From Sulfuricurvum sp. (GTDB taxonomy: Bacteria; Campylobacterota; Campylobacteria; Campylobacterales; Sulfurimonadaceae): a stretch of 64,000 nucleotides of DNA. Every line of letters starts with the position of its first letter. The first letter of the stretch is position 1. Below are positions 1 to 64,000 of the stretch, piece by piece. The notes beneath the pieces are model-generated. The model had not been told where the DNA came from. It worked only from the letters and a program-made list of their open reading frames with translations, and searched no databases. The position numbers and the translations under genes are program-made. The stretch covers positions 372,001 to 436,000 of the forward strand of contig NZ_JAQUHV010000001.1 in the NCBI RefSeq assembly GCF_028681615.1, given 5' to 3'.

Positions 1-965
1 ACAGGCACATCTTTACTGGCTTCAAGAGCTTTTTGATACAGCTGAATCGCATTTTTAATCTCTCCTGAACCTTCCAACTGTTCAGCTTTATAAAGCATCC
101 CTAATGATGCAAACGGACTGTCCGCCTGTTCATCAAACAAACGGTCGAAAAAGTAATCCGCATCGACACTCTGACCAATTTTTCCATATGCATCGGCGAT
201 ATAGGCCAAGACCTCTGCAACACTTGGATCCGAGGAGTAGTCTCGCAAAAACTGCTTAGCGATTTCAATGAGTTTTTCAGAATTTTCTTCGTGATGCAAC
301 GCACGAATTTGATAGAGAAGTAATTCATTTTTAAATACAGTCTTCGGATAGTTCTTAAGAGCATTCGTACTGAGATCGAGCACTTTATCGTACCTCTTTG
401 CCTCATATGCTTTTTTCATCTCCATATAATCAGTGACGTCTTGTACCCGTGCAATTTTTATCGGATTGCCTTTGAGATCAAGCCCTCCTACAATAGGTCT
501 GATATCTTTTTTAATATTTATCGGAAAGTTAATTCCCGACTCCGGCGTTTGATTCATTGTAATCAACGGAAGAGAGTATGTATATCCGACCACACTCCAG
601 TGCTTTGCTTTTCGAATGCTTCCTTGAAACGTTTCGGTCTCTTTTGAAAGATCAAATGCAAGAGGAATCAATTTCATTTTTGCTTTGGGAAGGATAGTGA
701 TGGTATATCCCTGAGGTGAAGAAATACCTGTGATACTAAAGTGAGCGTTGTTTATTGGAGACAAGGTCTGCTTTGTCGCTTGAGGTATACGACAATCGAT
801 TCGGCGTGTTTCGCCAAACTCATTATTTATTGCGTTACACGCGAATGGGTAAGCGTTTTGAAGGTGGAGGATACTAAACTTTTCTCCCTCTTCTTTTCCG
901 GTTTGAATGGAGAGATCCATGGCAAATAAGGGGAAACAAAGGCATAGAGCAATCCAGTGTCTCAA
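1..965 (-). CDS. pflA: PflA-like TPR protein (paralysed flagellum), 3' end outside window
   Basis: The reading frame stays open from a TTG at 965 to the left edge, giving about 321 residues of an incomplete protein. An AAGGGG ribosome site lies about 5 bases before the TTG, and a hydrophobic signal sequence (about 16 residues, ending LFA) follows. After a beta-rich N-terminal part, helical tetratricopeptide-like repeats begin at about residue 170 (AYEAKRYDKVLDLS and later units). In C. jejuni pflA, needed for motor rotation, lies directly downstream of nuoN; here the start is 31 bases after the nuoN stop, the same arrangement. The name rests on this synteny, the signal peptide and the TPR architecture. 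A generic periplasmic TPR protein is the alternative. It is probably co-transcribed with the nuo operon. Confidence 0.75.
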   Translation of the reverse strand, partial: MRHWIALCLCFPLFAMDLSIQTGKEEGEKFSILHLQNAYPFACNAINNEFGETRRIDCRIPQATKQTLSPINNAHFSITGISSPQGYTITILPKAKMKLIPLAFDLSKETETFQGSIRKAKHWSVVGYTYSLPLITMNQTPESGINFPINIKKDIRPIVGGLDLKGNPIKIARVQDVTDYMEMKKAYEAKRYDKVLDLSTNALKNYPKTVFKNELLLYQIRALHHEENSEKLIEIAKQFLRDYSSDPSVAEVLAYIADAYGKIGQSVDADYFFDRLFDEQADSPFASLGMLYKAEQLEGSGEIKNAIQLYQKALEASKDVP

Positions 966-995
966 TCCTTCCCCTTTTTTTCCTCATAGTGAGGA

Positions 996-2501
996 TTAAT
1001 AGCCGCTATTATACACGAATAGAGTAATAACTTTCAACAAAGGATTGACCGCAAATACGGCGAATATTGTTCCGACTACAGCAATACCGATAATGGTTTT
1101 TAGAGAAAGAGAGGCATTCATAAAATACATCTTCTCATATCCGATCTGCGGTTCTTTCATAAACATAAATACGATAAGTTTCAAATAATAATACCCTGCT
1201 ATCGCCGAGTTCAATGCCATAATGAGAGCCAGTCCTGTGTACCCTGCAGAGACGGCAGAGCCGATCATATACAATTTACCCCAGAATAAACCAAACGGAG
1301 GAATTCCGGCGAGTGAAAGCATAAACAGACCCATCATCACCGCACCCATCGGCATGGTTTTTACCATACCTGAGAATTTCTCATACGGATGATCCGAACT
1401 TTGCCCCGGAAGAAGATTTTTCTGTCGATTCACCCAAAGCATGGTAAAGGCTCCGAGGTTGGTAAAGCTAAAGAGTGCCCAATACAAAAACAATCCGGTA
1501 TTGGCTTGGGTCGTGCCGATCAAAATTGCCGCCATAACAAAACCTGCATGACTGATCGAACTGTACGCCAGCATACGTTTGACATCACTTTGAACCAACG
1601 CCCATATATTTGCTGCCGTCATTGTAACAACGACTCCAATATAGAGAATGACTTGAAGCCATGCAACTCCGCTGTGAACCAAAAATTCAAACAAGCGCAT
1701 TGCAACTACAAAACCTGCGATTTTAGGGACGATTGACATATAACCCGCAAGTGCTGCAGATGAACCCTCATAAACATCAGGTGTCCACGTATGGAACGGT
1801 ACCATCGATATTTTAAATCCGATCGCTCCGATCATAAAGGTAACAGCGATCAAAAGATAGCCTATATTACTGTAGTGATCTTCTGCCAATACCGTTGCAA
1901 TCTGATTGATTTCAACAGAACCGCTGATCGCATAGAAAATCATCGAACCGAAAGCGAAAAAGCCTGCGGCCAATGCACCCATCGTAAAATATTTCACTGC
2001 CGCTTCAAATGATTTTGTACGGTTATGCAATGCAATAAGGGTATAAAGGGCTAATGACGCCGTTTCCAATCCGATAAAAATCAAGATTAAATTGTCGGTT
2101 GCAACCATAAACTGGAAGCCCGCAATCATGAATAAAAAGAGGGCAAAATATTCCGGATAGTTGTATTCATGGAACCGTTTTGAGGTCAACGCCAATGGGA
2201 TAAAGAGCATTGAACCCACTACGATAATGATCTGTGCCAAGATTGCAAGACCATCCATAAGCATAACATCAAAGAAACCTAATATGGTTCCGTTTTTAAG
2301 AAACAACCCAGCAAAATCAACCAATGAACCTAAATCTAATAGTAAAAATAAAAGGCTGAGCATGACATACAACGATTTATGCAGTCCTCCTTTAGCCATA
2401 TCGATCACTAAAATAACCAGCGCACCGACAATCGCAATGAGCATCGGAGCTAACGTCGCTAAATTAAGCGACGCAAGCGAAACATGAATCGGCTCTAACA
2501 T
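996..2501 (-). CDS. nuoN: NADH-quinone oxidoreductase subunit N
   Basis: This 501-residue polytopic membrane protein is one of the three antiporter-like, proton-pumping subunits of complex I. It carries the family's membrane-embedded glutamate ([12 protein letters not shown], near residue 145) and lysine ([12 protein letters not shown], near residue 230). The following DVYEGS motif is also typical of NuoN. Length matches the family. The start overlaps the nuoM stop (TAATG), so the two are probably translationally coupled. It is the last nuo gene before pflA. Confidence 0.97.
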
Positions 2502-4051
2502 TAGTGCGCCTCCTGCAATGAAATGATCTTACTCGAATCTGAAAGGTTAGGGATACGCTCTTTTGCCTCAGGACTTTGAGCTTTGTCATGCATGAGCTGT
2601 ATAATCGACTCAACGCTGTTATTGATCGGTCCTAAAACCGGTTTTGGATATACACCCAGCCAGATTGCTACGATAACCAAAGGGACAAGTCCAAGAAGCT
2701 CAGTTCTGTTTACATCTTTTAAATTTCGGTTTTCATCATTGGTAACAGGGCCAAAGAAAGCTTTTTTATATGCAGAAAGCATATAAATCGCTCCGACGAT
2801 AATTGCGGTACCTGCAGTTAATGTAATCATATGAGATTGTTTGTAGAACCCAAGCAAACTCAAAAACTCTCCGACGAAATTGATCGTAAGAGGCAAGCCC
2901 ACGGAAGCCATCATCATAATACCGAAGATGGTTGCATAGCGTGGCATGACTGAAGCCAATCCGCCGAATTCTGACATCAGTTTCGTATGACGTCGGTCAT
3001 AAATAACCCCGACCAAAAGGAACAGTGCTCCTGATACAACCCCGTGAGCCAGCATCAAGAATACCGATCCGCTCACCCCTTCTACATTCAACGCAAACGT
3101 ACCGAGGATAATAACCCCCATATGAGAAATCGAGCTGTAAGCAACAACTTGTTTAATATCCTCTTGGGCATAGGCTACCATCGCCGTATAGATGATCATA
3201 ATAATGGCGATGATCGCAATCGGAAACATGAAATAGACGGATGCATCCGGGAACATCGGCAAAGAAAAACGGACAAATGCATACGTTCCCATTTTAAGCA
3301 AAATCGCTGCCAAAATAACCGAACCAATAGTTGGAGCCTGTCCGTGTGCATACGGCAGCCAAGTGTGGAACGGAAACATCGGTACTTTGATCGCAAAGCC
3401 GATAAAAAATGCCGCAAATAACCAAAGCTGGAAATTCTCCGGCAAAATCAGGCGATACCATTCAAGGATCGAGAAGCTCCACATTCCGGTTGCTTGATTG
3501 TAAAAATATGCCATAAAAAGCATACCGACCAACATAATCAATGATCCGGTAAATGTGTAAAGGAAAAACTTGATGGATGCATATATACGCAACGGTCCGC
3601 CCCACGCACCGATAATGTAAAGCATAGGAACCAAAGAGAGCTCCCAAAACACGTAAAACACAATCGCATCCAAAGCGGCAAATACACCTACCATTGTCAT
3701 TTCAAGGAATAACAAGGTAATAATCAAGTTTTTAATGTGACGCTTTTCAGTCAACGATGCAATACCGATCAACGTGAAAAACGTTGAAAGGATAATAATA
3801 AAGAGTGAAATACCGTCCACACCAAGAAGATAATTAATACCAAATGCCGGAATGAGAGGCATTGACTCCATAAATTGCATACCCGAAACCATCGGATCGT
3901 ACGCATACCATAGCCACAAAGAGAGGACAAATTCGATGAAAGCAACGGCTATACCGTAGGCTCTCATACTGTCTTTAGTGACGACAAATCCGAGCATTGC
4001 AGCCAATGCAGGGAAGAAAATTAAAAGTGTTAAAATATGATCTATCATCAT
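2501..4051 (-). CDS. nuoM: NADH-quinone oxidoreductase subunit M
   Basis: A 516-residue antiporter-like membrane subunit of complex I. The key glutamate (FWELSLVPM) and lysine ([16 protein letters not shown]) of the proton channel are present, along with the [13 protein letters not shown] region in a later helix. Two consecutive ATG codons (4051 and 4048) follow a TAAGGAG ribosome site; the second has better spacing, so the protein may be one residue shorter. It lies 6 bases after nuoL and overlaps nuoN. Confidence 0.97.
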
Positions 4052-4057
4052 TACTCC

Positions 4058-5944
4058 TTAAGCGCTGACCGCGTTGTACCCGATGGTAAACGCAACGGCA
4101 AGTGCTAATAAAACAACCAAACCGAAAACCATCCAACGAAGCATCGTAGAGAGATTTCCGTTTTGAATATCACGTGTATTTTCACCCGTTTTATAGATTG
4201 CATTTGCAATCATATCTACGGTCGCATCAACAATTTTAAGATCAATCTGTTTCCACGCGATCTTGGAAAGTTCCAAATACGGTTTGGAAAAAACTTCCTC
4301 GTAAAATTTCGGAATGTAATATTGATTCCAGAGTAATTTGTATCCGAAACTGTTTTCCATTTTAGAAGTACCATCCGGAACACTGCTCCAGTTGCTGTAT
4401 TTTTTGTACGCAAACAAAATGGCTGAAATAACAAACAATTGAGTTCCGATCGTCATAATCCAGAAAGTCACTTCATTATGTACATGATACACCGTTGTCG
4501 GAAGCAGATTCGTTACCAATTGATAGTAGGTCATTTTAAATGAACCGGCAATGATTGCCAATACCAGCAACGGACTCATAGCAACCAACATAAATTTATA
4601 GGCTTCATGCGGGTGAATACCGAAAAGTTTGTAGCGCTCTTCACCGTGGAAGATCAATGCGACAAGACGGAACGAATAAAACGCAGTCAATCCTGCGGTC
4701 AACAACAATACGGTATAAATAACATAATGGTGTTCTACAAATCCGACTTCCAAGATTAAATCTTTAGAGAAGAACCCGGCAAACGGGTAGATACCTGCAA
4801 GTGCAACGGAAGCGAGGGTCATCATAATAAATGTCCCTTTCATCACTTTGCGCAAGCCCCCCATTTTAAACGGATCGAGTTCATCGTGCATAGCGTGCAT
4901 AACGTTACCGGCTCCGAGGAACAACAATGCTTTGAAGAATGCGTGTGCCATTAGATGGAACAATGCTACCCAATAGGCACCCAAACCTGCAGCTACGAAC
5001 ATGTATCCGAGTTGTGAAAGGGTTGAATACGCAATAATCCGTTTCATATCACGGTTAACGAGTGCCATAGATGCCGCAAAAAGAGCAACAAACGCTCCGA
5101 GACTTGCGATGAAGATTCCGACATTCGGAATCAAATCATAAATCGGATTGGCACGAACGACCAAATATACACCGGCGGTAACCATGGTCGCAGCGTGAAT
5201 CAGTGCCGAAACCGGAGTAGGACCTTCCATCGCATCGGCAAGCCATGTATGTAGCGGAAACTGTGCCGATTTACCCATTGCACCGATAAAGAGGAAAATT
5301 CCGATCCATGTTGTAATAACTACCGGAAGATTTCCGATTTCTGCAAACACAACATCGTATTGGAGAGAACCGACATTCCAGTACACCATGAAAATACCGA
5401 TCAACATCCCAAGGTCGGCTATACGGTTCATAATGAACGCTTCGTTAGCTGCCCAAGTCGCCGATTCTTTGTGATACCAGAATCCGATGAGTCCCCACGA
5501 ACAAAGACCGACCCCTTCCCAACCAATGAAAAGTCCGGCAAAGTTGTCGCTCATAACCAAAACCATCATCGAGAAAACGAATGCAGAAAGCCATGAGAAG
5601 AAACGGTTGAATCCTTTGTCGTGATCCATGTAACCTACTGAGTACACGTGAACAACGGTTGAAACGATCGTTACAACCATCATCATCACTACACTCACTT
5701 GATCAACAACGAAACCAAACGGAATGTAAAGGTCACCCGTCGCCATCCATGTCATTAGTTCAACGTGTACCGTATGCCCGCCCATGACATAATTGAGCAA
5801 TACAAGACTGCTCAAAAAAGAGGTGAACAGCAATCCGGAAGCGATATAACCTGTCACATTCGTTTTAGGTGACATACCGAACAGCGCTGAAAATAATGAC
5901 CCTACCAACGGCGCGAAGAGTGCAATATATAAATAAAGTTCCAT
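4058..5944 (-). CDS. nuoL: NADH-quinone oxidoreductase subunit L
   Basis: A 628-residue distal antiporter-like subunit of complex I. GWEGVGLCSW holds the conserved glutamate and AMGKSAQFPLHTWLADAMEGPTPVSALIHAATMV (cited here as GKSAQFPLHTW and EGPTPVSAL) is the diagnostic NuoL stretch. The extended C-terminal part fits the lateral helix and final transmembrane helix seen in this subunit. It starts 3 bases after the nuoK stop within the nuo operon. Confidence 0.97.
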   Translation of the reverse strand: MELYLYIALFAPLVGSLFSALFGMSPKTNVTGYIASGLLFTSFLSSLVLLNYVMGGHTVHVELMTWMATGDLYIPFGFVVDQVSVVMMMVVTIVSTVVHVYSVGYMDHDKGFNRFFSWLSAFVFSMMVLVMSDNFAGLFIGWEGVGLCSWGLIGFWYHKESATWAANEAFIMNRIADLGMLIGIFMVYWNVGSLQYDVVFAEIGNLPVVITTWIGIFLFIGAMGKSAQFPLHTWLADAMEGPTPVSALIHAATMVTAGVYLVVRANPIYDLIPNVGIFIASLGAFVALFAASMALVNRDMKRIIAYSTLSQLGYMFVAAGLGAYWVALFHLMAHAFFKALLFLGAGNVMHAMHDELDPFKMGGLRKVMKGTFIMMTLASVALAGIYPFAGFFSKDLILEVGFVEHHYVIYTVLLLTAGLTAFYSFRLVALIFHGEERYKLFGIHPHEAYKFMLVAMSPLLVLAIIAGSFKMTYYQLVTNLLPTTVYHVHNEVTFWIMTIGTQLFVISAILFAYKKYSNWSSVPDGTSKMENSFGYKLLWNQYYIPKFYEEVFSKPYLELSKIAWKQIDLKIVDATVDMIANAIYKTGENTRDIQNGNLSTMLRWMVFGLVVLLALAVAFTIGYNAVSA

Positions 5945-5947
5945 AGA

Positions 5948-6253
5948 CTATCCTCGCATTGAATTCATTTGATCTAGGTCGATTTTACCGGTACGTTTAT
6001 ACCAAACGATAAGCAATCCTAACCCGATTGCGACCTCAGAAGCCGCAATAGCAATAATAAAGAATGCAAACATTTGACCGCTTAAATCTCCCAAATAATG
6101 CGAAATTGCTGCAAATCCGATATTGGTAGCATTGAGTAAAATTTCTGTTGCAAAAAAGAGCATTAAAAGATTTTTACGTCGCATAATACCGATCAATCCG
6201 ATTGTAAACAAAATGCTTGACAATACAAGATAATGGGTGAGTGTAATTTCCAT
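5948..6253 (-). CDS. nuoK: NADH-quinone oxidoreductase subunit K
   Basis: A 101-residue protein with three transmembrane helices and the family length. The two membrane glutamates needed for proton transfer are visible in FFATEILLNATNIGF and AIAASEVAIGLGLLI. The start codon shares one base with the nuoJ stop, indicating translational coupling. Confidence 0.96.
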   Translation of the reverse strand: MEITLTHYLVLSSILFTIGLIGIMRRKNLLMLFFATEILLNATNIGFAAISHYLGDLSGQMFAFFIIAIAASEVAIGLGLLIVWYKRTGKIDLDQMNSMRG

Positions 6254-6831
6254 CAGTGTCCCCCTTCTTCTGCTCGATAGCTGTCGTCCATCATGCCGAT
6301 CTCTTCTTCCGCCATCAATGTCAACGATTTATCCATTTTCTTACCTGCCATAATGATCCCGCCGATCATCGCAACGAGAAGCATAACTGCAGCCAGCTCG
6401 AAAGGGACAAGATATTTGGTAAAGAGAACCATGCCCACCGCTTGTGAGTTACCGACAGCTGAATCAATCGGATAAAGCGCTTGAATGTTATCAGAGATGA
6501 TCGGTGCAACAAAAATAGCCACAACCATTGCAGCTGCCAATACACCTAGAACAAAAACGATTTGCGGGTTGACTTTCTTTTCAACGACATTACGAGTCGT
6601 GTCGAAAAACATCATACCAAACGCATAAAGTGCCATGACCGCTCCGGTATAAACGATAATCTGGATAGCTCCCAAAAAGTCGGCACCCAGAATAAAGAAA
6701 AATGCAGAGATGAAAATCATCCCCGCTGCCATTGCGGTAATGGCGTACAGTGCTTGGCTGGTCATAACCGTGATAGTAAACATCACGATAGTGAGGACCG
6801 CAAACAGATAAAAAGCGATTGCTTCAAACAT
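6253..6831 (-). CDS. nuoJ: NADH-quinone oxidoreductase subunit J
   Basis: A 192-residue membrane subunit of complex I with five predicted helices. The conserved helix-3 signature GAIQIIVYTGAVMALYAFG is present; in solved complexes this helix changes conformation during coupling. The charged C-terminal tail (MAEEEIGMMDDSYRAEEGGH) is outside the membrane. It lies between nuoI (11-base gap) and nuoK (1-base overlap). Confidence 0.96.
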   Translation of the reverse strand: MFEAIAFYLFAVLTIVMFTITVMTSQALYAITAMAAGMIFISAFFFILGADFLGAIQIIVYTGAVMALYAFGMMFFDTTRNVVEKKVNPQIVFVLGVLAAAMVVAIFVAPIISDNIQALYPIDSAVGNSQAVGMVLFTKYLVPFELAAVMLLVAMIGGIIMAGKKMDKSLTLMAEEEIGMMDDSYRAEEGGH

Positions 6832-6842
6832 ACTTTGACTCC

Positions 6843-7466
6843 TTAATAGGCAAGCGGGGTCTTTTTGACCGACGCGTCGCTTCCTGGGATGATGGCACCG
6901 AAGCCCGGGTACTCAGATTGATCGCCTGCTTTTAGTAGATCAAGCGGGGTGAGCATATCGTCTTTGATGACGAAATGGGCACGTTGTTCAGAGGCATTTT
7001 CATAACGTCCGCCATGAACAATTGCCAATTCCGGACATACTTCCGCACAATATCCGCAGAAGATACAGCGTCCGAGGTTGATGCTGTATTCCGTTACTTC
7101 TTTACGGCTGTTCTCGTCGATGCGAGTATCCATACGGATACAGTCGGAGATACAGATTTTTTCACACAATCCGCATCCGATACAGCGCTCATATCCCGAC
7201 TCCCACAAACGGAGCAGTTTATGGACTGCACGGTAACGCGGCCCGATCGGAAGTTTTTCTTTCGGGTATTGGACAGTGTGGATATCAAATTTGATCATCT
7301 CGCGCATAACAACCCATAAGCCGACAAACAATTCGCCTTTTACGGCACGTTTGACAACCTGCTTAAATTTATCCCATCCGGTAACCGGATAGTTTTCGAT
7401 ATCGACGTAATAATAAGCGCTGTGTTCACTTACATTTCGGTCTGTAAATACTTCTTCATGATGCAT
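6843..7466 (-). CDS. nuoI: NADH-quinone oxidoreductase subunit I, 2x[4Fe-4S]
   Basis: A 207-residue ferredoxin-like subunit that carries electrons to cluster N2. Two ferredoxin motifs are visible: [15 protein letters not shown] (near residue 95) and [15 protein letters not shown] (near residue 135). In the first motif the residue after the fourth cysteine is Ile rather than the usual Pro, and an extra cysteine follows. The N-terminal amphipathic region ([15 protein letters not shown]) fits membrane-surface attachment. It is 12 bases downstream of nuoH. Confidence 0.96.
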
Positions 7467-7478
7467 CGCACAACCTCC

Positions 7479-8468
7479 TTAGAACATCATCACGATGCCG
7501 GTGACAACCACGTTGAGCACCGCAATCGGCATTAAAACTTTCCAACACAACCACATCAACTGGTCAGGTCGGACATCCGGCCATGCGGCACGTGTCCAAA
7601 GGAAAAAGAAAAAGAAAAACGCTACTTTGAGGATCAATTGGAATGCTCCTGCAAAAGTGCCGTCACCAAAACCGCCCAAGAATACAATAGCGATCACGAA
7701 CGAGATAAAGAACATATTTGCGTACTCTCCGATAAAGAAGAGACCCCATCGCATACCTGAATACTCGGTTCCGAAACCGTCAATAATTTCATGGTCGTTT
7801 GCTACAAGGTGGAAAGGGGTACGCCCTGTTTCCGCAAATGCCGCAATCCAGAAAAGGACAAATGCAACCGGCTGTGACCAAACGATCCAGTGGGTGATTC
7901 CGCCTACTTGGTAATTGTTGATATCAACCAATGACAATGAACCTACCATCATGAGCGGTGCCAACAATGAAAGACCCGTGATAACTTCATATGAAATGAA
8001 GATAGCCGCACTACGTGCCGCAGAGATCAATGACCATTTGTTTGCCGATGCCATCCCTCCAAGGAGCGGTCCGTACAGTCCGATCGCCATAACCCCGAGC
8101 ACATAAAGGATACCGACATTGATGTCCGCGACGATCGGATGAACGGTATAGCCCATTACGGTAAATTGTGGCCAGAACGGAATAGCTGCAGAAGCCATAA
8201 ACGCCGTCGCAGCCGTAATGACCGGAGCGATTTTAAAAATCGGTTTTACGACGTTTTGCGGGATAATATCCTCTTTTGTAAAGAGTTTAATCCCGTCCGC
8301 TGCGACTTGAAGCAAACCGAACGGCCCGACATGCATCGGCCCCAAACGACGTTGCATAAACGCCAGCACTTTACGCTCAAAATAGGTCCCAAGACCCGCG
8401 AGCGCTGAAAAGATTAACAAGATAACAACGATTTTAGCAATCGTTTCAATGATAAATGCTACATCCAT
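7479..8468 (-). CDS. nuoH: NADH-quinone oxidoreductase subunit H
   Basis: A 329-residue polytopic membrane subunit at the quinone chamber. Typical stretches are FERKVLAFMQRRLGPMHVGPFGLLQ near the N terminus (cited as RRLGPMHVGPFGLLQ) and EYSGMRWGLFFIGEY. I chose the ATG at 8468, just after the nuoG stop at 8471 with AAAGGTG upstream, over a longer frame starting at 8495 inside nuoG. The acidic loop usually reading RTPFDLPEAE-x-EL reads RTPFHLVANDHEI here, so several normally acidic positions differ (see findings). Confidence 0.95.
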   Translation of the reverse strand: MDVAFIIETIAKIVVILLIFSALAGLGTYFERKVLAFMQRRLGPMHVGPFGLLQVAADGIKLFTKEDIIPQNVVKPIFKIAPVITAATAFMASAAIPFWPQFTVMGYTVHPIVADINVGILYVLGVMAIGLYGPLLGGMASANKWSLISAARSAAIFISYEVITGLSLLAPLMMVGSLSLVDINNYQVGGITHWIVWSQPVAFVLFWIAAFAETGRTPFHLVANDHEIIDGFGTEYSGMRWGLFFIGEYANMFFISFVIAIVFLGGFGDGTFAGAFQLILKVAFFFFFFLWTRAAWPDVRPDQLMWLCWKVLMPIAVLNVVVTGIVMMF

Positions 8469-8470
8469 GC

Positions 8471-10957
8471 TTACACCTTTTGAATTGATACGCACGCAAA
8501 ACGGTAACCGTCAAACAGTGCTTCAGAATTGATACCGGTATCAAATGTCGGGAGATAGGTAATATCCCCTTCGATTTTACCGTCGGCTATAACGTTGAGA
8601 CTTAGCTCGCCGCGTGCCGTTTTCACATTCACGCGATCCCCTTCATTCCAACCGTTCGATTCCATGAACGTTTTAGAGACATAAAGACCTCCATTTTCTT
8701 GTAGTTGATGCGAAGCTGCCGTAAACGGTGAAAATTGCAGAACCGGATTCGCCAAATACACAACACGTTCGTTGATTGCTTTATTTGCATCAAATGCCGT
8801 TACGCTTTCATCTGTGCTGACAGTGACCGTTTTGATATCCAAACGGTAACCCCGAACCTCTTCACCTGAGTTGGTGTAGTGGTTCGGAAGTGCGTCAAAA
8901 CAGGTTGCTTTAAATCCTGCATCAACCGGAAGCTGAGCAGTATAGTCAACCGTATATTTAGAGCTTAGACCTAACGCATTTGCAATATCGTTGAGGACAT
9001 ATCCGCCAAACGCAAGTGCCGCATTCGTCGGATTTACCCGTTTATCGATATTGGTCAACGTCCCCTCTTGCTGATTCAGCGCTGGCATATCCAAATCACC
9101 GCCGCCGAGAGCACTGAGTGTGAAGTTTCCTGCCGTGTTATATCCGATCGTATAACTTCCGCGCTCAGAATCGAGATCACAAATCATGGCAACACCGAGG
9201 GTATTGGAGAGATTTGGGATCATCGTAACGCTGAACTGCGTATATTTTTCGATCAAAGCGACCAAACGGGCACAATTTGCCGCATTAGGGTGTGTGTATA
9301 AATCCGGTCCGACCATCAATGAAAAACGCTCTTTTTTCGCCATATATTTAGTCAAAGTATCGCTAAATCCTGCCGGAGCATTCAAAAGGGCGAAAAGAGC
9401 GTTTTCATCTACTTCCACCTCTTTTGAAACTTTTTTCTTCACGGTTTTGGTAACCTCTTCGCTTACCTCTTCTTCCACACCGGTCTCTTCGTTGAGAACT
9501 TTTTTGACAACGGTTTCGGTCACTTTTTCATCAACCGTCTCTTCAACCGTTACGGTCTTAGTCGAATGAAAACCTGCCAAATATTCGCTCACGGAAGAAG
9601 GCATTGCCGCTTTGTCACCGAAAAGATCAAGGATCAAATAAAGTGCTGCTTCTTCCATCATCGGTGCATGATTGAACTGCGTTACACTTTTTGACATACC
9701 GGCAATGACCGGATCATTGATCGGATGGAAATAAAGACCTGCACCTTTATTCATCGACAGTGCATTGTTCATCGCAAAACGGGCATTCGGATTGTCGGTT
9801 TTAAGAGCGCTCCCGATTGAGACGACAAAATCGGATGCATGGACTTCACCCAAATCGCCACCGTAAAGAGACGTACCGCTTAGGGCACTGTACGCATTAA
9901 GGAACGACTTAAACGCACGCGCTTCTTCATTAATCAGACGGTATCCGAATTTTTCTTTAAGACGTTGAAGGATCAATGCCTCTTCGTTCGTAATAGTTGA
10001 TGTAAATGCAATCGTATCCGCTTGTTTGAATGCTGCAATCGCCGCTTCAAAAGCCGCAGGATCTTTTGTCACATTTTTATTTTCAAAATCGTATCCGTAA
10101 CGTCCTGCACCGCAAAGTGATACATAATTCCACTCGTTTTTAACACGGTAGATTTTGTGTTCAGGATTTTCGACAGAGGTGTGCTTGATATCGTAGCTAA
10201 GCTGGCATCCTGCCGAACAATGCGCACACGTTGCCGGGATTTGTTTATGTTCCCATGCATTGGATGTGTATTGGTAATCACTGCTTACCAGTGCACCGAC
10301 CGGACATACCGATGTACACTCTCCGCAATTTGTACAATCCAATGTGTCACCTGCATTCGGAGAAATAAGCGATTTATTGAGCTTATTCCACATCGCATAC
10401 GCATCTTTCGGCATTGATTCTTTGAATGCCGCTTCGATTGGATCTGAGCCCCGTGCAACGGTAGAGAGTGCCGCATCACCGATCATATCTTTACAAACGG
10501 TAATACAACGCTCACACATAATACACAATGCAGGGTCATAATGGATCAATCCCCAATCTTGGGCCGGCTTATGGGTATCTTTGATCGCATAGGTTTGTTC
10601 ATCTACACCCATCTCAAGGGTATAGTTCTGCAACTCACATTCACCTGATTGATCGCATACACCGCACTCAAGCGGATGATTGACATCATAAACTTCCATT
10701 ATTGCGCGGCGTTCAGATTCGATATTCGGAGTGGTTGTCGTAATTTCCATCCCTTGCTTCGCTTTGGCATTACACGCATAAACCTGTTTACCGTCCGCTT
10801 CAACCAAACAAATACGACACGCCAATGTCGGTGAACATCGTGTTAAATAACAAATCGCCGGAATAAAAATCCCATTAGCACGCGCCGCATTAAGAATATA
10901 TTCACCCTCTTGCGTCTGGACAGTGCGGCCGTCTATGGTAATCGTGATTTCATTCAT
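8471..10957 (-). CDS. nuoG: NADH-quinone oxidoreductase subunit G, second copy
   Basis: An 828-residue NuoG, one of two tandem copies. In order it has an N-terminal [2Fe-2S] domain (CYLTRC..ACRIC..YAC), the His-Cys3 cluster (HPLECGVCDQSGEC), two [4Fe-4S] motifs (CIMCERCITVC and CTNCGECTSVC), a further CAHCSAGC..C motif of the N7 type, and a molybdopterin-oxidoreductase-like C-terminal domain. Residues about 463-516 are a Val/Thr/Glu/Lys-rich low-complexity insert absent from the neighbouring copy. The ATG overlaps the stop of the upstream nuoG (ATGA). Having all cluster ligands suggests it is functional. Confidence 0.93.
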   Translation of the reverse strand: MNEITITIDGRTVQTQEGEYILNAARANGIFIPAICYLTRCSPTLACRICLVEADGKQVYACNAKAKQGMEITTTTPNIESERRAIMEVYDVNHPLECGVCDQSGECELQNYTLEMGVDEQTYAIKDTHKPAQDWGLIHYDPALCIMCERCITVCKDMIGDAALSTVARGSDPIEAAFKESMPKDAYAMWNKLNKSLISPNAGDTLDCTNCGECTSVCPVGALVSSDYQYTSNAWEHKQIPATCAHCSAGCQLSYDIKHTSVENPEHKIYRVKNEWNYVSLCGAGRYGYDFENKNVTKDPAAFEAAIAAFKQADTIAFTSTITNEEALILQRLKEKFGYRLINEEARAFKSFLNAYSALSGTSLYGGDLGEVHASDFVVSIGSALKTDNPNARFAMNNALSMNKGAGLYFHPINDPVIAGMSKSVTQFNHAPMMEEAALYLILDLFGDKAAMPSSVSEYLAGFHSTKTVTVEETVDEKVTETVVKKVLNEETGVEEEVSEEVTKTVKKKVSKEVEVDENALFALLNAPAGFSDTLTKYMAKKERFSLMVGPDLYTHPNAANCARLVALIEKYTQFSVTMIPNLSNTLGVAMICDLDSERGSYTIGYNTAGNFTLSALGGGDLDMPALNQQEGTLTNIDKRVNPTNAALAFGGYVLNDIANALGLSSKYTVDYTAQLPVDAGFKATCFDALPNHYTNSGEEVRGYRLDIKTVTVSTDESVTAFDANKAINERVVYLANPVLQFSPFTAASHQLQENGGLYVSKTFMESNGWNEGDRVNVKTARGELSLNVIADGKIEGDITYLPTFDTGINSEALFDGYRFACVSIQKV

Positions 10958-13206
10958 GATTCATTCCCCATCCTCATAATTTTCACCTTTTCAAAACGAT
11001 ATTTTTCATTCATCGCACCGTATGCGATATCGTATGCCGGTACCAATGCTATGGTACCCTTCAGTGATGCATCCAATTTGAAAATTCTCTCTTGCATCTC
11101 ACCTGCAAATACAATTTGAATTTTATCACCATCAGCGATTTTTGCAGCAGCCGCAAATTGGGCTGAACCGCATAAAGCTGCCTCTTTTTCGAGCTGTGAT
11201 GTACGCGCGGTGTACGCGTTAAACTGATTAACCGGATTACATCGGTAAACAACGGTGCCGTTAAACTCCGGTAAATCTTCAATCTCTTCCAAAGAACCGC
11301 TGATTTCAACATCTATATTTTCTAAAATATAACCGCGGTTATCTTCTCCGAGTGCACCGTAAAAATTTCCTAATTCATCGAAAGACGATCCGTTAAATCC
11401 TTTTGAGACCGGAAGTTGAGCTGTATAATCAATGGTGTTTACCGCTTTCAACCCTAATGCATTCACAAGATCATTTAACGTATACCCGCTAAAGGCTACT
11501 GCGACGTTTGTCGGAAGCACTTGGTGATTGATACTTACAAACGTCCCTTCTTGTGAGTTTAGAGAAGGGAGTTTCAGCATTGCATCACCGATGGAGCCCA
11601 TCGTATACTCGCCTTCTGCATTATAACCCACAACACGCTCACCGCCGTTATCGACATCGAGATCACAAATCAATGAAACACCGATTGTATTGACGCTCGG
11701 AGCGACGACAACAACAGAGAACTCAGTATACGTTTCGATCATTGCACATAAACGAGCTATGTTTGCAGCACGTTTGTGGGTTAACACATCGCTTCCGATG
11801 ATCAGCGTTTTTCGTTTTGCTCTGCTCAACGATTTAGCAATCCGGCTGAATTCTTCATCCCCGACATTGCTCTCTGCACACAGATAGCCCTCATCAAGAT
11901 CCGCGAAAAAGTTACGCGCCTCTTCATCGATATCGGCATCACGAAGAAGTGTAGACGCCAACATCGCGATTACACCCTCTTCCGTTCCTACTTCGTATTT
12001 GACAAATTGTGTCACAACGTTTTGAAGCAACGTATCTTCAATCGGGTGCATGTAAACGACTTTCGCCCCGTTATGACGTGCCGCACTTGTCATTGAATAG
12101 CGAACGACCGGATTATCAGTTGTGATACGTCCACCGACGACAATGATCCCGTCACTTTGTTTGATCGCATCCAGACTTCCGCCGAATCCCATTTTTCCGC
12201 AAACAGACGCGTATGCTGCCATAAAATTTTGATACGCACGAGCCTCTTCGTTGTAGAGTTTGATCCCTAACATTTTTTTGAGCTGCTGAAGAATCATCGC
12301 TTCTTCATTCGTAATCAATGAACTAAAACGGATAGCGGAGGCATTGCGGATCGCATCAACGGCTTTTTCGAACTCTGCTTCGTTTTTTTCGCTTTGGTGA
12401 TCAAAATCAAACCCGAAACGTCCGGCACCGCATAGAGTCATGTGCTCAAAATTATTGGTCACGCGATAAATGCGATCGTTTGCATTCGTCGTTGACGTAT
12501 GTTTCACTTCATAATTTAGAGAGCATCCAGCCGAACAATGGACACAGGTTGCAGGAATCTGACTTAGTTCCCACGCATTTGCCGTGTACTGAAAATCAGA
12601 ACTCACCAACGCACCGACCGGACATACTGCGATACACTCACCGCAGAACGTACAATCAAGTGCCTCACTGTTTTTCGGGATAACAGCCGATTTGTATCCG
12701 CCGAATTGGAGCGTAATCGCATCATCACCGATAATCTCATTACAGACATGGACACATTTTTCACACAAAATACACAAAGCGGGATCGTAATTGATCATCC
12801 CCCAGTGTTCAATCGCACGATGCTGATCTTTTGCACTGAAATGTTGTGCAGAAACTCCGAACTCCAACGTTTTGTTTTGAAGATCACACGCGCCTGATTT
12901 GTCGCATACACCACATTCTAACGGATGATTGACATCATACAGACGCATGATATTGGTTCTCTCAACTTGGAGACGATCCGAATCAATCGTTACCGCCAAT
13001 CCTTCCGTCGGAGGAGTTTGACAACTGAGGATGAAGCCGTCTGTTTTATCGGTCTCTACCACACATAAACGACATGATGCACATGGAGTCGTTTTTTCAA
13101 GATAACACATTGTCGGAATGTAAAAGCCCGCTTTGCGTGCTGCCTGGAGAATCGTTTCTCCTTTAAGCGCCGTTACGGGTTGATTGTTAATTGTAAAGTT
13201 AATCAT
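10954..13206 (-). CDS. nuoG: NADH-quinone oxidoreductase subunit G, first copy
   Basis: A 750-residue NuoG paralogue directly upstream of the other copy, with the same domain order: [2Fe-2S] ligands (CYLEKTTPCASCRLC), HPLECGVCDKSGAC, CILCEKCVHVC, CTFCGECIAVC, and the N7-type CVHCSAGC with a distal CGAGRFG. The similarity runs along the whole length, so this is an old tandem duplication. It lies 12 bases after the GltD/NuoF-like gene. In complex I, NuoG normally takes electrons from NuoF; here both copies would have to accept them from the replacement input subunit. Confidence 0.93.
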   Translation of the reverse strand: MINFTINNQPVTALKGETILQAARKAGFYIPTMCYLEKTTPCASCRLCVVETDKTDGFILSCQTPPTEGLAVTIDSDRLQVERTNIMRLYDVNHPLECGVCDKSGACDLQNKTLEFGVSAQHFSAKDQHRAIEHWGMINYDPALCILCEKCVHVCNEIIGDDAITLQFGGYKSAVIPKNSEALDCTFCGECIAVCPVGALVSSDFQYTANAWELSQIPATCVHCSAGCSLNYEVKHTSTTNANDRIYRVTNNFEHMTLCGAGRFGFDFDHQSEKNEAEFEKAVDAIRNASAIRFSSLITNEEAMILQQLKKMLGIKLYNEEARAYQNFMAAYASVCGKMGFGGSLDAIKQSDGIIVVGGRITTDNPVVRYSMTSAARHNGAKVVYMHPIEDTLLQNVVTQFVKYEVGTEEGVIAMLASTLLRDADIDEEARNFFADLDEGYLCAESNVGDEEFSRIAKSLSRAKRKTLIIGSDVLTHKRAANIARLCAMIETYTEFSVVVVAPSVNTIGVSLICDLDVDNGGERVVGYNAEGEYTMGSIGDAMLKLPSLNSQEGTFVSINHQVLPTNVAVAFSGYTLNDLVNALGLKAVNTIDYTAQLPVSKGFNGSSFDELGNFYGALGEDNRGYILENIDVEISGSLEEIEDLPEFNGTVVYRCNPVNQFNAYTARTSQLEKEAALCGSAQFAAAAKIADGDKIQIVFAGEMQERIFKLDASLKGTIALVPAYDIAYGAMNEKYRFEKVKIMRMGNES

Positions 13207-13218
13207 CCATCCCCCCCC

Positions 13219-15255
13219 TTAATGTGCGACCATCGCGATGTAATAACAGCGCATGCAGCGCTCTGCTTCAGCTAATGCTTCTTCCTGAGTAAATCCGTAT
13301 TTGACTTCACGGTTATTGTCGCGCCGCTCCTCAACTGTCAGAACTTCACTGTGCTGACGCGGCAAGCCCGGAAGCCAACCTTGGATTTTCTCTTTTTTAT
13401 CGTAAACTTTGAGTTTACGGAGATGATCTTCCATAATCTCATCATCCGTCAATGTGATTTCGCCGGTTTGTACGTAACGAGACATGACCGATGCCGCACG
13501 CTTCGCCTGACCGACCGCATTAACGATTGTCATCGGTCCGTATTCGCAGTCACCCGCCGCAAAAATCCCTTTGCGGGAAGTCATGTAATCTTTCCCGTTT
13601 GTTTTGATCGTTGCCCATGAGGTACGTTCAATTTCCCACTCTTCAGGAATCAGCTTCAAATCGGCACTTTGCGAAACGGCAGGAATGAGATAATCACACT
13701 CCATCTCAAACGAAGCTCCTTCGATTTTTTCCAACTGAGGACGTCCTCCGTTCGGATCCGGAACCAATTCATAACGATCGATAATCAATGATTTTAGAAC
13801 ATCGTTCTCATCATTCATTTTTGCAACCGCAGAGTGGAATATAAATTCAACACCCTCTTCGACCGCTTCGTGATACTCTTCATACGTCGTATTTTTGATG
13901 ATCGTTGCTTCGTCACGACGGTACAACATAACCACTTTTTTTGCATTCGCACGAATCGCACATCGGACAACGTCCATAGAGGTGAATCCGCCCCCGACGC
14001 ACACCAATGTTTTGCCGGTTAAATCAACAAAATTAGCCGGCAGCATATGACGTTTTTGATCGGCTTCCGGTACCATGATGTCGTATTTGACTTGGAGATT
14101 GACTTTATCTAAAAAGTCGATTGCTCCCCAGTACCCCTGAATCTCAGGACGTTCATTATCACAATAGACTTTTTTAGAGATACGGGTTCCGGTGGCTACC
14201 AGTGTCGCATCGTAGTCGTTTTCGAATTGACGCATCATATCCGCATTGACTTTGGTATTGGTGATGAAATTAACCCCGAGATCACGCACTGCTTCGATAT
14301 CTTGGTTGTATTTATCAATCGGCATACGATATTCAGGAACTCCGACCGCTACCTCACCGCCGAGAACCGGAAGTTCTTCGTACACATCGACATCAATTCC
14401 GTCAAGTGCCAAATAATAAGCACCCGTCAACCCTGCAGGACCTGCACCGATAACGGCAACTTTTTTACCGACAGACGGTTTTTTCTCACTTGGGTGAAAG
14501 AATCCGAAACCGTGATCGGTCTCATAATCCGCGCCCAAACGTTTGAGTTCCATGATCGAAATCGGCTCATCTAGGTTGGTACGGCGGCACTCTGTCTCAC
14601 ACGGGTGTGGACAAACACGTCCGCACGTATGGGCCAACGGCATCGTTTGACGCGTTGCCATCAATGAATCGTCAAAACGCAAATCTCGTACACCCTCGAT
14701 ATATGCCGGAATATCGACATGAGCCGGACATGCGTCCATACACGGTGCGGTGATTTTTGCGATGTAATTGGTATCTTCCATGTGATAATGTTTGGAAGGT
14801 TTTTGCTCGGTAATACACGCCATAAACTCCGACTCGAAGTGAGTCATAAGATCGAGCAACGGATTAGGAACCGTTTTACCAATCTCACATTTAGACGTTT
14901 CCTGCATCGTTTTGGACACTTCTTTGAGGTGATCCATATCGGATACCGACCCCTCTCCGCGAGCGATTTTATCGAGTAAATCGTATAAAATACGGCCACC
15001 CCATCGCCCTGGTGCACAACGTCCGCATGCTTCGGAATACACCTGATATTGCGCAGCATACTCCGTCGCTAAACGAACTACGTCAACATCCGGATTAAAA
15101 AGTGCTACACCGTCCCAGCCGATGAACGCTTTTGAATGGGCATGTTCGTTATATTCCAACGGAAGGTTATAAGCAGATTTTTCCCAAGCATCGTCACTTT
15201 TGCCGATGTTGTTAATTTGCTCGCCCCGCCACGTGGAGAAATAGACTTTACTCAC
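13219..15255 (-). CDS. NuoF-C-terminal/GltD-like FAD-Fe-S oxidoreductase in place of NuoF
   Basis: A 678-residue fusion-type protein. Residues about 55-150 resemble the C-terminal Fe-S part of NuoF (EACGRCAPGRWGG..ILYDLLDKIARGEG, then KCEIG), with C77, C80 and C123 present but glycine 83 where NuoF has the third Cys. Residues about 170-250 form a GltD/DPYD-type N-terminal domain with two cysteine clusters (CMDACPAHVDIP, HTCGRVCPHPCETEC). An FAD-binding GAGPAGLTGAYYLA, a nucleotide-binding VCVGGGFTSMDVVR and a second FAD motif (FAAGDCEYGP) follow; the end holds CMRC. The FMN-binding domain of NuoF is absent. The GTG start at 15255 has AAGGAAA upstream. Its place in the nuo operon implies it feeds complex I. 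Donor (NADPH, NADH or ferredoxin/flavodoxin) unknown. Confidence 0.85.
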   Translation of the reverse strand: MSKVYFSTWRGEQINNIGKSDDAWEKSAYNLPLEYNEHAHSKAFIGWDGVALFNPDVDVVRLATEYAAQYQVYSEACGRCAPGRWGGRILYDLLDKIARGEGSVSDMDHLKEVSKTMQETSKCEIGKTVPNPLLDLMTHFESEFMACITEQKPSKHYHMEDTNYIAKITAPCMDACPAHVDIPAYIEGVRDLRFDDSLMATRQTMPLAHTCGRVCPHPCETECRRTNLDEPISIMELKRLGADYETDHGFGFFHPSEKKPSVGKKVAVIGAGPAGLTGAYYLALDGIDVDVYEELPVLGGEVAVGVPEYRMPIDKYNQDIEAVRDLGVNFITNTKVNADMMRQFENDYDATLVATGTRISKKVYCDNERPEIQGYWGAIDFLDKVNLQVKYDIMVPEADQKRHMLPANFVDLTGKTLVCVGGGFTSMDVVRCAIRANAKKVVMLYRRDEATIIKNTTYEEYHEAVEEGVEFIFHSAVAKMNDENDVLKSLIIDRYELVPDPNGGRPQLEKIEGASFEMECDYLIPAVSQSADLKLIPEEWEIERTSWATIKTNGKDYMTSRKGIFAAGDCEYGPMTIVNAVGQAKRAASVMSRYVQTGEITLTDDEIMEDHLRKLKVYDKKEKIQGWLPGLPRQHSEVLTVEERRDNNREVKYGFTQEEALAEAERCMRCYYIAMVAH

Positions 15256-15264
15256 AACGTTTCC

Positions 15265-15489
15265 TTATTTTTTGACCACAATGGTCCAGTCGGCTTCGTT
15301 AAACTTCAACGAATTCATGAGTTCACACCCAAGCTCTTTAACCAAATCAGCCGATTTTTGAATCGGGGTAAAATCACCAATTTCAAACAAAAAGATCAGT
15401 ACTTCTCCGTTTGCAGGTTCTTGTTTGATAATATCAGACATGCGATCGTAAAAATTTTCTTTCAAATGACGTAAATCGTAACGTTTCAC
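15265..15489 (-). CDS. Small NuoE-position protein of Campylobacterota complex I
   Basis: A 74-residue protein at the position of nuoE. It matches in size and place the small proteins of H. pylori (HP1264) and C. jejuni (Cj1575c). It has one cysteine and no [2Fe-2S] motif, so it cannot carry the N1a cluster of true NuoE. Visible features are a charged N-terminal helix and a short alternating beta segment (GEVLIFLFEIGDF, WTIVVKK). The GTG start at 15489 has AGGAG six bases upstream. It lies 9 bases before the GltD/NuoF-like gene and is probably a structural partner of it. Confidence 0.8.
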   Translation of the reverse strand: MKRYDLRHLKENFYDRMSDIIKQEPANGEVLIFLFEIGDFTPIQKSADLVKELGCELMNSLKFNEADWTIVVKK

Positions 15490-15501
15490 TGCATGCTCCT
15501 T

Positions 15502-16728
15502 TTAGCGGTCTACTTCACCGAAGACGATGTTAGTCGTCCCGATGATAGATACAACGTCCGGAATGTAGTGCCCCGGTAATAAATCTGTCAAAATCCCGGT
15601 GTGCCAGAATGACGGCGCACGGAGTTTAAGACGGTACGGATACGCTCCACCTTGAGAGTTGATGTAATAACCAAGCTCCCCTTTCGGTGATTCGGTCGCG
15701 ATATATACTTCCCCTACCGGAGGACGCATCCCTTGAGTCACAAGGACAAAATGTTGCATCAACGAGTAGTTTTGAGTCATGATATCGATTTTAGGTGCCG
15801 AAATGTATTGAGGTGCATGCGCCATCAATTCCGGAGATGTCCCCTCATACATATCAAGGACTTGATACAGGATTTTTGCCGATTCGCGCATCTCTGCCAT
15901 GTAGAGTTTATAACGGGCATAGTTATCCCCTTTATCCGAAACCGGAACATTGAACTCTACTTCATCGTAAAGCTCATACGGCTCTTCTTTACGAATATCC
16001 CACTCAACCCCTGAAGCACGGAGCATGATTCCTGAACATCCCCAGCTTTGAGCCATCTCTTTTGAAATCACACCGACATTTTCCATACGCATCAACCAGA
16101 TACGGTTGCTGTCGAGAAGGTCTTCGTAGTCTTTAATATTCTCCGGCAATTTGTCGAGGAATTTGCGAAGATCGGCGATAAAATTATCCGGCAAATCGAG
16201 TGGAACCCCACCGATACGAACCGCAGCATGGGTCAAACGGGCACCGCAGTAATCTTCGATCAAATCCATCAGATATTCACGCTCACGGAATGCGAACAAG
16301 AATACGGTCATCGCTCCGATATCCAGCGCCGTTGTCGCCAACCAGAAAAGGTGAGACATAAGTCGGTTGGTTTCAAGCAACATCATGCGGATTACTTTTG
16401 CACGGCGAGGAACTTCAAGTCCGATCAATTTCTCTACCGCCAAAGCAAACCCGTAGTTGTTTGAGCTTGAAGCGATGTAGTCCATACGGTCTGTGGTCGG
16501 CATAAATTCATTATAAATCATGTTCTCCGCCATCTTCTCCATACCGCGGTGAAGATACCCGATGTCCGGATGGGCTTTCGTGATCTGCTCTTGCTGTAAA
16601 TGGAGCATCAAACGTAATTGTCCGTGCGCCGATGGATGCTGAGGACCGAAGTTGAGAATCAACTCATTGTCGTCTCGGTCAAAGGTAATATTTTCGAAAA
16701 AAGGTCTAAGTCTATTGGCTTGTTGCAT
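15502..16728 (-). CDS. nuoD: NADH-quinone oxidoreductase subunit D
   Basis: A 408-residue 49-kDa-type subunit that helps form the quinone site next to cluster N2. [14 protein letters not shown] contains the family's quinone-site histidines, [11 protein letters not shown] and [15 protein letters not shown] follow, and the protein ends in FGEVDR as is usual. It is separate from nuoC, not fused as in E. coli. Gaps are 9 bases to nuoC and 12 to the NuoE-position gene. Confidence 0.97.
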
Positions 16729-16737
16729 ACGTGATCC

Positions 16738-17544
16738 TTAACGGTCGCGATCAGAGATCACGACACTCTTCTCTGCGTCAAATTTTTCGATCAAGAAGAC
16801 ACCATCGTTCTCTTGGTAACATAATGGAGTATCCGGTTCGCCCTGACTGATATCTGCACCACGCGGTACTTCATGACCCAATCGTGAGAATCGTTCGGTA
16901 TCGTATCGGTCAACCCGTGCCGGATCGCGGTTTTCAGGCCCGATAATCTCACGTGCCTCTTTACCGAAGATTTTATCGACTTCATACCATTGTGCAAACT
17001 CATCCCCTTGAAGCGGATAGGTTTTACGAAGCGGGAATCCTTCCCAGTCATCCGGCATTAAAATACGTTTCATAAACGGATGGTTGTTAACGACTACACC
17101 GAACATATCGTACATTTCACGCTCGGACCAATCGGCTGAACGGAAAAGTTTCTCAACACTTTGGATTGACTCTTTCTCACCGATTTTACATTTCACGCGA
17201 ACACGCTTGCGTTTAGACATGCTGAGCATTTGGTAGAAAATTTCAAATTTCCCTTCCGTTGCCAACCAATCAATTGCAGACATTTCCGAGAGTTGATTAT
17301 AATCAAGCTCATTTTTCATCATCTCGATAACACCGAAATTATCCGCTGCGTTGATGATGACCACCATTTGACCCACTTGGATATACGCATCCAATACGTC
17401 AAATTTTGACTTGATTGCCTCAAGGTCTGCTGCAAATACCGCATCTTCACTGACATCGCTTTTTGCTACTTGAGGAGCTACCCAATAGCGGTCCGTGTAG
17501 TACGGTTTTTTCTGTACGTCGTCTTTAGGGGTGTAAGCTCTCAT
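16738..17544 (-). CDS. nuoC: NADH-quinone oxidoreductase subunit C
   Basis: A 268-residue 30-kDa-type subunit. The diagnostic region is near residues 135-175: [21 protein letters not shown] (cited as [13 protein letters not shown]) followed by [19 protein letters not shown]. It has an N-terminal extension and about 75 residues after the signature, longer than many homologues. The ATG overlaps the nuoB stop (TAATG). Confidence 0.96.
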
Positions 17545-18053
17545 TACATCAGCCTTTTTGGTTTTTGAGCACGTGATGCGCTCTCTTTACGAATTTTTTG
17601 TTGTAACAACAATACGGCATATTGCAAGGTTTCAGGACGCGGTGCACATCCCGGCAAATAAAGATCGACAGGGATAACACGATCGACCCCTTGAACCGTT
17701 GCATAGGTATTGAACATACCGCCGGTATTGGCACATGAACCCATAGAGATAACCCATTTAGGTTCTGTCATTTGATCGTACAAACGGCGAATGAACTCCG
17801 CATGTTTTTTCGTCAACGTTCCCGCGACAACCATCAGTTCCGCTTGACGCGGTGATGCACGGAAAATCGTACCGAAACGGTCAAAGTCATAACGGGATGC
17901 CCCGGAAGCCATCATTTCGATACCGCAGCATGCCAAACCGTATGTCAATGCCCAGATAGAGTTTGATCGACCCCAGTTGACTACTTTGTCGATTGTCGTC
18001 AATGCGACGGGAAGTCCGCCGTCTTTTAGATAATTTACTTGATGTTGTGCCAT
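17544..18053 (-). CDS. nuoB: NADH-quinone oxidoreductase subunit B, cluster N2
   Basis: A 169-residue protein that holds the terminal [4Fe-4S] cluster N2. Ligands are visible as the adjacent cysteine pair in [11 protein letters not shown], then GSCANTGGM and PGCAPRPE. I chose the ATG at 18053 (MAQHQVNYL); a longer frame to 18137 would sit inside nuoA and adds an unrelated sequence. The first 19 bases overlap the end of nuoA. Confidence 0.96.
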
Positions 18054-18424
18054 TCGAGTGCCCCTTTTTTCCACGCATAAACAAAACCGATAGCCAACAA
18101 TACGATGAACATCATCATCTCCGTAAAGCCGAACCATCCGAGTAATTTAAAATCAATTGCCCACGGAAACATGAAAACAATTTCCACATCAAACAATAAA
18201 AACAACAACGCAAACAGGTAAAACTGTGTCGAAATACGGTTCGGCTGTTTGGTGACCTCCGGTCCGCATTCGTAGACCGAGAGTTTTATTTTTTCAGTAT
18301 CTTTGGCCGCTAGAGCGCGGCTGGCTAAGCGTGCGATGACCGTTGTAGCATAGAATGCTCCAAACGTTAACACAAACAGTACAAATACCCCAAAATAAGG
18401 ATTTGCTACGTGGTAATGCTCCAT
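18035..18424 (-). CDS. nuoA: NADH-quinone oxidoreductase subunit A
   Basis: A 129-residue protein with three transmembrane helices, first gene of the operon. The conserved loop [11 protein letters not shown], with its cysteine, and the [17 protein letters not shown] helix are typical of NuoA. AAAAGG lies 8 bases before the ATG. Transcription probably starts in the 377-base non-coding region upstream. Confidence 0.96.
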
Positions 18425-18513
18425 AGTTCTGACCTTTTCGTGGTTAATGGCCTATCCTGAGACAAGAAAGCTTCCTGCCACTGGATACGGTTTTAGATAA
18501 AAACAGTTGTTGC

Positions 18514-18540
18514 ACTATAACAAAAAGAGAATTAAAGCAA
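18514..18540 (-). promoter_or_regulatory. Candidate nuo operon promoter
   Basis: On the minus strand TTGCTT (18535-18540) is followed after 15 bases by TATAGT (18514-18519). The spacer is T-rich, as is common in Campylobacterota promoters. It lies about 90 bases before nuoA. A second -10 candidate, TATAGT at 18585-18590, lies farther upstream. Confidence 0.45.
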
Positions 18541-18767
18541 ACCCTTAATCATTTATCAATCATTTATCTTTTTTTGCTGTTGTCACTATAAGAAACACAT
18601 AAAATGCGTGCTTTGCTATCAAGTGTTATTTTTTGTAACAAAATAGAATACTACGCATCAAATATGTCACGATTTTCTACATTTCTATAAAAAATATTTT
18701 TATTGGGCATTGATGAAAGAGTATCAGTAAGTATGGGGGCAAAGTACTTGCGTGAGGTAATAGGATT

Positions 18768-18787
18768 AGAGGATGACAACATCCTCT
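18768..18787. other. Perfect 8-bp hairpin after the AAA ATPase gene
   Basis: AGAGGATG and CATCCTCT flank a 4-base loop, 15 bases after the stop of the minus-strand ATPase gene. No U tract follows on either strand, so it is not a canonical terminator; it may protect the mRNA 3' end. Confidence 0.4.
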
Positions 18788-18801
18788 GAAAAATCGGTCA
18801 T

Positions 18802-20538
18802 TTAGTGGTTAATGAACCCCATCGATTTCTCCCCTTCGAAGCTCCCCGAACGCTCTTTTTGGATCTCGGCAATGAAATCTTCATGCTTGAATATCCCTTC
18901 TTTTCTCGCAGCAACGTGATACGCCGTATTTTTGACAATCAGGTTGATTTGTCCTCCCGTGAGCGGATAAGCTGCCAGTTTTTCAATGTCAAATCCTTTT
19001 TCGTACGGCGCATTTTTAGGAAGCATCATATTCCATAACGTAAGACGCTGTTTTTGATCCGGTTTTTTAAACTCGATTTTGTAGTTGAAACGGCGTGAAA
19101 ATGCCTGATCGATGTTTTCGAGCAAATTGGTCGTTGCGATCAGGATGCCCTGAAATTTTTCGATCTGTTCCAAAAAGATGTTTTGCATCTGATTGTGCAT
19201 CTGGTCGGCAGAGGAACCGATCCCGGCTGAACGGGACGAGAGAAACTGATCGGCTTCGTTTAGCAATAAAATCGGCTCGGTTTTTGTTTGGCGGGTCAAA
19301 TCGGCATAGGTATCAAAAATTTTGCGAACATTTTTTTCCGATTCGCCCACATACATCGAGAGGATTTTAGAACAGTCGAAGCTAAGTACCTGCCGTTTCA
19401 ATGATCGTGACAATGAATGCGCCGTAAGGGTTTTCCCCGTACCCGGAGGGCCGTAAAATATAATACGGGCGTCAATCCCCGCTTTTTTATCTTTGATCCC
19501 CCATTCATGGAGTCGTGAAATCACTTCCCGATCGAGTTGACGCATCAAGTTTTGAAGCGTTTGTTCCGTTGTAGGGTTCAAAACGACATTTTCAAGTGAC
19601 GTCGTCGGTTCGATCAGCTCGAAAATCTCCTGCTCTTTAATCAGCATATCAAGTTTGAGTTTGCGCACTTTTTTCTTTTTCTGCGGATGCATAATCGACT
19701 GAAGCACCTCATCGACGATGTAAAAAGCACGGCTGATTCCGCCGAACGGGTTCAGCATCTCCTCATAGTCAATCACTTCTTCGTTAATCAGGCGGGCACC
19801 GTCTTCGAGAAGAGCACGGTTTTTGATCCGCTCGTAATCGTCAAAGCTGATCAAATCGATCAGAGTATTCATTTCCCGCAGATTCCCTTCGGTAGCACTG
19901 TACTCCTCTTTGAGCAGTGCTAAAAAAATCACCTGCTCTTTGGGTTCCAGTTTCTTTTGTTTGAAAAAACGATCCAATACTACATCCAGCGATGTCTGAG
20001 CAATCCGCTCATCAATCCGTTTTTCGAGAAGATCGAGCTTGTTTTGGATACGGTTAATCCCCAGAGAATGTTCATTCCCGTTGTGGCGGATAATCGACAT
20101 CTTTTGATACAGCTCGATACGGAAAAACTGATCTTGCAGATATTCCAAATGATCGGCGTAAGGTTTGATGTCGGGAAGCGTCATTTCTAACGACCCCTCT
20201 TCGAGGAGTTTCATAAAGACCGATGTAAGTGCGACCGGCGTGTTATAAAGCTCCAGGTGTGACATATCGCTGATTTTGATCGGGGTAAAAGAGTGATGGG
20301 TAATCCACCCTAGTTCCAACAACGTTTTTACCTCTCCAAAGTGGCTAAGATACGAATAATCATCCGCACCGTGAAGTTCTTGGAGAAGTTCGGCGACAAT
20401 AACATCTTCTTGAGACTGTAAAAATTTCCGGGTCAAAAGCTGCAAAATTTTTGCCTCTTCTACCGTACATTTGAGCTGCGAAAAGATATGGGTTTTTTCA
20501 ATGGTTTTGTTTTCTAGAAAATCGATAAGGTATTTCAA
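18802..20538 (-). CDS. AAA-family ATPase
   Basis: A 578-residue protein with a long helical N-terminal half (about 300 residues, no motif recognised) and a single C-terminal AAA domain. Walker A is GPPGTGKT near residue 365. Walker B reads LLLNEAD near residue 426, with Asn where Asp is usual. The second region of homology (SRRFNYKIEF) and a sensor-2-type GGQINLIVKN helix are present. Similar AAA proteins of unknown role occur in Campylobacter. The TTG start at 20538 overlaps the acyl-CoA synthetase stop and has AAGGAA upstream. No zinc protease motif is present, so it is not FtsH. Confidence 0.8.
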   Translation of the reverse strand: MKYLIDFLENKTIEKTHIFSQLKCTVEEAKILQLLTRKFLQSQEDVIVAELLQELHGADDYSYLSHFGEVKTLLELGWITHHSFTPIKISDMSHLELYNTPVALTSVFMKLLEEGSLEMTLPDIKPYADHLEYLQDQFFRIELYQKMSIIRHNGNEHSLGINRIQNKLDLLEKRIDERIAQTSLDVVLDRFFKQKKLEPKEQVIFLALLKEEYSATEGNLREMNTLIDLISFDDYERIKNRALLEDGARLINEEVIDYEEMLNPFGGISRAFYIVDEVLQSIMHPQKKKKVRKLKLDMLIKEQEIFELIEPTTSLENVVLNPTTEQTLQNLMRQLDREVISRLHEWGIKDKKAGIDARIIFYGPPGTGKTLTAHSLSRSLKRQVLSFDCSKILSMYVGESEKNVRKIFDTYADLTRQTKTEPILLLNEADQFLSSRSAGIGSSADQMHNQMQNIFLEQIEKFQGILIATTNLLENIDQAFSRRFNYKIEFKKPDQKQRLTLWNMMLPKNAPYEKGFDIEKLAAYPLTGGQINLIVKNTAYHVAARKEGIFKHEDFIAEIQKERSGSFEGEKSMGFINH

Positions 20539-22079
20539 TAGTTTCCTTGTTTTAAGACTCGTTTGAGTACTTTTCCTGTTGCGGTCTTCGGTAATGATTC
20601 TACCACGGTTATGGTTTTAGGGATTTTAAACGCAGCAAGATGTTCTTTAAGCTGTCCCTTTATTTCAGACGCTGTCGTTTTTTCATATCCCTCTTCAAGC
20701 TCAATAAAAGCGATGGGAACTTCTCCACTATGAGGATCATTCACACCGATAACCGCAGCCAGCTTGATAGAAGGAAGCAACATCATTTGTTCTTCAATCT
20801 GCCGGGGATAAATGTTTATCCCTTTAGAGATGATCAAATCTTTAATCCGATCAACGATATAAACATAGCCTTCCTCATCGACTTTTGCGATATCGCCTGT
20901 GCGAAGCCAGCCGTTTTGGATCGTCTCTGCAGTTGCTTCCGGATTGTTCAAATACCCTTGCATCACACAATCTCCACTGACGATTAATTCACCCGCTTCT
21001 CCAATCGGAAGTTCCATCATCTCCTCATTGACTATTTTAACTTTATAGCCATAAAGGGGCAAACCGACCGAAAGCGTTTTTTGTTTCTCAATCGGATTAA
21101 CCGCTACCGCAGGAGAACATTCACTCAGTCCATACCCTTCCAGCATCGTCGCACGCCTGAAGGTCGCTTTGAATTTGCTCAAAGTGTCTTCACTCAGTGC
21201 CGAACCTCCGGACACAAAAATACGTATCGAATTGAACCACAAAAAATACCACGGAAGCTTCGCACGGATAAGTGCATTGTAAATATCAGGAACCCCCATA
21301 AATACTGTTACCCGTTTCAATAAGGTTTGTTTGATGATATTGCTAAACGGCAAAATCGATGGAACAATGACAAGGGAAGAACGCATAAAAAACGGTAACA
21401 CAACCATGATAGCAAATGTAAACGAGTGAAACATCGGCAGATAGACGATAAAGCGGTCATTTGTGCTCAAATCAAATCTCTCGCGAGCTGCTACAAAATT
21501 GGAGAAAAGATTACGGTTGCTGATCATCGCACCCTTGGGGTGTCCCGTCGTACCGGACGTGTAAAAAATGACGGCCGTATCATCGAGCTTTGCCAGGCTT
21601 GGGGTATGTATATGCAGATGGTTGGTAAGAATTTCATCCAACACCAGATGGCACGTATTCTCCTTCGGTGCTTTATCGATCCATATCGTATGTTCGATTG
21701 AGGCAACACTTTCGCATAAACCATCCACCTCTTTGGCAAACTTAGATGCGGTAATCAATATTTTTGCACCGCAGTCATCCAGAATATAGCGATACTCCTC
21801 ATTTTTCAGCATCGTGTTAATCGGTACGATTACCGCACCGAGCTTGCTAACGGCGAAAACACTCATTACAAATTCTGCACTGTTAGGACAGATAAGGGCA
21901 ACCCTATCCCCTTTTCCTACACAAACAAGTTCGAGTGCACGCGCCAGCCGATCAACACTCTCTAAAAATTGGGTATACGTATAACTCTTATCCTCGATAA
22001 AGATAACCTTCTTGGATGACTTTTCCTCGGTAATGAGAAAAAGCATTTCATAAAAATTCTCATACGGATAGTGGATCAA
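20535..22079 (-). CDS. Acyl-CoA synthetase (AMP-binding family), FadD-like
   Basis: A 514-residue adenylate-forming enzyme that would activate a carboxylic acid, most likely a fatty acid, to its CoA thioester. Motifs are FYTSGTTGHPKGAM (near residue 175), YGLSECSP, GWLRTGDIAKVDEEGYV and the C-terminal catalytic lysine region PKTATGKVLKR. The start is a TTG at 22079 that overlaps the stop of the upstream FadL-family gene; no strong ribosome site is seen, so expression may depend on coupling. Substrate chain length cannot be read from sequence. Confidence 0.88.
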   Translation of the reverse strand: MIHYPYENFYEMLFLITEEKSSKKVIFIEDKSYTYTQFLESVDRLARALELVCVGKGDRVALICPNSAEFVMSVFAVSKLGAVIVPINTMLKNEEYRYILDDCGAKILITASKFAKEVDGLCESVASIEHTIWIDKAPKENTCHLVLDEILTNHLHIHTPSLAKLDDTAVIFYTSGTTGHPKGAMISNRNLFSNFVAARERFDLSTNDRFIVYLPMFHSFTFAIMVVLPFFMRSSLVIVPSILPFSNIIKQTLLKRVTVFMGVPDIYNALIRAKLPWYFLWFNSIRIFVSGGSALSEDTLSKFKATFRRATMLEGYGLSECSPAVAVNPIEKQKTLSVGLPLYGYKVKIVNEEMMELPIGEAGELIVSGDCVMQGYLNNPEATAETIQNGWLRTGDIAKVDEEGYVYIVDRIKDLIISKGINIYPRQIEEQMMLLPSIKLAAVIGVNDPHSGEVPIAFIELEEGYEKTTASEIKGQLKEHLAAFKIPKTITVVESLPKTATGKVLKRVLKQGNY

Positions 22080-23278
22080 AAGCGATACTCAATTCCGGCC
22101 GTGACCAAATACGCCCGTGCGTTGGTAAATTCACCGTTAATCGGGTTGCTGCCGGTACTTTGATGTACCTCACGGTTTTGCTTCATGTCCAGCAAACCTG
22201 CTAAACCGATATTCCATGATTCATCGATTTTATAGCGGCCGCCGAGAGATACAATCCATGCATCCGAATCGGGAAGTTCATAGCCAAGAGTTGCTTCCGG
22301 TGTAGGAGTTTCATCATACGCTATCCCTGCCATCGCCGTCCATTGATCATATTTTTGGGTCAAACCAAGACGGTAGCTGTTAGTACTTTCATAATTTTTT
22401 GGAATGGCTGTGCCAAAAGCAACCGTTGCAGCACTCACGGTACCATCATAATTAAAATCTAGATTTTTATACGCCGACCAAAAAGTTCTCTCATAAACAG
22501 CTTCTACCGTAGTTCCAGAATCAAACGAATAAGCAGCCGCAAGATTAAGAGCTGCAGGAAGTGGAATCGTTACACTGGCAGCACCGCTGTAAGTTGAAGG
22601 CCCATATTGAAGGTTAGCACTTCCTTCCACGTTTAAATCAATTTTTGAACGATATGTTGCTGCTAAAGATACATTCGATAACGGACGGTAATCTAAAGCT
22701 AAATTATATCCATAGTCAATCGCGTCACCTGTCAAATCTCTTGATGCAGGGCCAGGAGCTGTACTCTTAACAACGCCATCGGTCCGAACAATTCGAAATC
22801 CGACACCCATACTTACTGTATCGCTTAAAGGTACTGCTATAGAAGGATTAATCTCTATCGTTTTCAGGGTAAATTCTTCTGCACTATAAACAGCCGGAGC
22901 ACTCGTCCAACGCTTCGACAACCCTGCCGGAGCCACTATACTAAATCCTAAACGTGCACCATTATCTCCTAATTTTTTAGAACTATAATGGAAAGTCGGC
23001 ACCAAAAAAGATTCGTTTTTTGAATCAATATTAGCTGATCCGCTTGAAGTTGCATAATGTATCTTTGAAAGTCCGATATACGTCGCATCCACTTCGAGCA
23101 GGTTTGCATCATCGTTGTAGACCATTGCCGCAGGATTATAGTACGCTGCATCGGCACCATGAGCATTGGCCACATACGCTGCGCTCAGCGCGGTAGCATT
23201 AATCGAACTCTCAGGGATCGCATATCCCCCAGCCATAACCGTCGCTGCTGCAGCGGACAGTAATACCAAACTTCTCAT
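22076..23278 (-). CDS. FadL/OmpP1/TodX-family outer-membrane transporter
   Basis: A 400-residue beta-barrel protein with a signal peptide (cleavage near AMAGG) and the N-terminal family segment GADAAYYNPAAMVY. The rest shows alternating beta strands and ends in YRF, the aromatic C terminus typical of outer-membrane barrels. The family imports hydrophobic compounds such as long-chain fatty acids or aromatic hydrocarbons. Overlap with the downstream acyl-CoA synthetase gene suggests uptake followed by activation. Confidence 0.88.
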   Translation of the reverse strand: MRSLVLLSAAAATVMAGGYAIPESSINATALSAAYVANAHGADAAYYNPAAMVYNDDANLLEVDATYIGLSKIHYATSSGSANIDSKNESFLVPTFHYSSKKLGDNGARLGFSIVAPAGLSKRWTSAPAVYSAEEFTLKTIEINPSIAVPLSDTVSMGVGFRIVRTDGVVKSTAPGPASRDLTGDAIDYGYNLALDYRPLSNVSLAATYRSKIDLNVEGSANLQYGPSTYSGAASVTIPLPAALNLAAAYSFDSGTTVEAVYERTFWSAYKNLDFNYDGTVSAATVAFGTAIPKNYESTNSYRLGLTQKYDQWTAMAGIAYDETPTPEATLGYELPDSDAWIVSLGGRYKIDESWNIGLAGLLDMKQNREVHQSTGSNPINGEFTNARAYLVTAGIEYRF

Positions 23279-24126
23279 TATTTCTCCTGTAGTGAATAGA
23301 GTAGTTCTATCTCCTGCGCCCAGATCGTCTCGTCGATCGTTTCCAGTACCAGAGGAATGTCATCCATACGCGGATCGTTCATAATAAATCCGAACGGCTC
23401 AACGCCCAGTTTCCCTTTTCCGATTGAGTCATGCCGATCGACATGACTTCCCAAATCGGGTTTGGAATCGTTGATATGCATCCCTTTGAGATAGTTAAAC
23501 CCGACTATTCTATCAAATTCCGCCCAAGTTGCATCATACGCTTCACGGGTTCGGATATCGTAACCTGCCGTAAACATATGACACGTATCGATACACACAC
23601 CCACCCGTGATTTGTCCTCTATACGCTCAATAATGGCGCTCAGATGCTCAAAACGCCATCCTAAATTGCTCCCCTGACCCGCTGTATTTTCGATTACCAA
23701 AGTGACACCGTTGGTAACGCTTAAAGCTTCATTCATACTCATAGCGATCCGTTCGATACACTCTTCTTCACTGATTTGCTTCAGATGACTCCCCGGATGG
23801 AAGTTCAAACGATCCAGTCCAAGCTGATCGCATCGGTTGAGTTCATCAATAAATGCTTCGAGCGATTTTTGCCGTTTGTCCTCTTCGGGATGTCCCAGAT
23901 TGATCAGATACGAGTCATGAGGAAGAACATGTTTAGCCAAGATACCACTTTTGGCAAGATTGTCTTTGAACAATCCTATCGTCTCATCATCAAGCGGTTT
24001 TGCCGCCCATTGCTTCTGATTTTTCGTGAAAAGGGCAAACGCGTTTGCGCCGATTGCCATTGCGTTGAGAGGGGCGTTAAAAACTCCGCCCGAAGCGGAA
24101 ACGTGAGCTCCGACAAATTTAGACAT
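23278..24126 (-). CDS. nfo: Deoxyribonuclease IV (apurinic endonuclease)
   Basis: A 282-residue AP endonuclease of base-excision repair, a TIM-barrel enzyme with three metal ions. Metal-site motifs include [49 protein letters not shown], and VLETI near the end. I chose the ATG at 24126 (AGGAA seven bases upstream) over a TTG at 24132. The stop overlaps the FadL start (TAATG), so a repair gene leads the lipid-uptake string. Confidence 0.95.
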
Positions 24127-24156
24127 AATCAATTCCTGATATTTAGTAATGGTATT

Positions 24157-25305
24157 TTAGCAAAGTTTACGGATTCTCTCCGCCGCTTCTTCGAGTACAT
24201 CGAGAGGTTTAGAGTAACAAAAGCGAACCATATGACGACCTGCATCGTCGTGATAAAACGCCCGTCCAGGAACCGATGCAACCCCTGTTCTCTCTAAAAT
24301 TTCCATCGCTTTTTCAAAGTCATCACTCCCCGCAACCGTGCTCACATCGGTCATGACGTAATATGCACCACCAGGAATACTCGGGATCAGACCCGCATCC
24401 CGCAAAGCACCGCAAAAAAGGTCGCGTTTATATTCATGAATACGGGCAAGCTCACTGTAATAGCTATCTCCCAGTTCTTCCAACCCGACCGCGGCACCGA
24501 TCTGTAATGGTGCGGGGGCACAAACGTAGATGAGATCGTTGAGCTGTGCCATCGCTTCGATAACACTCACGGGCGCGATCGCGTACCCTAAACGCCATCC
24601 GGTGATACTGAACACTTTTGAGAAACCGGAGAGGACAACGCATCGATCTTTGAGGCTCGGAATATCCAGAGCCGTGATGTGAACGGCATCGCCGTACAAA
24701 AAGTGCTCATACATCTCATCGGCAAAAACAATCAGATCATGTTTCTCGGCAAATACTCCGATTTGCTCCAACTCATCACGCGTATACACTTTACCGCTCG
24801 GGTTGGCGGGATTGCAGATCACCATCGCACGAGTTTTAGAGCTAATGACTGCTTCGAGCGCTCCCATGTCGAGCTTCCATTCCGGTGCTTCGAGACGTAC
24901 ATATGTCGGTACGGCTCCGAGTGACGCGAGTGTAGAGCGGTGATACCCATAATAGGGTTCGAACAATATTACCTCATCACCGGGATTCAAAAGTGCCATA
25001 CACGCCGTATAAAACGCCCCTGTCGCACCGTCTGAGACCAGTACTTGTTCGGGCACGATTTCGACGTCATAAAAGCGTTTCATTTTCGTAGATATTGCGT
25101 TTCTCAATCGGGGCAACCCTTCTGTCGGGGTATAAATATTGATCCCCTCTTTCATTGCCGTATACGCCCCCTCGATCACCTCGCGGGGAACTTCGAGATC
25201 GCAAACCCCTTGTGCCATATTGATTCCACCCAGTGCGTTGCACGCTCTTGTCATTGAGCGGATGTGGGATTGTTCGATTGTTCCGCTGCGTTCACTGAGT
25301 CGCAT
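24157..25305 (-). CDS. Class I/II pyridoxal-phosphate aminotransferase
   Basis: A 382-residue aspartate-aminotransferase-fold enzyme. Visible motifs are NPANPSGKVYTRDEL, DEMYEHFLYG, the Schiff-base lysine in SGFSKVFSITGWRLGY (near residue 233), and a conserved arginine in MVRFCYSKP near the C terminus. The specific amino donor is not clear from sequence. The upstream neighbour (lipoprotein) overlaps it by 14 bases. Confidence 0.9.
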   Translation of the reverse strand: MRLSERSGTIEQSHIRSMTRACNALGGINMAQGVCDLEVPREVIEGAYTAMKEGINIYTPTEGLPRLRNAISTKMKRFYDVEIVPEQVLVSDGATGAFYTACMALLNPGDEVILFEPYYGYHRSTLASLGAVPTYVRLEAPEWKLDMGALEAVISSKTRAMVICNPANPSGKVYTRDELEQIGVFAEKHDLIVFADEMYEHFLYGDAVHITALDIPSLKDRCVVLSGFSKVFSITGWRLGYAIAPVSVIEAMAQLNDLIYVCAPAPLQIGAAVGLEELGDSYYSELARIHEYKRDLFCGALRDAGLIPSIPGGAYYVMTDVSTVAGSDDFEKAMEILERTGVASVPGRAFYHDDAGRHMVRFCYSKPLDVLEEAAERIRKLC

Positions 25306-25792
25306 TATTGTCCTCTATATCACTGATTTTTATAATAAGGCCGTTCATCCGGTCTTTAAAATAGGTTTCGTCCGGTCTGAGACGATAGACGATATCCGTT
25401 TTATCGTTTCGGATGTATTGGGTTCGTATCCCGCTGCACTGCTCGCTTGTGTTTTGTCCGCTATAGATCTGTTCGCCGAGAAGAATGCGTCTAAGTATAT
25501 CTTTCGGATATTCCGGAGAGAGATAATCCCGTACAAATGCCTCTTCACTCATGCACCCGCTGCTAATACACACTTTATCGTCAATCGAAATCTTCTCTAC
25601 CGCAACTCCGGCCGTAAACAGTTCTGCTTCGACGCTCTCACCGCTGGAACGGATGTATCCCGTATCGGCGAATTTGATTTTCGGCGTTTTTAGAACGATC
25701 AGTTTGGGCTTGCTGATTTCATAGTGTTTTTGCGCACATCCCCCGATCAACAGAACGAGGAGACTACCCCATAGGATAAAGAATTTTTGCAT
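25292..25792 (-). CDS. Putative lipoprotein of unknown function
   Basis: A 166-residue protein with a lipoprotein signal: hydrophobic LLVLLIGG followed by Cys 19 in the lipobox. The mature part has three further cysteines after the first CAQK (CISSGC, EQCSG), which could form disulphides in the periplasm. I placed the start at the ATG at 25792 because the signal peptide then has standard length; an ATG at 25801 is possible. The frame overlaps the aldo/keto reductase gene. I do not recognise the family. Confidence 0.7.
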   Translation of the reverse strand: MQKFFILWGSLLVLLIGGCAQKHYEISKPKLIVLKTPKIKFADTGYIRSSGESVEAELFTAGVAVEKISIDDKVCISSGCMSEEAFVRDYLSPEYPKDILRRILLGEQIYSGQNTSEQCSGIRTQYIRNDKTDIVYRLRPDETYFKDRMNGLIIKISDIEDNNATQ

Positions 25793-26780
25793 GAACACCA
25801 TCCAACGCTTTCAAAATTTCACTACTGAGTGTTACATTCATTGCCGAAAGCGATGCATCAAGTTGCTCAGGTGTCGTGGCTCCTATAATCGTCGATGCGA
25901 CAAAATCGAACTGCTTGCTCCATGCAATCGCCATCGTCACCGGATCAAGCCCGGCTTCATGGGCAATACGAAGATATTCTTGGGTCGAAGCAAGCGTTTT
26001 ATCGTTCAAAAATCGCGCTGCCATAAGCCGCTGACGGTTATTCGGCGATTTCACATACTCACTGAAGCGTCCGTGGACATCGGCACTTTGGTTGTACTTT
26101 CCGCTGAGAACCCCGCCCGCCAAAGGAGAATACGGCAAAAGCGAAATCTTCTCTTCACGGCACAATGCGCCGATTTCGGTCAAATCGCGGCGATTGAGGA
26201 GCGAAAAATTATTTTGGATCGATTCAAAGCGTGCCAATTTCTCGTACTTGCTCACCATCAGTGATTTCATCGTACCCCGCGCCGTATCGTTCGACGTTCC
26301 GATATAGCGGACTTTTCCGCTTTGCACCAATGCGTCAAATGCCCGCATCGATTCCTCAATTGGGATAACAGTATCGGGCCAATGCATCTGATAAAGATCG
26401 ATATAATCGGTACCGAGCCGTTTCAGCGACCCTTCGATCGCCCGTTCGATGTGAAAACGGTCAATCGCCGTGTATCCGTGACGGATCGGCGGAACAAACC
26501 ATCCCGACGCCGCACCGGCAACTTTTGTCGCCAAAATAAGACTCTCACGCGGTTTGGACTTTAACCAGCGCCCCACCATCTCCTCTGTCAATCCGGCAAG
26601 TTTCTCTTCCGGCGGAACAGGATACAATTCGGCCGTATCGAAAAAATTAACTCCTGCCTCATACGCCTTATCCATAATTTTAAATGCCGTTTTTTCATCA
26701 CACTGGCTTCCGAATGTCATAGTGCCTAAACAAATCGGCGATACGCGTAAACCGCTGCGCCCGATATAGCGATACTGCAT
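25764..26780 (-). CDS. Aldo/keto reductase
   Basis: A 338-residue NADPH-dependent oxidoreductase of the Tas/YajO-like subgroup. The catalytic tetrad is readable: Asp and Tyr in FFDTAELY, Lys in LATKVAG and His in YQMHWPD. SPLAGGVLSGKY and the C-terminal ATTPEQLDASL are typical of the fold's cofactor loop. Physiological substrate unknown. It is the 5' gene of a short minus-strand run. Confidence 0.9.
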   Translation of the reverse strand: MQYRYIGRSGLRVSPICLGTMTFGSQCDEKTAFKIMDKAYEAGVNFFDTAELYPVPPEEKLAGLTEEMVGRWLKSKPRESLILATKVAGAASGWFVPPIRHGYTAIDRFHIERAIEGSLKRLGTDYIDLYQMHWPDTVIPIEESMRAFDALVQSGKVRYIGTSNDTARGTMKSLMVSKYEKLARFESIQNNFSLLNRRDLTEIGALCREEKISLLPYSPLAGGVLSGKYNQSADVHGRFSEYVKSPNNRQRLMAARFLNDKTLASTQEYLRIAHEAGLDPVTMAIAWSKQFDFVASTIIGATTPEQLDASLSAMNVTLSSEILKALDGVHAKILYPMG

Positions 26781-26813
26781 AATTTCTCTCTTTATTTAAT
26801 CATTATTTTGTAA

Positions 26814-26842
26814 TTGTATTCTACCGTTTTTTGAGATACAAT
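26814..26842 (+). promoter_or_regulatory. Candidate promoter for the Cys-rich small protein
   Basis: TTGTAT at 26814-26819 and TACAAT at 26837-26842 are separated by 17 bases and lie about 32 bases before the ATG at 26875. This is a good sigma-70-type arrangement. Confidence 0.5.
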
Positions 26843-26874
26843 ATAAGTTCGTCATATTTTAACAGGGGACAACG

Positions 26875-27204
26875 ATGAAAAATGTTTTAAGTGAGGCAAA
26901 AAAACAATTTCAAAATATCAGCAATTTGCTAAGCAGTCAGGAAAAAAGAAATAATGACTATTTTACAAAACTGAGCATTGCAACAGAAGAGGCTTATTTT
27001 ACTATGAACAGTGGCATGTGTTCGAATTCGACGGTATGCCATGAATGTGCCGACCACCGTGATTTCGTCCGTACAATGATGGATGTTCTCGGAGAACTCG
27101 AAGTAAACGCATCGGCTGCGAATACCTATACCAATAAATTGTCCCAATACTCAGAACGTGTCAACAAGATTTTAAAAAACATAGAAACCGTGCTCGCTTC
27201 TTAA
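26875..27204 (+). CDS. Small hypothetical protein with Cys/His cluster
   Basis: A 109-residue soluble protein, not recognised. It looks all-helical: charged helices at 1-45 and 62-107 flank a compact cluster C49, C55, H56, C58, H61 that could bind zinc or an Fe-S or haem group. The final third (YTNKLSQYSERVNKILKNIE) has coiled-coil character. AGGGGAC lies 4 bases before the ATG and a 17-base-spaced promoter precedes it. The gene stands alone, divergent from the aldo/keto reductase. Helical shape and Cys/His cluster recall small sensory proteins, but this is only a resemblance. Confidence 0.6.
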   Translation: MKNVLSEAKKQFQNISNLLSSQEKRNNDYFTKLSIATEEAYFTMNSGMCSNSTVCHECADHRDFVRTMMDVLGELEVNASAANTYTNKLSQYSERVNKILKNIETVLAS

Positions 27205-27271
27205 TGGCGAACACTCCATTGCCTTATTCTTCCTCTAGTGTACCGTTCAGATATTCGTTATAATCTATTCA

Positions 27272-28177
27272 ATGAATAGAAACCTTATAAGCGATTTTTT
27301 TCATCGTAATTTGCCGAAAGATATGGAGCAGTGCATTGAACTGTTTGCCATTTTCGGCGGTTATGATGAGCCCATTGACGCCGATGAGCTGATCGAATCG
27401 CTTATTTCCCGCCATATCCTGACACCGTTTGAACTCCATCGCGAACGACTCCTCACCCCTTTGCAAAACGAACCGCTCTACCTTAACCTTTTACACGCAA
27501 TCGCGGTGGGGGATCGGCGTCAGGGATCGGCATTTCGTCGTGCCCGCATCGGCAAAGAACGGGGCAATGAGGCGTTTGAGTTTTTACGCTACAGCGGCTA
27601 TCTGACACTGGAGCGTTCACGTGAAATGCCCTTGCAGCGCGCGCATCCGAAACAGCGGTTCAAAAAAGAGATCGAACACCATCGCATCTCACACAAATTT
27701 CGCTTTACATCCCCTTTCTTGCGTTTCTGGATTGCCTTCGTCGAACCCTTCGGTAAACAGATTCAAGAAGGCAATACGGAACGTTTTTTTGAGCATTTTC
27801 ATACCTATTTCAATGCATTTGTCGGCTTTACCTTCGAAGAGTTATGCGATCTGTACATCCGAGATATTTTGGCACCGAAATTTCAAAGCGATATCCTCGA
27901 TTCAGGCAGTTATTGGGATCGTGAAGTGGAAATAGACCTTTTCACCGAAACGATGGAGGGGGAAACATGGGTCGGAGAGTGCAAATGGACAAACCATAAA
28001 GTGAATAAAAAAGAGTTTCACAAACTCGAAGAAAAATGCACCAAACTCTCCATCGCGCCGGATAAAATTTTCCTTTTTACCAAACGGGGTTTCTCAAATG
28101 AGTTAAACGCCCTCCGGGACAAACGGCTCTATCGTTTCAGTGCCGAAGATTTATCTGGCTTAACTGACCGCTTGTAG
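27272..28177 (+). CDS. Stand-alone DUF234-domain protein
   Basis: A 301-residue protein. The middle and C-terminal parts resemble DUF234, a nuclease-fold domain normally found behind an archaeal-type P-loop ATPase domain. Readable features are a reduced helical N terminus, FRFTSPFLRFWIAFVEP (near residue 148), FVGFTFEELC, and a PD-(D/E)XK-like core (YWDREVEIDLF, then WVGECKW). The P-loop domain is missing and no remnant precedes the gene. The ATG at 27272 lies only 8 bases after TATAAT, so the mRNA may be leaderless; a Met at 27323 is an alternative start. Function unknown. Confidence 0.7.
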   Translation: MNRNLISDFFHRNLPKDMEQCIELFAIFGGYDEPIDADELIESLISRHILTPFELHRERLLTPLQNEPLYLNLLHAIAVGDRRQGSAFRRARIGKERGNEAFEFLRYSGYLTLERSREMPLQRAHPKQRFKKEIEHHRISHKFRFTSPFLRFWIAFVEPFGKQIQEGNTERFFEHFHTYFNAFVGFTFEELCDLYIRDILAPKFQSDILDSGSYWDREVEIDLFTETMEGETWVGECKWTNHKVNKKEFHKLEEKCTKLSIAPDKIFLFTKRGFSNELNALRDKRLYRFSAEDLSGLTDRL

Positions 28178-28948
28178 TGCGCCGTACGCTTCTTGGAGAA
28201 GCTGAAATTTTTGTGTGTATTTATTAATGATTTCAGGACTTTTCGTTTGTACACGATCCGGGTGGTAGCGTCGTGCCAGCATACGGTACCGTTTTTTCAA
28301 ATCTTCCGGCGCTGAGCCCATCGGAATTTCAAAAATAGCATGATAACGGATCATCTTATCGATCGCATCGTTTCCATATCCCCATCCGCGATAATTGCCG
28401 TACAATCGGCTCATAAACGCATCGTCGTATCGGTAGTTGATGATGAAATGAAGTACTTCGCGGCGGTTAAGGGTTTTTTCGAGTCGTGCTTTGGCAAGCG
28501 AAGAAGATACATCGATATAAAGATCCGTCGATGTGGAGTTGACCAACAGCGAAGAGAGCTGCTGTTTGAGATAGCGCATCACCCAGAGATTCGGAGTCAC
28601 AAGAGAAATCTTCACCCGATCAGGTCCATAGGCATAGAGTTCGACATCCACTTTTTCACTTTTTCGATACGGCACTTCGATACGGACAGCCGCCGTTTTG
28701 CAGCGCTTTAGGGATCGGCTGTAAAAAGAGCCTGAGAGTTCATTGGCCTTTGCATAGCGTTTACCGAGACTCTCTAAGAATTCTTCTTTTTGATTTGCAG
28801 AATTTTCATTATTGAGCACCAATACGCCGTTATCCAAAAACAGCGTGTTATGGATGTGATGGTCAAAAAACTCCTCCATCCACGGCTCTTCGAGGGTTTT
28901 TGAACTCCCTTGGACGAAGATAGCGTTATTGCGTAACACAACTTTCAT
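28160..28948 (-). CDS. DnaJ-domain protein
   Basis: A 262-residue protein with a C-terminal J domain. The HPD tripeptide that stimulates DnaK is in ARRYHPDRV (near residue 236), followed by a final helix (YTQKFQLLQEAYGAL). The N-terminal 190 residues have no recognised motif. A DnaJ-like protein of nearly the same length and with the J domain at the C terminus occurs in C. jejuni (Cj0954c, from memory). It converges with the DUF234 gene and overlaps its 3' end by 18 bases. Confidence 0.8.
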   Translation of the reverse strand: MKVVLRNNAIFVQGSSKTLEEPWMEEFFDHHIHNTLFLDNGVLVLNNENSANQKEEFLESLGKRYAKANELSGSFYSRSLKRCKTAAVRIEVPYRKSEKVDVELYAYGPDRVKISLVTPNLWVMRYLKQQLSSLLVNSTSTDLYIDVSSSLAKARLEKTLNRREVLHFIINYRYDDAFMSRLYGNYRGWGYGNDAIDKMIRYHAIFEIPMGSAPEDLKKRYRMLARRYHPDRVQTKSPEIINKYTQKFQLLQEAYGALQAVS

Positions 28949-29000
28949 GGAAACCCCCGTTAGTGATTCATTACCTCACTAAAGCAAAAGGAGTTCCACC

Positions 29001-29849
29001 TTATTGTTTCACAATCTCTCCATAACACTCCGGACGGCGATCGCGAACAAGACCCCAATAATGGCGGTGTTCGCGAATCGATACAGGATCAAACTCGCTG
29101 TAGAGAATCTCCTCTTTCTCACGAGAAGCTTCGGCAACCTTTGCACCCGTATGATCGGTGATAAACGATGAGCCGTAAAAGGTCAAAGTACAACTCTCTC
29201 CGACCTCTTCTCCGATCCGGTTGGCTGCGATTACTGGGATGATATTTGCCGCAGAGTGCCCCATCTGTACCCGCTGCCAGTGTGATGCCGAATCCACACC
29301 GATCTCAGGCTCGCTTCCGATCGCCGTAGGGTAGAAAATCATATCGGCACCCATCAGGGTAAGACAACGCGCCGTTTCAGGGAACCACTGATCCCAGCAG
29401 ATGCCGACACCGACGTTGCCGTAGCGGGTTTGCCATACTTTAAATCCGGTATCTCCCGGCTCGAAATAAAATTTCTCTTCGTATCCGGGACCGTCAGGGA
29501 TATGGGTTTTACGGTAGTTTTCCATCACGGTACCGTCCGCATCGATCATGACAAGAGAGTTAAAATAGCGTTCACCGTCTCGCTCGAAATAGCTGATCGG
29601 CAGCACGACACCGAGTTCTTGCGCCAAAGTGCTAAAGTGTCCGACGAGTGGATTATTGAGAAGCGGTTGAGCCCATTCAAAATATTTTTTATCCATATCT
29701 TTGCAAAAATAGTACCCTTCGAACAGTTCGGGGATCAATATAATATTGGCTCCCTTTCCTGCCGCTTCACGCACCATTGTTTCCGCTTTGAGGATATTGG
29801 AAGCTTTATCCCCGCTCATTTGCATCTGTATCGCCGCAACTTTAACCAT
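29001..29849 (-). CDS. aguB: N-carbamoylputrescine amidohydrolase
   Basis: A 282-residue nitrilase-superfamily enzyme that converts N-carbamoylputrescine to putrescine. The Glu-Lys-Cys triad is visible: E41 in LIPELFEGYY, Lys in NYRKTHIPDGPGY (near 114) and Cys in VGICWDQWFPE (near 151). SHWQRVQMGHSAANIIPV is typical of AguB. The partner agmatine deiminase is not in this window. The gene stands alone. Confidence 0.92.
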   Translation of the reverse strand: MVKVAAIQMQMSGDKASNILKAETMVREAAGKGANIILIPELFEGYYFCKDMDKKYFEWAQPLLNNPLVGHFSTLAQELGVVLPISYFERDGERYFNSLVMIDADGTVMENYRKTHIPDGPGYEEKFYFEPGDTGFKVWQTRYGNVGVGICWDQWFPETARCLTLMGADMIFYPTAIGSEPEIGVDSASHWQRVQMGHSAANIIPVIAANRIGEEVGESCTLTFYGSSFITDHTGAKVAEASREKEEILYSEFDPVSIREHRHYWGLVRDRRPECYGEIVKQ

Positions 29850-29992
29850 TCCCTACTCCTGTAGCATTTCACATTTCGCAATTATAGCATTGCTGCGTTA
29901 CGCCTCGTGCACTATCTACTCATGAGATGTTATTCTGTTTTAATCTATTCAGTGATATTCTAATAAAATTAGAGATGAAAAAGGAGGAAACT

Positions 29993-30739
29993 ATGAAATT
30001 AGAACCCCAATTCAATCCGTTACCGCAGATTAATTCTGAAGTAAGCAAACGTGATAAAACGCTTGAAAAAGTGGCTGCTGCCCAGCAATTGAGCATGGAA
30101 GACAGTGCTTCGCGCTTGCTTGCGTCCATGCTGCAAAGTGACATGTCCGGCATGTCCGAAGGGCTTTCAAATGCGACGAGCGGAATTGCGATGTTGCAAA
30201 TAGCCGACGGTACTCTCAGCTCTCTCAGCGATCAAACACAAACACTGAATGACCTCAGTGTCCGTTACAACAGTGCTGCTTTGAACGACTCTCAAAAGCA
30301 GGCTCTTCAAAGCGAATTTAGCCGTACTGTCGCATCTATGCAGCAAAGTATCGACAGCACCAGTTTTAACGGGAAAGCGTTGTTTGGCAGCAACTCAACT
30401 TTTTCGTTGGGCAATTCAACTGTGTCGGCTTCTATTCCGAATCTATCACCGTCATCTCTTTCTATCGATAATCAGGACTCTATTCAGGCATATCGGGATT
30501 CTTTGGCTCAAGCCGGATCGGATATCGGTTCGACTACCAATACTTTCATCAGTGCATCCAATAATCTTTTAGATCAAATCGGTGCAACCTCGGCGGCTAA
30601 AAGTCAAATTTCCGATACCGATATCGCTAAAGCGATCAGTGATTTTCAAGAAAGCAATGCCAAACTCACCATTGCACAAATTGCAATCGTCCATCAAAAC
30701 GATACGCTGCGTCAAACAATAGGCAGATTGTTAGGATAA
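29993..30739 (+). CDS. FlaC-like flagellin paralogue
   Basis: A 248-residue protein with flagellin-like ends. The N-terminal part shows ISMLQ-type helices (SNATSGIAMLQIADGTLSSL, cited as SGIAMLQIADG) and the D1 motif STSFNGKALF; the C-terminal part ends in a helix resembling flagellin D0. The central variable domain is short, as in FlaC of Campylobacter (249 residues), a secreted, non-filament flagellin. AAGGAGG lies 7 bases before the chosen ATG at 29993; an upstream in-frame start at 29927 lacks one. A TGATATT near 29952 faintly resembles a sigma-28 -10 element. It has no flagellar neighbours. Confidence 0.7.
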   Translation: MKLEPQFNPLPQINSEVSKRDKTLEKVAAAQQLSMEDSASRLLASMLQSDMSGMSEGLSNATSGIAMLQIADGTLSSLSDQTQTLNDLSVRYNSAALNDSQKQALQSEFSRTVASMQQSIDSTSFNGKALFGSNSTFSLGNSTVSASIPNLSPSSLSIDNQDSIQAYRDSLAQAGSDIGSTTNTFISASNNLLDQIGATSAAKSQISDTDIAKAISDFQESNAKLTIAQIAIVHQNDTLRQTIGRLLG

Positions 30740-30757
30740 GAGAGAGTGGAGCCTAAA

Positions 30758-30778
30758 ACCGGATTTTTTACATCCGGT
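30758..30778. terminator. Bidirectional terminator-like hairpin
   Basis: ACCGGAT and ATCCGGT form a 7-bp stem around a 7-base loop between the convergent flagellin-like gene and argS. The argS stop lies in the loop. On the minus strand the stem is followed by TTTT, on the plus strand by CTTT, so it is a modest terminator for both genes. Confidence 0.5.
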
Positions 30779-32348
30779 CTTTGGCTTGGATTCCGAGCAG
30801 TGAGAGTCCGGTTTTAATAGAGAGTGCCACAACAAGAAGAAGTTTAAGCAATTTCGCTTCGTCTTCCGTACCGATAATACGGGTGTCGTAATAAAATTTA
30901 TGCAGTCTTCCAGCCAATACTTTCAAATAATCCGGTACTTTTTGCGCTTGACGTGATTCGAATGCATCTTCGATAATTTCCGGCAATAACAATGCTTCAA
31001 ACAATAATCCGTCCGCATCCGCACTCAAATCGTGTAAATGAGAGAGCATAATCTCATCCATACTCTTTTCACTTTTAGAAATCAGTGTTTGAATACGGGC
31101 ATGAGCATACTGGATGTAATAGATCGGATTCGAGCTGTCTTGACGCTTTAGTTCTTCGATATCAAATTCCAATGCTGTATCGCATTTTTTACTTGCAAAC
31201 ATAAAGCGCAATGCTTCCGCACCGATCTCTTCGACGACATCACTCATCAAAATAACCGTTCCGGCACGTTTGGACATTTTAAACGGTTCACCGTCTTTGA
31301 GAAGACTCACCATCTGAGAAAGGAGAACTTCCAGCTTGGATGAATCGTAGCCCAAAAAGCTAATTGCCGCTTTCACACGGGCAATATAACCGTGGTGATC
31401 CGCACCCCAGATATTGATGTAATCATCATATCCTCGTTCAAACTTTTGGTTATGATAGATAATATCACCTGCTAGGTAAGTCGGACGGCCGTCTTCACGA
31501 ACTACGACGCGGTCATGATCATCGCCGAGATCGGATGAACGGATAAAGGTTTTACCTTCATTCACATAGACACCCTCACCCATTTTTGCCATGACGCGAT
31601 CCCACTCGCTGTACAGCGATGCTTCACCCACAAAAGTATCGAAATGGACATTGATCGCAGCCAGATCATCCACGATAAGGGCTAAAATTTTGTCTTTTGC
31701 CCACAATGCAAGCTCTTTTTGACGGCTCTCGTCACGAAGTGCTTCTTCACCGAAAAGCTCTACGACTTCTTTGGCCAAATCACTGAGGTATTCGCCGCGG
31801 TAGTATTTTTCAGGCCATTCAACACTCTCGCCCAATAGCGAACTGCGCCCTTCTAGCTGCAACGAAACTCCGAGCAAATCGATTTGATTTCCCGCATCAT
31901 TGACATAATATTCTGCCGTAATATCGTAGCCCAAATGGCGTCCGAGACGCAGCATCGTATCCCCATACACCGCACCGCGTGCATGTCCGATATGCAAAGG
32001 TCCTGTTGGATTGGCACTGACGAATTCGAGAAGGATAGAGCCTTTTTTATCACTGCTGCCGAATTGCTCACCGTGGCTCAATGCCCAAGAAGCATACTCA
32101 TCCAAAAATGATTCGGAAAGACGGAAATTGATATACCCTTTGACCGATTCGACGGCAGAGAACATTTCACTCTCATTGAACGATGTTGCAATCTCTTCGG
32201 CAATTGCCATTGGAGACTTACGGAGTTCTTTAGCTAATGAAAAAGCGATGGGAGTAGCAAAGTGTCCGAAAGAACGATCTTTCGGCTTTTCGAGGATAAC
32301 ATCACAATTAAATTTATCGCGCAACAGCGCATTGACTCGCTGTTTCAA
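30768..32348 (-). CDS. argS: Arginyl-tRNA synthetase
   Basis: A 526-residue class I aminoacyl-tRNA synthetase. The HIGH motif is PLHIGHARG near residue 117 and the KMSKS equivalent is FKMSKRAG near residue 354. The N-terminal tRNA-binding domain (KDRSFGHFATPIAF) and C-terminal anticodon-binding domain are both present. The start is a TTG at 32348, three bases after the tatA stop; the in-frame TAA of tatA rules out a longer protein, and the N terminus lines up with homologues. Confidence 0.96.
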   Translation of the reverse strand: MKQRVNALLRDKFNCDVILEKPKDRSFGHFATPIAFSLAKELRKSPMAIAEEIATSFNESEMFSAVESVKGYINFRLSESFLDEYASWALSHGEQFGSSDKKGSILLEFVSANPTGPLHIGHARGAVYGDTMLRLGRHLGYDITAEYYVNDAGNQIDLLGVSLQLEGRSSLLGESVEWPEKYYRGEYLSDLAKEVVELFGEEALRDESRQKELALWAKDKILALIVDDLAAINVHFDTFVGEASLYSEWDRVMAKMGEGVYVNEGKTFIRSSDLGDDHDRVVVREDGRPTYLAGDIIYHNQKFERGYDDYINIWGADHHGYIARVKAAISFLGYDSSKLEVLLSQMVSLLKDGEPFKMSKRAGTVILMSDVVEEIGAEALRFMFASKKCDTALEFDIEELKRQDSSNPIYYIQYAHARIQTLISKSEKSMDEIMLSHLHDLSADADGLLFEALLLPEIIEDAFESRQAQKVPDYLKVLAGRLHKFYYDTRIIGTEDEAKLLKLLLVVALSIKTGLSLLGIQAKDRM

Positions 32349-32351
32349 TGG

Positions 32352-32609
32352 TTACGCTTGTTTTACGTGATCGTGAGGGGTTTCTACGATAGTTGCCGTA
32401 GAAGAAGACTCTACCTGTTTTGGTGCATCGACCGTTTCAGTAGTTTTTGCCTGTGTCGGCGGCGGTGCTTCATCGTCTTTCATCTCTTTTTTAAAACTGC
32501 GGATCCCTTGACCCAAACCTTTTGCGAGATCAGGAATTTTTTTCGCACCGAAAAGTAATACGACTATCCCGAAAATTAATAATAATTCAGATCCACTTGG
32601 CATTGCCAT
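32352..32609 (-). CDS. tatA: Twin-arginine translocase subunit TatA
   Basis: An 85-residue protein with one N-terminal transmembrane helix ([25 protein letters not shown] contains the FGxxxLP-type hinge; cited as [14 protein letters not shown]) and an amphipathic helix, then an acidic, Pro/Thr-rich tail. TatA oligomers form the conduit of the Tat pathway. AAAGGAA is 9 bases before the ATG; a second ATG at 32603 is possible. It lies between gmk and argS, as in Campylobacter and Helicobacter. Confidence 0.93.
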
Positions 32610-32643
32610 TGAGGTAGTTCCTTTACTGGAAGATTAAGCAAAC

Positions 32644-32649
32644 ATTATA
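32644..32649 (-). promoter_or_regulatory. -10 element upstream of tatA-argS
   Basis: TATAAT on the minus strand within GGCGTTATAATG, about 35 bases before tatA in the 84-base gmk-tatA gap. No good -35 is seen. The same 12-base string precedes trxA. Confidence 0.5.
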
Positions 32650-32693
32650 ACGCCGCTTTGCTGTAACCGTCCTTATGAGATTTGTGTGGATTT

Positions 32694-33317
32694 CTACGCG
32701 TTAGCTTCCCACAATTGAACGAATTCATTGATCTGCAGAGTCGGGATTTTCATCCGTGCCGCTTTGGCAATCGAAATCAGAACATCCGCAGCTTCATCCA
32801 GATTATCATTCACAACTAAAAAATCGTATTCGCTGATACGCTGAACTTCCCGTTTTGCCATCTCAATACGCTTGTTTATCACCTCTTCGCTGTCGGTTGA
32901 ACGGCTATGTAAACGGCGCTTTAGCTCTTCGAGGGTTGGGGTTGTAATAAATACCGATGTCGTGATATCGCTCAGACGGTTTTGAACCGCATCGTGTCCT
33001 TGGACATCAATATCAAAAATCACCAGTTTTCCCTCTTTAAGAGCATTTTTTACCGCCCCTAACGAGGTCCCGTAATAATTCCCGTGAACAACTGCATATT
33101 CTAGGAACATCTCTTCTTCAATCTCTCGCTTAAATTCCTCAACACTGACAAAGTGATAGTGCACACCGTCTATCTCACCCTCTCGCATAGGACGAGTCGT
33201 TGTCGATATTGAAAAATAGGTAGGGCCGATATGGTCGATGATTTTTGCTACCAACGAACTTTTACCTGCACCGCTTGGACCGGATAATACCAATATAGCT
33301 CCGCTTTGCTGATTCAC
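32694..33317 (-). CDS. gmk: Guanylate kinase
   Basis: A 207-residue enzyme that phosphorylates GMP to GDP. The P-loop is SGPSGAGKSSL near residue 15, and GMP-binding motifs STTTRPMREGE and GVHYHFVS follow. The start is a GTG at 33317 that overlaps the stop of the upstream acidic-protein gene (GTGA), so the two are likely coupled. Confidence 0.96.
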   Translation of the reverse strand: MNQQSGAILVLSGPSGAGKSSLVAKIIDHIGPTYFSISTTTRPMREGEIDGVHYHFVSVEEFKREIEEEMFLEYAVVHGNYYGTSLGAVKNALKEGKLVIFDIDVQGHDAVQNRLSDITTSVFITTPTLEELKRRLHSRSTDSEEVINKRIEMAKREVQRISEYDFLVVNDNLDEAADVLISIAKAARMKIPTLQINEFVQLWEANA

Positions 33318-34813
33318 TTTTCATTCCCGAAATTGATGTTGATACTGATATTAAGCCCTTTAAGCGACTTTGCGACCTCTTCATTGGAAAGGGCTTTTAA
33401 AAGTGCCTGTAATGCTTCGACCCCTTCGGCATGGGTCACTTCACCGCTATCCATCACTTCATCGGATACCGCTTCTAAAGCCTCAGCAGTTGTTTCTTCT
33501 TCGGAACTTGTCTCTTCAGGTACAAATAGCTCCTCATCTGTATCTTCCTCGGCTTCGGGTAAATCTTCTACCTCTTCACCGATAGCCAGTTTAAGTTCGC
33601 GTTCATCGAGCATATCCAACTCATCCAATCCGCCCAACTTATCATCCTCGTCAAGATCCGGAAGTTTCAACTCCTCAAGGATGCTCTCATCCAGCGACAT
33701 ATCAAAATCTTCAGCATCCACTTCTTCATCCAATGCATCACTTTCCATGCTATCCACTGCACTTTGAATCTGTGCTTCCAGATCATCCAATCCATCATCG
33801 TCCAACAGCATAAGATCCTCTTCATCCATCTGTGGAACATCGACCTCTTCTTCAGCCGCAACTGCCGATTCAGGAGTAGGAACCAGTTCATCTGCAAAAT
33901 CAAAATCTTCATCATCCGCAAGAGACTCTATGTCACCGAATCCATCGTTTAACCCAAGATCATCTTCTGACAAACTCATCTCATCAAGCTCATCCATCGC
34001 GTCATCGGCAGGCACTAACGTACCTAAGTCATCCATACTTTCAAGATCATCTTCTTCGAAATTCATCTCATCGAGTTCATCCATCGTGCTCTTAACCGGC
34101 TCTAATTCACCTAATTCGTCTGCAATACTAAGATTATCTCCTGTCAGATTAATCTCATTCGATTCATCTATCCCGCTTAGGGTTATCTCATCCTCTAAAT
34201 CCCAATTATCGCTTTCAGTATCTTCCAATAAGCCCTGAACTTCTTGAACCTCTTCTTTGTCTAAAATTGCTGTTCCCAAATTGTCTTCGTCTAACGTATC
34301 CAACTCAATTCCGTCATTGAACTCCAACTCTTCTCCAAGATCATCCAGTTCATTTAAATCAAAAGAGTCAAAAGTATCTTCTTCCTCGGCCAAATCAGGG
34401 AGGGTTTCTTCTAGATTGATCGCATGTACAGGAGATTGTTCTTCGATCGGAGTTTCTGCAAAAACAACTTCCGGTCTCTTCGCTGAACTTTCCGAAAACT
34501 TCTTCTCAATTTGAATGAACATATCGACCAAATCCGTTGGAAGAAACGGTTTGTTGATCACGTTGTCAAATCCGGCCGGAATCGCTTTCCCGCGTGTTGC
34601 CATAAGCAAAGCACTTCTAAAAGTAATATGCTCTTTCAACGATTCAAACATCTCATCGCTGTAGAGTGCATCATCAATAATGACTAAATCATATCCGCTC
34701 TCTTCGACTTCATCCACCGACCAAATAACACTCAAATCATCTTTCGTTTTTTGTGCACTGAGAGCCACCAGCTTTCGGACAACCGGATTATCGTTAAAAA
34801 GCAAAATTTTCAT
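33314..34813 (-). CDS. Receiver-like domain fused to a highly acidic repeat tail
   Basis: A 499-residue protein. Residues 1-105 look like a response-regulator receiver: D8, the phosphoacceptor-position D47 (VIIDDALY), T73 (LMATRG) and K88 (INKPFLP) are in the right order. Residues about 110-470 are extremely rich in Asp and Glu with degenerate repeats (MDELDEM occurs twice, with LDELD and EDDL variants) and almost no basic residues. The last 35 residues (AEGVEALQALLKALSNEEVAKSLKG) form a helix. Its place between gmk and fliR matches the highly acidic protein of C. jejuni (Cj1178c) and the poly-E-rich protein of H. pylori (HP0322), as I recall them. Function unknown. Confidence 0.75.
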   Translation of the reverse strand: MKILLFNDNPVVRKLVALSAQKTKDDLSVIWSVDEVEESGYDLVIIDDALYSDEMFESLKEHITFRSALLMATRGKAIPAGFDNVINKPFLPTDLVDMFIQIEKKFSESSAKRPEVVFAETPIEEQSPVHAINLEETLPDLAEEEDTFDSFDLNELDDLGEELEFNDGIELDTLDEDNLGTAILDKEEVQEVQGLLEDTESDNWDLEDEITLSGIDESNEINLTGDNLSIADELGELEPVKSTMDELDEMNFEEDDLESMDDLGTLVPADDAMDELDEMSLSEDDLGLNDGFGDIESLADDEDFDFADELVPTPESAVAAEEEVDVPQMDEEDLMLLDDDGLDDLEAQIQSAVDSMESDALDEEVDAEDFDMSLDESILEELKLPDLDEDDKLGGLDELDMLDERELKLAIGEEVEDLPEAEEDTDEELFVPEETSSEEETTAEALEAVSDEVMDSGEVTHAEGVEALQALLKALSNEEVAKSLKGLNISININFGNEK

Positions 34814-34890
34814 GATCGTTTCGACCCCTTTTAACCCGCTCTTGTTCTGTCAAAAGCTTCATGGTATCATTGTAACTAAAAAAAAATTAA

Positions 34891-35370
34891 ATGATAAAAC
34901 TTCTTGGGCTTCTTTTTACTATCACTCTCCTTTATAGCAAGGAGAGTGTTTATCTTTTCCCTGACCAACACAGCTATTGTGTCTATCAGTTGAATAAAGC
35001 AATGAAAAATGCTTCGGAACGCATTATTGTGATTTCGCACTCATTTAATCACCCTGAACTGAAAAAAGGAATTTTGCAAGCAGCCAAACACGGGAAAAAC
35101 GTCACGTTAGTCCTAAACGATCTCCATAGAGACCCTCTTTCCATGGTACAGTATGATCATATCGAACTCTACAGCACACCGCATCCTTTTGATACGAGTA
35201 CCTTAATCATCGATCATTCGCTCGTCTGCACGTTTCCAGGTGCGATTGAAGAAGAAGATTTTTCTTTTATCCGCTCCAGTATTCGATGCAGCGATAATCC
35301 CAAGACAATTAAACAGATCCGACGCTCTCTCAATCCGCTCATCAGCAGTGCAAAACTCTATTTAGAATAG
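34891..35370 (+). CDS. Degenerate phospholipase-D-like protein, exported
   Basis: A 159-residue protein with an N-terminal signal (LLGLLFTITLLYS) and a single PLD/Nuc-type fold: beta strand ERIIVISHSF, helix, then TLIIDHSLV where the HxKxxxxD motif should be. The Asp of the motif is present but the His and Lys positions read Asp and Ser, and the usual GSxN is missing, so nuclease activity is unlikely. H. pylori has a PLD-type nuclease next to its poly-E-rich gene, so this may be a decayed version. No ribosome site is seen. The last 9 bases overlap the end of fliR. Confidence 0.6.
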   Translation: MIKLLGLLFTITLLYSKESVYLFPDQHSYCVYQLNKAMKNASERIIVISHSFNHPELKKGILQAAKHGKNVTLVLNDLHRDPLSMVQYDHIELYSTPHPFDTSTLIIDHSLVCTFPGAIEEEDFSFIRSSIRCSDNPKTIKQIRRSLNPLISSAKLYLE

Positions 35371-36126
35371 CTTTTCCAGGAAATTGTATGCATCCTGAGT
35401 TTGTGAAGTTACAATCATAAGGGTAGCCCCCAGCGTCGCCATCAGTACAAGAAATGAAATCGCTATTTTGATCGGCATCCCAATGACGAGAAGATTAAAT
35501 TGCGGCATTGTTTTCATCAACATTCCGAAAATAACATCGGCAAGCATTGAAAGTGCGGTAATCGGAAATGCAATCATAAATCCCACGACAAACATATTTG
35601 CCGCTGCATGTATGATGTATTTAAATAATGAGGGAGTGACCATAAATCCTCCCAAAGGGACAGCACTGATCGATGCGGATGCATATAAAAGTATCCAGTG
35701 ATGCAAATCAAAAACCAACAGAATCATCAAAGCCATCAAAGACAGAAACTGATTAATGATCGGCATCGAAACCCCAGATTGCGGGTCAATGGCTGATGCC
35801 AGAGAGAATCCCATCATAAACGATATCTGCCCACCGGCAAACGTAATGACGTTATATGCCAACTGTAATACCGTACCGATGGCAAGGCCAAAGAGCATCT
35901 CTCCTAAAATAGCGACAGTCAAGCTCAAAGCATCGGTAGGTATGTTTAGCGGAGGGACGGCACCGAAAAAAACGATAGTAAAGAAAAACGCCATAGCCGC
36001 TTTGATTGTAATAGGAATATTGGCATGCGAAAATATCGGTACGGCCATAAATAAAGAGCTAAAACGGGTAAACAATAATATAAAAGCGATGGTTCGGCCT
36101 TCGCTAAATATTTGTGCCCATTCCAT
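35362..36126 (-). CDS. fliR: Flagellar export apparatus protein FliR
   Basis: A 254-residue polytopic membrane protein of the flagellar type III export gate. It has about six hydrophobic helices and the family's GxQIxFxxGFSLASAIDPQSGVSMP region (cited as GFSLASAIDPQSG) near residue 105. The N-terminal FLLFTRFSSLFMAVPIF-type helix (cited as LFTRFSSLFMAVP) and the basal NLLVIGMPIKI segment near residue 215 are typical. It begins 4 bases after the ABC ATPase gene stop. Confidence 0.94.
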   Translation of the reverse strand: MEWAQIFSEGRTIAFILLFTRFSSLFMAVPIFSHANIPITIKAAMAFFFTIVFFGAVPPLNIPTDALSLTVAILGEMLFGLAIGTVLQLAYNVITFAGGQISFMMGFSLASAIDPQSGVSMPIINQFLSLMALMILLVFDLHHWILLYASASISAVPLGGFMVTPSLFKYIIHAAANMFVVGFMIAFPITALSMLADVIFGMLMKTMPQFNLLVIGMPIKIAISFLVLMATLGATLMIVTSQTQDAYNFLEKLF

Positions 36127-36130
36127 CCGA

Positions 36131-36772
36131 TCAAACCTCTTTCAAGTGTCCGTTTTGCATACGGAAAATATGAGTACATCGTGCAGCCAAAGCTTCATCA
36201 TGGGTTACCAAAACCATTCCTGCTTGATGCTCTTTGAGATAATCTTCAAAAATTTCCATGACTTCCACTGCCGTAGCATGATCAAGATTTCCGGTAGGCT
36301 CATCCGCAAAAATCAAACGGGGCTTTTTTGACATAACGCGTGCTATCGATACACGCTGCTGTTGACCACCGGAGAGCTCCGTCACTTTCTGGTTAATCAC
36401 TTGATCGATACCAAGACGCTTTAACAATGCGGGGTCGATTGTCTCACCGGAGAGAAGTGCGGCGACTTCGAGGTTTTCATATGCACTGAACCCTTTAAAG
36501 AGATAATGGCTTTGGTAGATCATCCCTAGATCATTTCTGCGTAACTTTACCAATGATTTATCATCCAAACGATAAATATCATGTCCAAAAAGCTCCACAT
36601 TGCCTTTTAAAGGGTGCAAAAGTGAAGAGAGAATATGCATCAATGTCGATTTTCCGCTTCCGCTGACACCGACAATTGCAATCGATTCTCCCGCATCCAA
36701 ATGCAACGAAATGTCATCAAAAAGCGGATAATCAAAGGCATGCGTTAATGAGGTTGCTTTTAAAAGTGTCAT
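36131..36772 (-). CDS. LolD/FtsE-type ABC transporter ATP-binding protein
   Basis: A 213-residue ABC ATPase. Walker A is GVSGSGKST (near residue 37), the signature is LSGGQQQRVSIARV (near 138), Walker B is RLIFADEPTGNLD, and the switch His is in VLVTHDEAL. Subfamily features (YQSHYLFKGFSAYENL, GNLDHATA) point to the lipoprotein-release/MacB group. No permease gene is adjacent; C. jejuni has the same isolated ATPase between fliR and tsf. The target permease is unknown. Confidence 0.88.
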   Translation of the reverse strand: MTLLKATSLTHAFDYPLFDDISLHLDAGESIAIVGVSGSGKSTLMHILSSLLHPLKGNVELFGHDIYRLDDKSLVKLRRNDLGMIYQSHYLFKGFSAYENLEVAALLSGETIDPALLKRLGIDQVINQKVTELSGGQQQRVSIARVMSKKPRLIFADEPTGNLDHATAVEVMEIFEDYLKEHQAGMVLVTHDEALAARCTHIFRMQNGHLKEV

Positions 36773-36811
36773 AGAGGAATTATAAAGGAAATTAGATTAA
36801 TAAAGAGGAAG

Positions 36812-36838
36812 AAAAAAAGGTTCCCGCCGAAGCGGGAA
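36812..36838 (-). terminator. Rho-independent terminator of rpsB-tsf
   Basis: On the minus strand TTCCCGC, a TTCG tetraloop and GCGGGAA are followed by CC and seven T. This is a strong terminator 24 bases after the tsf stop. The same stem recurs at 40600 and 43228. Confidence 0.9.
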
Positions 36839-36861
36839 TGAATAGTGAAATTCTCTCTGGC

Positions 36862-37929
36862 TTACGCCATTTGAGCAGCGACTTCTTCTGCGAAGTTATC
36901 GACTTTTTTCTCCAAACCTTCACCGACTTCGTATTTAACGAATTCGACGATTTCAGCAGTTCCACCGTGTTTGGCTGCTTCTTTTGTGATCGCTTCAGCT
37001 ACGGTCATAGAATCATCCATTACATAGTTTTGATCCAAAAGTGCAAGCTCTTTATCCAAAGTAGTATTGTCCGCTACGAAACGAGCCAATTTACCAGGGA
37101 TGATGTTAGCCCAAATTTTTTCCGGTTTACCTTCTGCTGCCAATTCCGCTTTGATCGCTTCTTCAGCCGCAGCCATAACTTCCGGAGTCAATTGTGAAGC
37201 TGAAATATATTGAGGAACGTTTTTCAACGGTTTTTTCAAACGTGCCAATTCTTCGTTCTCAGTTTTGATCGCTTCGATACGACCGATAGTTTCCGCTTCT
37301 ACGAATGCAGGATCGAAATCTTTAGAGGTCAAAGTTGTCGGTTTCATTGCTGCAGCGTGCATTGCAACGTTTTTAAGCATTGGTGCAAGTGCTTCAGCTA
37401 CTTTTGCATCTGAACATTTTGCCGCGACCAAAACACCGACACGTCCGTTTGAGTGAACGTAACCGTTTACACATCCGTTTTCACCCGCATTGAGGGTTAC
37501 GAAACGGCGAGTTACGATTTTTTCACCGATACGAGCGACTTGAGCCGTGAAATACTCAGAAAAAGTCCCTGTTTCATACGATGTTTCGTTCAATTCTTCA
37601 ACCGTACTGACACCCGTAGTAAATACGTGCGCCGCAGTGTTTCCGACAAGAGCGATGAAGCCGTCATTTTTTGCAACGAAGTCCGTTTCAGAGTTAACTT
37701 CAACAAGTGAAGCAGATGCAAATGTTTCAGATACTTTAAGACCCAAAAGTCCCTCAGCCGCTACACGATCCGCTTTTTTAGCCGTTTGAGCCATACCGCG
37801 GTCACGTAACCAATCTTTTGCTTTTTCCATGTCGCCATCACATTCAGTGAGGGCTTTTTTACAATCCATCATAGGCGCATCAGTCGCCGTACGAAGGTCT
37901 TTTACCATCGCTGCTGTAACTTCTGCCAT
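36862..37929 (-). CDS. tsf: Elongation factor Ts
   Basis: A 355-residue nucleotide-exchange factor for EF-Tu. The N-terminal UBA-like domain and signature [18 protein letters not shown] are clear, followed by [16 protein letters not shown] and MHAAAMKP. It is about 70 residues longer than the E. coli protein, as in other Campylobacterota. It begins 2 bases after the rpsB stop region and ends before a strong terminator. Confidence 0.97.
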
Positions 37930-37931
37930 GA

Positions 37932-38714
37932 TTATGCTTCCTCTGCTACTACTGCTGCTTCTTCGCTAGCCGCTTCAACTGCAGCTTCTTCAGATGCAAC
38001 TTCTTCTTCCGCTACCGCTTCGTCGTTTCCGCCGTTGCGAAGTGCTTTACCTTCATTGATCGCTTCAGCCATTTCTTTACAGAAAAGTTGAATAGAACGA
38101 ATTGCATCGTCATTTCCAGGGATTGGAATATCGATAACGTCAGGATCACAGTTGGTATCAAGTGGAGCAACAACTTGGATTCCAAGGTTACGCGCTTCTT
38201 GAACCGCGATGTGTTCTTTTACCGCATCGATTACGAACATCAAATCAGGCAATGTTTTCATATGACGGATACCGCCGAGGTATGCAATCAATTTTTCTTT
38301 TTGACGATCCATCATCAACGCTTCTTTTTTAGTCAAAAGGTTGATTTGTCCGTTTGCTTGCATCTCTTCGATGATATCAAGTTTACGAATTGATTTTTGG
38401 ATTGTAGGGAAGTTTGTCAACATTCCACCCAACCAACGGTTGTCAACGTATGGCATACCGCATTTTTCAGCTGCATCGCGGATCGCAACACGTGCTTGTT
38501 TTTTAGTTCCGACGAAAAGAACTGTTTTGCCTTCAGCTGCAGCATCAACTACTTGTTGATACGCATTGCGGAAATAACGCAATGTTTTTTGAAGATCGAT
38601 GATATAAATGTTTTTACGAACACCGAAAATGTATTTTTTCATTTTCGGATTCCAACGACGTGTTTGGTGACCGAAGTGTACACCACATTCGAGAAGGTCT
38701 TTCATTGTGACCAT
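37932..38714 (-). CDS. rpsB: 30S ribosomal protein S2
   Basis: A 260-residue S2. [29 protein letters not shown] and [13 protein letters not shown] are conserved family signatures. The last 35 residues are a low-complexity Ala/Glu tail ([24 protein letters not shown], cited as [13 protein letters not shown]). AGGAG lies 6 bases before the ATG. The transcript has a leader of about 140 bases. Confidence 0.97.
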
Positions 38715-38864
38715 AAGGGACTCCTGATAGAGAAATATTGTGTTCTTCGTTTACTTGGGCGAGCGCAAACAGAGCCGATGAGACATCGGGTGCACGAGAA
38801 CTGCGACAAACGCTTGCGATTTTTTTCTCACGTCAAAACGTTTAGAAGAGAGAAAATCGGGCGG
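38715..38864 (-). promoter_or_regulatory. rpsB 5' leader with hairpin
   Basis: The 150 bases between the candidate promoter and rpsB hold no gene. A perfect 6-bp hairpin (CCGATG, 3-base loop, CATCGG; 38775-38789) lies in the middle, with a T-rich stretch farther upstream. Such leaders in other bacteria bind S2 for autoregulation; I recognise no known family here. Confidence 0.4.
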
Positions 38865-38893
38865 ATTATACTGAAATGGCACTTAATTTTAGC
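38865..38893 (-). promoter_or_regulatory. Candidate rpsB-tsf promoter
   Basis: TATAAT on the minus strand at 38865-38870, preceded by an AT-rich stretch with no strong -35, as is usual in this phylum. It drives the leader and rpsB-tsf. Confidence 0.5.
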
Positions 38894-38960
38894 TGTGTTT
38901 AATATTGGCATCTTCGTCACGTTTTTATCACACAAAAATTCCCTATTCAAATTACTTTTA

Positions 38961-38966
38961 TATAAT
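38961..38966 (+). promoter_or_regulatory. -10 element of the porin-like gene
   Basis: TATAAT in a strongly AT-rich stretch 53 bases before the ATG at 39019; no clear -35. The region 38715-39018 is otherwise non-coding and shared with the divergent rpsB leader. Confidence 0.5.
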
Positions 38967-39018
38967 TTTTGTTAATATCAGTACCAGCAATGCATGGGCA
39001 TTTAAATAAGGAGAAATA

Positions 39019-40587
39019 ATGACACAACGAATCCTAGGTTCTGTTGTCGCTGCCGCGCTGCTTACTACGAGCGCATTTGCAGACGACACACTAATGCAAC
39101 GGTTTGAAAAAATGGAAAAAGAGATGGCGGCACTCAAAGCTGAACTCAATGCCATTAAAACAGAAAAAGCGCAATCAGCGGCGAGTACTCCGACAGTTGA
39201 AAAAAGCGGTGCAAAAATAGAAACTGCTTCTGCCGATGAGCCGAAAGATCTTGCCAAAACCGTTGAAGATCTCCAAGATGAAATCAGTGAAATCAACAAA
39301 AAAACAAACGGTAATAATTTGAAATTCGGAGTTGACTTCCGAACCAGTATCGATAATCTCAACTACAAAATGGCCGATGGAAGCACAGAAAAAAACAATG
39401 CGGTTCTCAGCAACCGTTTGTGGCTTAATATGAGTTATGCCGCGACCAAGAATCTCAGTTTTGTCGGCCAGCTCGCCTACAACAAAATTTTTGGACAGCG
39501 TTCATTGAGTCCGGATAACACACATAATACCGACGGTTTCGACTGGGTAAGCGGAGAAAGCGCTTATGATGATACTCTACGCGTCCGTTCCGCTTACTTT
39601 TTCTACACAGATGATGAACTCGCAGGACTCGATATCCCATGGACATTCAGTATCGGACGTCGCCCATCTACTGAGGGGCACCTCATCAATTTCCGTGATG
39701 ATATGAAAGCATCCTCTCCCCTTGCCCATACAATCAATGTCGAATTTGACGGTGCAAGCGCAAAATTCGGAACCGAAGAGCTTACCGGTCTCTCCGGATC
39801 GTACTTTAAACTTTGTGCCGGACGAGGTATGAGCAATGCAGAACCGCGCTTCAACCCAGCTCCTTATGCAACAAGCAAAGATGCTACAAACACTATCGAT
39901 ATGGGCGGAATTATCGTCGTCCCTTATGATGACAAACAATACAGCACCGGTTTTCAATATTCCTATGCCAACAATCTCATCGACATAAAAGACTCAGGCT
40001 TTAATACGAACAATGTTCCTGCTACATCTACTGGATATGACCCTACTATGGAAGCAGTAGGAGGACTCCACACAGCGACTGCATTTGCTATGGTAAACGG
40101 TATCGGAGACGGATGGAGCGAGTTTTTGGATGATTCCATCATCTTTGTAAGTGGTGCAATGTCCAAAACCGATCCGTATGGCGCTAAAACAATGCTCGGC
40201 TCAACCGAGAGTAAAACCGGATACAGCTACTGGATTGGTACACAATTTCCGTCTCTTATCAGCGACGAGGGACGATGGGGAGTCGAATTTAATCACGGCA
40301 GCCAATACTGGCGTCCGATCACCTATGGTGAAGACACTCTGATCGGTTCTAAAATCGCCGCTCGCGGTGATGCGTATGAAGTCTATTTTACGGAACCTCT
40401 GGTCAATGATATCCTCACTTTCCAGCTTCGCTATACCTATATCAACTATGACTATAGCGGCAGCAACGGTTTCTTCGGAAGTACGAGCGGTACTCCTATG
40501 GCTATTGGCGACGTACCTGCGCCGATGCAAAGCAGTATTGTCGACAAAGCCCAAGACATTCGTGCCTATATCCGCTATAAATTCTAA
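39019..40587 (+). CDS. Porin-like outer-membrane protein (DUF3373 type)
   Basis: A 522-residue exported protein. A signal peptide (cleavage after SAFA) is followed by a coiled-coil stretch (residues about 25-60, MEKEMAALKAELNAIK) and by a region to about residue 95 with more heptads. The rest is a long beta-barrel-like sequence ending in IRYKF, with a C-terminal Phe as in outer-membrane barrels. This layout matches the DUF3373 porin-like proteins common in Campylobacterota. AAGGAG lies 6 bases before the ATG, and the AT-rich promoter suggests high expression. The substrate is unknown. Confidence 0.8.
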   Translation: MTQRILGSVVAAALLTTSAFADDTLMQRFEKMEKEMAALKAELNAIKTEKAQSAASTPTVEKSGAKIETASADEPKDLAKTVEDLQDEISEINKKTNGNNLKFGVDFRTSIDNLNYKMADGSTEKNNAVLSNRLWLNMSYAATKNLSFVGQLAYNKIFGQRSLSPDNTHNTDGFDWVSGESAYDDTLRVRSAYFFYTDDELAGLDIPWTFSIGRRPSTEGHLINFRDDMKASSPLAHTINVEFDGASAKFGTEELTGLSGSYFKLCAGRGMSNAEPRFNPAPYATSKDATNTIDMGGIIVVPYDDKQYSTGFQYSYANNLIDIKDSGFNTNNVPATSTGYDPTMEAVGGLHTATAFAMVNGIGDGWSEFLDDSIIFVSGAMSKTDPYGAKTMLGSTESKTGYSYWIGTQFPSLISDEGRWGVEFNHGSQYWRPITYGEDTLIGSKIAARGDAYEVYFTEPLVNDILTFQLRYTYINYDYSGSNGFFGSTSGTPMAIGDVPAPMQSSIVDKAQDIRAYIRYKF

Positions 40588-40599
40588 CCCACAATTATC

Positions 40600-40617
40600 T
40601 TCCCGCTTTTGCGGGAA
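40600..40617. terminator. Shared terminator hairpin between porin gene and bcp
   Basis: TTCCCGC, TTTT loop, GCGGGAA between two convergent genes. The flanks are AATT on the plus strand and GATAATT on the minus strand, so the U tract is weak. The stem is identical to those at 36821 and 43228. Confidence 0.6.
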
Positions 40618-40619
40618 AA

Positions 40620-41087
40620 TTATGCTTGTAACTTCGCAAGTTCTTCTTTTACTTTTGCCACATGGTCTTTTACTTTTACATTCGCCCATGCCGCTTTTAC
40701 GATCCCTTTCGGATCGATGATATAGGTTGTGCGGACGATCCCCATGTACTCTTTGCCGTAATTTTTCTTCATTGCCCATACGCTGTAATCTTGCATCATC
40801 TGCGTGGTCGGGTCGCTGAGCAATGTAATTCCAAGTGATTTTTTCTCGATAAAGTTACGATGTGATTTGGTACTGTCGGCACTCACACCCAAAATGATCG
40901 CACCCATATCATCATACTCATCCATTGCATCGCTGAACTCGCACGCTTCGGTCGTACATCCGGGTGTCGAATCTTTCGGATAAAAATAGAGGACGATCCA
41001 TTTTCCGCGCAAATCGCGTGAACAGATCTCTACATCGTCTTGGTTGCTTAGACAAAAATCGGGGGCTGTGGTTCCTACTTCTAACAT
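40620..41087 (-). CDS. bcp: Thioredoxin-dependent thiol peroxidase (Bcp/PrxQ)
   Basis: A 155-residue peroxiredoxin that reduces hydroperoxides with electrons from thioredoxin. The peroxidatic C44 and resolving C49 are in STPGCTTEACEF, and FYPKD precedes them. GVSADSTKSHRNFIEKKSL is also typical. trxA and trxB, its likely electron source, are at 50260-51700. Confidence 0.95.
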   Translation of the reverse strand: MLEVGTTAPDFCLSNQDDVEICSRDLRGKWIVLYFYPKDSTPGCTTEACEFSDAMDEYDDMGAIILGVSADSTKSHRNFIEKKSLGITLLSDPTTQMMQDYSVWAMKKNYGKEYMGIVRTTYIIDPKGIVKAAWANVKVKDHVAKVKEELAKLQA

Positions 41088-41112
41088 TGTTTATTCCTTC
41101 TTTTAATTTTAT

Positions 41113-41140
41113 GTACTTTTCTTTTTAGTAAGAAAAGTAC
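41113..41140. repeat. Palindrome, 11-bp perfect stem
   Basis: GTACTTTTCTT and AAGAAAAGTAC flank a 6-base loop, followed by CAAAAGAAC. The string resembles palindromic elements I have seen scattered in many proteobacterial genomes near convergent or silent intergenic sites. It lies upstream of bcp and forms a pair with the next repeat. Confidence 0.75.
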
Positions 41141-41152
41141 CAAAAGAACATA

Positions 41153-41222
41153 CCATGATCCAAGAACGCTCGCTCCTCTCGGCACTACTGCCTTCGGAGC
41201 GGCTCTTGGTGTTGGATCATGG
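41153..41222. repeat. Long imperfect inverted repeat
   Basis: CCATGATCCAA (41153-41163) and TTGGATCATGG (41212-41222) are perfect 11-base arms. Inside them GCTCC and GGAGC, and GGCA/TGCC, add more pairing, so the 70 bases can fold into one long hairpin. The right arm ends just before the stop of the aldehyde dehydrogenase gene. Confidence 0.75.
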
Positions 41223-41227
41223 AATTT

Positions 41228-42643
41228 TTATAGAATGACGATCGATTTTATCTCCGTAAACTCTTCGATAGCGAATCGCGGTCCCTCACGTCCGACACCG
41301 CTGAGCTTGACACCGCCGTAGGGCTGAATGTCAAACCGGAGCGTCGGCATATCGTTAATCACTACGCCGCCCGCATCGAGCTCATCAATCGCCTTCGTTG
41401 CATGGGCGAGATTATTGGTAAAGATCGAAAACTGCAATCCGTACGGCGAATTGTTCATCCGCTCTATTGCATCATCGATTCCATTTACCCGTACCAGACT
41501 CACGATCGGGGCAAATACCTCTTCACATACAATTTTCATCGACTCAGTTACATCCGCCATGACGCACGGATAAAAGATTCGTCCTTCCCGATGCGGAGGT
41601 GTCAATGCACGAGCACCCTCTTCGATAGCACTTTCGATCCAATTCATCGCACGTTCTGCGGCTTCATCATTGATCAACGGTCCTAAAAAAGTGTTCTCCT
41701 CGTACGGCGAACCGACCACAAGTCTAGACGTTGCTTCCGCCATTTTAAGAGCAAATTCGTCGTATATGGAGCTGTCTACATAGATACGCTGTAACGAAAT
41801 ACACACTTGCCCGGAGTTGACAAATGCACCGATGGCACAACGCCCTGCGGCATATTCCAAATCGGCACTTGTATCGATGTACGTTGCCGCATTACCGCCG
41901 AGTTCCAAGGAGATCTTTTTAATCCCCGCACTTTTTGTAATGATATTTCCGACCCCAACCGATCCCGTAAAACTGATGACTCTCGGGATATCACTGCCGA
42001 CTAAAGCACTTCCAACCTCCGCATCGCCGTAGACGACGCTCAATGCGTCAGGTGTAGCGTACGGACTTTCAATAAAAAGTTGTGCCAGTTTATACGCACA
42101 AAGCGGCGCTTCCGGAGTCGGTTTCAAGACTACCGTATTTCCGGCTACAAGTGCGGGGGCAAGTTTATGAGCAACGAGATTAAGCGGAAAGTTAAACGGG
42201 GTAATCGCCACGACTACCCCTACAGGCTCACGCCGCCAATACGCATGTGCTTTACGACCGCTCTCCATCGCATCGGTATTGATCGTCTCACCGTGCATCG
42301 TACGCATTGTTTCCGCTGAGAGGGTCATCGTCTCGACACACCGATCCACTTCGATCCGTGCATAGGTGATCGGCTTACCTACCTCATCACACAACACCTT
42401 TGCAAACTCTTCGCGCTGTTCTTTGAGTTTTGCCGCAACATCCAAAAGCCATGTACATCGCTGATGCAAAGGGACTTTTTTAGCGATTTTGGAAGCGTTT
42501 TGCGCAGTAACAAGTGCCTGACGAGCATCTTCGGCACTGCATTCTGCCGCACGGGAAACAACTCTTCCATCATACGGGCTGATGCGTTCACTGTACTCTT
42601 GTGCAACAACTTGTCGTGATCCCATCCAAATATGTGCATCCAT
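41228..42643 (-). CDS. Aldehyde dehydrogenase family protein
   Basis: A 471-residue NAD(P)-dependent aldehyde dehydrogenase. The catalytic Cys is in NSGQVCISLQRIYV (near 282) and the general-base Glu in LELGGNAATY (near 248); FNFPLNLVAHKLAPAL and GNTVVLKPTPEAP contact the cofactor. The QVCISLQR form is usual in lactaldehyde/glycolaldehyde and phosphonoacetaldehyde dehydrogenases, but the substrate cannot be assigned. No operon partner is evident; the downstream repeat element separates it from bcp. Confidence 0.88.
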   Translation of the reverse strand: MDAHIWMGSRQVVAQEYSERISPYDGRVVSRAAECSAEDARQALVTAQNASKIAKKVPLHQRCTWLLDVAAKLKEQREEFAKVLCDEVGKPITYARIEVDRCVETMTLSAETMRTMHGETINTDAMESGRKAHAYWRREPVGVVVAITPFNFPLNLVAHKLAPALVAGNTVVLKPTPEAPLCAYKLAQLFIESPYATPDALSVVYGDAEVGSALVGSDIPRVISFTGSVGVGNIITKSAGIKKISLELGGNAATYIDTSADLEYAAGRCAIGAFVNSGQVCISLQRIYVDSSIYDEFALKMAEATSRLVVGSPYEENTFLGPLINDEAAERAMNWIESAIEEGARALTPPHREGRIFYPCVMADVTESMKIVCEEVFAPIVSLVRVNGIDDAIERMNNSPYGLQFSIFTNNLAHATKAIDELDAGGVVINDMPTLRFDIQPYGGVKLSGVGREGPRFAIEEFTEIKSIVIL

Positions 42644-42778
42644 ACCATCAACTCCGTTGTTAATTATGTTTCAATTATACAAATCATCACCTAAAAAGAG
42701 GAAGAAGAGGATCTTTTAAGGAGTTTCTTTTCATCTTCCTTTTAGAATGTGTCTCAAAAATACGCAGAGGATATACTT

Positions 42779-43225
42779 ATGAATTTTACGATCACCGATG
42801 GAGTTCTCGGAGTTAGACCTCCCGTTACCAAACCGCATCCAGGATTTTTCTTTCAAGTGGGAGAAGAACGTTTTCGAAAATTGGTGGACGACCATTATGA
42901 GATGATCCGAAACAGTGACATCGCATTTTTGTTCCCTGTCAATGACGAAGATGATTTCAGTGCCGCTAAAAAGCATGCCGCCGATTTTTTTATCCAAATC
43001 TGCGGAGGGCCGGACTATTTTGCCCAAACACGAGGTGAGCCGCGAATGGTAGGACGACATGCACCGTTTCGTATCGATGAAGCTGCACGCCGCCGTTGGT
43101 TGGAATTTTATGCTGAACTGCTCCCTCCACTCGAAGCAGAAGGAATTAATCCAGAATACATTCAATCGTTTTGGAACTACATCGATATTTTTTCGATTTG
43201 GATGATCAATACACCTTCACATTAA
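42779..43225 (+). CDS. Group II-type truncated haemoglobin
   Basis: A 148-residue globin. It has the B10 tyrosine (Y40 in VDDHYEM), the GGPDYF motif and the proximal histidine region RGEPRMVGRHAPF (H94), in the pattern of group II truncated haemoglobins. A long N-terminal extension precedes the globin fold. These proteins bind oxygen or NO and often support nitrosative-stress defence or oxygen handling. I chose the ATG at 42779 (AGAGG 9 bases upstream) over one at 42749 that has no ribosome site. Confidence 0.85.
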   Translation: MNFTITDGVLGVRPPVTKPHPGFFFQVGEERFRKLVDDHYEMIRNSDIAFLFPVNDEDDFSAAKKHAADFFIQICGGPDYFAQTRGEPRMVGRHAPFRIDEAARRRWLEFYAELLPPLEAEGINPEYIQSFWNYIDIFSIWMINTPSH

Positions 43226-43227
43226 TG

Positions 43228-43250
43228 TTCCCGCGCAGCGGGAATTTTCT
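43228..43250 (+). terminator. Terminator of the globin gene
   Basis: TTCCCGC, GCA loop, GCGGGAA, then TTTTCT, 3 bases after the globin stop. Third copy of the same stem in the window. Confidence 0.8.
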
Positions 43251-43314
43251 CTTAATAAACCTTAAATCGCAACTGCGCTAAAATCTCCCAATTTTTCTTT
43301 TGGAGATCTTCCCT

Positions 43315-44235
43315 ATGAATGAAGCCAAATATATTTGGATGAATGGCAAACTGCTCCCGTGGAGTGAAGCAAAAATTCACGTCCTTTCCCACACACTGCA
43401 CTACGGAAACGGTGCTATCGAAGGGACTAAAGCGTATAAAACCCCTAAAGGGTATGCAATTTTTCGCTTGAACGATCACACAAAGCGTCTGATCGAATCG
43501 GCAAAAATGACCCTTATTACCGTCCCGTACACGGTAGAAGAGCTTAATAAAGCGCAAATCGAGCTGTTGAAAGCGAACGAATTTACCGGAGAAAATGTCT
43601 ATCTCCGTCCGATCGTTTATCTGGGATACGGGGTTATGGGCGTTTATCATAAAGAAGCACCGGTAGAAGTATCTGTTGCCGCATGGGAATGGGGTGCATA
43701 CCTCGGCGAAGAAGGGATGAAACGGGGTATCCGTCTCAAAATCTCATCGTTCAGCCGCCCGAACAACAAATCCAATATGGGTAAAGCTAAAGCGGTTGGT
43801 AACTACCTCAACAGCCAAATGGCAAAATTCGAAGCGGTTGAAGCGGGGTATGATGAAGCGTTGCTTCTTGATGATGAAGGATACGTAGCCGAGGCAAGCG
43901 GAGCATCTTTCTTTTTAATCAAAGACGGCGAGCTTATCACCCCACCGAATGACAACTCCCTTGTTTCGATTACCCAAAAAACTGTCATTGAAATGGCAGA
44001 AAACATGGGAATCAAAGTAACCCGCAGAAAAATCACACGTGAAGAGATTTACGTTGCCGATGAAGCGTTCCTTACCGGAACCGCTGCCGAAATCACCCCT
44101 ATCCGCGAAGTGGATGCCCGCGTATTGGGCGCAGGCGGACGCGGACCGTTGACGGAAAAAATTCAAACCGGATACTTTGACATTGTTTGCGGTCGTAATC
44201 CTGATTACGATCACTACTTAACGTACATTAATTAA
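43315..44235 (+). CDS. ilvE: Branched-chain amino acid aminotransferase
   Basis: A 306-residue class IV PLP enzyme that makes Val, Leu and Ile from their keto acids. Motifs are HTLHYGNGAIEGTKAY, RLIESAKMT, the catalytic-lysine region FSRPNNKSNMGKAKAVGNY (near residue 155) and EASGASFFLIKDG. The ATG at 43315 has GGAG about 10 bases upstream and fits the family N terminus; an upstream start at 43300 lies over that site. It precedes an SPFH protein, the pairing I recall from C. jejuni. Confidence 0.94.
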   Translation: MNEAKYIWMNGKLLPWSEAKIHVLSHTLHYGNGAIEGTKAYKTPKGYAIFRLNDHTKRLIESAKMTLITVPYTVEELNKAQIELLKANEFTGENVYLRPIVYLGYGVMGVYHKEAPVEVSVAAWEWGAYLGEEGMKRGIRLKISSFSRPNNKSNMGKAKAVGNYLNSQMAKFEAVEAGYDEALLLDDEGYVAEASGASFFLIKDGELITPPNDNSLVSITQKTVIEMAENMGIKVTRRKITREEIYVADEAFLTGTAAEITPIREVDARVLGAGGRGPLTEKIQTGYFDIVCGRNPDYDHYLTYIN

Positions 44236-44305
44236 AAAATGGGTTTTTGCCGAAGCAAAATCGGCACTAACCCGTTTACATGAATCATTATGAAGGATTG
44301 ACCCT

Positions 44306-45346
44306 ATGGCTAGTGATATGAACGACTATTTCAACAAAAAGAAAAAAGAAGAGCAACGAGGGGGCGGATTTCAAGCTCCTAAACCACCCAAAATCGATTT
44401 CAATATGAACGGCAATAAAGTGGGTGCGTTGTGGTTTATCGCAGGGGTTGTCTTGTTGCTCCTTCTGGCCAAACCGTTTATCATCATCACAGAGGGAGAG
44501 CGGGGAATTTTATCCACCAACGGAAAATACGAATCTCAAGCGCTCCTGCCCGGACTTCATTTTATGATTCCGCTCATCCAGCAAATTTACATTGTTGATA
44601 CTAAAATGCATGTTATTAACTACAGTGCCAAAGTCGACAGTGCCGCTGCCGCAGGAGACGGTATTTTGCTCAAACCGGCAATCACCGTCCTCGATAAACG
44701 GGGGCTTCCAGTTGCTATCGATATTACCGTCCAATACCGTATGAATGCACAACTTGCGTCACAAACCGTTTCCAACTGGGGCTTTAACTGGGAAGATAAA
44801 ATCATTGACCCGGTTGCCCGCGATGTCGTTCGAAACGTTGTCGGTCAATACGAAGCGGAATCCCTTCCGATCATGCGTAATACGATCGCCCTGAAAATTG
44901 AATCCGGAATTCGAAGTGCCATTGAACACGGTAAAAATTCCCCTGCCGCACTCGAGTCGGTTCAACTGCGTGAAATAACCCTTCCTCAAAAAGTAAAAGA
45001 CCAGATCGAACGGGTACAGGTTGCAAAACAAGAGGTAGAGCGTGCCCAGCAAGATGTTGAGCGGGCCAAACAAGAGGCATTCAAAAAAGAGACGGAAGCT
45101 CAAGGTACCGCTAACGCTATTACCATTCAGGCAGAAGCTCAGGCAAAAGCAAACCGTCTTATCGGTGCTTCTTTGACTCCAGGCTTGCTCAAATTAGAGC
45201 AAATCCAGGTACAAGGGAAATTTAACGAGGCGTTGAAAGAGAATAAAGATGCCAAAATTTTCCTCACGCCTGGAGGCTCTACACCGAATATTTGGCTCGA
45301 TACGAAAAACATCGATAATGAAAAATTAAGTTCAACAGGGAAGTAA
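44306..45346 (+). CDS. SPFH/prohibitin-family membrane protein
   Basis: A 346-residue protein with a charged N terminus, one transmembrane helix (LWFIAGVVLLLLLAKPFI, near residues 48-66), an SPFH/band-7 domain (about 66-240), a heptad-rich coiled coil (VAKQEVERAQQDVERAKQEA, cited as QEVERAQQDVERAK) and a conserved C-terminal segment. Such proteins form large ring assemblies that organise membrane domains and bind FtsH-like proteases. AAGGA lies 8 bases before the ATG. A hairpin-containing 70-base gap separates it from ilvE. Confidence 0.88.
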   Translation: MASDMNDYFNKKKKEEQRGGGFQAPKPPKIDFNMNGNKVGALWFIAGVVLLLLLAKPFIIITEGERGILSTNGKYESQALLPGLHFMIPLIQQIYIVDTKMHVINYSAKVDSAAAAGDGILLKPAITVLDKRGLPVAIDITVQYRMNAQLASQTVSNWGFNWEDKIIDPVARDVVRNVVGQYEAESLPIMRNTIALKIESGIRSAIEHGKNSPAALESVQLREITLPQKVKDQIERVQVAKQEVERAQQDVERAKQEAFKKETEAQGTANAITIQAEAQAKANRLIGASLTPGLLKLEQIQVQGKFNEALKENKDAKIFLTPGGSTPNIWLDTKNIDNEKLSSTGK

Positions 45347-45349
45347 TCG

Positions 45350-46024
45350 ATGAATCTGGATCAAATCGACTGGGCGAAATCCGATCTTCTCCCCGTAATC
45401 GTACAGGACTCCACCACTTTGGAGGTCTTGATGATGGCCTATATGAACCGTGAGGCTCTCGAACTTTCTCTCGCCACAAAAACAGCGCACTATTTCTCCC
45501 GTTCCAAACAACGTCTCTGGAAAAAAGGGGAAAGTAGCGGACATATCCAACATATCGAACGCTTTTTGCTTGATTGCGACAACGATACGTTATTGATCAT
45601 GGTACGCCAAGAAGGGGTAGCCTGTCATACGGGGCGTAAATCGTGTTTCTTCACTGATATCGAATCCGGAGAGAGTATCAGCGAGCCTCAAATCGATACC
45701 GCTGCCGCATACGGAATTATCGACGAACTGTACCACACCATTCTTTCACGAAAAAACAGCGATCCTTCCAGTTCTTGGACTGCCAAACTTCTCAGCAGCG
45801 GTGACAATGCTATACTCAAAAAAGTCGTTGAAGAGGCAGGAGAGTTCAGTTTTGCGGTCAAAGACGGCAATGAAGATGAAATTATTTACGAATGTGCCGA
45901 TTTAGTGTATCACGTACTGGTGGCTCTAGGGCATAAGAATATCTCGCCGGATCGAATTAAACAGGAACTCGCTCGCCGTAGTGGAATAAGCGGCATTGCG
46001 GAGAAAAACTCTAGGAACAAATGA
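45350..46024 (+). CDS. hisIE: Bifunctional phosphoribosyl-AMP cyclohydrolase / phosphoribosyl-ATP pyrophosphatase
   Basis: A 224-residue fused enzyme for steps two and three of histidine synthesis. The HisI part (about 1-115) shows MMAYMNREAL, SRSKQRLWKKGE and the zinc site GVACHTGRKSC. The HisE part (about 125-215) shows VVEEAGEFSFAVKDG and YECADLVYHVLVAL. No other his gene is in the window, so the pathway is scattered. It starts 3 bases after the SPFH stop and overlaps the next gene by 4 (ATGA). Confidence 0.95.
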   Translation: MNLDQIDWAKSDLLPVIVQDSTTLEVLMMAYMNREALELSLATKTAHYFSRSKQRLWKKGESSGHIQHIERFLLDCDNDTLLIMVRQEGVACHTGRKSCFFTDIESGESISEPQIDTAAAYGIIDELYHTILSRKNSDPSSSWTAKLLSSGDNAILKKVVEEAGEFSFAVKDGNEDEIIYECADLVYHVLVALGHKNISPDRIKQELARRSGISGIAEKNSRNK

Positions 46025-46536
46025 AAAACCGAATCATCGATTTTATTCACCATCTTTTGATTTACGATTACCTCCTGTTCGGAGGTATTTTCATTCTTTT
46101 TCTTTTACTGCTCATTTTGGCAATCGTTTTACGAAAAAAAATGGGACTTGCTATTTTTTTGGTCTTTACCGCTTTTGGAGTGCTAACTGTAGGCCCGGTC
46201 GCCGGATACCTTGCACTGCATCAATACCTATTTAAACACACTCTTATTATTCATGAAGTCAAACCCCTCCAATTCACGGAAGCGATCCTCATCAAAGGGG
46301 ATATCAATAATACTTCCAAACGCACGTTTAACGAATGTACGATTCATGCCGGTGTCTACAAAGTGACCCATTACAAATATATCGATAAAATCTACCCCTA
46401 CATACCGTTCAAGAAAAGCTCAATGACCATCACAAAAACGATAGAACCCGGAAAATCGGCTCCGTTTAAAATGTTTGTTGAGCCGTTTAGGTATGATAAA
46501 GACTATAATCTAACCTACAAAGTGGAGTGCCGATGA
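46021..46536 (+). CDS. DUF2393-type membrane protein (first of a pair)
   Basis: A 171-residue protein with two N-terminal transmembrane helices (residues about 20-40 and 48-68) and a soluble domain of about 100 residues that looks like an Ig-like beta fold (GDINNTSKRTFNECTIHA, cited as GDINNTSKRTFNEC). It resembles the DUF2393 family, which I know mainly from Campylobacterota. Function unknown. It overlaps hisIE and its downstream relative by 4 bases each. Confidence 0.7.
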   Translation: MKNRIIDFIHHLLIYDYLLFGGIFILFLLLLILAIVLRKKMGLAIFLVFTAFGVLTVGPVAGYLALHQYLFKHTLIIHEVKPLQFTEAILIKGDINNTSKRTFNECTIHAGVYKVTHYKYIDKIYPYIPFKKSSMTITKTIEPGKSAPFKMFVEPFRYDKDYNLTYKVECR

Positions 46537-47060
46537 ATATCTATCTAACAGTCTGGCACTATTTGGTGCTTGTTATCGCCCTGCTGTTAATTGTACTCTC
46601 AATCTTTTCAGCCCTTCAGGCTAAACGTCTGATACAGCAGCTCGCAATCTTATTCGTCTCATTGATTTTAATCAGTGCCGGTACCTTTATCGTGCTGGCA
46701 GGGTTGGAAAGTTACACGAAAAAAGCCAAGATTTTTAACCTCAAGCATGATCGTCTACTCCAGAGTGAACAAATCGTTTTTACCGGAGTCGTTAAAAACA
46801 TGGGAGAATATCCCCTTGCAAGAGTACAGTTGGAACTTACGCTTCAAAATACCCAGAAACAGCAATCCGGTATATTCGGAGGGGCTCCGCATGCCTTCAA
46901 TGAAGCTTTTGATTCCAAGTATCAACCCCAAACAATCAATTACGACTATACAATCGCTACCGATCTGCCTCCGGGTTATTCCAAAGCCTTTACGATTATG
47001 ATCGATTATCCGCCGTATTTTAACGATACCTCTTATCGTACTAAAGCCATTGCGCACTAA
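46533..47060 (+). CDS. DUF2393-type membrane protein (second of a pair)
   Basis: A 175-residue protein with the same layout as its upstream neighbour: two transmembrane helices near the N terminus and a beta-rich extracytoplasmic domain (FTGVVKNMGEYPLARVQLEL, cited as VKNMGEYPLARVQ). I chose the ATG at 46533, which overlaps the preceding stop (ATGA). The two proteins probably arose by duplication and may work together at the inner membrane. Function unknown. Confidence 0.7.
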   Translation: MNIYLTVWHYLVLVIALLLIVLSIFSALQAKRLIQQLAILFVSLILISAGTFIVLAGLESYTKKAKIFNLKHDRLLQSEQIVFTGVVKNMGEYPLARVQLELTLQNTQKQQSGIFGGAPHAFNEAFDSKYQPQTINYDYTIATDLPPGYSKAFTIMIDYPPYFNDTSYRTKAIAH

Positions 47061-47069
47061 AGATAGGGT

Positions 47070-48032
47070 TTAATACTTTAATCCTACGGTTGCAAGTGCC
47101 TCATTGACGGCACGGAATTGCTCGTTTTTATCTCTACACCACTGCGGTGCGATCAATGAATCATCGTCAATCCCTGCAGTAATCCTCTGTACGCTGACTC
47201 CTGAGGGTTTTAATCGCAATGCCTCGATGAGGACTTCCAAATAAAGTTCTTGTGAAATGGGCTCAAACTCTCCTCTGGCATACTCATTGGCCAGAGCTGT
47301 CCGTTTTACGACATACAGTGGATGGTATTTGACCGAATCAATCCCTAATGCATAGGCTGCTTTTGCCGTCTCCAACATCATCTCTTTTGTCTCTCCGGGG
47401 AGACCGAATATCAAATGTCCGCATACGTTCAAACCATGCGATTTGGCTTTTAAAATCGCCTCTTTTACATTAGCGCTGTCATGTCCGCGATTAATTCGTA
47501 CCAGTGTTTCATCATAAATCGATTGAATCCCAAACTCAACCCAAATTTCGGTTTTTTTGGAAAGTTCTGCCAGATATTCAAATGTCTCATCGCTGATACT
47601 GTCCGAACGTGTTCCGATACTGAGTCCAACGACATTCTCAAACGACAATGCTTTTTCATAAAGCGCTTTAAGTGTTTCAAAAGGGGCATAGGTATTGGTA
47701 AAGCTTTGAAAGTAGACCATATACTTTTTGGTACCGTTCTCATTATGAAGACGTTTTGAGAGTGCTTCAAATTGCCATTGTACTTGCTGAAGCTGTTTTT
47801 CCAAATGGGGGTTCGTTGTGGATTGAAGATTGAGAAAAAAACCTTTTAGTTCACGCGCACGATCTAAACTCGGACTAAATGAATCATTTTCGCAAAAGGT
47901 ACAGCCGCCCTTTGCAACCGTACCGTCGATATTCGGGCAGGTAAATCCCGAAATAGAAACAGGAACTTTGGAGACTTTTGTCCCAAATTTACGATGCAGA
48001 TACTGCCCGAACGTAAAAATCTGTTCCCGCAT
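47070..48032 (-). CDS. Radical SAM protein, YhcC/TIGR01212 type
   Basis: A 320-residue radical SAM protein. The cluster ligands C32, C44 and C47 are in TCPNIDGTVAKGGCTFC, a spaced version of CxxxCxxC typical of the YhcC group. YFQSFTNTYAP, GLSIGTRSDS and HLIFGLPGET are also conserved. The reaction is unknown. It converges with the DUF2393 pair and lies 9 bases after purF. Confidence 0.9.
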   Translation of the reverse strand: MREQIFTFGQYLHRKFGTKVSKVPVSISGFTCPNIDGTVAKGGCTFCENDSFSPSLDRARELKGFFLNLQSTTNPHLEKQLQQVQWQFEALSKRLHNENGTKKYMVYFQSFTNTYAPFETLKALYEKALSFENVVGLSIGTRSDSISDETFEYLAELSKKTEIWVEFGIQSIYDETLVRINRGHDSANVKEAILKAKSHGLNVCGHLIFGLPGETKEMMLETAKAAYALGIDSVKYHPLYVVKRTALANEYARGEFEPISQELYLEVLIEALRLKPSGVSVQRITAGIDDDSLIAPQWCRDKNEQFRAVNEALATVGLKY

Positions 48033-48041
48033 CGATTATGC

Positions 48042-49391
48042 TTAAATAATGTATTTGCCGGTAAAGCAGGCAGTACAATAATTCTCTTCTTTGCCGTTGA
48101 CACTCTGCAACAGTGCTTCATTGCTCAAATACCCGAGAGAATCTGCTTCGATAAATGCACAAATCTCATCATTGGCCATATTGGCTGCAATCAGTTTTTC
48201 TTTATCCGGAGTGTCAACACCATAGTAGCAAGGATCGGTTGTCGGAGGGCTCGAAATACGCATATGGACTTCTGCCGCCCCTGCAGCTTTAAGCATACGA
48301 ACGATCTGTCGACTGGTTGTACCGCGGACGATCGAGTCATCGATGACAATAATGCGTTTTCCTTTGATCAAACGCTCGATAGGAGAAAGTTTCATTTTAA
48401 CTTTCAAATCGCGCATCTCTTGAGTCGGCTCGATAAACGTACGTCCGATGTAGTGATTTCGCATAATCGCCATTTCAAACGGAATACCGCTCTCTTGAGC
48501 ATAACCGATGGCAGCGGGAACGCCTCCGTCAGGGACAGGAACAACCATATCGGCGACGACCGGCTGTTCACGTGCCAATGCTTTCCCCATCGCCTTACGC
48601 ATCTCATAGACGTTTTGAGTATAGACATTCGAATCAGGACGGGCAAAATAGACATATTCGAAAATACAGTGTTTTGGAGTTGGTTCGAACACTTTGATCG
48701 ATTTAGGGGCTTTCCCTTTTTCGAAAATCAACAATTCGCCCGGCTCAACGTCACGGATATACTCCGCACCGATCAGATCAAATGCACACGTCTCCGATGC
48801 AACAACGTATCCATCCCCCACACGTCCGAGACTGAGAGGTCGGAATCCGTGTGGATCACGCATTGCGAACATTTTAGAACGGCTTAGGAAGACAAGCGAA
48901 TACGCTCCCTCGATCTTTTTGACCGCATCGATAATACGATCCGTAAGATGATGCTGATCACTCTTTGCGATCAAATGGATCAGATTTTCGGTATCCATAA
49001 AGGTTTGGAAAATCGCCCCTTTTTTAATCAGGGCATCACGCACCTCTTTGGCATTGGTGAGATTTCCGTTGTGAACAATCGACATCTCTCCCAAATCATA
49101 TCGGGCAAATACCGGCTGAGCGTCCAAAATCGAATCGTCTCCTGCCGTTGAATAGCGGGTATGACCGATCGCCATATGTCCTTTGAGGGTGTTGAGTTTT
49201 TGGGTATCGAACACTTGTGTTACCAACCCGCGGTCTTTGATCGTATACAGTTTTTCACCGTTGCTGGTACTGATACCTGCGGCTTCTTGTCCGCGATGTT
49301 GAAGAGCATGGAGAGAGAAATAAGCCAGTTTGGACGCCTCGGGATGGTCGAAAATACCGACTACCGCACATTTTTCATTTAAACTACGCAC
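48042..49391 (-). CDS. purF: Amidophosphoribosyltransferase
   Basis: A 449-residue enzyme for the first committed step of purine synthesis. The N-terminal nucleophile Cys is in CAVVGIFDHPEAS; glutaminase motifs HRGQEAAGIS and IGHTRYSTAG follow, and the PRPP motif is VIDDSIVRGTTS near residue 350. Cysteines in the last third (DPCYYGVDTP, NYCTACFTGKY) match the Fe-S-containing B. subtilis type. I chose the GTG at 49391 (AAGGAAA 7 bases upstream), giving a short propeptide of seven residues before the Cys. A longer frame to 49463 overlaps dapB. Confidence 0.94.
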   Translation of the reverse strand: MRSLNEKCAVVGIFDHPEASKLAYFSLHALQHRGQEAAGISTSNGEKLYTIKDRGLVTQVFDTQKLNTLKGHMAIGHTRYSTAGDDSILDAQPVFARYDLGEMSIVHNGNLTNAKEVRDALIKKGAIFQTFMDTENLIHLIAKSDQHHLTDRIIDAVKKIEGAYSLVFLSRSKMFAMRDPHGFRPLSLGRVGDGYVVASETCAFDLIGAEYIRDVEPGELLIFEKGKAPKSIKVFEPTPKHCIFEYVYFARPDSNVYTQNVYEMRKAMGKALAREQPVVADMVVPVPDGGVPAAIGYAQESGIPFEMAIMRNHYIGRTFIEPTQEMRDLKVKMKLSPIERLIKGKRIIVIDDSIVRGTTSRQIVRMLKAAGAAEVHMRISSPPTTDPCYYGVDTPDKEKLIAANMANDEICAFIEADSLGYLSNEALLQSVNGKEENYCTACFTGKYII

Positions 49392-49402
49392 TGTGTGTTT
49401 CC

Positions 49403-50182
49403 TTATGCAAGTTCTAAACAGTCTTGAATACTGTATAAACCGTTTGGTTTTCCGGCAAGCCATTTTGCGGCACGAATAGCACCTTTAGAAAAGGTATTAC
49501 GGGTCGTTGCGGTATGGTGAAGCTCAATGAATTCACCGTCATTATAAAACCCGACGGTATGGCGTCCGACGATATCGCCGCCGCGCAATGCCATCACTGC
49601 GATTTCATCTTTGGAACGTTCTCCGATATTTCCGTTGCGTCCGCTGACACGCACCGCATCCAAATCAAGATTTCGTCCGGCAGCTGCAGAGTGAGCCAAC
49701 GTCAATGCCGTTCCGCTTGGAGCATCTTTTTTATGACGGTGATGCTGTTCAACGATCTCGATATCGAATCCGTCAAGCGTTTTAGATGCAAGATGTACAA
49801 GCTGATTCAGCAATGCAACCCCTAAAGACATATTCGTCGCATACAAAATCGGCATCGACTCACTTGCTGTTTTAAGCAGGTTCATTTGATGGGTGTCCAA
49901 TCCTGTTGTTCCGATAACCAAAGGTTTTGGATGTTCAATCGCTTTTTCCAGCAAAACCTGTGTCGCTTCAGGCAATGAGAAATCGATGACAACATCGCTT
50001 CCTTTGAGTAACGTCACCATATCATTCGTTACCAAGACAGAAGGATCGATTGAAAAATTGAGTTCATTACGGACATATACCGCCCCTAATGAAATCTCAC
50101 TCTCATGGCGCAAATCTTCAATCAACAGCTTTCCGACACGCCCGCCAGCGCCAAATACACCTGCTCTTATCATTTTAGACAA
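49403..50182 (-). CDS. dapB: 4-hydroxy-tetrahydrodipicolinate reductase
   Basis: A 259-residue enzyme of lysine and diaminopimelate synthesis. Nucleotide-binding [13 protein letters not shown] is at the N terminus, [11 protein letters not shown] and [11 protein letters not shown] in the middle, and the catalytic [16 protein letters not shown] near residue 150. HPLC-type substrate residues are not otherwise checkable. It lies 11 bases upstream of purF. Confidence 0.96.
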
Positions 50183-50259
50183 TCCCTATACTGCATTATT
50201 CTTCGGCATTTTACCCTCTTCGTCTTTAAAAAGGGCGTAAACGCTTTCATTAAAAAATG

Positions 50260-51198
50260 TTAATGGTGTCCATCCACATATGCGATTGCCTGCAATGCGG
50301 CTACTGCGCCGTCACCTGCGGCACAGACCACTTGTTTGGGAGCTTCGGCACGCATATCTCCGGCTGCGTAAAGACCCGGAACCGATGTTTTCATACTCAA
50401 ATCGACTTTCACTTCTCCCCATGGAGTCATTTCACATAAGAAGCTGCCGTCTTCTTGAATCAATACCTGATTATTGACATTATTTCCGACAAAAACAAAG
50501 ACACCGGGAACATCAATTTGACGCAAAGTTCCATCTTGTAACTTCACATGAATTCCATTAACACCCATTTTATCCCCGAAAACCTCTTGAGGAATTGCAT
50601 TTAATACCAGCTCAATATTCGCCGTCTCTTTGACTCTCGCTATCGTATTCGGCGCGGAACGAAAGGTATCACGACGATGGATAAGATAGACTTTGGAACA
50701 AATTTTTGCCAAATACAGTGCTTCTTCAAGAGCCGTATCCCCTCCGCCGATAACTGCTACTTCTTTACCTTTATAGAAAAATCCGTCGCATGTTGCGCAG
50801 GTACTGACACCCCGTCCAAAAAAAGTATCTTCACCGCTAAATCCTGCCCGTTTCGGCGTTGAACCGGTACATACGATAACACTTTTAGCTTCATCAATGC
50901 TGCCGTCGGATTTTTGAACCAAAAAAATACCGTCTTCGCGGCGTGAAACACGGTTTACTTCCGACATTTCATGCTTAAGCCCGAAACGTTGGCACTGCTC
51001 CGGCCACGGAATCATCAAATCCATTCCCGTAATATGACCTGTAACGCCCGGATAGTTTTCGATTTCAGAACTCATCGTAATCTGTCCGCCCGGCATCCCT
51101 TTTTCAAACATCGTAACGTTTTCCAAGCCGCCGCGTGTCGTATACAAACCGGCAGTCAATCCTGCAGGTCCTCCTCCGATAATCGCACAATCCAACAT
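50260..51198 (-). CDS. trxB: Thioredoxin reductase
   Basis: A 312-residue flavoprotein. FAD-binding [12 protein letters not shown], redox CATCDGFF (near 135), NADPH-binding [14 protein letters not shown] and C-terminal [18 protein letters not shown] are all present. It passes electrons from NADPH to the TrxA encoded 184 bases upstream. The gap to trxA is AT-rich with a hairpin, so the two may be separately regulated. Confidence 0.95.
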
Positions 51199-51345
51199 TC
51201 GTAATCTCCTGTTTTCGAAAACATTAATATAAATATATGATACAGTTTAATAAATAAAGAGGCACTTTTAAGGGATCAAATGGGGAAAAGTTAAGATTTT
51301 ATTTATAATTAAAATAAATTCATGAAATATATATGAGTGGGGTTT

Positions 51346-51367
51346 AGAAGAGGAGCGTTCCCCTTCT
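51346..51367 (-). terminator. Hairpin after trxA
   Basis: On the minus strand AGAAGGGGA and TCCTCTTCT pair (one G-U) around ACGC, 15 bases after the trxA stop. No U tract follows, so termination is uncertain; it may limit read-through into trxB. Confidence 0.4.
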
Positions 51368-51382
51368 TAGATAAAGACAAAG

Positions 51383-51700
51383 TTACAGTAAAGCGTTTAG
51401 TTTGTCAGCGAACGCTTGTTTTGATGCAGCACCAACCATTTGTTCAACAACTTCACCGTTTTTGAAGAAAAGGATTGTTGGGATAGAGCGAATACCGTAT
51501 TTTACAGCGATATCTTGTTCTTCATCTGTATTTACTTTACAGATTTTTGCTTTACCTTCAAATTCACCCGCCAACTCTTCGATAACCGGAGCGATCATAC
51601 GGCAAGGCCCACACCATGGAGCCCAAAAATCTACCAAAGAGACACCCTCTTTAGTTACTTCGTCAAAATTAGATACTGTCAATTCAGTGTATTTAGCCAT
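51383..51700 (-). CDS. trxA: Thioredoxin
   Basis: A 105-residue thioredoxin with active site WCGPC (C30, C33), the buried Asp in LVDFWAPW and the cis-proline loop [10 protein letters not shown]. Electron donor to Bcp and others. A -10 element at 51735-51740 lies in the upstream gap. Confidence 0.97.
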
Positions 51701-51734
51701 GTGACTTCCTTGAGTTCAATGTTTATATGGGGTC

Positions 51735-51740
51735 ATTATA
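51735..51740 (-). promoter_or_regulatory. -10 element upstream of trxA
   Basis: TATAAT within GGCGTTATAATG on the minus strand, 35 bases before trxA. The same 12-base string precedes tatA. Confidence 0.5.
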
Positions 51741-51802
51741 ACGCCACAATCTTTAAAATGACTTATTACATAACTCTCACATTTTTTCTCAGGGAAAAGG
51801 GG

Positions 51803-52135
51803 TTAAAGGGTAATGTTTTCAATCCACTCTATCTCGTTATCCGTGATAATAAGGGCATCAATACAATACTCAAGATTGAGCCGCTTTTGCTGAAGATAGG
51901 TTTGGATGGCACGGTTTAATTTTTGCAGTTTTGCACAGGTGATATTGTTCACGGCCTGTTCATAGGTCATCGCACTTTTCACTTCAACAAAATGGAGCAC
52001 ATTATTGTGCATCGCAATAATATCGATCTCTCCGAAACGGTTATAGACGTTCCGGTCAATGATTCGAAGGCCATTGTTTCGTAAATACTCGCATCCGCGT
52101 TCTTCGGCGATATTGCCACGAGCGCGCGTGTGCAC
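51803..52135 (-). CDS. YraN/UPF0102-family nuclease-like protein
   Basis: A 110-residue protein of the YraN family with a PD-(D/E)XK-like core: GEIDIIAMHNNVLHFVEVK (cited as GEIDIIA..HFVEVK) near residues 33-52. The family is thought to be nucleases or Holliday-junction-related; role unproven. The start is a GTG at 52135 with GGAG upstream, 2 bases after the formate dehydrogenase gene stop, so they may be co-transcribed. Confidence 0.85.
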   Translation of the reverse strand: MHTRARGNIAEERGCEYLRNNGLRIIDRNVYNRFGEIDIIAMHNNVLHFVEVKSAMTYEQAVNNITCAKLQKLNRAIQTYLQQKRLNLEYCIDALIITDNEIEWIENITL

Positions 52136-52137
52136 AA

Positions 52138-54213
52138 CTACTCCAGATAGTCGGGTTTGATTACCTCGACTTTGATCGATTTGAATCGTGCCGTTTTGAT
52201 CAACTCGTCCGCTTCATCCCCAAACAGAAAGTTAATATTACTCTTCGCATGATGGAATGTGGTAAAAAGGGTCCCTTTTTTAACGGTCGAACTCACTTTT
52301 ACACGAAGCGGAGCACTTTGCCCGTACTCGCTTTTGAGAACCACGAAATCCTTGTACTCGAAGAAGTCTTCATCTTCTACACTCACAAGCAGTGTATCTT
52401 CACTGTGAGAACGGCTTAATTTGTCACACGAGTTGGTCTGGGCACTATTGTTATAATGTACGAGCACACGTCCGGTTGTAAGGTAATATCCCTCATGAGC
52501 CTTTGCATTTATGAGTTCTGCAACCTGACCTCTCGGCTCATATTGTTTATAGCGGAATGATCCGAAACCGTCTTTGGTTCGGAACGTGTCGATATGCAAT
52601 ACCGGCATATCCTCTTCCTGTACCGGCCATTGCAGCCCGCGCAGACGGTTGGTTTCAAGTTTTTCATAGCTCGCCCCGCCAAAACGCATCGGAGCATCAA
52701 CCCTCACTCGTTCCCAGACATCGCGGGAATTTTTAAATCCGAAATCTGTTCCGTATCGTTTAGAAATTTCGGCGATTACTTCCCAGTCATCGGGCATCAT
52801 CACATGAATAAGAGGTTGGGAGAGATGCAGACGTCTCTCGGCATTCACATACACCCCTGTTTTCTCATAGGCACTTTTAACCCCGAAGATGATATCCGCA
52901 AATTTAGTAATTTCGTTATCAAAAAGTTCATTCACGACTAATAAATCGAGATTTCCGAGGGCTGCATGAATTTTATTCTGATTCGGATGGATATGGGCAA
53001 TGTCTTCGCTGATATTATAGAGGGCTTTAATCTTTCCATCGACCATCGCATCGATCAAATCAGGAGTCATCATCCCTACCTCTTTGGGCGGTTGATAATC
53101 GGGAGCATAGTATGGAAGCATCCCTACATCACACGTTCCCTGCACGTTATTTTGTCCCCGAAGCGGCATGAGTCCGGCACCGCGCTTGCCGATATTTCCG
53201 GTTAGCATTGCCAAATGGGTAATCGCCATCACGGCGTACGAACCGTCCAGATGTTCCGTAATCCCGAGCCCCCAGAAAAAGAGACTTTTACGCGTCGCGT
53301 ATTTACGGGCGACAATACGAATCTCATCCGCGAGGGATTCATAGCCCGGAATTTGGAGGAGATAGTCAGGATTTGCATACGGATCGTTTAAAATAGAGCG
53401 TTTATACTCCTCATATCCTTTGGTACGACTGTTCACAAATTCGGTATTCACCAAATTCTCGCTGATGATGACATAGGCCAGCATATTCAGAACCATCAGA
53501 TTGGCTTCGTAAGGGATACTCAAATGATTGGTAGCGGATTTGGAGAGCTGGATACGGCGCACATCCAACACGGCTAATTCAATATTTTTTTGTTTGATCA
53601 CATCGAGCATACGGTTAGCAACGATCGGATGCCCTTCGGTCGTGTTCGACCCCATCACGACCATATATTCCGTCTCATAAATATCATCGAACGGATTGGT
53701 CATAGCCCCCTCTCCGATCGTTGTACGCATCCCTTTGAGTGAGGGAGAGTGACAAACACGGGCACAGTTGTCAACATGCGGAGATCCGACTACATGGCGG
53801 GTAAAGTGCTGGAATAGATAGGAACTCTCACAACTGGTACGTGCTCCACCGATAGCGGCAAAACTGTGTGAACCGAACTCATCGGTAATTGATCGGAGTT
53901 TACGGGCAACAAGCTCATAGGCACTCTCATAACTGATCTCGTAAAAATCGTGATCAACCGGTTCCAGATAATCCATATCCAAATCAGCAAACAATATCGC
54001 ATTTTTGGCTAAAAACGATTTACGGACCCGTGCATTACGAAGGCGTTTTGGGTGGGTAACAAAATCCCATCCCTGCTTTCCTTTAATACATAATCGCCCC
54101 TGAGAGACGACCCCTTCTTCTTTGGCAAAGATTTTTTGGATTTTATTATCCTCAACCTCAGCGGAAATATCACATCCTACACCGCAATAGGTACAAACGC
54201 TGTCGATAACCAT
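52138..54213 (-). CDS. Formate dehydrogenase catalytic subunit, cytoplasmic Cys-type
   Basis: A 691-residue molybdopterin oxidoreductase. An N-terminal [4Fe-4S] site (C7, C10, C14, C42) starts at once with no Tat signal, so it is cytoplasmic. The metal ligand is Cys in NCARVCHSPS (near 153), followed by His as in formate dehydrogenases; GEGAMTNPFDDI and RGQNNVQGTCDVG (with the formate-binding Arg) support FDH-H-like chemistry over nitrate reductase. It is Cys- rather than Sec-type. No FeS-subunit, cytochrome or FdhD gene is adjacent, so its partner is unknown. A nitrate/other bis-MGD role is less likely. Confidence 0.82.
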   Translation of the reverse strand: MVIDSVCTYCGVGCDISAEVEDNKIQKIFAKEEGVVSQGRLCIKGKQGWDFVTHPKRLRNARVRKSFLAKNAILFADLDMDYLEPVDHDFYEISYESAYELVARKLRSITDEFGSHSFAAIGGARTSCESSYLFQHFTRHVVGSPHVDNCARVCHSPSLKGMRTTIGEGAMTNPFDDIYETEYMVVMGSNTTEGHPIVANRMLDVIKQKNIELAVLDVRRIQLSKSATNHLSIPYEANLMVLNMLAYVIISENLVNTEFVNSRTKGYEEYKRSILNDPYANPDYLLQIPGYESLADEIRIVARKYATRKSLFFWGLGITEHLDGSYAVMAITHLAMLTGNIGKRGAGLMPLRGQNNVQGTCDVGMLPYYAPDYQPPKEVGMMTPDLIDAMVDGKIKALYNISEDIAHIHPNQNKIHAALGNLDLLVVNELFDNEITKFADIIFGVKSAYEKTGVYVNAERRLHLSQPLIHVMMPDDWEVIAEISKRYGTDFGFKNSRDVWERVRVDAPMRFGGASYEKLETNRLRGLQWPVQEEDMPVLHIDTFRTKDGFGSFRYKQYEPRGQVAELINAKAHEGYYLTTGRVLVHYNNSAQTNSCDKLSRSHSEDTLLVSVEDEDFFEYKDFVVLKSEYGQSAPLRVKVSSTVKKGTLFTTFHHAKSNINFLFGDEADELIKTARFKSIKVEVIKPDYLE

Positions 54214-54237
54214 CGGATATTTCCTTGATAGTACGGG

Positions 54238-54990
54238 TTATGCACCCTTTTTAAAATTAGTGAAGTTTACAATTTTGTCTCTTAAGGACTGCGGAAATAG
54301 TGAGACAATTCGAATCATTAAGTAAAACCTAAAAGGAAAAGCGTACCGTATTTTTTTCCGTTTAATCGCATGGGTGATCCGCGCGACACCGTCTTCCGTA
54401 TTCATTAAAAACGGCATTTTAAAGCGATTCTTTTGCGTCATCTCCGAATCGATAAATCCGGGCATGATCGTCATAACTGTAATGCCATGCGGTTTTAGCT
54501 GAAAATAAAGCCCTTCGGCATACGCGTTAATAGCCCGTTTGGAACTGCTGTAGGCGATCGATGTCGGCATCGTCAAGTGCGATGCGAGTGAAGAGATAAA
54601 TACAATCTCTCCCGACTTTTGTTCTATCAGTTTCGGGATGATCGGTTCTAATAATGCGTGAACACTCAGAAAATTGGTTTGAAACAAACGGTAAAAATCC
54701 TCAAACGGAGTTACTCCGCCCGAATGCCCTACCGATACCCCCGCATTGAGGATGATACGATCGATCGGCTTTGCACACAAATCTGTTCCGATCTCCCGCA
54801 TTCGCTCGAAATCATTGACATCGGCGACAATCATTTCGACTTCTGAGCCTTTGTCTCGGCATCGAATCACCACATCCGCCAATCGATCTTCTCTGCGTGC
54901 AATTAATACCAACTGATTCTCTTGAGTCGCGTAATGAAGCGCCAACGCTTCACCTAAACCGCTGCTTGCACCTGTTATTACAATTCTCAC
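54238..54990 (-). CDS. Short-chain dehydrogenase/reductase
   Basis: A 250-residue SDR. The cofactor motif is TGASSGLGEA, followed by LNAGVS, and the catalytic Ser-Tyr-Lys is in FISSLA and YSSSKRA. A C-terminal hydrophobic segment may touch the membrane. Substrate unknown. The start is a GTG at 54990 with a GGAG site. Confidence 0.9.
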   Translation of the reverse strand: MRIVITGASSGLGEALALHYATQENQLVLIARREDRLADVVIRCRDKGSEVEMIVADVNDFERMREIGTDLCAKPIDRIILNAGVSVGHSGGVTPFEDFYRLFQTNFLSVHALLEPIIPKLIEQKSGEIVFISSLASHLTMPTSIAYSSSKRAINAYAEGLYFQLKPHGITVMTIMPGFIDSEMTQKNRFKMPFLMNTEDGVARITHAIKRKKIRYAFPFRFYLMIRIVSLFPQSLRDKIVNFTNFKKGA

Positions 54991-55031
54991 CCTTTTTCTC
55001 CTGCAAGCAAATAGTCGATATAATTATACCC

Positions 55032-55871
55032 ATGAATGAAACACTAAAAATCGGGGAAATCAATATCCTCGTTATCGACCGGGATACGACACCCGGACTT
55101 TTTTTACGCGCATTGGATGGGAGCGATATTTTATTGCCCAACCAGTATGTAACAGACACCATGCACATCGGCGATACGATTGATGTATTCATCTACACCG
55201 ACAGCGAAGACCGCCCCGTTGCGACAACCGTAATGCCTAAAGCGATGTTGGGTGAAATCGCATTTGTCGAAGTTGTCGATACAACCCCTATCGGTGCGTT
55301 TGTTAATTGGGGATTGCCCAAAGATCTTTTTGTTCCCCGAACTCTCCAAAAACGACCGTTTGCCGTCGGTGAAAAACGGCTTGTCCGTGTCATCCTCGAT
55401 GAACAGACCAACCGTCTTGTCGGAACCGAAAAGATCAGCGGGGCACTAGAGACCCCTCCAAAAAGTTTTTATCCTAACACACCCGTAGAATTTATGATTA
55501 TTGCAAAAACCCCTATGGGATATAAAGTAATCGTTGACCATAAATACGAAGGGATGATCTACGCTAATGAAATTTTTGAAGATGTCCGAGTCGGGCAGAT
55601 CAAAAAAGGATTTGTAAAAGTACTACGCCCGGACGGCAAACTCGACCTTTCACTCCAAATGATCGGGAAAGCAAAAGCTTCAAGCGCTGCAGATAAGATC
55701 CTCTCAATGATCCAATCCAACGGCGGAATGCTTCCATACAACTATAAAAGTGATCCGGATTTAATTCAAAAAACGTTTGGACTCAGTAAAAAGAATTTCA
55801 AAGCTGCACTGACCCAGCTCGTCGATAGCAAAAAAATAACAGCTCAGGAGAACGGAATTTATGGGATATAG
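55032..55871 (+). CDS. CvfB-like S1-domain RNA-binding protein
   Basis: A 279-residue protein resembling CvfB: several S1-like OB domains (VVDTTPIGAFVNWGLPKDLFVP, cited as GAFVNWGLPKDLFVP; GYKVIVDHKYEGMIYANEIF, cited as KVIVDHKYEGMIYAN) and a C-terminal winged helix (FGLSKKNFKAALTQLVDSKKI, cited as LSKKNFKAALTQL). I chose the ATG at 55032; a longer frame to 54897 runs into the divergent SDR gene. CvfB family members bind RNA and affect virulence-factor expression in Staphylococcus. Confidence 0.88.
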   Translation: MNETLKIGEINILVIDRDTTPGLFLRALDGSDILLPNQYVTDTMHIGDTIDVFIYTDSEDRPVATTVMPKAMLGEIAFVEVVDTTPIGAFVNWGLPKDLFVPRTLQKRPFAVGEKRLVRVILDEQTNRLVGTEKISGALETPPKSFYPNTPVEFMIIAKTPMGYKVIVDHKYEGMIYANEIFEDVRVGQIKKGFVKVLRPDGKLDLSLQMIGKAKASSAADKILSMIQSNGGMLPYNYKSDPDLIQKTFGLSKKNFKAALTQLVDSKKITAQENGIYGI

Positions 55872-56076
55872 ACCACGCAAAAGCCCTTTCACCCATCTCA
55901 AATCGCGTAATCTCGTCTATACAGAGAACGATCAAACCTTTACTCTGATCAGTTTTAACCGCGATACAATGCTTTTAGAAGTACATATTACTGATGGTAA
56001 AGAAAAAAAAATCGTCACCGATTTCCCGTTTGCCCATTTGCCTAAAAAGATCAAGCAAGAACTCAATCCGCTATAA
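55861..56076 (+). CDS. Small hypothetical protein
   Basis: A 71-residue protein, basic at its N terminus ([15 protein letters not shown]) with a short beta-rich centre. It overlaps the 3' end of the CvfB-like gene by 11 bases in another frame and precedes ppnP by 28. No motif recognised; it may be an RNA-associated accessory of the S1 protein, but that is only inference from position. Confidence 0.55.
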
Positions 56077-56104
56077 TTGCGCCATTAATTTAAAAAGGAC
56101 CACT

Positions 56105-56422
56105 ATGTCTCAATTTGAAAATGTCACCATTATCAAAAAAGCCAATCTCTATTTTGACGGAAAAGTTTCCAGCCGTACCATCCAATTTGCCGATGGAAGT
56201 GTTAAAACCCTCGGAATTATGGCACCGGGAGAATATACTTTCGGTACCGGCGATAAAGAGATCATGGAAATCATGAGCGGAGAGATGGATATTCAGCTTC
56301 CGAGTTCTGAAGAATGGATCACGATCAAAGGACCGCAAAGTTTTGAAGTCCCTGCCAACAGTTCATTTAATCTCAAAGTCAAAACGATTAGTGATTACTG
56401 CTGCAGCTACATCAAAGAATAG
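56105..56422 (+). CDS. ppnP: Pyrimidine/purine nucleoside phosphorylase (PpnP)
   Basis: A 105-residue one-domain cupin. GVFEFxTxE-type features are partly readable as [27 protein letters not shown] (cited as [17 protein letters not shown]), and [11 protein letters not shown] is the usual C-terminal stretch. PpnP splits a wide range of nucleosides. AAAAGG lies about 6 bases before the ATG at 56105; the frame extends upstream but into the preceding gene. Confidence 0.85.
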
Positions 56423-56428
56423 TTTGGT

Positions 56429-57073
56429 TCAGCGTTGAATTTCAACGCTGGCTTCCTCTATCCAACCCTCTTTTTCATACGGTTCCCACCCGTTTTTTCC
56501 GCCGACTCCGCTAACTTTATAGTATTTGCCGTTTTTTATCTTTGACGTTACCGTTATGTGAGCTTTAATCGGAGTACATTCTCCTGCGCTATCGCAAATC
56601 ATGGTATCTTTAAGTGTTTTCATACGAAGTGCGGTGATGGAAATGCCCTTGTCCAATTTGGGTTTGACAAATTTATCGTACTTGCCGTCGATTACTTCCA
56701 ACAAAAGTTTTCGTGATTCTTTGTCTCCCTGCTTTGCTGCATTGGCAAGCCACATCATCCCCTTAGAGGTATTTTGATCAACTCCCCGTCCAGCAACGTA
56801 CATTATCGCTATATTATACTGTGCATCCACATGCCCCTGCTCAGCTGCTTTTTCATACCATTGTACGGCCATCGATTGGTTTTGTTCTACTCCAATCCCA
56901 CGTTCATATATGACACCCACATTAAACTGCGATACTTTATCACCGCGCAATGCTGCTGTATAGGTTTCCCAAAAGGACTTTTGAGCTTCTTTGCTTTTCG
57001 GCTCAGCCGCCAACATTGCGGTAAGCTCTCCAACGCTTATAAGAAACAGTATCCAGCGCATCATTTTCGTCAT
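56429..57073 (-). CDS. Sel1-repeat protein, exported
   Basis: A 214-residue protein with a signal peptide (ILFLISVGELTAMLA) and two or three Sel1-type TPR units (FNVGVIYERGIGVEQNQ, YNIAIMYVAGRGVDQN) between residues about 42 and 115. The C-terminal 70 residues (SKIKNGKYYKVSGVGG, EGWIEEASVEI) look SH3-like. The ATG at 57073 is one base after the upp stop; an ATG at 57064 also fits. Sel1 proteins often mediate envelope protein interactions. Confidence 0.75.
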   Translation of the reverse strand: MTKMMRWILFLISVGELTAMLAAEPKSKEAQKSFWETYTAALRGDKVSQFNVGVIYERGIGVEQNQSMAVQWYEKAAEQGHVDAQYNIAIMYVAGRGVDQNTSKGMMWLANAAKQGDKESRKLLLEVIDGKYDKFVKPKLDKGISITALRMKTLKDTMICDSAGECTPIKAHITVTSKIKNGKYYKVSGVGGKNGWEPYEKEGWIEEASVEIQR

Positions 57074-57074
57074 T

Positions 57075-57695
57075 TCAAAGGGTATTAAATGCCCGATCAC
57101 CTGCATCACCCAATCCCGGAATAATAAATTTATTCTCATCCAGCCTCTCATCGATTTGTGCAATAAATATTTTGACATTCGGATACATATCCTCTATCAC
57201 GCTGAGTCCCTCCGGTGATGCAATAATATTAAGGGAAAGTATTTCATCCGCCCCTTTTTTTTCTAAAACTTCAATCGCATCACACAATGATCCGCCTGTC
57301 GCAACCATAGGATCGACCAAAATGACGGTTTTACCCTTGCAATCACCGACACGGTCGTAGTACAGATGACTTTTATGCGTCACTTCATCCCGTTTGATTC
57401 CTAAAAATCCCGATACCGAATGAGTCAGAGTATTAATAACGGCATCATGCATCGGTAATGCCGCCCTCAAAACGGATACGACCATAATTTCTGATTCATC
57501 GATTCGCTGTATAGTTTGTTCTCCTCGCCATGACATTACCGTATACGGTTTCATGGGAAACGTTCTCATGGCTTCGTAGAGCAATATTTTTGTTATTTCA
57601 TGGATCGTATGACGAAAGGTTAAAGGGGAAATGGTTATGTCTCGCAGCGTATTGACGAGTGATTGTAGAAGGGGGTGTTCTGGATGAGTGTGCAT
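57075..57695 (-). CDS. upp: Uracil phosphoribosyltransferase
   Basis: A 206-residue salvage enzyme that makes UMP from uracil and PRPP. Family motifs are VVSVLRAALPM, the PRPP loop VILVDPMVATGGSL (near 130) and the C-terminal IPGLGDAGDRAFNT, which binds uracil. I chose the ATG at 57695 because it gives the family length; a frame to 57761 overlaps infA's stop. It follows infA in the position where rpmJ often stands. Confidence 0.95.
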   Translation of the reverse strand: MHTHPEHPLLQSLVNTLRDITISPLTFRHTIHEITKILLYEAMRTFPMKPYTVMSWRGEQTIQRIDESEIMVVSVLRAALPMHDAVINTLTHSVSGFLGIKRDEVTHKSHLYYDRVGDCKGKTVILVDPMVATGGSLCDAIEVLEKKGADEILSLNIIASPEGLSVIEDMYPNVKIFIAQIDERLDENKFIIPGLGDAGDRAFNTL

Positions 57696-57761
57696 AATTT
57701 CACTTTCAAAAAGATGCACTATTATAGTATATAAGTATGTCGACTGCCTAAGCAGTGACAC

Positions 57762-57980
57762 TTATTTGTAGCGATAGGTAATTCGCCCTTTGTCCAAACT
57801 GTATGGGGTAAGTTCGATTTTCACCGTATCCCCAGGAAGGATTTTAATGTAGTGCATTCGCATTTTTCCTGCGATATGACACAAAATAACATGACCGTTA
57901 GGCAACTCAACACGAAACGTTGCGTTTGGTAGTGCCTCAATAATCTTTCCGTCTACTTCAATGACATCATCTTTTGCCAT
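57762..57980 (-). CDS. infA: Translation initiation factor IF-1
   Basis: A 72-residue OB-fold factor ([21 protein letters not shown], cited as [34 protein letters not shown]). The ATG at 57980 gives the normal length; a longer frame to 58034 runs into map. Ten bases after map. Confidence 0.97.
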
Positions 57981-57990
57981 ATATATTCCT

Positions 57991-58749
57991 TTACGCGATT
58001 GATAATATTTCAGCTCTACCGTTGATAATTGCAACCGTATGCTCGTAATGAGAGCCTCTCAGCCCGTCCGTACTCACCACATCCCAGCCATTTGCCAAAA
58101 TTTTGGAAGTTCCTTCTTTGTGGCAAATCATAGGTTCCAGACAAAATACCATTCCGTTTTTAATTTTCGGACCCGCTTTTGCATTGGTTCCGTCCAAATA
58201 ATTCGGGATTTCAGGTTCTTCATGCGGCTTTTTCCCGATACCGTGGCCACAGAATCCTCGTAGGGGTACGAATCCCCGTCCGAGAATAAACTGCTCTATC
58301 TCGTAAGAAAGCTCTTTAAAGCGCATTCCGTCACGGATAATGTCAATTGCAAAATAAAGGGCGTCTTTCGAACATGCAATCAATGCTTCGTCTTCGGAAC
58401 TGATTGTCCCGACTCCGAGCGAAATCGCTGCATCTCCAAAATATCCCCCTTTTTTGGTTCCAACGTCAAATCCGACAATATCACCCTCGCACAGAGCGTA
58501 ATCGGTCGGAATGCCATGAATAATGACTTCATTGACAGAGGTACAAACAGCACTTGGAAAACCGTAGAGCCCTTTAAAAGAGGGAGTAGCACCTTGGCTT
58601 CGGATATAATCCTCACCTATGGCATCAAGTTCTTTCAGGGTGATTCCCGGTTTCGTATGGGAAGCTAATAATTCCAACGTCGCACCGACGATTTGATTCG
58701 CGGCGCGAAGTTTTGCTATTTCATCATTTTTGCGTAGCGCAATCGACAT
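57991..58749 (-). CDS. map: Methionine aminopeptidase
   Basis: A 252-residue type I enzyme that removes the initiator Met. Metal-site residues are in [19 protein letters not shown] (cited as [15 protein letters not shown]), [18 protein letters not shown] and VFCLEPM, with the final Glu in EHTVAI. It lies 2 bases after secY, in the usual secY-map-infA order. Confidence 0.97.
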
Positions 58750-58751
58750 TG

Positions 58752-60014
58752 TTAAAGGCCAACCGCGCTAAGAGTTTGATATTTGCTCATATAAACCTGT
58801 GCTTCGATGCGGCGCATCGTATCAAGGGCAACTTGAACAACGATCAGTACTGCCGTTCCTCCGAAAAAGAACGGTACACCCATCGCTTTTACAATGACCC
58901 ACGGCAATGTGGCGATCAAACCGAGATAGATCGCACCGGTAACAGTAAGACGTCCAGCCGTATCATTCAAAAACTCTTTGGTTGATTCGCCCGGACGAAC
59001 ACCCGGTATAAATCCGCCTTGACGTTTTAAATTGTCTGCAATATCTTTTGCATTAAATACGATTGACGCATAAAAGAATGCAAAGAAGACAATAAAGAGA
59101 AATTGTAAAATGTTAAAGAAATAGTGACTCGGATTCAATACATCCGCTACAGCTTGAACATAATGATTTGTACTTGATGACATTACGGTCATCGGAAACA
59201 TTAAAATTGCTGAAGCAAAGATAACGGGAATAACACCCGAAAGGTTTACTTTAACCGGGATATAGTTCATAACCCGTTTATTTTGATTTTGAAGCATCGT
59301 CTTTTTCGCATAGGTAACCGGTATACGGCGTTCACCCAATTCAACATAGATAATGACCAATACGGTAGCTACAATAAGAGCTATAATCGCTAACAGGGCG
59401 AAAATACTCATAGCACCTGTATTGACCATCGTAATGGCATGTGACAATCCGCTTGGAATTGCCGAAACGATACCGGCGAAAATAATCAAAGAGACACCGT
59501 TTCCGATACCGCTTTGGGTAATCTGCTCACCAATCCACATCAAAAGCATAGTCCCTGCCAACATTGATACCGTTGCTAAAAGAATAAAGGTAGAATGATC
59601 AACCAAAATGGCACTTCCACCGTCTTTCCCGGTCATACTTTGCAAACCGATACTTACACCGATTGCTTGTACAATGGTAATAACAATCGTTGCATAACGG
59701 ATAATCTGCATGTATTTCACCATACCGTCGCGCTCTTTTTTCATTTGTCCTAAATTTGGAAATGTAGCGGCCAAAAGTTCCATGATAATTGAAGCGGTGA
59801 TGTAGGGCATGATACCGAGAGAGATGATGGAGAGACGTTCTACGGCTTTACCGCTAAACATATTAAACAGACCTAACGCGTCAGCTTGATGAGAGTCAAA
59901 AAAAGAAGCTAGGACGGCTGTGTCAACACCCGGTACCGGCACGTATGCCAGCAGTCGGTAGATAAAAAGAAAACCGATCGTTATTAAGATCTTGTTTACA
60001 ATTTGTTGGTTCAT
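58752..60014 (-). CDS. secY: Preprotein translocase subunit SecY
   Basis: A 420-residue ten-helix channel protein of the Sec translocon. Signatures are RLLAYVPVPGVDTAVL, SIISLGIMPYITASIIMEL, GIGNGVSLIIFAGI and GGFIPGVRPG. It starts on the rplO stop (overlap of one base). Confidence 0.97.
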   Translation of the reverse strand: MNQQIVNKILITIGFLFIYRLLAYVPVPGVDTAVLASFFDSHQADALGLFNMFSGKAVERLSIISLGIMPYITASIIMELLAATFPNLGQMKKERDGMVKYMQIIRYATIVITIVQAIGVSIGLQSMTGKDGGSAILVDHSTFILLATVSMLAGTMLLMWIGEQITQSGIGNGVSLIIFAGIVSAIPSGLSHAITMVNTGAMSIFALLAIIALIVATVLVIIYVELGERRIPVTYAKKTMLQNQNKRVMNYIPVKVNLSGVIPVIFASAILMFPMTVMSSSTNHYVQAVADVLNPSHYFFNILQFLFIVFFAFFYASIVFNAKDIADNLKRQGGFIPGVRPGESTKEFLNDTAGRLTVTGAIYLGLIATLPWVIVKAMGVPFFFGGTAVLIVVQVALDTMRRIEAQVYMSKYQTLSAVGL

Positions 60015-60412
60015 TAGTTACCAGTTGTTGTAACGTTTTCATCTTTGATTTTAGATGCTAAATCTTTAGCGCTAGCGCCGACAAGTTTAACACTTGTAAC
60101 CGATTTAGCCAATCGGTGTACGCTACGGATAGTTTCCATAGTGATTTCCGAAAGTGCTGCAATCTCTTTTACTTTTTCAACATTGATCGTTGTCGGTTTT
60201 ACAACACGTGATGTAAATCCGATTTTCGGCAAACGACGTGCAAGTGGCTGTTGTCCACCCTCGAAGTTACGTTTTTCATTGTAACCTTTACGTGCTTTTT
60301 GCCCTTTGTGACCTTTACCGGCAGTTTTACCTTGGCCACTTCCTTGGCCACGGCCAAGACGTTTTGTACTGTGGGTTGAACCCTCAGCAGGAGTAAGGTT
60401 TTCTAATGCCAT
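60014..60412 (-). CDS. rplO: 50S ribosomal protein L15
   Basis: A 132-residue L15 with the glycine-rich basic N terminus [20 protein letters not shown] (cited as [15 protein letters not shown]) and [15 protein letters not shown]. Part of the spc operon. Confidence 0.96.
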
Positions 60413-60415
60413 AAC

Positions 60416-60859
60416 TTATCCTTTGATACGTGATAGTGCATCGATTGTCGCACGTACCACAGTGTTTGGATTGTTAGAACCCAAAGACTTCGTAAGAATG
60501 TCTTGGATTCCCGCAAGCTCAAGTACAGGACGAGTTGCGCCACCGGCGATAACCCCTGTACCTTCAGATGCAGGTTTTAGCAAGATACGGCTTGCGTTGT
60601 ATTTAACTTCGATATCGTGAGCGATGGTAGTCCCTTTGATCTTCACGTTAGTCAAGTTTTTAAACGCTTCGTCGACCGCTTTGCGGATTGCATCGGGAAC
60701 CTCTTTGGCTTTACCGACACCGTATCCAACGGTTCCTTTTTTATTTCCTACAACTACAAGAGCGGTAAAACGGAAACGTCGACCACCCTTTACAACTTTG
60801 GTTACACGACCGATGTTTACAATCGCTTCTGCAAATTCTTCTCTATTAATCGGATTCAT
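60416..60859 (-). CDS. rpsE: 30S ribosomal protein S5
   Basis: A 147-residue S5. [20 protein letters not shown] and [21 protein letters not shown] are conserved, and the protein ends [19 protein letters not shown]-like. Three bases before rplO. Confidence 0.97.
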
Positions 60860-60869
60860 CGATCAGCCC

Positions 60870-61226
60870 TTAAAACTTGATTTCATTTGCACGAAGTGCT
60901 TCGGCAAACGCTTTAACGACACCGTGATACAAAAACCCGTTACGATCGAACGTGATTTCGTTAATTCCGGCATCTTTGAGGGTTTGAGCAAATGCAGCAC
61001 CGGCTTTTTCGGCACCTTCGATATTTGCTCTAAGACCCAAAGTTTTTGAGTGTACTGCCGCCAACGTTACCGCTGCTTCATCATTGATTGCTTGCGCGCT
61101 GATGTAGCGGTTTGAACGGAAGATAGAGACACGTGGCAATGTCGCGCATCCAGAAATTTTAGAGCGAATACGGCGTTTACGTTGAGTACGCTTAGCCGTT
61201 TTAATTTTAAGTGTTTTACCTGTCAT
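60870..61226 (-). CDS. rplR: 50S ribosomal protein L18
   Basis: A 118-residue L18, 5S-rRNA binding: RRIRSKISGCATLPRVSIFRSNRYISAQ (cited as LPRVSIFRSNRYISAQ), and DRNGFLYHGVVKAFAEALR near the C terminus. Confidence 0.97.
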   Translation of the reverse strand: MTGKTLKIKTAKRTQRKRRIRSKISGCATLPRVSIFRSNRYISAQAINDEAAVTLAAVHSKTLGLRANIEGAEKAGAAFAQTLKDAGINEITFDRNGFLYHGVVKAFAEALRANEIKF

Positions 61227-61237
61227 ATCATCGCTCC

Positions 61238-61774
61238 TTATTTCTTAGATGTCTTACCGGCTTTACGCAGGATAGTCTCATCGGCATATTTAACACCTTT
61301 ACCTTTATACGGTTCAGGTGGACGGAATGATCGGATTACAGCAGCAACTTGACCAACTTGTTGTTTGTCAGCGCCTTTGATACTGATAACGTTTTTCTCT
61401 ACAGCAATTGCGATTCCAGCAGGGATATCAAAGTTGATATCATGGCTGTAACCTAGTTGAAGATTAAGAACGTTCCCTTGAACAGCAGCACGGTAACCGA
61501 CCCCGTTGATCTCAAGTTTTTTCTCAAAACCTGTTGTCAAACCGGTAACGATGTTCGCTGCCAATGCACGGTATGTACCCCAGAACGCACGATCTGTACG
61601 TTGATCAGAGTTTGTACTAAACGTTAATGTGTTATCTTCAAGTACAACACCACAATTTCCAAGAGTATCCAAGGTTTGTGTTGTAGCACCTTTAGTAAAC
61701 GTGATTACCGTTCCATCAAGTGTTGCTTTTACATCAGCAGGGATAGAAATAGGAAGTTTTCCAATACGTGACAT
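61238..61774 (-). CDS. rplF: 50S ribosomal protein L6
   Basis: A 178-residue L6: [12 protein letters not shown] at the N terminus and the C-terminal signature [15 protein letters not shown]. Nine bases after rpsH. Confidence 0.97.
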
Positions 61775-61783
61775 CTTATCTCC

Positions 61784-62179
61784 TTACCAAATTGTACAAA
61801 GGACTTCGCCGCCAACGCCAAGCTCGAATGCTTTATCGTTAGGAAGAACCCCTTTTGAACTGCTGACGATGATGGTACCGTAACCGTTTTTAAAACGTTT
61901 AAGCTCATCTTTGCCTTTGTAAATACGACGTCCCGGTTTAGAAACACGTTTTACTTCATTGATAACCGTACGACCTTTTTCGTCGTATTTTAGAACTACA
62001 TTGATTGTTTTTTTAACGCCGTCTTCAACCACGTTAAAACTTTCGATGTAGCCTTTATCAGCCAAAATTGCAACAACTGCTTCTACTACTTTAGAGTGAA
62101 CCAAAGTTGTTACATCCAATCTGCGCATTGCAGCATTACGGATACGAGTCAACGAATCCGCGATCAAATCATTAATCAT
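61784..62179 (-). CDS. rpsH: 30S ribosomal protein S8
   Basis: A 131-residue S8: [17 protein letters not shown] and C-terminal [17 protein letters not shown] with GGEVLCTIW. In E. coli S8 represses the spc operon; a hairpin directly upstream of this gene is a candidate target here. Confidence 0.97.
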
Positions 62180-62216
62180 TTTTTTTCCTTATCTAATCAT
62201 TAGGAGTTTCTTGCCA

Positions 62217-62262
62217 GGTAAAAGGCCGAGGGAGTCATAAACACCCTCTCCGTGTTTTTACC
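62217..62262 (-). promoter_or_regulatory. Structured spacer between rpsN and rpsH
   Basis: GGTAAAA and TTTTACC form a 7-bp outer stem, with an inner GAGGG/CCCTC pair, in the 78-base gap; the rpsN stop lies in the outer arm. No U tract follows the hairpin. This is the longest spacer in the ribosomal block. Confidence 0.45.
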
Positions 62263-62443
62263 AAGAAGACTTTCTAACGCCTGGGATTAACCCTTCGTTT
62301 GCCATTTTACGGAAGCAAACGCGACAAATTCCGAAATCGCTGATAACAGAGTGCGGACGACCGCAGATCTGACAACGAGTGTATGCGCGAACTGCAAATT
62401 TTGGTGTGCGAGCCGCTTTAGCGATCATTGACTTTTTAGCCAT
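62258..62443 (-). CDS. rpsZ: 30S ribosomal protein S14, zinc-binding type
   Basis: A 61-residue S14 with a four-cysteine zinc ribbon, [10 protein letters not shown] and CRVCFRKM. The short zinc form is the standard type in this phylum. Overlaps the rplE stop. Confidence 0.97.
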
Positions 62444-62988
62444 TATTCTCTCCCTTTAGCAAAAGGCATACCGAGCATTTCAAGAAGCTTGAAAGCATCC
62501 TTGTCAGCTGTTGCAGATGTAACCACAGTGATGTTCATCCCGTGGATTTGCATAATTGAATCATAATCAACTTCCGGGAAAATCAACTGCTCGGTCAAAC
62601 CGAAGTTGTAGTTCCCGCGACCGTCAAAACCGTTACGTGGAATACCACGGAAGTCTTTAACACGTGGAAGTGATACAGAGATCAATTTATCCATGAAATC
62701 GTACATTTGAGTACCGCGAAGTGTTACTTTAACACCAACCGGCATCCCTTCACGTACTTTAAAACCCGCAACCGATTTTTTTGCAACAACAACTGAAGCA
62801 CGTTGGCCTGCGATGTTGCTGATCGTATCTTGGATGCTTTGGATCAATTTGTTGTCTTTCATGGCAAAACCACAACCGACAGAAATCACTACTTTTTCCA
62901 ACATCGGGATTTGCATTGCATTGCTGATCCCAAGTGCTGTTTGAAGTTCTGGTTTAAGAGCCAAATATTTATCTTTTAGTCGTGCCAT
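62443..62988 (-). CDS. rplE: 50S ribosomal protein L5
   Basis: A 181-residue L5: [35 protein letters not shown] (cited as [12 protein letters not shown]) and FPEVDYDSI. Two bases after rplX. Confidence 0.97.
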
Positions 62989-62990
62989 GA

Positions 62991-63221
62991 TTACGCCTCT
63001 ACTTTGCGGACATTCGATGCATCGATCGGCATCTCTTTGCTCATAAATCCGCCTTGTGGATTTTGTTCGCTAGGTTTGATCGCTTTTTTAGCAACACGGC
63101 AACCTTTAACGATTACTTTGTTTTTCTTAGGCATAACTTGAAGCAATTCTGCTTTAGTACCTTTGTCATCACCGGCGATCACTTCAACAATGTCGCCTTT
63201 TTTGAAATTAAATTTTGCCAT
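62991..63221 (-). CDS. rplX: 50S ribosomal protein L24
   Basis: A 76-residue L24 with the KOW motif ([21 protein letters not shown]). Two adjacent ATG codons (63224, 63221) overlap the rplN stop; I use the second because its spacing from AGAGG is better. Confidence 0.95.
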
Positions 63222-63589
63222 CATACAACCTCTGGAGCAAGTGATACGATTTTCATGAAACCTGCGTAACGAACTTCACGGCTTACAGGTCCGAAAATAC
63301 GCGTACCGATCGGCTCACGTTTTTTATCAAGGATAACTGCTGCATTTTCGTCGAAACGGATAAGTGAACCGTTTTCACGGTGTACTTCTTTTTTCGTACG
63401 AACAACAACCGCTGTTACGACTTGACCTTTTTTGATCTTACCGGTTGGAGCCGCTTTTTTAACAGAAGCGATGATAACATCTCCTACTGTTGCATAACGA
63501 CGTTTTGAACCGCCAAGAACCTTAATACACATGATCTCTTTTGCACCTGTGTTATCGGCTACCGCTAAACGAGTAAAACTTTGAATCAT
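63221..63589 (-). CDS. rplN: 50S ribosomal protein L14
   Basis: A 122-residue L14: [21 protein letters not shown]-type N terminus (cited as [18 protein letters not shown]) and [11 protein letters not shown]. Overlaps rpsQ by 4 bases. Confidence 0.97.
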
Positions 63590-63837
63590 ACGTTCGCTCC
63601 TTTAACAAGAGTTTTAAGGCGGAACGATTTACTTTTTGAAAGTGGACGACATTCGATCGCGATCACTTCATCACCAATGTTTAGTTGGTTGTTTTCGTCA
63701 TGAATCATGTATTTTTTGAAACGTTTTACCGTTTTGTGGTAACGTGGGTGCATAACACGGCGTTCAACAACGATAGTTGCTGTTTTTTCGCCTGCTTTTG
63801 TAACTACGATACCTTGAATTTCACGTTTATGTGTCAT
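63586..63837 (-). CDS. rpsQ: 30S ribosomal protein S17
   Basis: An 83-residue S17 ([40 protein letters not shown]). Eleven bases after rpmC. Confidence 0.96.
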
Positions 63838-63847
63838 AGCTCTGCCC

Positions 63848-64000
63848 TTACTTCACTGCGTTCATAGCAGTGTTAATGCGTGCAATGTCTTTTTTAGCCG
63901 TGCGAAGTTCGCTCGTGTTAGTCAATTGCATCATTTTTTGCTTAATTTTCAAAGTGAAAAGCTCAATTTTTTTCTCTTTGAGCATCCCTTGAAGTTCAGC
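63848..64000 (-). CDS. rpmC: 50S ribosomal protein L29, 5' end outside window
   Basis: The last 50 residues of L29 run from the right edge to a TAA at 63848-63850 ([37 protein letters not shown]). About 11 N-terminal residues are missing. The rpmC-rpsQ-rplN order shows that the S10-spc block continues beyond the window. Confidence 0.92.

Follow-up and report, generated by a model that had tools for sequence, protein, structure and literature searches.

What kind of element fills the gap between two minus-strand genes in a Sulfuricurvum genome, where the stop codon of an aldehyde dehydrogenase is followed by the start codon of a bcp-type peroxiredoxin? The gap holds two successive hairpins, HP1 and HP2 (Table 1). 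Short palindromic repeats are common in bacteria and, to our knowledge, the catalogued superfamilies that extend across phyla number only two, GTAG and CGTC. A sequence-only reading of the 64,000-nucleotide stretch analysed here (the window) had described a perfect 11-bp palindrome, a gap of 12 bases and a 70-base inverted repeat with perfect 11-base ends, a description that proved exact when we read the window again. The element folded more stably than any of 200 shuffled sequences (z = -6.7 on the plus strand, z = -8.0 on the minus strand).

Table 1. Parts of the two-hairpin element and its neighbours, in window coordinates.
Feature	Position	Strand	Remarks
HP1, perfect 11-bp palindromic hairpin	41113-41140		11/11 pairs perfect; read from window sequence; pairs kept by compensatory change
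HP1 left arm GTACTTTTCTT	41113-41123	+	window sequence
HP1 loop TTTAGT	41124-41129	+	window sequence
HP1 right arm AAGAAAAGTAC	41130-41140	+	window sequence
A-rich linker CAAAAGAACATA, 12 bases	41141-41152	+	contains CAAAAGA tail, conserved with HP1 across phyla
HP2, 70-base inverted repeat, A-type (GATCC) subfamily	41153-41222	+	11 perfect end pairs
HP2 outer stem CCATGATCCAA/TTGGATCATGG	41153-41163/41212-41222	+	window sequence; pairs kept by compensatory change
HP2 inner stem GCTCC/GGAGC	41172-41176/41196-41200	+	window sequence
HP2 apical stem GGCA/TGCC	41181-41184/41189-41192	+	window sequence
T-rich right edge AATTTTTAT (putative element edge)	41223-41231	+	common to A-type copies, consensus GGGAATTTTATA
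Neighbour, bcp-type peroxiredoxin (AhpC-TSA)	40620-41087	-	start codon 25 bp from HP1; outside element
Neighbour, aldehyde dehydrogenase (ALDH)	41228-42643	-	stop codon 5 bp from HP2; outside element

The site is not unique, and the suggestion of a REP/MITE-like element was borne out insofar as it is a dispersed repeat. AAGAAAAGTACCAAAAGAA occurs only once in the window; the genome contains 8 copies of the element at 87-100% DNA identity, and a covariance model derived from 14 copies detected 19 at E<1e-7. Copies were present in 33 of the 37 Sulfuricurvum genomes, at 1 to 40 per genome. Outside the family, we searched 23 genomes of the same order and obtained a weak match in one. An A-type copy lies on a contig titled 'uncultured Sulfuricurvum' (L230).

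Comparison of the copies revealed that both hairpins covary. Paired double changes filled 66 cells as against 22.8 ± 3.5 upon shuffling, and sliding the structure reduced them to 4-22; at 15 of the 27 modelled pairs, both sides changed while pairing was kept. Most of the variation falls in the outer stem of HP2, which divides into GATCC-, GCCCTCAC- and GTCCCAAA- subfamilies; thus, it is the pairing that has been kept among subfamilies and not the sequence. The unpaired AGAACGCT and GCTCTTGGTG of HP2 are conserved. Mismatches in the Sulfuricurvum stems (HP1, 3 G-U versus 19 A-C; HP2, 40 G-U versus 31 A-C) showed no plus-strand excess of G-U.

All 21 close pairs of copies were arranged as HP1-HP2 followed by HP2-HP1, with HP1 always facing outward, and nearly every pair joined one A-type with one B-type unit. 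The spacer between them measured 13-23 bp, or 47-55 bp where it included a small extra hairpin. Among about 85 placements in Sulfuricurvum, no unit lay between divergent genes; convergent genes accounted for the majority, including 17 unpaired units, and HP1 frequently lay 1-10 nt past a stop codon. Sampled copies adjoined housekeeping genes such as thiG, nusA, prfA, dapF, htpG, truA, a fabI-like gene and the glutamine synthetase gene. Unpaired units between codirectional genes took either direction, 11 lying stop/start and 8 start/stop in Sulfuricurvum and, across phyla, 12 and 23, respectively.

To follow one site through the genus, we compared the junction upstream of bcp across 30 species. 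The empty sites that the sequence-only reading had asked about do exist there: the majority of species have about 20 bp between the genes (e.g. GTAATTTCCTTCTTATAAAATAAC in G028). The element fills this junction in one orientation in G000, G009, G016 and G018, with a decayed copy in G061, and in the reverse orientation in G015 and G002. An unrelated AACGCCATCGGAA... hairpin repeat takes its place in G020 and G006 and is also present in G002, and a CCCGTCATTCCCG-type, CGTC-like repeat does so in G008, with variants in G026 and G034. The 3' side of thiG is similarly diverse. Some species have a solo A unit there, which may point either way; others have an A+B pair, with one order in G000, G012 and G017 and the opposite order in G004; G035 and G026 have HP1 alone, and further species have other repeat families. 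The sequence-only reading had asked whether the two hairpins always come together; they do so in nearly all Sulfuricurvum copies, but not in these HP1-only cases nor outside the genus, where HP1 is followed by other second hairpins.

TTTTAT stands on both flanks of the filled bcp site and once in the empty site, a suggestive sign of target duplication that carries little weight in flanks so rich in AT; the pairs displayed no clear target duplication. The bcp genes of G000 and G012 (L112, L113) are 99% identical and the adjacent intergenic region is filled in one and empty in the other, so recombination may have moved one side. The second, unrelated repeat, AACGCCATCGGAA..CCGATTGGCTACGTTAAC..GGGTTTACTTCGGCAGTAAGCCC with a ACGCCTACGGAG variant, was found in the element's gaps next to bcp and thiG in other species of Sulfuricurvum (L115, L139, L134, L349, L371), and CGTC-type repeats (CCCGTCATTCCCGCGAAGGCGGGAATCCAG) at the same junctions in L131, L351 and relatives. 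Certain junctions thus gather several repeat families.

From the polymorphism between species we infer mobility, and the element is probably a non-autonomous, REPIN/MITE-like mobile repeat of Sulfuricurvum that is copied or moved in trans. Its unit would comprise HP1, the CAAAAGA linker, HP2 and the T-rich edge, about 112 bp in total, and would occur either solo or as an inverted pair of an A-type and a B-type unit, about 245-285 bp long with HP1 outermost. An enzyme supplied in trans would copy or move this unit, probably by reading a folded single strand, as pairing is conserved while most of the HP2 outer-stem sequence is not. The unit would then land, or survive, where a short gap follows a gene, whereas the space between divergent promoters would always stay free of it.

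The best-surviving alternative, which we nevertheless regard as unlikely, is that natural selection maintains a cis-acting RNA element at gene ends (a terminator, 3' stabiliser or insulator), its spread being secondary. The closeness of HP1 to stop codons, the mostly convergent placements and the T-rich edge 3' of HP2 would all suit such a role, as would the other hairpin repeats that fill the same gaps in other species; this refilling could indeed reflect selection for a hairpin rather than plain transposition. However, the element contains no terminator-like site (a GC-rich hairpin with a run of T immediately behind it), and the same junction exists with it in some species and without it in many, which speaks against the ordinary terminator that had also been considered. 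Moreover, neither a fixed orientation relative to the gene nor a plus-strand G-U excess was apparent. These last two results argue against a cis-acting transcript element and make a folded strand of DNA (possibly the bottom strand) the likelier substrate.

As for the enzyme that a mobile repeat would need, linkage to a RAYT was rejected. The element's own genome has no Y1_Tnp, only 1 of the 20 Y1_Tnp loci of the genus had a copy nearby, and Y1_Tnp presence did not correlate with copy number across Sulfuricurvum (rho -0.16, p 0.33). No autonomous parent sharing the ends was seen among the sampled, Pfam-scanned neighbours or at 109 cross-phylum loci, and at the latter no recurrent protein family or recombinase stood beside HP1.

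How does the element relate to known repeats? REP, REPIN and BIME sequences form the GTAG superfamily, mobilised by RAYTs (PMC3116915, PMC3733652) and defined by the tetranucleotide GTAG, which marks one foot of the hairpin (PMC3733652). They resemble our element in being dispersed intergenic palindromes after genes, present as singletons and as inverted dimers, often of two unlike units; the 21 of 21 inverted pairs with a spacer of 13-55 bp match the REP/REPIN dimers with their short spacer. In contrast to REP/REPIN, the aligned copies, which begin with GTAC, ATAC or TTTC and finish with GGGAATTTTA or GGGCA, have no GTAG tag. A REP spans 20-40 bp, whereas our unit has two hairpins over about 112 bp; it also lacks a linked RAYT and is present in fewer copies per genome (1-40). 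The CGTC repeats (dRS3, RPE) are characterised by a CGTC tag, an 8-9 bp stem and a CCA tail (PMC3733652), and share with the element a trans-phylum distribution, the lack of a dedicated transposase and a prevalence of inverted dimers. Unlike them, HP1 starts with GTAC/ACTTTTCT and continues to CAAAAGA, and neither HP1 nor HP2 has the CGTC tag or the 8-9 bp stem with CCA tail; the CGTC-like CCCGTCATTCCCG... repeats at the same junctions in other Sulfuricurvum species are a separate family. Tests for the two tags, and also for RAYT linkage in the case of REP, were negative, so the element is a member of neither the GTAG-REP nor the CGTC families.

MITEs and fold-back elements are likewise short, non-coding, dispersed and intergenic, with inverted ends and empty sites, but our element has a palindrome at each end instead of simple terminal inverted repeats, and neither an autonomous parent, among the loci sampled, nor a certain target-site duplication was found. 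Bor-1, a 117-bp intergenic stem-loop family of Bordetella (PMC2267715), is similar in size and placement; one Bordetella-labelled contig (L188) carries HP1. The element matched no Rfam family above the gathering score, and a literature search with raw sequence strings returned no published match.

The sequence-only reading had likened the first palindrome to one found in numerous bacterial genomes, and HP1 with its CAAAAGAA tail does recur in many unrelated bacteria. A search with the pattern ACTTTTCT-N4-14-AGAAAAGTA-N1-2-CAAAAGA matched at least 119 stretches of genome contigs, and the phyla among the matches listed were Pseudomonadota, Desulfobacterota-type lineages, Bacillota, Bacteroidota, Lentisphaerae, Elusimicrobia and Campylobacterota; distant BLAST with the HP1 consensus added Fusobacteriota through an Ilyobacter plasmid. 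HP1 with the CAAAAGA tail thus recurs in multiple copies in no fewer than eight phyla, with hosts as distant from one another as Sulfuricurvum, Xanthomonas, Selenomonadaceae, Rufibacter and Ilyobacter. In 28 genomes the exact pattern matched 2-67 times each and the backward pattern never; in viral contigs there were 29 matches and none to three permuted patterns. Its distribution within Campylobacterota is patchy, with matches in 17 of 397 genomes, from 4 genera.

Two second-hairpin motifs, with matches spanning several phyla, were enriched about 70- and 130-fold after HP1. AACTY..YTCRRACA, an HP2-like motif, lay within 300 nt downstream of 21 of 114 HP1 copies, compared with none upstream and 14 of 4397 control tiles (p 7e-26, inflated by related genomes), and a hairpin with an RTCCWT loop lay downstream of 14 of 107, compared with none upstream and 5 of 4341 control tiles (p 1e-19, likewise inflated by related genomes). 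Permuted loops in place of RTCCWT did not occur downstream of HP1. The Sulfuricurvum HP2 model found 0 matches in other phyla and neither of the two shared motifs, so homology of HP2 is supported within the genus only. Hairpins of the RTCCWT-loop kind (e.g. CGCCGCCCATCCATGGGCGGCG) follow HP1 in Gammaproteobacteria and Selenomonadaceae (L209, L210, L164, L171, L215 and others).

Complementarity between the HP1 loop and the bases that follow CAAAAGAAA occurs in many lineages, scoring 3.32 across phyla versus 2.55 ± 0.07 for shuffled partners, and 4.45 versus 3.66 ± 0.16 in one Selenomonadaceae genome (0 of 2000 shuffles). This complementarity would fit an H-type pseudoknot with the A-rich linker as the crossing loop, and it raises the rather improbable alternative of a trans-phylum structured RNA, either small or retroposed, that folds in this way. 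One Paraburkholderia HP1 copy moreover overlaps RF02421 (Bp1_684), a computationally predicted Burkholderia sRNA candidate. Yet the overlap involves only the flank of that copy, neither Sulfuricurvum nor any other locus scanned gave an RF02421 match, no general Rfam family covers the repeat, and no strand bias points to RNA. Loop-tail pairing was not evident in Selenomonadaceae genome G447 or in the aligned Sulfuricurvum copies, for which we rejected a pseudoknot. Least probable is a site for site-specific recombination, or else a terminus of some larger mobile element, to which the perfect palindrome, the inverted pairs and the HP1 in both arms of Paraburkholderia fold-back elements would lend themselves; nothing was found to support the dedicated recombination site once proposed; no recombinase or recurrent protein accompanied HP1 at the 109 cross-phylum loci, and the Sulfuricurvum pairs enclose only 13-55 bp. 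The Paraburkholderia fold-back elements are 400-580 bp long; each of their near-perfect arms measures about 200 nt and contains HP1 (L178:4240-4820, L184:5630-6120, L236:1940-2410), and one of them overlaps RF02421.

For the mobile repeat that we favour, HP1 with its tail would be a building block held in common with similar repeats of at least eight phyla. More tentatively, HP1 with CAAAAGA may represent a third trans-phylum palindromic superfamily beside GTAG and CGTC, one of modular make-up, in which HP1 is joined to any of several shared second hairpins and loop-to-tail pairing differs by lineage, and spread among at least eight phyla by one conserved enzyme reading the folded strand. Such a superfamily, with so strongly conserved a core, would imply a widespread and as yet unrecognised enzyme or host factor that recognises this core. 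The conserved core, together with genomes that carry many near-identical copies (32 in Rufibacter sediminis, 67 in Paraburkholderia), makes a search for the factor directly testable.

HP1 as a phage feature was rejected: the pattern is present in 29 viral contigs, yet the Sulfuricurvum HP1 query matched no annotated phage. In viral contigs L281, L301 and L306, identical HP1 copies adjoin phage-like gene clusters. In Rufibacter sediminis (L372-L402), about 32 intergenic sites, many of them at contig ends, carry a composite repeat that is several hundred bp long. A coding origin of this repeat was dismissed, as the ORFs that span it show no conservation at the protein level; its best conserved part is HP1-HP2.
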